Origin: a virus
Length of the DNA: 20,183 nucleotides
Reading direction: 5' to 3' (one strand)
Virus record (IMG/VR): IMGVR_UViG_3300017917_002214
Coordinates: 1 to 20,183 of that record
Shown: positions 1-20,183 of the stretch, piece after piece
Layout: each line of letters opens with the position of its first letter
How positions within the stretch are numbered: position 1 is the first letter of the stretch
Notes under the pieces: model-generated
Seen by the model: the letters and a program-made list of their open reading frames with translations, nothing else
Told to the model about the DNA's origin: nothing
The model's database searches: none
Translations under genes and position numbers: made by a program

Positions 1-1
1 G

Positions 2-823
2 CTTCTTGCTGGTCCTCCTGGTATTGGAAAGACCACAGTTGCAAAAGCACTTTGTAATGAATTGGGAGTAGATGTTTATGTCATCAATGGATCCGACGAA
101 GGTAGATTCCTCGATACTGTCAGAAACAATGCGAAAAACTTCGCTTCGACCGTATCGCTTTCGTCAGATGCTAAACACAAAGTCGTCATTATTGATGAGG
201 CAGATAACACAGGAAACGACGTTCAACTCTTGCTACGGGCGTTTATTGAGGAGTTTGCTGGTAACTGTCGATTCATCTTCACCTGCAACTATAAGAACAA
301 AATCCTCGAACCTCTCCATTCCCGATGTGCTGTCATCGACTTTGGGATTAAAGGAAAAGAAAAAACCAAGTTGGCAGGATCCTTTTTCAAGCGTCTACAA
401 GACATCTTGGATGCGGAAGGTGTACGATACGATCCTAAAGTCCTTGCCGAACTGATCAACAAACACTTCCCCGATTGGCGTAGGATTCTTAATGAATGTC
501 AACGATACTCTGTTGGTGGGGAAATTGACTCTGGGATTCTTGCATCTTTCTCAGACATCTCTGTAAATGAATTGGTTAAATCTCTCAAAGATAAGAACTT
601 TACTGAGGTCCGAAAGTGGGTGGTCGCCAACTTGGACAACGATGCTTCTCATCTACTTCGTAGAGTGTATGACGCCTGTTATGATTGCCTTTCGCCCGCA
701 ACTATCCCCGCTGCCGTCCTTGTTATTGCCAAGTATCAATACCAATGTGCGTTCGTTGCTGACCAAGAGATAAATCTTCTTGCTGCTCTTACTGAGCTAA
801 TGGTGGAGTGTGAGTTTAAATGA
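2..823 (+). CDS. 44: Sliding-clamp loader large subunit gp44 (5' partial)
   Basis: AAA+ ATPase of the T4-type clamp loader. It works with gp62 to load the gp45 sliding clamp at primer-template junctions. The open frame enters from the left edge and encodes a Walker A (GPPGIGKTT) within the first 20 codons, so only a short N-terminal part is missing. Further on come a Walker B/DEAD-type motif (VVIIDEAD), a sensor-1 region (FIFTCNYKNKI) and the SRC arginine-finger motif (LHSRC). The C-terminal collar domain is shorter and less conserved. Seen directly: all these motifs and the stop at 821-823. The stop overlaps the next ATG as ATGA, so the two genes are probably translationally coupled. An internal TTG at 62 is not the start, because the Walker A lies upstream of it in the same frame. 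T4 gp44 has 319 residues; about 273 are visible here. Confidence 0.95.
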   Translation, partial: LLAGPPGIGKTTVAKALCNELGVDVYVINGSDEGRFLDTVRNNAKNFASTVSLSSDAKHKVVIIDEADNTGNDVQLLLRAFIEEFAGNCRFIFTCNYKNKILEPLHSRCAVIDFGIKGKEKTKLAGSFFKRLQDILDAEGVRYDPKVLAELINKHFPDWRRILNECQRYSVGGEIDSGILASFSDISVNELVKSLKDKNFTEVRKWVVANLDNDASHLLRRVYDACYDCLSPATIPAAVLVIAKYQYQCAFVADQEINLLAALTELMVECEFK

Positions 824-1038
824 ATCCTTTTAAAATCAATAAATGGGAACTGTACGATGTTCCAGTCAAGACAACTCCTGAAAATGTAAAGGAGGCAAAT
901 GAGGCATTATATCGTGCTACGATGAATTTGCCCACTGCCGCAAAGCATTGTGGTATGACGCAGAAAGAAATGAAATTAACTTTTAGAGAGTATTTGAAGT
1001 ATCACCCTATTGATTATGTCCAGTCAAAAGAGTCTTAA
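820..1038 (+). CDS. Small conserved phage protein, 72 aa
   Basis: Unassigned small protein between gp44 and the methyltransferase. Its ATG overlaps the gp44 stop (ATGA), and a purine-rich stretch in the gp44 tail (GGTGGAGTG) could serve as ribosome-binding site. The central stretch LPTAAKHCGMTQKEMKLTFREYL looks like a short helix-turn-helix: an 'AAKHCGMT' turn followed by an amphipathic helix. A nucleic-acid-binding role is therefore possible but unproven. There is no signal peptide, membrane helix or metal-binding cluster. The 3' end overlaps the methyltransferase start by 23 nt. I recall similar small ORFs at this place in cyanophages, from memory only. The frame is open and coupled on both sides, so it is probably real. 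Confidence 0.75.
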   Translation: MNPFKINKWELYDVPVKTTPENVKEANEALYRATMNLPTAAKHCGMTQKEMKLTFREYLKYHPIDYVQSKES

Positions 1039-1897
1039 AACCTGTCTCCGTTATCCTGGCGGTAAGTCCCGTGCTTGCGAAAAGATGGGACCTTATTTTC
1101 CAGACCTTCGCAATTATGATGAGTTTCGTGAACCATTTCTTGGTGGTGGAAGCGTTGCGATTTATATTACTAAAAAATATCCCAACCTAGATATATGGGT
1201 CAATGACCTTTACGAACCTCTTGTAAACTTCTGGCAACAACTCCAGATGTTTGGATATGATTTAAAAGGTGAATTGGTGGATTGTAAACTTGCATATAAT
1301 ACCCCAGAATTGGCAAGAGAGTTATTTACGAAGTCAAAGGAGCATATAAACGATGAGTCTGAATCGAACTTTAATCGTGCTGTCGCTTTTTATATTGTTA
1401 ATAAATGTTCTTTTAGTGGTCTTACCGAAAGTTCATCTTTTTCAGAGCAAGCAAGTAACTCCAATTTCTCCTTGCGAGGAATTTATAAACTGCCCGAATA
1501 TTCCAAGTTAATTGCTCACTGGCGCATAACTAATTACTCCTACGATTATCTGATGGATGGAAACAAAGGTGCTTTTATGTATCTCGATCCTCCTTATGAT
1601 ATTAAGGATAATCTCTATGGGAGAAAGGGATCAATGCACAAAGGATTTGATCACGATAAGTTTGCTGCTGATTGCGACTCTAACAATATGGATCAGTTGA
1701 TTAGTTATAATTCTGACCAACTTGTAAAAGATAGGTTTAAGGACTGGAACGCTGCCGAGTTTGATTTGACTTATACGATGCGTTCTGTTGGTGAATATAT
1801 GCGTGAGCAAAAACAACGTAAAGAACTATTGCTTTTTAACTATGGAATTGAAGGACTGGTTAAACTCGATCAATCAAACGAAACAACACCTGATTGA
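1016..1897 (+). CDS. dam: DNA adenine N6-methyltransferase, D12/Dam class
   Basis: Transfers a methyl group from S-adenosylmethionine to adenine N6 in DNA, 293 aa (T4 Dam has 259). The SAM-binding start is at residues 13-19 (YPGGKSR). The F-x-G-x-G-like motif is FLGGGS at 41-46. The catalytic DPPY is at 191-194, followed by a target-recognition stretch with GFDHDKFAADC. The order SAM motif, recognition region, DPPY is that of the alpha/Dam (D12) class. The ATG at 1016 is chosen because the YPGGK motif follows closely; a TTG two codons upstream is less likely. No clear Shine-Dalgarno is present. The gene sits between gp44 and gp62, which are usually closer together in T4-likes. Its last 56 nt overlap the gp62 start in another frame, so the last ~18 residues (after FNYGIE) may be a non-conserved extension. 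Likely role: self-marking against host restriction, or control of expression. Confidence 0.92.
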   Translation: MSSQKSLKTCLRYPGGKSRACEKMGPYFPDLRNYDEFREPFLGGGSVAIYITKKYPNLDIWVNDLYEPLVNFWQQLQMFGYDLKGELVDCKLAYNTPELARELFTKSKEHINDESESNFNRAVAFYIVNKCSFSGLTESSSFSEQASNSNFSLRGIYKLPEYSKLIAHWRITNYSYDYLMDGNKGAFMYLDPPYDIKDNLYGRKGSMHKGFDHDKFAADCDSNNMDQLISYNSDQLVKDRFKDWNAAEFDLTYTMRSVGEYMREQKQRKELLLFNYGIEGLVKLDQSNETTPD

Positions 1898-2222
1898 CGA
1901 AGATCCTTCACTTGAGAAGGAATATAATTCATATATTATCAATCGCTGTCTTTCAGGGCATATCGATTGCATTATGTTTGCGAATGAAATGAACCGATAT
2001 CATTTTCTCCCAAAGAAGATGCAGTATGACTTTTTTATAAATAGTCTGAGGAAAAAGAAGAGATTTTCTCCCTGGCTCCGACAAGATAAAATCAAAGATC
2101 TTGATTATGTCAAACGTTATTATGGTTATAGTAATGAAAAGGCAAAACAAGCTTTGAGGATTCTTACTAAAGAACAACTAACATTTATTAAATCAAAATT
2201 TGAAACTGGAGGATCAAAATGA
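1842..2222 (+). CDS. 62: Clamp-loader small subunit gp62
   Basis: Partner of gp44 in the T4-type clamp loader, which opens the gp45 clamp on DNA. Product of 126 aa starting MELKDWLNSIN. It contains the conserved block IINRCLSGHIDCIMFANEMN, followed by FLPKKMQYDFFINSLRKKKRF, which I recognise as cyanophage gp62. T4 gp62 has 187 residues and cyanophage forms are shorter. The frame extends upstream to 1788, but that extension lies inside the methyltransferase and looks unlike gp62, so the ATG at 1842 is preferred. The stop overlaps the regA start (ATGA at 2219-2222). Position next to regA, as in T4, supports the call. Confidence 0.88.
   Translation: MELKDWLNSINQTKQHLIDEDPSLEKEYNSYIINRCLSGHIDCIMFANEMNRYHFLPKKMQYDFFINSLRKKKRFSPWLRQDKIKDLDYVKRYYGYSNEKAKQALRILTKEQLTFIKSKFETGGSK
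2208..2221 (+). promoter_or_regulatory. regA ribosome-binding site and possible RegA operator
   Basis: GGAGG at 2208-2212 lies 6 nt upstream of the regA ATG at 2219, inside the last codons of gp62. In T4, RegA binds the initiation region of its own and other early messages (established for T4). That the same holds here is inference; no specific operator can be defined by eye. Confidence 0.5.
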
Positions 2223-2659
2223 GTGTCGTTCAAGAACCTGAAGTAAAGTGGACGCCCGATCAAATGGTTGAAGTGGTTCTTAATGAACCTGACGACTTTT
2301 TGAAGGTTCGTGAGACTTTGACCCGTATCGGAGTTGCTTCAAGAAAAGAAAAGAAAATCTATCAGTCTTGCCATATTCTGCACAAGCAAGGTAGGTATTA
2401 TCTCGTTCACTTTAAGGAACTGTTTGCCCTGGATGGTAAACACGCAAACCTGACTGTGAATGATGTTCAGCGCCGCAATCGAATTGCCCAACTTCTTGCA
2501 GATTGGGGTCTAATTGAGATTATTGATCTTAAAAAAATTCAAGATATTGCTCCTTTAAATCAAATTAAAGTCCTTGCTTATAAGGATAAGGAAGATTGGA
2601 TTTTGGAGACAAAGTATAATATTGGTGCTAAGAAAAAAAAGGTAGAAGATACCGAATGA
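2219..2659 (+). CDS. regA: RegA translational repressor of early genes
   Basis: RNA-binding protein that blocks ribosome access to early phage messages and down-regulates itself (T4 knowledge). Product of 146 aa; T4 RegA has 122. The alignment to T4 is obvious along most of the length: a DDFLKVRETLTRIG block, then YQSCHILHKQGRYYLVHFKE, then the RRNRIAQLLADWGLIEII block, and near the end W.LE.KYNIG. Extra residues are present at the N-terminus (about 13) and as a lysine-rich tail after KYNIG. The start has a good Shine-Dalgarno (GGAGG) and overlaps the gp62 stop. A terminator begins 7 nt after the stop, so regA is the last gene of the clamp-loader operon. Confidence 0.97.
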   Translation: MSVVQEPEVKWTPDQMVEVVLNEPDDFLKVRETLTRIGVASRKEKKIYQSCHILHKQGRYYLVHFKELFALDGKHANLTVNDVQRRNRIAQLLADWGLIEIIDLKKIQDIAPLNQIKVLAYKDKEDWILETKYNIGAKKKKVEDTE

Positions 2660-2665
2660 AAAGGA

Positions 2666-2689
2666 GCGGGTTTTACACCCGCCTTTTTT
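2666..2689 (+). terminator. Intrinsic terminator after regA
   Basis: Perfect 6-bp GC-rich stem GCGGGT/ACCCGC (2666-2671 with 2677-2682), a 5-nt loop, one C, then a run of six T (2684-2689). It lies just after the regA stop and ahead of hsp20, closing the gp44-regA operon. Confidence 0.88.
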
Positions 2690-2766
2690 GTAAGAAGTAT
2701 TATAATTATATCTGGATGCCGAAAGGGTCCATAAAACACAAACTCGCTTTTAAAGGAGCTACCATA

Positions 2767-3207
2767 ATGACTAACCTTGTCGCATCACGATTTACTGCGT
2801 CGGATCTTCCTGCGCTAATGGATAGAATCACACGCAACAGTATTGGAATGGACGAATATTTTGATCGTCTATTCAATCTTCATGAAACAACTTCTAATTA
2901 CCCACCTTATAATCTTGTTCAAGTAAGTAATGTAGAATCGAGATTAGAAATTGCACTTGCTGGATTTAAGAAAGATGAGGTTCATGTATACACGGAGTAT
3001 GGAAAACTTTTTGTTGAAGGGCAAAAGGAGGATAGAGAATCCGATACCAACTACATTCATAAGGGATTGGCTCAACGATCTTTCAAGAGAGCATGGACTC
3101 TCTCCGACGATACTGAAGTCAAAGAGGTTAAATTCGAAGACGGACTTCTAGGAATAGTACTTGGAAAAATAGTTCCGGAACATCATACTAGAAAGGATTA
3201 TCTCTAA
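2767..3207 (+). CDS. Small heat-shock protein Hsp20
   Basis: Alpha-crystallin-type small chaperone, 146 aa, expected to bind unfolding proteins in the host cytoplasm. Residues ~40-135 form the beta-sandwich: VSNVESRLEIALAGFKKDEVHVYTEYGKLFVEG, then the IHKGLAQRSFKRAWTLSDDTEV block, then FEDGLLGIVLGK. The short G-x-L-x-I/V-x-L element (GLLGIVLG) and the SFKRAWTL strand are family hallmarks. Hsp20 genes are a common accessory of T4-like cyanophages. The frame is open back to 2656, but that part runs through the regA terminator. The ATG at 2767, with AAGGAG at 2753-2758, is clearly the start. A TATAAT at 2701-2706 has no matching -35. The stop codon overlaps a late promoter box. Confidence 0.95.
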   Translation: MTNLVASRFTASDLPALMDRITRNSIGMDEYFDRLFNLHETTSNYPPYNLVQVSNVESRLEIALAGFKKDEVHVYTEYGKLFVEGQKEDRESDTNYIHKGLAQRSFKRAWTLSDDTEVKEVKFEDGLLGIVLGKIVPEHHTRKDYL

Positions 3208-3210
3208 ATA
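3204..3210 (+). promoter_or_regulatory. Late promoter box CTAAATA upstream of the 59-codon ORF
   Basis: CTAAATA matches the cyanophage version of the T4 late box (TATAAATA), read by gp55-programmed RNA polymerase. It overlaps the hsp20 stop (CTC TAA ATA) and ends 14 nt before the ATG at 3225. The same 14-nt spacing is seen at 10257. Confidence 0.6.
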
Positions 3211-3224
3211 AAAGAAAACTTTAA

Positions 3225-3404
3225 ATGAAGACTTTCCAGCAATTCATGGAAAAAGTAGGAGATTTTGGAAATCCTCCACTACCAACAAAAGAAAATTGCT
3301 ATGGTAAAACTGTAAAATACGCTATGGCACCAAAAAAGAAAGTATGTGCTCTTAATACTGATAGTGGTTCTGGTGGTGCTTCTGGGGATTCTGGTGGTGA
3401 ATAA
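3225..3404 (+). CDS. Small late protein with capsid-targeting-like N-terminus, 59 aa
   Basis: Short ORF starting MKTFQQFMEKVGDFG and ending in a Ser/Gly-rich tail (SGSGGASGDSGGE). The N-terminus resembles the capsid-targeting peptide of T4 internal proteins (MKTYQEFIAE): M, K, T, Q and F agree at the same positions. The canonical cleavage triplet (I/L-x-E) is not clear, as it reads F-M-E before K. A basic patch (APKKKVC) and two cysteines lie in the middle. It has a late box 14 nt upstream and a strong terminator directly downstream, so it forms its own late transcription unit. No family is recognised. The ribosome-binding site is weak. Confidence 0.65.
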   Translation: MKTFQQFMEKVGDFGNPPLPTKENCYGKTVKYAMAPKKKVCALNTDSGSGGASGDSGGE

Positions 3405-3436
3405 ATAGTATTGAATATCGTCGGCGCTTCGCCACA

Positions 3437-3477
3437 GAGGGGTAACTGGCAAAATCCAGTTGACACCCCTCTTTTTT
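3437..3477 (+). terminator. Strong bipartite intrinsic terminator
   Basis: A 7-bp outer stem GAGGGGT/ACCCCTC (3437-3443 with 3465-3471) is continued by a 6-bp inner stem AACTGG/CCAGTT (3444-3449 with 3456-3461). There is a 3-nt bulge (GAC) on the 3' side and loop CAAAAT. Six T follow at 3472-3477. A small extra hairpin GGCG-CTT-CGCC sits upstream at 3423-3433. It ends the small late unit, and its 3' arm overlaps an early promoter. Confidence 0.9.
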
Positions 3478-3488
3478 CTTGCTATAAT
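3460..3488 (+). promoter_or_regulatory. Consensus sigma70 promoter for the gp43 operon
   Basis: TTGACA at 3460-3465, a 17-nt spacer, then TATAAT at 3483-3488. Both hexamers and the spacing are the bacterial sigma70 consensus, as expected for an early promoter read by unmodified host polymerase. A GGAGG (3493-3497) follows before the first gene. The -35 is embedded in the preceding terminator hairpin. Confidence 0.9.
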
Positions 3489-3510
3489 ATGTGGAGGAAT
3501 AATTCAAAAA

Positions 3511-3846
3511 ATGTCAATTAAATTAGCATTATTGAAATCTGGAGAAACTATAATCTCTGATGCCAAAGAACTGATTTCTGATGAAAAAGTTTGTGGATAC
3601 CTTTTTACAAATCCCCATAAAGTTGAAATAAGAAAATCTATTTTATTGGTGGAAGATCGGCAAATATCTAATGGAGCAGATGTTGAGATTTCTTTGTCTC
3701 CGTGGATTGTATTAGCAATCGATAAGAAAATTCCAGTTCCTCCAGACTGGATTGTTACGATTGTAGATCCTATTGCAACTATTAAACAAATGTATGAGGA
3801 AAAAGTAGATGTCCAAAATAGTGAAATGCCTTTTACTGAAAGTTGA
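3511..3846 (+). CDS. Conserved small phage protein upstream of polymerase, possibly Sm-like
   Basis: Product of 111 aa starting MSIKLALLKSGETIISDAKEL. It opens with predicted beta strands around 'LKSGE' and 'KVCGYLFTNP'. This strand order recalls the Sm/LSm fold, in which a ligand such as RNA binds an oligomeric ring. It ends with DWIVTIVDPIATIKQMYEE. Part of that ending recurs in the next gene (SILTIVDPKPEIVEKYLEL), so the two are probably distant paralogues. I recall conserved proteins of this type just upstream of gp43 in cyanophages, and an Sm-like protein of likely cyanophage origin with known structure. Linking that to this gene is inference. GGAGG lies 13 nt before the ATG, a long spacing. 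First gene behind the sigma70 promoter; its end overlaps the next gene by 38 nt. Confidence 0.82.
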   Translation: MSIKLALLKSGETIISDAKELISDEKVCGYLFTNPHKVEIRKSILLVEDRQISNGADVEISLSPWIVLAIDKKIPVPPDWIVTIVDPIATIKQMYEEKVDVQNSEMPFTES

Positions 3847-4063
3847 TAACGTAATTGTCACTCAAATCGAAGAAGTTCCTTCCGAGTTGGGTGAACCAGA
3901 TTGTCGTATTATCAATCCATATCAAATTAGTATTGATGGTGAACTTACTCCTTGGCCAGAAGTAACTGATCAAAGAGAAATGATGATTCATTCTGATAGT
4001 ATTCTTACAATTGTAGATCCAAAACCAGAAATTGTTGAAAAGTATCTTGAACTAACTGCCTAA
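3809..4063 (+). CDS. Conserved small phage protein, paralogue-like, 84 aa
   Basis: Second small protein ahead of the polymerase, 84 aa. Short beta-strand-like segments (KCLLLKVDNVIVTQIEE) are followed by CRIINPYQISIDGELTPWPEVTD and a C-terminal SILTIVDPKPEIVEKYLEL that echoes the previous protein. A GAGG at 3796-3799 precedes the ATG. The start overlaps the upstream gene by 38 nt and the stop overlaps the gp43 ATG (TAATG), so all three are probably co-translated. The function is unknown. Regulation of gp43 translation or RNA binding would fit the position but has no direct support. Confidence 0.82.
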   Translation: MSKIVKCLLLKVDNVIVTQIEEVPSELGEPDCRIINPYQISIDGELTPWPEVTDQREMMIHSDSILTIVDPKPEIVEKYLELTA

Positions 4064-6564
4064 TGAGATTTTATACAAACGTTCAGATGGTCGGGGATCA
4101 CTTCTTGGTTCGTGGTTATGAAGATGGTAAACACTTCATGACTCGTGAGAAGTTTAACCCGACTCTTTTTGTCCATTCTAATAAGAAAACTAAATATCAA
4201 ACTTTAAGTGGAGATTACGTTGAATCAATTCAACCCGGATCTGTCCGCGATTGTAGAGAATTTGTTAAAAAGTATGAGAACGTAGAAAACTTTAAAATCT
4301 TTGGAAATACTCAATACATCTATCAGTATATTTCTGACATTTATCCTGAAGAAGAACTTAAGTTTGATATTAGCAAGATTAAAGTAACTACGATTGATAT
4401 TGAGGTTGCATCTGAAAATGGATTCCCTGATGTAGAATCTGCTGCCGAAGAAGTTCTCTTGATTACCGTTCAAGATTACTCTTCAAAACAAATTCACACT
4501 TGGGGAAAAGGTTCTTTTCAAAATAAACAAAAAAATGTTGAGTATCGTTCTTTTTCTACCGAATATGATCTTCTGAATGATTTTATTCATTGGTGGATGA
4601 TTGAAACTAATACGCCAGAAGTTGTGACTGGATGGAATAGTAAACTGTACGATATTCCTTATCTTGTTCGTAGGATTGATAGGGTTCTTGGTGAAAAGTT
4701 AATGAAACGTTTGTCTCCTTGGGGACTTGTAACTGAAGATGAAACTTATATCTCTGGACGTAAGCATATTTGTTATGATATTGGTGGAATCTCTCAGTTA
4801 GACTATCTTGATCTTTATAAGAAGTTTACTTATAAGACGCAGGAATCTTATCGTCTTGATTATATTGCTGAAGTTGAACTTAAACAGAAAAAATTAGATC
4901 ACTCCGAGTTTGATACGTTTAAAGACTTTTACACTAAAGGTTGGCAAAAGTTTGTAGAGTATAACATCAAAGACGTGGAACTTGTTGACCGTTTGGAAGA
5001 CAAGATGAAATTGATTGAACTTGCTCTTACGATGGCATATGACGCCAAAGCAAACTACGAGGATGTATTTTCTCAAGTTCGCATGTGGGACACAATCATT
5101 TACAACTACCTAAAGAAAAGAAATATTGTCATTCCTCCTAAAGAACGTTCTGATAAAGACACCAAGTATGAGGGTGCTTATGTAAAAGAACCAATTCCTG
5201 GAATGTATGATTGGGTGGTGAGTTTTGACCTTAACTCTCTATATCCTCACTTGATTATGCAATATAACATTAGTCCTGAAACTTTGGTTGAAGAAAGGCA
5301 TCCATCAGTTAATGTAGATAAAATCCTCAATCAAACTATCAACTTTGAGATGTATAAGGATTATGCGGTATGTGCTAATGGTGCGATGTATCGTAAAGAT
5401 GTTCGTGGATTTCTTCCGGAATTGATGGAGAAGATCTATAATGAACGTGTCATCTTTAAAAAGAAAATGCTTGCGGCAGAGCAAGAATACGAAAAGACAA
5501 AGAACAAGGAATTAGTTAAAGAGATTGCTCGCTGTAATAACATTCAGATGGCAAGAAAGATTCAATTGAACTCTGCTTATGGTGCTATTGGTAATCAGTA
5601 TTTCCGTTATTTTAAACTAGCAAATGCTGAAGCAATTACACTTTCTGGTCAAGTTTCAATTAACTGGATCATGAATAAGGTAAATTCTTACTTAAATAAG
5701 ATTCTCAAGAGTGGAGATGTAGATTATGTTATTGCTTCAGATACTGATTCTCTTTACGTTAATATGGGTCCTTTGGTTGAGAGTGTATACAAAGGAAGAG
5801 AAAAAACTACTCAAAGCGTTGTTTCGTTCCTTGATAAGGTCTGTCAAGTGGAATTTGAAAAGTATATTGAAAATTCTTACAAAGAACTGGCTGAATATGT
5901 AAATGCTTATGAGCAGAAAATGATCATGAAGCGTGAGTGTATTGCCGAACGTGGAATCTGGACTGCAAAGAAGCGATATATTTTGAGTGTTTGGGATAGT
6001 GAGGGTGTTCGCTATGAAGAATCCAAACTTAAGATCAAAGGAATTGAGGCAATTAAATCTTCTACACCTGCTCCTTGTCGTAAGATGCTAAAAGAATCTT
6101 TTGGCATTTTAATGAGTGGTACTGAAGATGATATGATTAACTTTATTGATCGGTGTCGTGAGGAGTTTAAATCTCTTCCCCCAGAACAAATTGCATTTCC
6201 AAGAACTGCTTCTGATATTCGCAAATATTACTCAGATTCTAATATTTACGCCCCCAAAACACCAATTCAAGTTCGTGGTGCATTATTGTTTAATCATTAT
6301 GTAAAACAAAAAAATCTCACAAATAAATATTCTCTTATCAATAATGGTGAAAAAGTCAAGTTTTTATTTTTGAAAAAACCAAATATTATTCAGGAAAATG
6401 TAATCTCATTTATTCAGCAGTTTCCTACTGAACTTGGCCTTGACAAATATATTGATTATGAATTACAATTTGAGAAAGCATTTTTGGATCCACTCAAACC
6501 AATTTTGAATATTATTGGGTGGAAAGAAGAAAAAACAGTAAACCTTGAATCATTTTTTTCCTAA
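4063..6564 (+). CDS. 43: Replicative DNA polymerase gp43, family B
   Basis: Phage replicase with 3'-5' proofreading, 833 aa (T4 gp43 has 898). Exo I is TIDIEVASE (D112, E114). Exo II is VTGWNSKLYDIPY (N192, D197). Exo III is the YNIKD stretch (Y300, D304). Polymerase motif A is SFDLNSLYPHL (D389), motif B is ARKIQLNSAYGAIGN (K499, N503), motif C is ASDTDSLY (D560, D562), and KKRY is at 636-639. All catalytic residues are present. The last residues, ending LESFFS, resemble the short hydrophobic tail by which T4 gp43 binds the gp45 clamp (inference). The start overlaps the preceding stop by 1 nt and the stop overlaps the uvsX ATG in the same way. Confidence 0.99.
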   Translation: MRFYTNVQMVGDHFLVRGYEDGKHFMTREKFNPTLFVHSNKKTKYQTLSGDYVESIQPGSVRDCREFVKKYENVENFKIFGNTQYIYQYISDIYPEEELKFDISKIKVTTIDIEVASENGFPDVESAAEEVLLITVQDYSSKQIHTWGKGSFQNKQKNVEYRSFSTEYDLLNDFIHWWMIETNTPEVVTGWNSKLYDIPYLVRRIDRVLGEKLMKRLSPWGLVTEDETYISGRKHICYDIGGISQLDYLDLYKKFTYKTQESYRLDYIAEVELKQKKLDHSEFDTFKDFYTKGWQKFVEYNIKDVELVDRLEDKMKLIELALTMAYDAKANYEDVFSQVRMWDTIIYNYLKKRNIVIPPKERSDKDTKYEGAYVKEPIPGMYDWVVSFDLNSLYPHLIMQYNISPETLVEERHPSVNVDKILNQTINFEMYKDYAVCANGAMYRKDVRGFLPELMEKIYNERVIFKKKMLAAEQEYEKTKNKELVKEIARCNNIQMARKIQLNSAYGAIGNQYFRYFKLANAEAITLSGQVSINWIMNKVNSYLNKILKSGDVDYVIASDTDSLYVNMGPLVESVYKGREKTTQSVVSFLDKVCQVEFEKYIENSYKELAEYVNAYEQKMIMKRECIAERGIWTAKKRYILSVWDSEGVRYEESKLKIKGIEAIKSSTPAPCRKMLKESFGILMSGTEDDMINFIDRCREEFKSLPPEQIAFPRTASDIRKYYSDSNIYAPKTPIQVRGALLFNHYVKQKNLTNKYSLINNGEKVKFLFLKKPNIIQENVISFIQQFPTELGLDKYIDYELQFEKAFLDPLKPILNIIGWKEEKTVNLESFFS

Positions 6565-7568
6565 TGGATTTTCTTAAAGAAATTGTAAAAGAAGTTGGTG
6601 GCGAGTACACTAAACTTGCCTCTGATATTGATGAAACTGAAACTTATGTTGATACAGGTTCGTACATTTTTAATGCATTGGTTTCAGGTAGTATATTTGG
6701 TGGTGTATCTGGGAATAAAATTACTGCTATTGCTGGAGAGTCTTCTACTGGAAAGACTTTTTTCTCTCTCGCCGTGGTTAAGAACTTTCTTGATACTCAT
6801 TCCGATGGTTACTGTCTCTACTTTGATACTGAGGCTGCTATCACTAAATCTCTTTTAGAATCCCGTGGAATTGATACTTCTCGTCTTGTAGTTGTCAACG
6901 TTGTTACTATTGAAGAGTTTAGGGGTAAAGCACTTAAGGCAGTGGATATTTACTTAAAAAAACCTATAGAAGATCGCAAACCTTGTATGTTTGTGTTAGA
7001 CTCCTTAGGTATGCTTTCAACTGAGAAAGAGATTACTGATGCTCTGAACGATAAGCAAGTTCGTGATATGACCAAATCACAACTTGTCAAAGGTGCTTTT
7101 CGTATGCTCACTCTTAAGTTGGGGCAAGCAAACATTCCAATGATTGTAACAAATCACACTTACGATGTCATCGGTGCTTACGTTCCTACTAAAGAGATGG
7201 GTGGTGGTAGTGGTCTTAAGTATGCCGCTTCTACTATCATATATCTCAGTAAGAAAAAAGAAAAGGATGGAACAGAAGTCGTCGGAAACATTATCAAGGC
7301 AAAGACTGCTAAGTCGCGTTTGAGTAAAGAGAATCAAGAAGTTGAAATTCGTTTATTTTATGATGAGCGTGGTCTTGATCGCTATTATGGTCTCTTAGAA
7401 CTTGGGGAACTTGGGGGACTTTGGAAAAATGTTGCCGGACGTTATGAAATGGAAGGTAAGAAAATTTATGCAAAACAAATTCTAGCAAATCCAGAGGAGT
7501 ATTTTACTCCTGAAGTAATGGAAAAACTAGACGTAATTGCTAAAGGTGAATTTAGTTATGGAGTATGA
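6564..7568 (+). CDS. uvsX: UvsX recombinase (RecA-like)
   Basis: ATP-dependent strand-exchange protein that drives recombination-dependent replication and repair, 334 aa (T4 UvsX has 391). Walker A is GESSTGKT at 58-65. Walker B is the strand CMFVLDS with D146. The RecA-type core continues through KGAFRMLTLKLGQANIPMIV, the TNHTY segment and the glycine-rich loop MGGGSGLKYA. The ATG overlaps the gp43 stop (TAATG) and the stop overlaps the next start (ATGA), giving tight coupling in the replication operon. Confidence 0.98.
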   Translation: MDFLKEIVKEVGGEYTKLASDIDETETYVDTGSYIFNALVSGSIFGGVSGNKITAIAGESSTGKTFFSLAVVKNFLDTHSDGYCLYFDTEAAITKSLLESRGIDTSRLVVVNVVTIEEFRGKALKAVDIYLKKPIEDRKPCMFVLDSLGMLSTEKEITDALNDKQVRDMTKSQLVKGAFRMLTLKLGQANIPMIVTNHTYDVIGAYVPTKEMGGGSGLKYAASTIIYLSKKKEKDGTEVVGNIIKAKTAKSRLSKENQEVEIRLFYDERGLDRYYGLLELGELGGLWKNVAGRYEMEGKKIYAKQILANPEEYFTPEVMEKLDVIAKGEFSYGV

Positions 7569-8110
7569 AAAATATCAGAATTATAGAAACTGGTATTGAT
7601 GTTTCCGGTATTTTGAATCAACTGAAGCAGTACTCAGAAGATTGGGGATCTCAAAAAAATATTAAAAATACAGAACAGTTAGATCCCACAAAATATCTTG
7701 TAACAGCAGATGTTCTTCAGTTGATTGTTGGTGGAATTGAAAAGGAAGGTGATTATGTTGGAAATACTGAAATTTGTATTAAAACGCCAGCATATGAAAG
7801 GCATACTGAAATTCTTAAATTTGTAAATAAGAGATTTAAGAAAATTAGAAGATGTGGATTTCTTGCAATTCCAGTAGGGGATAAGGTGGGATTTCATATT
7901 GATGAAGGAACCTATTATCTTACCAAAGACCGATACCATCTTTCGATTCAAGGAAGATATGAATATAGTGTTGGTGATGAAACTTTAGTTATTGAACCTG
8001 GAACATTTTTCTGGTTCAATAATAAATTGCCACACCAAGCTGTTAATATTGGAGATAATGTTAGAATAACATTTGTATTTGATGTTCCACATCATAAGAA
8101 AAACCCGTAA
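7565..8110 (+). CDS. 2-oxoglutarate/Fe(II) oxygenase, Asp/Asn beta-hydroxylase-like
   Basis: Likely non-haem iron dioxygenase using 2-oxoglutarate and oxygen, 181 aa. The facial triad is visible: H111-x-D113 in GFHIDEG and H157 in KLPHQAV. R167 (NVRITFVFD) is well placed to bind the 2-oxoglutarate carboxylate. The R-x-H-L segment (DRYHLSIQG) and G-x-x-x-W-F (GTFFWFNN) fit the aspartyl/asparaginyl hydroxylase subfamily of the double-stranded beta-helix fold. Such genes are frequent in cyanophages; the substrate is unknown. The gene is embedded between uvsX (4-nt overlap) and gp41 (8-nt gap), so it is expressed with replication genes. Confidence 0.9.
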   Translation: MKNIRIIETGIDVSGILNQLKQYSEDWGSQKNIKNTEQLDPTKYLVTADVLQLIVGGIEKEGDYVGNTEICIKTPAYERHTEILKFVNKRFKKIRRCGFLAIPVGDKVGFHIDEGTYYLTKDRYHLSIQGRYEYSVGDETLVIEPGTFFWFNNKLPHQAVNIGDNVRITFVFDVPHHKKNP

Positions 8111-8118
8111 TTAAAATA

Positions 8119-9498
8119 ATGGAAAGACTTGAACTTACAATTTTACGCAATTTAGTTTATAATGAAGATTATTCGCGCAAGGTCATACCTTTTATTCAAC
8201 CAGATTATTTTGAAAAAAAGTCCGAAAAAGTCACGTTTGAAGAAATTGTTAAGTTCATTGTTAAATATGGTTCAGCAATTACAATCGAAGCACTTGGTAT
8301 TGAAATAGAAGGAAGAACAGACTTAACAGAGACTGAAATAAAAGAGATACGTGAATTAGTGTCTGAATTTAATGATTCTCTAGTAGAAAAACAGTGGTTG
8401 CTTGATACTACTGAAAAGTGGTGTCGTGATCGTGCTATTTACTTGGCACTTATGGAGTCAATTCATATTGCCGATGGAAATAATGAAAAAAAGAATCGTG
8501 ATGCGATTCCTAGTATTCTTTCTGATGCCCTAGCAGTATCTTTTGACAATAATATCGGACACGATTATCTTCAGAACTATGAGGAGCGATATGAGTTTTA
8601 TCACCGAAAAGAAGACAAAATTGAATTTGATCTTGAATATTTTAATAAAATTACCAAAGGTGGGATTCCTAATAAAACTCTTAATATCGCTCTTGCTGGT
8701 ACGGGTGTCGGGAAATCTCTATTCATGTGTCATGTGGCTAGTTCCGTCTTATTGCAAGGCAGGAACGTTCTCTATATCACACTTGAAATGGCTGAGGAAC
8801 GAATTGCAGAAAGAATTGATGCAAACCTATTAAATGTTCCTATTCAGCAACTAGTAGATCTTCCTCGTCAGATGTTTGAGAATAAGGTGACAAGTCTATC
8901 CAAGAAAACTCAAGGTACTCTTATAATTAAAGAGTATCCAACTGCATCTGCACATAGTGGACATTTTAAGGCACTTCTTAATGAACTTGCACTTAAGAAG
9001 TCATTTAGACCTGACATTATTTTTATTGATTACCTTAATATTTGTGCTTCCTCTAGGCATAAGGCAAACAGCTCTATAAATTCTTATTCGTATATCAAAT
9101 CAATTGCTGAGGAATTGCGCGGACTCGCCGTTGAGTTTAACGTCCCAATTGTATCCGCTACTCAGACCACTCGTTCAGGTTATGGTAATTCTGATGTTGA
9201 ACTTACTGATACTAGTGAGTCCTTTGGTCTCCCTGCTACTGCTGATCTTATGTTTGCCCTTATTAGTACAGAAGAGTTGGAGGGGTTGGGGCAGATTATG
9301 GTGAAACAACTTAAAAATAGATATAATGACCCTACAATTTATAAAAGGTTTATTGTAGGAATTGATCGTGCTAAAATGCGTCTATATGACTGTGAACAAA
9401 CAGCACAAAAAGACATACTTGACTCTGGAAACGAAGAAGAGTATAATGATAGTGAAGACAAAAAACCTAAAAAATCATTTGAAGGATTTAAATTTTAA
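8119..9498 (+). CDS. 41: Replicative DNA helicase gp41 (DnaB-like)
   Basis: Hexameric 5'-3' helicase of the phage replisome, working with primase gp61; 459 aa (T4 gp41 has 475). The N-terminal DnaB-like helical domain covers roughly residues 1-140. The RecA-type core has Walker A AGTGVGKS at 193-200 (K199), the catalytic glutamate E223 in YITLEMAEERIA, Walker B IIFIDYLN (D304), and the H4/sensor motif PIVSATQTTRSG (Q349). The acidic/lysine-rich tail ends SFEGFKF. The stop overlaps the mazG start by 1 nt. Confidence 0.98.
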   Translation: MERLELTILRNLVYNEDYSRKVIPFIQPDYFEKKSEKVTFEEIVKFIVKYGSAITIEALGIEIEGRTDLTETEIKEIRELVSEFNDSLVEKQWLLDTTEKWCRDRAIYLALMESIHIADGNNEKKNRDAIPSILSDALAVSFDNNIGHDYLQNYEERYEFYHRKEDKIEFDLEYFNKITKGGIPNKTLNIALAGTGVGKSLFMCHVASSVLLQGRNVLYITLEMAEERIAERIDANLLNVPIQQLVDLPRQMFENKVTSLSKKTQGTLIIKEYPTASAHSGHFKALLNELALKKSFRPDIIFIDYLNICASSRHKANSSINSYSYIKSIAEELRGLAVEFNVPIVSATQTTRSGYGNSDVELTDTSESFGLPATADLMFALISTEELEGLGQIMVKQLKNRYNDPTIYKRFIVGIDRAKMRLYDCEQTAQKDILDSGNEEEYNDSEDKKPKKSFEGFKF

Positions 9499-9911
9499 TG
9501 GAAACCAAACACGTTAATTTTAATAAGTATGCTGAGTTTGTCGATGCTGTAACTTCTGATGCATCGAAAGACTTTCTTGCTCTTTCCGATCGTTTAGTTC
9601 AACTGGATGAGAAAGGTGCTAATATTGAGAGACTCTTGACTGCTGGTGTTGGTATCAACGCTGAAGGTGGTGAGTTTCTAGAAATTATTAAGAAAATGAT
9701 CTTCCAAGGTAAACCTTATAATGAGGACAATCGTGAGCACCTGATTATTGAGTTGGGTGATATTATGTGGTATGTTGCTCAAGCATGTATTGCACTTGAT
9801 GTCACTCTTGATGATGTAGTTGCTCGTAATGTTCAAAAACTTCTGAAGCGTTATCCTGAAGGTGCTTTTGATGTTTATTTCTCTGAAAACCGTGCTGCTG
9901 ACGACCGATGA
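9498..9911 (+). CDS. mazG: MazG-type nucleoside triphosphate pyrophosphohydrolase
   Basis: All-alpha NTP pyrophosphatase, 137 aa. The metal-binding pattern E-x-x-E (E56, E59 in AEGGEFLEII) and E-x-x-D (E85, D88 in IIELGDIMWYV) is complete. The following helix (VTLDDVVARNVQKLLKRYP) is typical of the family. MazG is a common host-like gene of cyanophages. It was proposed to lower ppGpp, but (d)NTP hydrolysis is the better supported activity for the family. It lies between the helicase gene and the tRNAs, and its stop overlaps the next ATG (ATGA). Confidence 0.93.
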   Translation: METKHVNFNKYAEFVDAVTSDASKDFLALSDRLVQLDEKGANIERLLTAGVGINAEGGEFLEIIKKMIFQGKPYNEDNREHLIIELGDIMWYVAQACIALDVTLDDVVARNVQKLLKRYPEGAFDVYFSENRAADDR

Positions 9912-10081
9912 AAAAAGTCACTCTTAAAATGGATGTTCGTTCATCTGCAGCAGTCCGTCAAGTTCTGTTTGAAGCACAGAGAGGTTATAGTTATGAACAC
10001 GTTCCTCAACGGATTACTGATATTCGTGCCGTTGTTCAAGATATTGACGATGCTATCGGTTCTGTGGTAGAATCTGATTGA
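9908..10081 (+). CDS. Small hypothetical protein, 57 aa
   Basis: Short ORF starting MKKVTLKMDVRSSAAVRQVLFEAQ and ending DAIGSVVESD. Its ATG overlaps the mazG stop (ATGA). No domain is recognised: there is a predicted strand, then a helix (AVRQVLFEAQRG), then another helix (RAVVQDIDDAI). Composition and codon use look like the neighbours, and the frame is used right up to the tRNA region. It is probably a real coupled small gene of unknown function. Confidence 0.7.
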   Translation: MKKVTLKMDVRSSAAVRQVLFEAQRGYSYEHVPQRITDIRAVVQDIDDAIGSVVESD

Positions 10082-10092
10082 CCCTTCGGGGT
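10081..10092 (+). terminator. UUCG-loop hairpin between the coding operon and the tRNAs
   Basis: ACCC-TTCG-GGGT forms a 4-bp stem with a stable UUCG tetraloop, followed by TTT. It begins at the last base of the preceding stop. It may be a weak terminator or a processing or stability hairpin ahead of the tRNAs. The stem is short, so the assignment is tentative. Confidence 0.35.
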
Positions 10093-10098
10093 TTTACT

Positions 10099-10171
10099 GG
10101 GGAATTATCGCAGTTGGTAGTGCGCCTGATTTGTATTCGGGAGATCAGGAGTTCGAATCTCTTATTCTCCA
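10099..10171 (+). tRNA. tRNA-Thr (anticodon TGT)
   Basis: A 73-nt cloverleaf. Acceptor GGGGAAT/ATTCTCC has one G-U. The D loop is AGTTGGTA. The anticodon arm is CCTGA-TTTGTAT-TCGGG with anticodon TGT at 10132-10134. The T arm is AGGAG-TTCGAAT-CTCTT and the discriminator is A. No CCA is encoded. The D stem is imperfect (T10-C25 mismatch, G-U at 12-23). It reads ACA, a codon favoured in AT-rich phage genes. Confidence 0.88.
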
Positions 10172-10175
10172 CTTT

Positions 10176-10256
10176 GCCCAAGTGGTGTAATGGTAGCCAC
10201 GTATGCCTTAGGAGCATATATCGTAAGATGTGGAGGTTCGAGTCCTCTCTTGGGCA
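10176..10256 (+). tRNA. tRNA-Leu (anticodon TAG)
   Basis: An 81-nt class II tRNA. Acceptor GCCCAAG/CTTGGGC is perfect. The D arm is GTG/CAC. The anticodon arm is TATGC-CTTAGGA-GCATA with TAG at 10209-10211. The long variable arm has an ATC-GTAA-GAT mini-stem. The T arm is GGAGG-TTCGAGT-CCTCT. The discriminator is A and no CCA is encoded. It reads CTA. Only 4 nt separate it from tRNA-Thr, so the pair is probably co-transcribed. Confidence 0.93.
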
Positions 10257-10263
10257 CTAAATA
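10257..10263 (+). promoter_or_regulatory. Late promoter box CTAAATA directly after tRNA-Leu
   Basis: CTAAATA starts at the base immediately after the tRNA-Leu discriminator and ends 14 nt before the ATG at 10278, the same spacing as the box at 3204. It probably drives the accessory island as a late unit. Confidence 0.6.
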
Positions 10264-10277
10264 CTTGAAAAAGTCTT

Positions 10278-11135
10278 ATGGCTAAGATAGTTACAGAAAA
10301 TAGCACTGACCCAGATTATTATGATATTTGGGAATCTGCTGGAGCAAGAGGATATTTTAAATCTGGTGGTGGGGGATTTTTATATGAAGATTATTTGTAT
10401 TCTAAATGTAAGGATCTTGGATTAGTTCCTCCGGGATTTGCTCCTGCTGGTTCTGCTAATGATTTACCTGATCTTAAACTCCGTGTCGCTGGAGTTGGAC
10501 AAAAAACTTATACTAAAGGTATTCAACCACAAATTGCAAAGATTGAAATTAAATTAAATACTGAAGCTGATTTTGGACAAAGTGGTTTAAAGTGGGCTCC
10601 GGGAAGAAATTGGTATCTTGATGGGCAAAATAGTCCTGAGGGACTTCAAATGAGAACACTTCTTAATAGGATGGGTGTTCCTTTGAAAGTTAATGCTGCC
10701 TGGGGTGAATATGGACCACCTAAAAAATTTACGGCTGCAAAAACTGGGAGAGATATGAATAAAAAAGATTATGAATATGATATTCAAAGTTTTAAGGATG
10801 TCATATTAACTGGGGCTGATGCTCCAAATGTAACAACGTTGTTTCAATATTATGGTTCTAAACAAACAAATTATATACAAATAGGTGGTGGATATGGTCT
10901 TTATTATATGGGGTCTGATCCATTAAATTTAAAAACAGTCGGCGTCAAAGCATTTGATGGAACTTTAAAACTTAGGATTAGAAGAAAACCGGGTGGGAGT
11001 AGAACAGAACCATGGAACTATAGATTTTCTACTGCATTATTAATTGATAAAAAACCCAGACAAAGTAGTTTTGATTTGGAACAATCTGGAGAGGATCTAC
11101 TATACTATTTGGATAAATTTGGAGTATTTACATGA
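10278..11135 (+). CDS. Hypothetical protein, possible PD-(D/E)XK nuclease fold, 285 aa
   Basis: No family is recognised with certainty. Residues ~30-105 show spacing expected of a PD-(D/E)XK core. E37 lies in a helix (GFLYEDYLYSK), PD at 64-65 (ANDLPDLKL), E90-x-K92 in a strand (AKIEIKLN), and Q101 soon after (ADFGQ). An acidic residue, then D, then ExK, then Q is the usual order for this fold. The rest (to residue 285) is rich in Gly, Tyr and basic residues, with an RIRRKPGGSRTEPW stretch that might bind DNA. There is no signal peptide or membrane helix. It is preceded by a late box with little Shine-Dalgarno, and its stop overlaps the next start (ATGATG). Late expression would fit a packaging, recombination or packaged-nuclease role, but this is inference. 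Confidence 0.8.
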   Translation: MAKIVTENSTDPDYYDIWESAGARGYFKSGGGGFLYEDYLYSKCKDLGLVPPGFAPAGSANDLPDLKLRVAGVGQKTYTKGIQPQIAKIEIKLNTEADFGQSGLKWAPGRNWYLDGQNSPEGLQMRTLLNRMGVPLKVNAAWGEYGPPKKFTAAKTGRDMNKKDYEYDIQSFKDVILTGADAPNVTTLFQYYGSKQTNYIQIGGGYGLYYMGSDPLNLKTVGVKAFDGTLKLRIRRKPGGSRTEPWNYRFSTALLIDKKPRQSSFDLEQSGEDLLYYLDKFGVFT

Positions 11136-11380
11136 TGAAAGAACTGCAATTATTCATCAATAGTATTCTTGATATTTTTACAACCAAAAATTCAAGACCA
11201 AAAGATGTTTTTAACGATTTTATCAAGTATTTTTACTTCGCACTTGATAGGGAAATTCAATCTAATAAATCAGATTTGTTAAAGAATAAATATATTAAGA
11301 TTAGAAAGAATGGTCTCAATTACATTATTGCAAATGAAAAATCAATAATGTCGAGTATTTGTAATAGAACTAAAAAATAA
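11132..11380 (+). CDS. Small hypothetical protein, 82 aa
   Basis: Basic, helix-rich protein (MMKELQLFINSILDIF at the start, NRTKK at the end) with many Lys, Asn, Ile and Phe. The start overlaps the previous stop; translation could begin at either of two adjacent ATGs (11132 or 11135). It ends 2 nt before the capsid-targeted nucleotidyltransferase gene, so it belongs to the same unit. No domain is recognised. It could be a partner of the preceding nuclease-like protein, but nothing shows this directly. Confidence 0.7.
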   Translation: MMKELQLFINSILDIFTTKNSRPKDVFNDFIKYFYFALDREIQSNKSDLLKNKYIKIRKNGLNYIIANEKSIMSSICNRTKK

Positions 11381-11382
11381 GA

Positions 11383-12699
11383 ATGAAAAGTTTTTTCCAG
11401 TTTATTTCCGAAGCATCTGCATCCCAACAAGCAGCGCGTCTTGGTCTTGTTGGAGATGGGCACGGTGGATGGTATGATAAGCAAGGTGAGTTTGTAGCAA
11501 AAACTGAAGGTGGGCAACTTAAGTTTTATAATAAGCGTCAAAGAGTTGGACAAAAAGATCCGGCACAAACTGAAAAGGAAAAAACAATTGCATCACCTGG
11601 ATATAATGATCCAGCATTTCAGCAGCAAGCAACACAGCAGGCACCAGTAGAACAACCACCTGCACCCGAGCAGCAAGCAGCGCAGGAACAACCTCCTGTA
11701 CAATATCTTCCTGTTCCTAAAACAAAAGGAACTCTTACTATTGCCTTTGGTCGTTTTAATCCGCCAACAATTGGTCACCAACAATTGATGGATGTTGCGG
11801 CACAATCAGCCTCTCAAGATAAAGATGGGGAATATCTAATCTTCCCTTCTCGTAGTCAAGATAAGAAAAAGAATCCTCTTGACCCAGATACAAAGATTGC
11901 TTATATGCAGAAGTTCTATCCAAATCATGCAGGTAATATTGTAAATGATGCTAATACAAAGACAATTTTTGATGTCTTAAAAATGGCTCATAATAATGGA
12001 TATGCTGGGGTAAGAATTATTGGTGGTGCTGATAGAGTTAAGGAATTTGAAAAACTTTCTAATCAATATAATGGGCAACTTTATAACTTTGATAATATAG
12101 AAGTAGTTTCTGCAGGTGATAGAGACCCTGATGCAAAGGGTGTTGAAGGAATGTCTGCATCAAGAATGAGACTTGCTGCTGCCGAAGGTGACTTTAAAAC
12201 TTTTCGTTCAGGTCTTCCTCCCGAAGTAAAACCTGCAGAAGCAAGAGAATTATTTAATATTCTTCGTGGTGCGATGAATGTTAAAGAAGGTTGGGATATT
12301 TGGGAGATTGCTCCTAAACTTGATTTTCAGTCTCTTCGTGAAAATTATCTTTCGGAGGCAATCTTTAGACTTGGTGAAAAGGTTGAAAATTTAAATACTG
12401 GATTGATTGGGCGTATTATTCGCCGGGGAACTAATTATTTGATTTGTGTAACTGAGTCTGGGCAAATGTTTAAATCCTGGATTAAGGATTTGGTAGAATA
12501 TACTGAAGTAAAAATGGATCGAAAAATGAGAGATAAAATTCACCCTAATACTCTTACCGGAACTTTAGGAGCATTCAAACATTTTTCGGATATGACTCCT
12601 GGAGCAATCGAAACAGGGAAGAAAAATTTACAACCTGGTGGAAAGGCTTATACTGGATACAATATAAGAGAATTCATAAATAAATATAGAAAAAAGTAA
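11383..12699 (+). CDS. Capsid-targeted nucleotidyltransferase-like fusion protein, 438 aa
   Basis: Modular protein. Residues 1-11 (MKSFFQFISEA) closely match the capsid-targeting peptide of T4 internal proteins (MKTYQEFIAEA) and include a prohead-protease site I-x-E|A after E10. Residues ~15-50 hold a 'GLVGDGHGGWYDKQGEF' module that I recall from several cyanophage proteins. Residues ~72-112 are a Gln/Pro/Ala-rich linker. Residues ~115-300 look like a cytidylyltransferase-type domain: TIAFGRFNPPTIGHQQL with T129-x-G-H132 as the (H/T)xGH motif, RIIGGADR at 211-218, and MSASRMR at 257-263 resembling the ISxTxxR motif. Another L-S-E|A site is at 323-326. A C-terminal small beta domain follows (LGEKVENLNTGLIGRIIRRG, ~330-373), then a basic tail. 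The family transfers nucleotidyl groups to small molecules (for example NMN or phosphopantetheine); the substrate here is unknown. Probably packaged in the head and injected (inference). Confidence 0.88.
   Translation: MKSFFQFISEASASQQAARLGLVGDGHGGWYDKQGEFVAKTEGGQLKFYNKRQRVGQKDPAQTEKEKTIASPGYNDPAFQQQATQQAPVEQPPAPEQQAAQEQPPVQYLPVPKTKGTLTIAFGRFNPPTIGHQQLMDVAAQSASQDKDGEYLIFPSRSQDKKKNPLDPDTKIAYMQKFYPNHAGNIVNDANTKTIFDVLKMAHNNGYAGVRIIGGADRVKEFEKLSNQYNGQLYNFDNIEVVSAGDRDPDAKGVEGMSASRMRLAAAEGDFKTFRSGLPPEVKPAEARELFNILRGAMNVKEGWDIWEIAPKLDFQSLRENYLSEAIFRLGEKVENLNTGLIGRIIRRGTNYLICVTESGQMFKSWIKDLVEYTEVKMDRKMRDKIHPNTLTGTLGAFKHFSDMTPGAIETGKKNLQPGGKAYTGYNIREFINKYRKK
12676..12682 (+). promoter_or_regulatory. 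Possible late box ATAAATA before the modular protein
   Basis: CATAAATA lies in the last codons of the preceding gene, 31 nt before the ATG at 12714. It matches 7 of 8 bases of the T4 late box. AT-rich coding sequence gives similar matches by chance (AATAAATA occurs inside gp43 and the primase gene), so support is weak. Confidence 0.3.
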
Positions 12700-12713
12700 A
12701 TTAAAGAATTTCC

Positions 12714-14165
12714 ATGGCTCAAATTACAGGTGGACCTCATCGTGGACACGCCGCTGGTGATACTGATATTGAAAAACAAGCATCACAACTTGCATCTGAT
12801 GTAAAATATAAGGTCAGAAAAAGTATGAGTGGCTCAACGCATATGAATCCCGCACAAGTTGCTAGAGCATATCAGGCTCAATTGGATAAGTCTCCTGCAC
12901 CTGCGAATGTTAAAGCACTTGCAAAGAAAAAAATAATGGGGTCTTCATCACCTATTAGGAAAGAAGAATTTACTGATGGTAAAGATTTAGCAGTAGAAAG
13001 CGTTGCTAATGCGCTTTACGAAGTTTTTGTAGAGAAATCAGTACCAAAGATTGAAGAGCAAAGTGAATATCTAAAGGAATTATATTCTAAAGTTAATAAA
13101 AAAGGAGAAAGACTCTATCATATTATTGTAACTGATAAGAAGACTGGTAATACTTATACCCGTGATGCGACTCGTGAAAAGATTTCTGAACTTCGTGCAA
13201 ATCCAAATATTTCCTCAGTTGAAATGAGTGAGCGTCAGTTAGATTCTGAGGGAGAAAAATCTAAAGGAAAAAATACTGCAAGAGTAAAGGCAGGTAAAGG
13301 ATTAGATCCAGTAGGGCAAGAAGACTCTGATGTGAATAATGATGGTAAAGTAGATAAAACTGATAAGTATCTTCAGAACCGTAGAAATGTTCGTGGCGCA
13401 GCAATTGCAACTCGTAAAGAAGAGTTTATCCATGAGGCTGATAATGAAGATGTGAATACATCGAAAAAAAGAACTCAAATTAAACCTATGAAACCAGGTG
13501 AAAAAAATACAGTTATAATTTCGCCAACTCAAGGAAAAAAATTGGTTGCACACTATGAAATGGGGGGACCTTTCTTATCTGAAAAAGCAGTAAGTAAAGC
13601 ACAGCAGCGTTTTATGGGAATGGTTTATGCTGCTAAGAAAGGTGAAAAGGCAGCATCTCCCGAAGTTGCAAAGGCAGCTGCTGGAATGACTGGAAAGGAA
13701 GCAAAGAAATTTGCTAAAACAAAGCATAAAGGTCTACCTGGCCATGTCAAAGAAGAATCTGACTGTGGTATGGACGAAAAACCAAAACTCAAAAAAAGTG
13801 AAGGTGGTGAAGAAGACTCAAGATCAATTCCAACTAAAGTAAATTTGGTTAAGAATAAATTGAGATCCATGGGTCTTAAAATGTCTTATGAACTAGAGGG
13901 TGAAGTTATTGATGAGAGAAGAAAAGAAGATAAAGTAGCAGGAACTCCAAGAAAACCACGAAATCCTGCATTTGAGTTAGTTGCTAAATCCATGGGTACT
14001 AGTAGAATGGGTGTTCAACCCAGGGGGCAGAAGAAAGAACCAGGAAAAAAACCACCTGCTGCTGGTGAATATGGTTCTGGAGTAAAATCTCCGGCACAAA
14101 AAGTATCTATTCGTCGTGCTGCTGCTCAAAGAGCACAGGATATGATGCACTCAAGATTTGATTGA
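12714..14165 (+). CDS. Large lysine-rich modular protein with DUF3008 and EF-hand-like loop, 483 aa
   Basis: Multi-module, highly charged protein, probably virion or prohead associated. An N-terminal helical region (1-110) carries RKEEF at 82-86. Residues ~115-175 form a small domain (LYHIIVTDKKTGNTYTRDATREKI). A dockerin/EF-hand-like calcium loop is at 206-217 (DVNNDGKVDKTD). A second RKEEF at 234-238 runs into I-H-E|A (239-242), a candidate prohead-protease site. Residues ~290-345 match DUF3008 (AVSKAQQRFMGMVYAAKKGE, then SPEVAKAAAGM and KHKGLPGHV). The basic tail ends QRAQDMMHSRFD. DUF3008 has no known function. There is no membrane helix. The gene follows the capsid-targeted protein after 14 nt and may be co-expressed with it. 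The likely role, packaged DNA-binding or core protein, is inferred from composition and neighbours. Confidence 0.85.
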   Translation: MAQITGGPHRGHAAGDTDIEKQASQLASDVKYKVRKSMSGSTHMNPAQVARAYQAQLDKSPAPANVKALAKKKIMGSSSPIRKEEFTDGKDLAVESVANALYEVFVEKSVPKIEEQSEYLKELYSKVNKKGERLYHIIVTDKKTGNTYTRDATREKISELRANPNISSVEMSERQLDSEGEKSKGKNTARVKAGKGLDPVGQEDSDVNNDGKVDKTDKYLQNRRNVRGAAIATRKEEFIHEADNEDVNTSKKRTQIKPMKPGEKNTVIISPTQGKKLVAHYEMGGPFLSEKAVSKAQQRFMGMVYAAKKGEKAASPEVAKAAAGMTGKEAKKFAKTKHKGLPGHVKEESDCGMDEKPKLKKSEGGEEDSRSIPTKVNLVKNKLRSMGLKMSYELEGEVIDERRKEDKVAGTPRKPRNPAFELVAKSMGTSRMGVQPRGQKKEPGKKPPAAGEYGSGVKSPAQKVSIRRAAAQRAQDMMHSRFD

Positions 14166-14187
14166 TTGTTAAAAAAAGCTGAAGAGT

Positions 14188-14194
14188 CTAAATA
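14188..14194 (+). promoter_or_regulatory. Late promoter box CTAAATA upstream of the 56-codon ORF
   Basis: CTAAATA in an intergenic stretch, 31 nt upstream of the ATG at 14226, with a good GGAGG (14216-14220) between. Third exact copy of this heptamer in front of a gene in the window. Confidence 0.6.
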
Positions 14195-14225
14195 AGTTAG
14201 GATACTTCTATATACGGAGGACATC

Positions 14226-14396
14226 ATGGGAGCAATTGTAGAACTTGTAAAACCACTTCTTGTTCTGGCAGTAAACTCTTGCCATACTAAGAGACTTGTA
14301 TGTGATCTTCTTGACCGCTATGTTAAGACTACTGATAATGATATTGATAATGTTATTGCCGATACTGTAAGAACAGCACTTCTTAAAAATTGCTGA
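14226..14396 (+). CDS. Small late protein, 56 aa
   Basis: Starts MGAIVELVKPLLVLAVNSCHTKRLV and ends TALLKNC. The first third is hydrophobic (LVKPLLVLAV), but the length and the interrupting Lys and Pro make a true membrane span uncertain. The second half, DLLDRYVKTTDNDIDNVIADTV, is an acidic amphipathic helix. It has its own late box, a strong Shine-Dalgarno (GGAGG, 5 nt spacing) and a terminator 26 nt downstream, so it is a monocistronic late gene. I recall similar short proteins in other cyanophages but know no function. Confidence 0.8.
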   Translation: MGAIVELVKPLLVLAVNSCHTKRLVCDLLDRYVKTTDNDIDNVIADTVRTALLKNC

Positions 14397-14420
14397 TAAG
14401 TAGATATAAAATATCTCAAA

Positions 14421-14452
14421 AAGGAGACCTTTAAGTAGGGTCTCCTTTTTTT
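14421..14452 (+). terminator. Intrinsic terminator after the 56-codon gene
   Basis: A 7-bp stem GGAGACC/GGTCTCC (14423-14429 with 14439-14445), extended by two A-T pairs into the T tract, with a 9-nt loop or a 7-nt loop if the T-G wobble forms, and seven T at 14446-14452. It directly abuts the late box of the next gene. Confidence 0.9.
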
Positions 14453-14459
14453 ATAAATA
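14452..14459 (+). promoter_or_regulatory. Late promoter TATAAATA (exact T4 consensus)
   Basis: TATAAATA begins at the last T of the preceding terminator and ends 30 nt before the ATG at 14490. It is the exact T4 late consensus, in a terminator-promoter junction, upstream of a likely virion gene. Confidence 0.72.
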
Positions 14460-14489
14460 TTGATAGAAAAAGAATTAAGGGTAAGAAAC

Positions 14490-15257
14490 ATGTCACTTTG
14501 GGGCATTTCAACAAACGCTGAGACTGCTGCTAATAACTATGCTATTCCCAAGTTTTTGGGTAAATATTCTCCCGCCACTAGTCTTTTTGAAGCAACTGAT
14601 AGAAATAGAAGTCCTTACAACTGCTTTGCTGATAATCGTGGATGGATTCAAAGACATTATAAGTCTACACAACATTCTGGAATTTCCACTCGCTATTGGG
14701 ATTCTATTTTAGTTCCTATTGTTGGTTTAAATACTGCAGGTGCTGGAACCAGTACAGTTGGATTAGGAACTGCTACTCCAATTGCGGTTTTCTTTGAAGA
14801 TCCAAACTTTGCATCACCAATTAGCATTGGTGCTGGTGGAACTACTGGTATTTCTACAAATACTGTTGGTTATGTTCATGTCGTCTGGAATGAGGCAGTT
14901 TATTGCAGTGCTGGTGCAACAGTTCTGATTACTCCTTCTACTGGATCTAATATTGTTGCTTATGCAGCATCTGCAGGAGCTCCGATTCAACTTAATATTC
15001 CTGGAGTTGGTCAAACTGTAATCACCTTTAATGGGCAAATAACCAACAGAGTTGCTTTTGCGTTTACTGCACCTTCAACCGGTATTGGAGTAACTTTAAG
15101 AATTGCTACTGCAAATGGTGTTGTGGGAACAATTACCGACTTCTCTGGTGGTGCAGCAGTAGATAAAGTTATTAATGGTTTAGTTAAAAATATTGCTGGT
15201 GCTGGAACAACAATCGGTGTTGGTATTGGAACTACTGCATTATCGATTAAAGCATAA
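14490..15257 (+). CDS. Probable virion structural protein, 255 aa
   Basis: Starts MSLWGISTNAETAANNYAIPKFL. The 'MSLWG' opening is common among structural proteins of marine T4-like phages (from memory). The body is rich in Gly, Thr, Ser, Ala and Val, with many short 'GAGTST'/'GIGTT' segments suggesting an all-beta fold. The region from ~75 to the end has alternating strands and glycine turns. There are no catalytic motifs. A frame extension back to 14460 is rejected because it overlaps the late promoter; the ATG at 14490 has a weak AAGGG upstream. The exact position in the virion (decoration, neck or fibre-associated) cannot be told. The gene has an exact late promoter and is followed after 3 nt by another gene. 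Confidence 0.82.
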   Translation: MSLWGISTNAETAANNYAIPKFLGKYSPATSLFEATDRNRSPYNCFADNRGWIQRHYKSTQHSGISTRYWDSILVPIVGLNTAGAGTSTVGLGTATPIAVFFEDPNFASPISIGAGGTTGISTNTVGYVHVVWNEAVYCSAGATVLITPSTGSNIVAYAASAGAPIQLNIPGVGQTVITFNGQITNRVAFAFTAPSTGIGVTLRIATANGVVGTITDFSGGAAVDKVINGLVKNIAGAGTTIGVGIGTTALSIKA

Positions 15258-15260
15258 TAT

Positions 15261-15632
15261 ATGAGATTTGATGAGTTGAATGAAAATAACTATTTGTTAT
15301 TTGCTATAAAATTCTACGATAATCCCCACGCTCTTACTAGAGAAGACTTTGAGGATGATTTGAAGCGTATTAAGTATGTGAAGAGACTCCTTAAAAGGTA
15401 TAAAAATACTGGAGTCTTAAAAACACATTTAATCTTAAATCATTTGACAGTATTATTCAATGTTTTTAATGATGCGGCAGTTCCTCTTTTATTTTATAAT
15501 TTGGAAAAAGATCTTTGGCCTGCGATTAAAAGTTTTTTGGTATTTTTAAATAGAATTCCGGAGTTTCCTAAAACTCATATTCACGAAATACCTCAAGATC
15601 CTTCTTGCATAAAGCAATTAAATCTAGTCTAA
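15261..15632 (+). CDS. Conserved hypothetical phage protein, 123 aa
   Basis: Starts MRFDELNENNYLLFAIKFYDNP. It is helix-rich, with an aromatic and basic middle (RIKYVKRLLKRYKNTGVLKTHLILNHL) and a hydrophobic segment (TVLFNVFNDAAVPLLFYNLEKDLW) that is probably a buried helix rather than a membrane span. I recall this protein type as widespread in T4-like cyanophages, next to structural genes, without known function. Only 3 nt separate it from the virion-like gene, and its stop overlaps the next ATG (TAATG), so it belongs to the same late operon. Confidence 0.82.
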   Translation: MRFDELNENNYLLFAIKFYDNPHALTREDFEDDLKRIKYVKRLLKRYKNTGVLKTHLILNHLTVLFNVFNDAAVPLLFYNLEKDLWPAIKSFLVFLNRIPEFPKTHIHEIPQDPSCIKQLNLV

Positions 15633-15838
15633 TGAATATAGATAAAATCATTTCAATTATTCACAATCTTAAAGAAGAAGGTGAGATTGCAAACGTGGTT
15701 GGTGATGGTGAAAAATCTCTTGGATATAATATTAACACGGGCACTCCTCCAGTATTTCCTTCAAAGAAAAAAAAGAACTATGCAAAAGGCGGAAAAGGAT
15801 CGCGTAAATGGTGGTTACAGTATTTGAAGGGTAAATAA
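15632..15838 (+). CDS. Small basic protein, 68 aa
   Basis: The ATG at 15632 overlaps the preceding stop by 1 nt; an upstream ATG at 15605 in the same frame would overlap the previous gene more and is less likely. The N-terminal half is a helix (MNIDKIISIIHNLKEEGEIANVVGDG). The C-terminal half is basic with a KKKK run and a GGKGSRKWWLQYLKGK end. Short proteins with a similar 'GKGSRKxW' ending are known to me from cyanophage late regions. Nucleic-acid or scaffold binding is possible; no function is assigned. Confidence 0.75.
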   Translation: MNIDKIISIIHNLKEEGEIANVVGDGEKSLGYNINTGTPPVFPSKKKKNYAKGGKGSRKWWLQYLKGK

Positions 15839-15841
15839 ATA
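15835..15841 (+). promoter_or_regulatory. Possible late box ATAAATA
   Basis: ATAAATA overlaps the stop of the 68-aa gene and lies 40 nt before the ATG at 15882. It is one base short of the full T4 late consensus (A instead of TA at the start). A similar ATAAATA at 3401-3407 precedes a terminator and is probably chance, so this is weak. Confidence 0.35.
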
Positions 15842-15881
15842 GTAGTGGATTTGTTATGGGCAAATCTTACCGGTACGAAAC

Positions 15882-16301
15882 ATGTTTAACCAAAATACCA
15901 CACCATCACCAGACACCAAGATCGCAGTTTTAGAAGAGCGTCTTTCATCATACGAACTTTTGCTAAAAAAGATTGATGAAGCAATTCAAATTATGGGCAA
16001 GACCAGTCAAAACATCAGTAAGATGCTGGCAGTCCATGATGAAAAAATCGAACAGTCTGTTAAAACGGATGAAATGATTTCTAAAATGATCGGTGAATTA
16101 AAGGACGAAAATAGAGATCAACATAAGGGCGTAACGGATAGAATTAAAGCGTTGGAAATGAAAGTTGAAGATATTGCAAAGTTCCGTTGGATTTTTGTTG
16201 GAATTGCTGTTGTAGTTTCTTTTGCAATTTCACAATCTCATTTGGTTGTAGATATATTGACTCCAGACCCACAACCTGCTAGAATAGAGAGCACGAAGTA
16301 G
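15882..16301 (+). CDS. Coiled-coil protein with C-terminal membrane helix (XhlA-like layout), 139 aa
   Basis: Residues ~10-100 are heptad-rich and charged (KIAVLEERLSSYELLLKKIDEAI, then RIKALEMKVEDIAKF), predicting a coiled coil. One hydrophobic span follows at ~102-119 (WIFVGIAVVVSFAISQS), then a short polar tail (DILTPDPQPARIESTK). A coiled coil, 'KFRW', then a single transmembrane helix is the layout of the XhlA-type haemolysin/holin-associated proteins of phages. A lysis or membrane-associated role is therefore possible but unproven. There is no signal peptide. The ATG at 15882 has no clear Shine-Dalgarno; a competing ATG at 15856 opens a different short frame that looks non-coding. It lies just before the primase gene. 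Confidence 0.8.
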   Translation: MFNQNTTPSPDTKIAVLEERLSSYELLLKKIDEAIQIMGKTSQNISKMLAVHDEKIEQSVKTDEMISKMIGELKDENRDQHKGVTDRIKALEMKVEDIAKFRWIFVGIAVVVSFAISQSHLVVDILTPDPQPARIESTK

Positions 16302-16314
16302 TAACCTCTTTATA

Positions 16315-17286
16315 ATGGATTTGATTGACTCCAAGTATATTGGACTAGTTTCGTCGCGCTTACAGAAATTTAAAAGAGTTAAAGCAGATCTCTACAATTT
16401 CCGGTGCCCTCTGTGTGGCGACTCTCAAAAGAATAAAAACAAGACAAGGGGATACATTTACACAGTAAAAAATAATACAAACTTCAAGTGCCACAACTGC
16501 GGAGCAAGTTTATCCTTTAATAATTTTCTTAAAGATCTGGATCCACATCTTCATAAGCAATATGCTATGGAGAAGTTTAAACAGGGGCATACAGGAAAAA
16601 ACTTTGTGGTTGAAGAACCAAAGTTTGATTTTGTTAAACCAGTCTTTAAAAAGAAACTTGATTTGCCTAAAGCATCAGAAATTCCAATTGCTAAACAATA
16701 TCTAGAAAAGCGAAAAGTAGATCCGGAAAAGTTTTATTTTGCTGACAAATTTAAAGAGTGGGTAAACACACAAAAGCAAACTTTTAACACTATCACTAGG
16801 GATGAGAGTCGTATTATTATACCAATGTATGATAAGGACTTTAATTTGATAGGATTTCAGGGAAGAGCACTTGGACCTTCTCCAAATAAATACATCACCG
16901 TGATGCTTCATGATGATGTTCCAAAAATTTACGGACTTGAAAAAGTGAATTCTTCAAAATCTATTTACATCGTTGAAGGACCCTTCGACTCTACATTTAT
17001 TGAAAATGCTGTTGCGATGTGTGGGTCTGATATTGATATTAGGTCTTTTGGTTGGCGCGATTATGTTTACGTATTTGATAATGAGCCACGTAATAAAGAA
17101 ATCGTCAATCGAATATCAAAGACTATTGATAGAGGAGACAAAATAGTAATTTGGCCCAGCAACATAAAAGAAAAAGATATTAATGATCTTGTACTTGCTG
17201 GACATGACGTTATGAATGTGTTAAAATCAAATACATACGCAGGTTTAGAAGCAAAAATCAAATTCAACAATTGGAAAAAGGTATGA
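16315..17286 (+). CDS. 61: DNA primase gp61
   Basis: Makes RNA primers for lagging-strand synthesis in complex with gp41, 323 aa (T4 gp61 has 342). An N-terminal zinc-binding domain has C31-x-x-C34 (FRCPLCGDS) and C59-x-x-C62 (FKCHNCGAS). The Toprim catalytic domain shows E221 in YIVEGPFDS and D255 in YVYVFDNEPRN, with a later acidic ending KEKDINDLVLAG, as in DnaG-type primases. No Shine-Dalgarno is obvious. The stop overlaps the nrdA ATG (ATGA). Confidence 0.97.
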   Translation: MDLIDSKYIGLVSSRLQKFKRVKADLYNFRCPLCGDSQKNKNKTRGYIYTVKNNTNFKCHNCGASLSFNNFLKDLDPHLHKQYAMEKFKQGHTGKNFVVEEPKFDFVKPVFKKKLDLPKASEIPIAKQYLEKRKVDPEKFYFADKFKEWVNTQKQTFNTITRDESRIIIPMYDKDFNLIGFQGRALGPSPNKYITVMLHDDVPKIYGLEKVNSSKSIYIVEGPFDSTFIENAVAMCGSDIDIRSFGWRDYVYVFDNEPRNKEIVNRISKTIDRGDKIVIWPSNIKEKDINDLVLAGHDVMNVLKSNTYAGLEAKIKFNNWKKV

Positions 17287-19580
17287 GTAACGGAACAAAT
17301 GTTGTCAAAAGAAGTGGTGATACTGAATCTCTTAATTTAAACAAACTTCATGTAATGGTCGAAGAAGCTTGTAAAGATCTTGCCGGAGTTTCTGCTTCGC
17401 AAGTTGAAATGCAATCTGGAATCCAATTTTATAATGGGATCACTACTGCGGAGATTCAGGAGATTCTTATTCGTTCTGCTTCTGATTTGATTGATCTTGA
17501 GCATCCTAATTATCAATTTGTTGCTGCTCGTCTTCTTTTGTTTGCCATTCGCAAACAAATTTTCGGAAGAATGTATGACAATTCAACAGTATTGGAACAT
17601 ACAAAAAAGTGTGTTGAGAAGGGAGTTTACGATGCTGAAATTTTAAATCTTTATTCTGAAGAAGAATTTGAAAAACTTGAAAGTTTTATGGATCATGGTC
17701 GTGACTACTTGTTCACTTATGCTGGACTTAGACAAGTAGTGGACAAGTATCTTGTACAAGATAGGAGTACAGGTGAACTTTATGAAACACCACAGTTCAT
17801 GTATCTTTTGATTGCGGCGACTATCTTTTCAAAGTATCCTAAAGATACACGTTTAGATTACGTTAGGAGATACTATGATGCAATCTCAAAGCACAAAATC
17901 AACATTCCCACGCCAATCATGGCAGGTGTTAGAACCCCACTTCGCCAATATGCAAGTTGCGTTCTTGTTGATGTTGATGACACCATGCGTAGCATCGAGT
18001 CTAGTGACGCTGCAATTTTTAGGTATGTTGCTCAAAGAGCAGGAATTGGTATCAACGCAGGTCGCATCAGGGGCATCAACGCTAAAATCAGAGGCGGAGA
18101 AGTTATGCATACGGGCGTTGTCCCATTCCTCAAAAAATTTGAGGCAACTGTCCGAAGTTGTACACAAAACGGGATTCGTGGTGGAAGTGCTACTGTCCAC
18201 TTTCCAATCTGGCACCAAGAAATAGAAGATATTCTAGTACTAAAAAATAATAAAGGAACCGAAGATAATCGTGTTCGTAAACTAGACTACTCTATTCAAA
18301 TCTCTAAACTCTTCTATGAACGATTTATCCATAACGAAGAAATCACGCTCTTCTCTCCACATCTTGTTCCTGGTTTGTATGATGCTTTTGGCACTGATGG
18401 ATTTGACGAGTTATATCTTCGTTATGAACGAGATGAGTCTATTCCAAGAAAAACTATCGGCGCTCAAGAACTCTTTCTGGACCTCCTGAAAGAACGTGCC
18501 GAAACTGGTCGTATCTACATCATGAATATCGACCATTGCAATTCCCACTCATCCTTTATGGATAAAGTTGAGATGAGTAATCTTTGTCAGGAAATTACTC
18601 TGCCAACTAAACCCATTCAACATATTGATGATCCTGAAGGTGAGATTGCTCTGTGTATTCTTTCTGCTATTAATGTTGGCAAGATCAGAGATCTTGAAGA
18701 TCTTGAAGTTCTCTGTGACCTTACCGTTAGGAGTCTTGACGAACTTATCGATTTTCAGGGATATCCCGTCAAAGCAGCGGAAATCGCCACCAAGGCACGT
18801 CGTTCTCTTGGGGTGGGTTACATTGGTCTAGCACATTATCTCGCCAAGCACGGGGAACATTACGACGATCCTGGCGCTTGGAAACTGGTTCACGATCTGA
18901 CTGAAGCATTCCAGTATTATCTGATTCAGGCAACTGTGAGACTTGCTAGAGAAAAAGGACCTTGTGAATATTCTCATCGAACAAAATATGCCCAAGGAAT
19001 TCTTCCTATAGATACCTATAAGAAAGATGTAGATGAGATTGTACCTAACGAACTTAAGTATGATTGGGAGACATTACGGCAGCGTGTCAAAAAGTATGGA
19101 GTACGGAACTCAACATTGTCCGCACAGATGCCATCGGAGAGCAGTTCCGTTGTGTCAAATGCCACAAATGGTATCGAACCACCTAGAGGATACTTGTCCG
19201 TTAAAAAGTCGAAGAAGGGTCCACTTAAGCAAATTGTTCCACAGTACCAAACACTTAAAAACAATTATACTCTTCTGTGGGATATGCCTAGCAATCGTGG
19301 TTATATTCATATTGTTGCAGTTATGCAAAAATTCTTTGATCAAGCGATTTCTGGAAACTGGTCATATAATCCAGAAAATTATGCCGATAATGAAGTTCCT
19401 ACTTCAGTAATGGCACAAGATCTTTTGACTACATATAAGTATGGTTGGAAAACCAGTTATTATCAAAACACATATGATGCAAAGACTGACGAAGTGGAAG
19501 ATTCCAAACCATCTCTCACTGATTTAGTCAATGATATTTTAAGCACGGAGGAAGAAGATTGTGAGTCTTGTAAGATTTAA
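17283..19580 (+). CDS. nrdA: Ribonucleotide reductase class Ia large subunit NrdA
   Basis: Reduces ribonucleoside diphosphates to deoxy forms, supplying dNTPs for phage replication; 765 aa (T4 NrdA has 754). The N-terminal ATP-cone (residues ~4-95) begins NVVKRSGDTESLNLNKL. Catalytic residues match E. coli numbering: C226 (ASCVLVD), N433, C435 and E437 (SNLCQEITLPT), and C458 (ALCILSA), with the 23-residue spacing between the two active-site cysteines kept. Y726 and Y727 (YYQNT) continue the radical-transfer chain. The redox-active C-terminal cysteines are in CESCKI. All key residues are intact. The ATG at 17283 overlaps the primase stop; a TTG four codons upstream is less likely. Confidence 0.98.
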   Translation: MSNGTNVVKRSGDTESLNLNKLHVMVEEACKDLAGVSASQVEMQSGIQFYNGITTAEIQEILIRSASDLIDLEHPNYQFVAARLLLFAIRKQIFGRMYDNSTVLEHTKKCVEKGVYDAEILNLYSEEEFEKLESFMDHGRDYLFTYAGLRQVVDKYLVQDRSTGELYETPQFMYLLIAATIFSKYPKDTRLDYVRRYYDAISKHKINIPTPIMAGVRTPLRQYASCVLVDVDDTMRSIESSDAAIFRYVAQRAGIGINAGRIRGINAKIRGGEVMHTGVVPFLKKFEATVRSCTQNGIRGGSATVHFPIWHQEIEDILVLKNNKGTEDNRVRKLDYSIQISKLFYERFIHNEEITLFSPHLVPGLYDAFGTDGFDELYLRYERDESIPRKTIGAQELFLDLLKERAETGRIYIMNIDHCNSHSSFMDKVEMSNLCQEITLPTKPIQHIDDPEGEIALCILSAINVGKIRDLEDLEVLCDLTVRSLDELIDFQGYPVKAAEIATKARRSLGVGYIGLAHYLAKHGEHYDDPGAWKLVHDLTEAFQYYLIQATVRLAREKGPCEYSHRTKYAQGILPIDTYKKDVDEIVPNELKYDWETLRQRVKKYGVRNSTLSAQMPSESSSVVSNATNGIEPPRGYLSVKKSKKGPLKQIVPQYQTLKNNYTLLWDMPSNRGYIHIVAVMQKFFDQAISGNWSYNPENYADNEVPTSVMAQDLLTTYKYGWKTSYYQNTYDAKTDEVEDSKPSLTDLVNDILSTEEEDCESCKI

Positions 19581-19602
19581 AACTAAACTAGAGGAGAAAC
19601 CA

Positions 19603-20183
19603 ATGGTCGAATCTATGACCGTTTTTAACTCTGAGGAAGTGGACACTAAAAAGCAACCAATGTTTTTTGGAAAACCTTTGGGAATACAAAGATACGATTC
19701 TTACAAGTATCCAATTTTTGATAAACTCACAACTCAACAACTAGGATATTTTTGGAGACCCGAAGAGGTTTCTTTACAAAAAGATAGGGCAGACTATCAA
19801 ACGCTTCGCCCAGAGCAGAAGCATATTTTTACCAGTAACTTGAAGTACCAGGTTATGCTGGATTCCGTTCAAGGTCGTGGTCCTGGTATGGCATTTGCCC
19901 CATACTGCTCTCTTCCCGAACTGGAAGCGTGTATGAAGGTCTGGGAGTTTATGGAGATGATCCATTCTCGTTCATACACTTATATCATCAAGAACGTTTA
20001 TTCAGACCCATCTGAAGTTTTTGATACTATTTTAAAAGATGACCGTATTTTAGAACGTGCTACGAGTGTCACTCAGGCATATAATGATTTTATCAATAGT
20101 GCTCATCACTATGACAATTCGAATGAATGGGTTCACGCTTTAGAACAAGTACCATACGCACAAGAGGCAAGGTATGAACTCAA
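19603..20183 (+). CDS. nrdB: Ribonucleotide reductase small subunit NrdB (3' partial)
   Basis: Carries the diiron-tyrosyl radical cofactor used by NrdA. About 193 residues are visible before the window ends, roughly half of the usual ~375-390. The start has a good GAGGAG (19591-19596) 6 nt before the ATG. Early residues PMFFGKPLGIQRYD and YFWRPEEVSL match E. coli NrdB. Iron ligands are visible: D87 (MLDSVQGR), E118 and H121 (FMEMIHSRSYT), each offset by three from E. coli D84, E115 and H118. A second in-frame ATG four codons in is also possible. It follows nrdA after 22 nt, the usual order. Confidence 0.97.
   Translation, partial: MVESMTVFNSEEVDTKKQPMFFGKPLGIQRYDSYKYPIFDKLTTQQLGYFWRPEEVSLQKDRADYQTLRPEQKHIFTSNLKYQVMLDSVQGRGPGMAFAPYCSLPELEACMKVWEFMEMIHSRSYTYIIKNVYSDPSEVFDTILKDDRILERATSVTQAYNDFINSAHHYDNSNEWVHALEQVPYAQEARYEL

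Follow-up and report, generated by a model that had tools for sequence, protein, structure and literature searches.

Virus-encoded restriction-type nucleases are known from the chloroviruses, whose restriction enzymes are packaged in the virions and thought to degrade host DNA; these enzymes were not responsible for the exclusion of a second virus, and their genes adjoin the genes of their own methyltransferases (sections of PMC7019647). A second group of described systems is formed by F-CphI of phage S-PM2, which targets psbA, and the free-standing homing endonucleases of the T4 family, nucleases whose genes border exchanged segments (excerpts of PMC10448857). F-CphI carries an endonuclease VII motif (excerpt of PMC6083498).

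In this work we analysed a window of 20,183 bases, positions 1 to 20,183 of the virus record IMGVR_UViG_3300017917_002214, in which the gene order around MazG and a cytidylyltransferase is that of T4-like cyanophages. The 285-aa protein encoded in between is called X below (Table 1). To our knowledge, little is understood of the ways in which marine cyanophages dismantle the genome of the host and keep out rivals. Like CviJI, Nt.CviQII and the enzymes packaged in PBCV-1 virions, X is predicted to be a virus-encoded restriction-type nuclease. The 50 BFVD matches listed for X do not include CviJI, which is a structural neighbour of another gene family found at the same locus (family 2 below). 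X differs from F-CphI in having a PD-(D/E)XK core and in sitting between mazG and the cytidylyltransferase gene. The best explanation, to which we assign a probability of about 60%, is that X is a late, type II-restriction-like endonuclease that cuts non-self DNA, is exchanged at a slot and is perhaps carried in the virion.

Table 1. Features at the X locus, with coordinates in the window unless a relative's locus is named.
Feature	Position	Strand	Basis
MazG pyrophosphohydrolase, left flank gene	9498..9911	+	family matches
tRNA-Thr(tgt), left flank of exchange slot	10099..10172	+	tRNA call
tRNA-Leu(tag), ends at box	10176..10257	+	tRNA call
CTAAATA late-promoter-like box, 14 nt before start codon of X	10257..10263	+	place conserved against shuffles
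Exchanged segment	10275..11352	+	among 27 near-relative records, aligns only in L002 and overlapping copy L208
PD-(D/E)XK nuclease-like protein X, 285 aa (phrog_26930)	10278..11135	+	ORF, family, model, structural matches
Codon of E37 (helix 1 acid)	10386..10388	+	kept in 101/101 distinct sequences with the position
Codon of D65 (predicted catalytic Asp)	10470..10472	+	101/101
Codons of E90-x-K92 (predicted catalytic Glu, Lys)	10545..10553	+	102/102 each
Codon of Q101	10578..10580	+	101/102
82-aa ORF, 4-nt overlap with X end, optional	11132..11380	+	ORF list, synteny
Cytidylyltransferase-like protein, right flank of slot	11383..12699	+	family matches
DNA methyltransferase directly before X	L035:4804-5727, L039:4807-5730, L040:1127-2050, L007:6807-7730		phmmer

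Family, active-site residues and predicted fold of X

The first-pass annotation had read this ORF as a possible PD-(D/E)XK nuclease of unrecognised family, and E37, P64-D65, E90-x-K92 and Q101 are all found at the positions it named. The family is unrecognised indeed: window X gave zero matches in Pfam and PADLOC and one chance-level match in NCBIfam (E 0.05), and only PHROGs placed it, in phrog_26930 (E 8.7e-17), an entry listed as 'unknown function' that all 8 members of alignment A1 match (best E 3.8e-83). Searches of PDB sequences with the X profiles A1 and A3 returned chance-level matches only; A3 had four matches at E<=10 with no restriction enzyme among those four, and a match to Hjc was marginal (E 0.92). 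A search of the openly readable literature found no paper on X (PSSM2_192 of P-SSM2).

By tblastn, X homologues were found in 9 phage records with the window query and in 10 with the P-TIM40 or P-SSM2 query (P-SSM2, 3 records; P-TIM40, 2 records; P-SSM5, S-8S53, S-H25, AG-345-D19 and AG-345-E02), which are exclusively cyanophages or single-cell marine viruses. Since the cytidylyltransferase neighbour is present in 533 records of the same phage collection, X is a minority gene there. A profile scan of IMG/VR recovered 211 relatives from 270 candidates (80 kept), and 59 out of 62 candidates were X relatives in a scan with the P-TIM40 query. One copy of X per record was found in the 5 X-bearing records among 14 searched. 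None of the 12 pattern matches from a contig scan of bacterial and archaeal genomes with A2 was confirmed as an X relative, and distant cellular relatives may be missed because a single pattern was used. The X family is uncharacterised; in kind it is a variation on the restriction-type or homing nucleases that viruses are already known to encode.

The residue counts cover 150 loci, the window and overlapping locus copies included, which yield 103 distinct ORF sequences; the denominators of 101 and 102 in Table 1 count only sequences having the position, as two fragments lack some positions. E37, D65, E90 and K92 are kept in every sequence with the position, which indicates selection for catalysis. 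The sole variant at Q101 is Ser in S-H25 (102 sequences with the position), P64 is not invariant (P in 49 and A in 52 distinct sequences), and the other residues without variation in the 103-sequence set include W142, D168, Y192, K195, R233 and K237. In an earlier alignment of 68 distinct rows, from which S-H25 was left out, E37, D65, E90, K92 and Q101 were each kept in 68/68. The same five fall among the 21 invariant columns of the 46-sequence alignment A3; the chance that five prechosen residues of 285 do so is 1.3e-6, a figure that omits P64 and the clustering of conserved columns. X is encoded beside a virion protein and its catalysis is a prediction, so one may think of a former nuclease that keeps the fold and now serves as a DNA-binding or structural protein, but the complete retention of E37, D65, E90 and K92 makes this very improbable.

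An AlphaFold2 model of X built on 46 sequences has a mean pLDDT of 86.1 and a pTM of 0.81, with residues 1-30 below pLDDT 50. The core elements are helix 32-46, strands 66-71, 85-92 and 98-106, helices in 120-171 and strands 175-177 and 199-202, that is, the alpha-beta-beta-beta-alpha-beta order of the fold proposed in the first-pass annotation. Helix 32-46 carries E37, strand 85-92 both E90 and K92, and strand 98-106 Q101, while D65 immediately precedes strand 66-71. Neither of the two outcomes that would have spoken against the annotation, loss of D65, E90 or K92 in homologues or a predicted fold lacking this core, was observed. The C-terminal half contributes strands 230-238 and 248-256 with the invariant R233 and K237.

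HhaI (PDB 6uke) is the best solved match of the model in VIA-align (Z 10.2, 178 residues, 4.1 A), with model residues 31-280 placed on chain residues 1-258 and 178/258 HhaI residues aligned; further matches include Hjc up to 6.3 (111 residues), SPARDA at 5.8, HinP1I at 5.7 (180 residues) and SwaI at 3.5. X and HhaI are thus alike along nearly the whole chain and similar in size, but the identity in the aligned part is 12% and a sequence-profile match is lacking. Foldseek against the PDB gave weak matches, none at E <= 0.001: HinP1I came first (E 0.01, probability 0.30), followed by mostly unrelated chains with SfiI as fourth (E 0.37). The BFVD search put the P-SSM2 homologue at the top (E 7e-25); at rank seven stood an S-CAM1 protein of 407 aa, itself uncharacterised (E 2.4e-3, probability 0.90). 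Together with the conserved residues, the predicted core strongly supports the identification of X as a DNA endonuclease with a PD-(D/E)XK fold; nuclease activity is what the model predicts.

Roles in packaging, recombination or attack on host DNA had been suggested for X, and attack on non-self DNA fits best, the other two having only the weaker likeness to a Holliday junction resolvase. Such a structure-specific nuclease (a resolvase, or a packaging or recombination nuclease) would trim branched phage DNA late in infection, a timing with which the late box described below is in keeping. Archaeal Hjc has the core in common with X, its chains reach Z 5.7-6.3 over 109-112 residues, and the marginal Hjc profile match points the same way. 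HhaI scores well above Hjc, however; X is about twice as long and has an additional conserved C-terminal half, and the gene is dispensable in some such phages since the slot of S-SRM01 is empty. The resolvase role has the weaker structural support in these models, and we consider it improbable.

Late-promoter-like box and neighbouring genes

X had also been described as the first gene behind a late promoter. The number of CTAAATA boxes in the window lends this no support, with 4 found against 4.77 expected, which is not above chance; the support comes from the conserved position of the box. TAAATA is found up to 100 bp upstream of X in 87/92 distinct upstream regions (dinucleotide shuffles: mean 9.5, maximum 15) and CTAAATA in 42/92 (shuffles: mean 1.8, maximum 5), with a median of 17 nt from the end of TAAATA to the start codon. 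The same hexamer precedes mazG in 1/84 cases, gp41 in 1/65 and uvsX in 1/52, and the cytidylyltransferase gene in 48/83 (shuffles 12.6). Upstream of the alternative slot genes introduced below it was counted, without a shuffle control, in 13/14 cases for family 2, 7/7 for c5, 10/13 for the phrog_1462 type and 0/1 for c20. We take the TAAATA-type box to be the late promoter motif of T4-like cyanophages. The sequence comparison supports the view that X is made late in infection from this conserved late-promoter-like box.

Two tRNA genes stand directly before the box in the window; in many relatives this place is taken by tRNA-Ala(tgc), tRNA-Leu(tag) or both, and in others by no tRNA gene. X had been said to precede a capsid-targeted enzyme. 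The cytidylyltransferase is indeed downstream, with the 82-aa ORF between the two genes. The P-SSM2 homologue of this cytidylyltransferase belongs to family T4-GC190, which was found in S-SM1 virions (PMC3037559, section 26, an excerpt). We rejected the 82-aa ORF as an immunity partner of X: its relatives also accompany slot genes other than X and occur where the slot holds none of the listed families. Relatives next to a different slot gene are found in L178 and L179 (phmmer), and ORFs of similar size and place in L189, L190, L195 and L197.

Further observations concern the surrounding genes. Beside the cytidylyltransferase gene, window positions 12714-14165 encode a 483-aa protein in which DUF3008 is matched at E 5.5e-6 and one stretch weakly resembles dockerin (E 0.031). 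DUF6267 (PF19782) proteins adjoin the cytidylyltransferase in S-8S53 (L004:8874-10073) and P-TIM40 (L006:8767-9954) and carry KWDGAPA(I/V)ICG, which we take to resemble motif I (KxDG) of ligases and capping-type nucleotidyltransferases. The first part of phrog_455 matches DUF6267 proteins and a later part the cytidylyltransferase.

Exchange slot and its alternative genes

Where the contig reaches, the X loci have mazG upstream and the cytidylyltransferase gene downstream, with extra genes between in some loci; in L058 mazG was not recognised upstream of X. X is followed by the cytidylyltransferase gene directly, by an ORF of 65-82 aa, by an ORF of about 208 aa or by a DUF6267 gene. In two loci an ORF that looks HNH-like by eye, possibly a homing endonuclease, lies between mazG and the slot gene (L178:2787-3410).

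We compared the window by BLASTn with 27 near-relative records, several of which are near-identical to each other, considering pieces over 60 bases. In 25/27 records both flanks align and nothing aligns within the exchanged segment of Table 1; the two exceptions, L002 and its overlapping copy L208, are an X-carrying contig. Similarity ends on the left at 10258-10274 in 19/25 records (the tRNA-Leu end or the box) and at 9915-10065 in 6/25, and it resumes on the right at 11353-11383 in all 25, the flanking aligned pieces being about 71-90% identical. Because the alignment stops and resumes at the edges of the segment while the flanks are conserved, the X-containing segment is exchanged as a unit. 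In most of the 27 records other intervals do not align either, namely about 7562-8110, 12700-13128 and 14173-15254; the first holds a gene located where the relatives encode a 2OG-Fe(II) oxygenase, the second belongs to the 483-aa protein, of which it is a part, and the third corresponds to a 265-aa protein. The X slot is therefore not the sole variable site, and the region has several exchanged segments.

Slot contents were surveyed with the cytidylyltransferase, not X, as query; the best 80 of 144 loci were taken, 73 of them with both flanks, and only slot ORFs of at least 200 aa were counted. Among these 73 loci the slot holds family 2 in 26, a phrog_1462-like gene in 13 and one together with c20 in 1, c5 in 11, c17 and X in 2 each, c13, c15 and c19 in 1 each, and none of the listed families in 15. 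Two slot families occur together only in L053 and L224 among the classified loci. The same-genus phages S-8S53, S-8S55 and S-8S56 carry X, c13 and family 2, respectively. In S-SRM01 the slot is empty, with tRNA-Leu, 58 nt and the cytidylyltransferase gene in succession, so X is not needed in every such phage. The occupancy of this mazG-cytidylyltransferase exchange slot by the X gene is new here.

The most frequent alternative gene, family 2 (slot ALTERNATIVES), keeps E95, K140, D142, S156-H157-K158 and Q168 invariant in 26 sequences, and its S-8S56 member matches phrog_13937. Its model (pLDDT 89.7, pTM 0.68) has MspI as best match at Z 7.1 over 165 residues, although a Z below 8 such as this one can reflect a common arrangement, followed by Hjc at 4.8. 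In BFVD, CviJI stands at rank 5 after uncharacterised proteins (E 1.3e-13, probability 1.00, 21% identity), the nicking enzyme Nt.CviQII is matched at E 6.6e-10, and X of P-SSM2 only at E 1.0 and probability 0.11. Against PDB sequences, the family 2 profile A5 gave chance-level matches, the first being PvuII at E 0.29.

Read for motifs, c5, c13, c15, c19 and the S-SM1 slot gene show either D...S-x-K or C-S-x-K; all 7/7 c5 rows and 2/2 c13 rows retain D and S-x-K, and in c15 the motif was found in 1/2 members. The motif search gave no clear motif for c17, and it missed or mislocated S-L-K in several members of the phrog_1462 type, where S-L-K is invariant in 14/14 rows. Eight slot proteins other than X were compared with Pfam, and none matched a nuclease family. 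By this motif alone, c5, c13, c15 and c19 are perhaps nucleases. Homology between the slot families was looked for and not found: apart from phrog_1462 with c20, every pair compared had an hhalign probability of <3%. By structure prediction, two unrelated restriction-type folds, perhaps more, would alternate at one locus.

The exchange pattern raises the question of whether X could be a free-standing homing endonuclease that cuts the X-less slot of a co-infecting phage, after which repair copies X across. This is the strongest rival reading because exact exchange with empty alleles is the trace that homing leaves. The exchange is confined to the slot and the flanks are conserved, a pattern that also fits exchange without homing; the slot is empty in S-SRM01 and free of a listed family in 15/73 sampled loci; tRNA genes adjoin it in the window and many relatives; and X has no fixed partner methyltransferase. 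Nucleases are known at the borders of phage genetic exchange (in the excerpts of PMC10448857), and PD-(D/E)XK is among the six homing families listed in the available part of PMC6083498. On the other side, X resembles type II enzymes over the whole chain. Homing enzymes may simply be absent from the VIA-align match list, so a missing match says little about them. Homing genes often decay, but the catalytic residues of X show no decay in 103 distinct sequences. Nor would homing lead one to expect a methyltransferase beside X, as found in four loci (see below). Several other intervals near the slot are exchanged too. The methyltransferase pairing, the lack of decay and the whole-chain likeness to restriction enzymes tip the balance, and we regard homing as unlikely next to the restriction-like endonuclease.

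Methyltransferases, site avoidance and proposed role

In L035, L039, L040 and L007 (AG-345-D19) a near-identical DNA methyltransferase (METHYLTRANSFERASES) is encoded between mazG and X; the two tested, from L035 and L039, match PF01555 at E 1.7e-58 and 2.1e-58. Unlike the chlorovirus restriction genes, X adjoins such a gene in only 4/150 loci, some contigs ending short upstream, and no methyltransferase gene adjoins X in the window, so that a fixed partner as a further point of likeness to HhaI is lacking. In P-TIM68 a PF01555 gene adjoins the phrog_1462-type slot gene. The methyltransferase-X neighbourhood has the arrangement of a restriction-modification pair, and going by gene order it is a possible but rare one. 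The window also has a D12 methyltransferase gene at 1010-1897, with relatives in X-free phages and none in the X-bearing S-8S53. X as half of a Dam-type system was rejected, as PF02086 (D12) occurs in 4/5 X-bearing and 6/9 X-free records, which indicates no link.

Sites avoided by X-bearing genomes were also sought. The pieces covered 200/213 kb of G001, 200/236 kb of G003, 180/188 kb of G004, all 75 kb of G002, 240/252 kb of P-SSM2, 180/189 kb of P-TIM40, 160/174 kb of S-H25, 160/241 kb of S-SRM01, 160/197 kb of P-TIM68 and 80/205 kb of Bellamy; S-8S53, S-8S55 and S-8S56 were covered whole. The HhaI site is GCGC. It is missing from the pieces of P-SSM2 (0 against 70 expected) and P-TIM40 (0 against 104), as self-avoidance would have it, but HhaI specificity for the whole X family was rejected, as the X-bearing S-8S53 has 120 of 147 expected and S-H25 110 of 170; in the window it is not avoided, with 15 found against 15.6 expected. 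Every palindromic 4-mer occurs in the window. Among words of 4-6 bases, none is clearly and uniquely absent from X-bearing genomes among near relatives. With the expected count set at 8 or more, only CGATCG (0/8.2) and TACGTA (0/8.8) are uniquely missing from G001 (X) in comparison with G003 (c13) and G004 (family 2), and in view of the number of words tested we discarded them as evidence of a target. S-8S53 has no uniquely missing word relative to its sisters S-8S55 and S-8S56, and avoidance of a short palindrome does not consistently accompany X. There is thus no consistent sign of self-protection, a point against the restriction-type reading proposed below.

Two other sites are mentioned for the record. 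CCGG is absent from P-SSM2 (0/82 expected), P-TIM40 (0/106) and S-H25 (0/135) in pieces L329-L348 and L358-L366, and is not avoided in S-SRM01 (96 against 101 expected). S-H25 has 91 GATC against 670 expected and two D12 methyltransferase matches.

We propose that X would recognise a specific site and cut both strands through a metal-dependent D65/E90/K92 centre. This type II-like action is suggested by the HhaI-like fold over the whole chain, the CviJI/MspI-like replacement gene and the methyltransferase in four loci. The target would be non-self DNA, either the host chromosome or a competing phage; the latter is disfavoured because chlorovirus restriction enzymes did not cause exclusion (as far as the sections of PMC7019647 go). 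By analogy with the chloroviruses, X might enter the next cell together with the DNA of the phage, which is the weakest step of the proposal; it may travel so because it is made late and adjoins a virion enzyme. Visual inspection of X revealed no capsid-targeting start. Related phages swap the whole X gene for different genes, which is what a benefit from changes of specificity would lead one to expect.

A wider and more tentative reading, which we think doubtful in its full extent, is that one slot of T4-like cyanophages keeps interchangeable late site-specific endonucleases, loaded into or made with the virion beside the packaged cytidylyltransferase and directed against host or rival DNA, usually without a methyltransferase. 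The HhaI-like, the CviJI/MspI-like and several unrelated D..SxK types would then together be the counterpart, in bacterial viruses, of the packaged restriction enzymes of chloroviruses. If true, this would give a defined, testable set of phage enzymes and a source of new restriction specificities. It would also provide a function for phrog_26930 and a candidate function for phrog_13937 and, by motif only, for phrog_12709, phrog_2496 and phrog_1462, now listed as 'unknown function', and it would help to explain the differences at the mazG-cytidylyltransferase locus between phages that are similar elsewhere.

Follow-up and report, generated by a model that had tools for sequence, protein, structure and literature searches.

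We report that the nucleotidyltransferase (NTase) gene of a T4-like cyanophage probably encodes an enzyme that is packaged into the virion by means of an N-terminal peptide of the T4 capsid-targeting type. We regard this reading as likely over its whole chain, from targeting to action in the infected cell; the location of the protein in the virion, taken by itself, is held with greater confidence. The idea of a packaged NTase has already been published, and what is new here is the likely route into the particle, that is the peptide, together with a module shared with other packaged enzymes. The gene lies in a virus record of 20,183 bases, analysed over its full length and referred to below as the window, whose gene set is that of a T4-like cyanophage and also includes a clamp loader, a Dam-type methylase, Hsp20, gp43, UvsX, gp41, MazG, two tRNAs, gp61 and NrdA. 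A T4-like cyanophage (Kyanoviridae) is the best explanation for its origin.

Table 1. Features of the NTase gene and its two neighbours in the window.
Feature	Residues	Position	Strand	Basis or remark
Upstream gene, phrog_26930, candidate PD-(D/E)xK nuclease		10278..11135	+	invariant E...PD...ExK...Q
NTase gene, PHROG 395 / T4-GC190 orthologue	438 aa	11383..12699	+	
Capsid-targeting-like peptide MKSFFQFISE	1-10	11383..11412	+	predicted prohead-protease cut after E10, before A11
Small conserved module (A..LGL..DGHG.W.D..G..VAKT..G.LKFY)	16-55	11428..11547	+	common to other packaged enzymes
Variable Q/P-rich linker	56-114	11548..11724	+	alignment; pLDDT <50 at residues 54-107
NTase domain	115-300	11725..12282	+	PF01467, AlphaFold2, Foldseek
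Catalytic motif FGRFNPP(T/H)xGH	122-132	11746..11778	+	alignment
Second nucleotide-binding motif MSASRMR	257-263	12151..12171	+	alignment
C-terminal beta-rich module	315-372	12325..12498	+	also matches phrog_4808
Downstream partner, DUF3008 + DxNxDGxxD loop		12714..14165	+	relatives MS-detected in S-SCSM1 (_92, _93)

The open reading frame is real: most of 80 IMG/VR loci keep it complete or nearly so, and 533 phage records, mostly of Synechococcus and Prochlorococcus phages, match the NTase in whole or in part, the closest isolate being S-SRM01 (65%). A search for relatives on plasmids returned none. The PHROG 395 profile matches residues 111-391 of the window protein, covering the NTase and the C-terminal module, with an E-value of 4.9e-101. 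PHROG 395 is equivalent to T4-GC190, named "cyt(it)idyltransferase" and a core gene of T4-like cyanophages, and the position of the window gene between gp41-mazG and gp61-nrdA is the one expected for this family. The window protein is orthologous to its described members (S-SM1 gp190, P-SSM2_194, S-SCSM1 ORF91, S-CREM2 gp154) over the full length or the NTase domain, has the same N-terminal peptide and, in most cases, the same neighbourhood, and differs from them by sequence divergence only.

The sequence-only reading of the window had pointed out MKSFFQFISEA at residues 1-11, TIAFGRFNPPTIGHQQL at 119-135, RIIGGADR at 211-218 and MSASRMR at 257-263, all of which are indeed present. Within the N-terminal peptide, M1, F4, F7 and E10 are invariant in 25 aligned NTases, and M1, K2, F4, F7 and E10 are invariant, or almost so, in 78 non-redundant relatives, whose alignment columns at these five positions have an entropy of 0-0.3 bit, as against 1.3-2.7 bits at positions 3, 5, 6 and 9. 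Of the 78, 76 have L, I or F at position 8 and 67 have A or S at position 11. When the strict motif was run against the 5,316 ORF starts of the compared loci, it selected 114 NTases, one of which (L109) has an odd catalytic motif, and three other proteins, one of them a DUF6267 neighbour of the NTase in DLP_6. Because of the entropy contrast among the 78 relatives and the near confinement of the strict motif to NTases, the conservation of the peptide, as judged from the sequences, is not due to chance.

In T4, genetic analysis of IPIII has established that ten residues are enough, that targeting depends mainly on positions 4 and 7 and processing mainly on positions 8 and 10, and that cleavage occurs after L/I-x-E (PMC9026906). 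The window peptide, with F4, F7, I8 and E10, agrees with both the targeting (4, 7) and the processing (8, 10) positions. The apparent likeness to T4 IPI, IPII and IPIII thus comprises a ten-residue N-terminal peptide with an aromatic residue at position 4, F7, I/L8, E10 and the L/I-x-E rule, whereas the cargo differs, the T4 internal proteins being small and basic and the window protein carrying an NTase and extra conserved modules. The sequence GSFLAE/APT occurs near residue 58 of the S-SCSM1 major capsid protein, a location that we take to be close to the cut site of T4 gp23, and this FLAE/A makes it plausible that the same cleavage rule operates in these phages. A prohead protease is annotated in S-SCSM1 and S-CREM2; the window, a genome fragment, yielded no match to the gp21 protease within its 20,183 bases. 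A second candidate prohead-protease site in the window protein, LRENYLSE/A at about residue 325, was rejected, since [LIV]-x-E-[ASG] is found there in only 13 of 76 relatives. No cyanophage paper mentioning capsid targeting was found in the open-licence literature, and the available portions of the S-SM1, S-SCSM1, S-SZBM1 and S-CREM2 papers make no mention of the peptide.

Orthologues of the window protein have been detected by mass spectrometry (MS) in the virions of these four phages. A 2010 survey records a 'putative citidylyltransferase (T4-GC190)' in S-SM1 virions, counts T4-GC190 among the core genes shared by all 16 cyanophages and terms its product a structural protein (PMC3037559); later papers report S-SCSM1 ORF91 (PMC9602691), S-SZBM1_140 (PMC9146016) and S-CREM2 ORF154, or gp154 (PMC10665884). 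All four detected orthologues (4/4) begin with the peptide: MKKFSAFLNEA in S-SM1, MKSFLQFLKEA in S-SCSM1, MRFRQFIIEA in S-SZBM1 and MKNFSSFLTEA in S-CREM2. The same survey states that S-PM2 encodes T4-GC190 and that the product was not detected in S-PM2 virions (PMC3037559), a result that is not comparable with presence of the peptide, the N-terminus of the S-PM2 orthologue not having been located. The virion evidence consists of four orthologues and applies to the particle, not specifically to the head; combined with the sequence comparison, it lends good support to the earlier proposal that the NTase is packaged into the head by a T4-type capsid-targeting peptide.

Alternatively, the NTase could be a cytoplasmic auxiliary metabolic enzyme that co-purifies with particles, its peptide serving some other purpose, for instance binding to a membrane or a complex. 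The surrounding genes are those of replication and nucleotide metabolism (gp43, uvsX, gp41 and mazG upstream, gp61 and nrdA downstream), two of the proteomes gave low counts for the NTase, of 2 and 3 peptides, and the authors of two of the papers were themselves cautious: they put forward carriage and entry but allowed for co-purification (PMC9602691, PMC10665884). However, the NTase was found in four separate virion data sets, adjoining cassette genes were MS-detected as well (89, 90, 92 and 93 in S-SCSM1; 155, 156 and 160 in S-CREM2), the peptide fits the T4 determinants of targeting and cleavage, and a tight version of the motif picks out only virion-detected proteins in S-CREM2. We consider co-purification improbable, even if it survives better than the other alternatives discussed below.

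For S-CREM2, all 219 listed proteins were scored, 52 of which belong to the MS virion set; 24 proteins are classed as structural. A looser pattern, fixed earlier, was weakly enriched (5/52 virion proteins versus 4/167 others, p 0.037). The tight pattern fixes F7; it was derived from the alignment of the NTase family, at a point when some S-CREM2 N-termini had already been seen. It occurs in 5 of the 219 proteins, all of which were detected in virions, and in no structural protein (Fisher p 6.5e-4). These five are the SAM lyase gp6, gp13, the kinase gp14, gp136 and the NTase gp154; the nuclease gp12 carries FASFMAEA at residues 19-26. Along S-CREM2 positions 3500-14500 (L180), the MS-detected gp6, gp13, gp14 and gp12 bear the motif, and the adjacent enzymes not found in virions (dam gp8, gp10 and gp11) are without it. 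Virion proteins of S-SCSM1 as a whole show no enrichment (1/48 versus 5/234), as expected if most virion proteins are parts of the shell and tail; the tight motif is present there in the NTase and in one small protein undetected by MS.

The resemblance between the NTase and other virion enzymes extends beyond the peptide. A profile of NTase residues 1-57, with E-values that refer to a nine-sequence set, matches the S-CREM2 kinase gp14 (3.7e-23, two copies) and nuclease gp12 (1.2e-14) as well as the MA10 kinase; a weaker match (2.9e-5) is to an HNH-like gene that precedes an NTase; tblastn over all phage records gave a match to gp14 at 2e-4. The matches to a kinase and a nuclease indicate that the module is common to unrelated enzymes in the same virions. 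Like the window NTase, the SAM lyase gp6, the Cas9/HNH-like gp12 and the APH-like gp14 have a CTS-like motif, and gp12 and gp14 also share the module at residues 16-55, whereas the catalytic domains of all three are unrelated to it. The recurrence of residues 1-55 in two other virion enzymes, a kinase and a nuclease, suggests a portable cargo module. We are inclined, with some reserve, to view these residues as a cargo-loading unit, composed of a targeting peptide and a small DGHG-x-W domain, that T4-like cyanophages put on unrelated enzymes (NTase, kinase, HNH/Cas9-like nuclease; on the SAM lyase the peptide alone), which would be effectors arriving with the DNA. A further candidate for packaged cargo is P-SSM2_211 (L081:26595-28316), a protein of 573 aa that starts MKSLSQFIIET.

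The peptide is absent from the stand-alone NTase domains of P-HM2, S-RIM44, Pseudomonas phage Ettore, Salmonella phage Munch and phage CBB, and CBB_73 is not among the 55 CBB virion proteins. In a sister clade (S-RIM44/Syn1/P-HM type) the NTase domain is present and both members read are without the peptide; about fifty cyanophage records are, by similarity, of the S-RIM44/P-HM type. Packaging of the NTase domain is thus not universal, or follows another route in that group.

The family of the downstream partner directly follows the NTase in about 145 of 156 loci. Two virion proteins of other phages deserve mention: S-SCSM1_93 (L082:8266-8475), a 69-aa DUF3008 protein with a targeting-like C-terminus, TFKEFLEYIE, and S-CREM2 gp156 (L094:5013-5726), detected by MS, which contains a nucleotidyltransferase domain of the polymerase-beta type (PF01909). 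The slot upstream of the NTase varies among relatives, being filled by DUF6267, the PD...ExK family or several unnamed families; for the window gene in this slot, the structure model was too poor (mean pLDDT 51) to confirm a nuclease fold. In phrog_455, DUF6267 and the NTase form one fused protein, the upstream DUF6267 proteins (L088, L091, L092, L093, L174, L177) contain the ligase-like motifs K[WY]DGAP, FFVGTKS, EGFV and K[LI]V[DN]R, and that of DLP_6 starts MMKFTQFLAES. The P-SSM2 'tRNA ligase' gp198, considered as kin of this neighbour, proved unrelated. Genes for tRNA-Thr(tgt) and tRNA-Leu(tag) lie at 10099-10257, directly before the virion-protein cassette, which opens with CTAAATA at 10257, an occurrence not above chance. 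The late-promoter motif NATAAATA is not in excess in the window and does not occur at the start of the NTase gene.

The nucleotidyltransferase fold that the sequence-only reading assigned to residues 115-300 was recovered by structure prediction and Foldseek, which led to CoaD/NadD adenylyltransferases. Confidence in the AlphaFold2 model is high for the NTase domain only (core pLDDT mostly 80-92, lower at 249-253), and the best solved matches are to CoaD/PPAT (E 1e-6, with TM 0.63-0.75 by target length for those near the top), followed by NadD (TM about 0.6) and then NMNAT (about 0.5). Pfam CTP_transf_like (PF01467) matches residues 120-223 with 27.2 bits (cut-off 21). Residues F122, G123, R124, N126, P127, P128, G131 and H132, as well as S258, S260 and R263, are invariant in the 25-sequence alignment, and the fold, with the HxGH and SxSxxR motifs, places the window protein in the HxGH nucleotidyltransferase superfamily. 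The beta-rich module is a separate gene in some relatives, and the tail that follows it in the window protein ends FINKYRKK. The conserved C-terminal modules and the long disordered linker, along with the structural-protein label in the 2010 survey (PMC3037559), could be taken to indicate a structural or scaffold-type head protein that retains an old enzyme fold without catalysis. The HxGH, SRSxDxKKNPL, GxDR and SxSxxR motifs, however, are invariant or nearly so across relatives of about 40-90% identity, as expected for a working active site, which renders such a role unlikely.

With regard to the chemistry, the window protein reached none of the NCBIfam equivalog cut-offs, those for NadD and NadR included (TIGR00482, 18.1 bits versus 112.45; TIGR01526, 16.4 versus 341.15), and no CoaD model of NCBIfam was matched, although CoaD is the closest fold. 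Sequence searches of the PDB gave matches to the linker only with the single protein, and only weak NMNAT leads with a profile. S-CBWM1 is reportedly cited for an NMNAT. Both the modelled fold and these sequence leads favour adenylyl transfer over CDP chemistry. A CDP-type (TagD-like) cytidylyltransferase of envelope or teichoic-acid-like metabolism, suggested in one proteome paper (PMC9146016) and compatible with the common annotation name and with a Pfam family that spans both activities, is doubtful given that the best folds (CoaD, NadD, NMNAT) are adenylyltransferases, that no cytidylyltransferase is among the Foldseek matches listed for the NTase model, and that the weak profile matches are to NMN/NaMN adenylyltransferases.

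If the NTase is packaged by a T4-type targeting peptide, as we propose, residues 1-10 would act like the T4 sequence in bringing the precursor into the prohead core, a gp21-type protease would then cut after E10, and the mature enzyme, starting at A11, would remain in the head with the DNA and enter the cell at infection. Once there it would probably move AMP from ATP onto a small metabolite, the most likely acceptor being NMN/NaMN- or phosphopantetheine-like, and the benefit to the phage may be a cofactor supplied at once or a depletion undone. T4 Alt, a packaged ADP-ribosyltransferase, offers a parallel in concept, as an enzyme that accompanies the DNA into the cell, but is unrelated in fold and chemistry; no ADP-ribosyltransferase domain was found in the window protein, PF01467 being its only Pfam match.

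The viruses that have the NTase as a core gene are very common in the sea and in fresh water, and the enzyme may already be inside the cell when expression of the first phage gene begins. With a readable peptide, scattered proteomics matches that their own authors were unable to tell apart from contamination become a list of cargo that can be predicted and tested, and the role of the NTase in the first minutes of infection becomes approachable.
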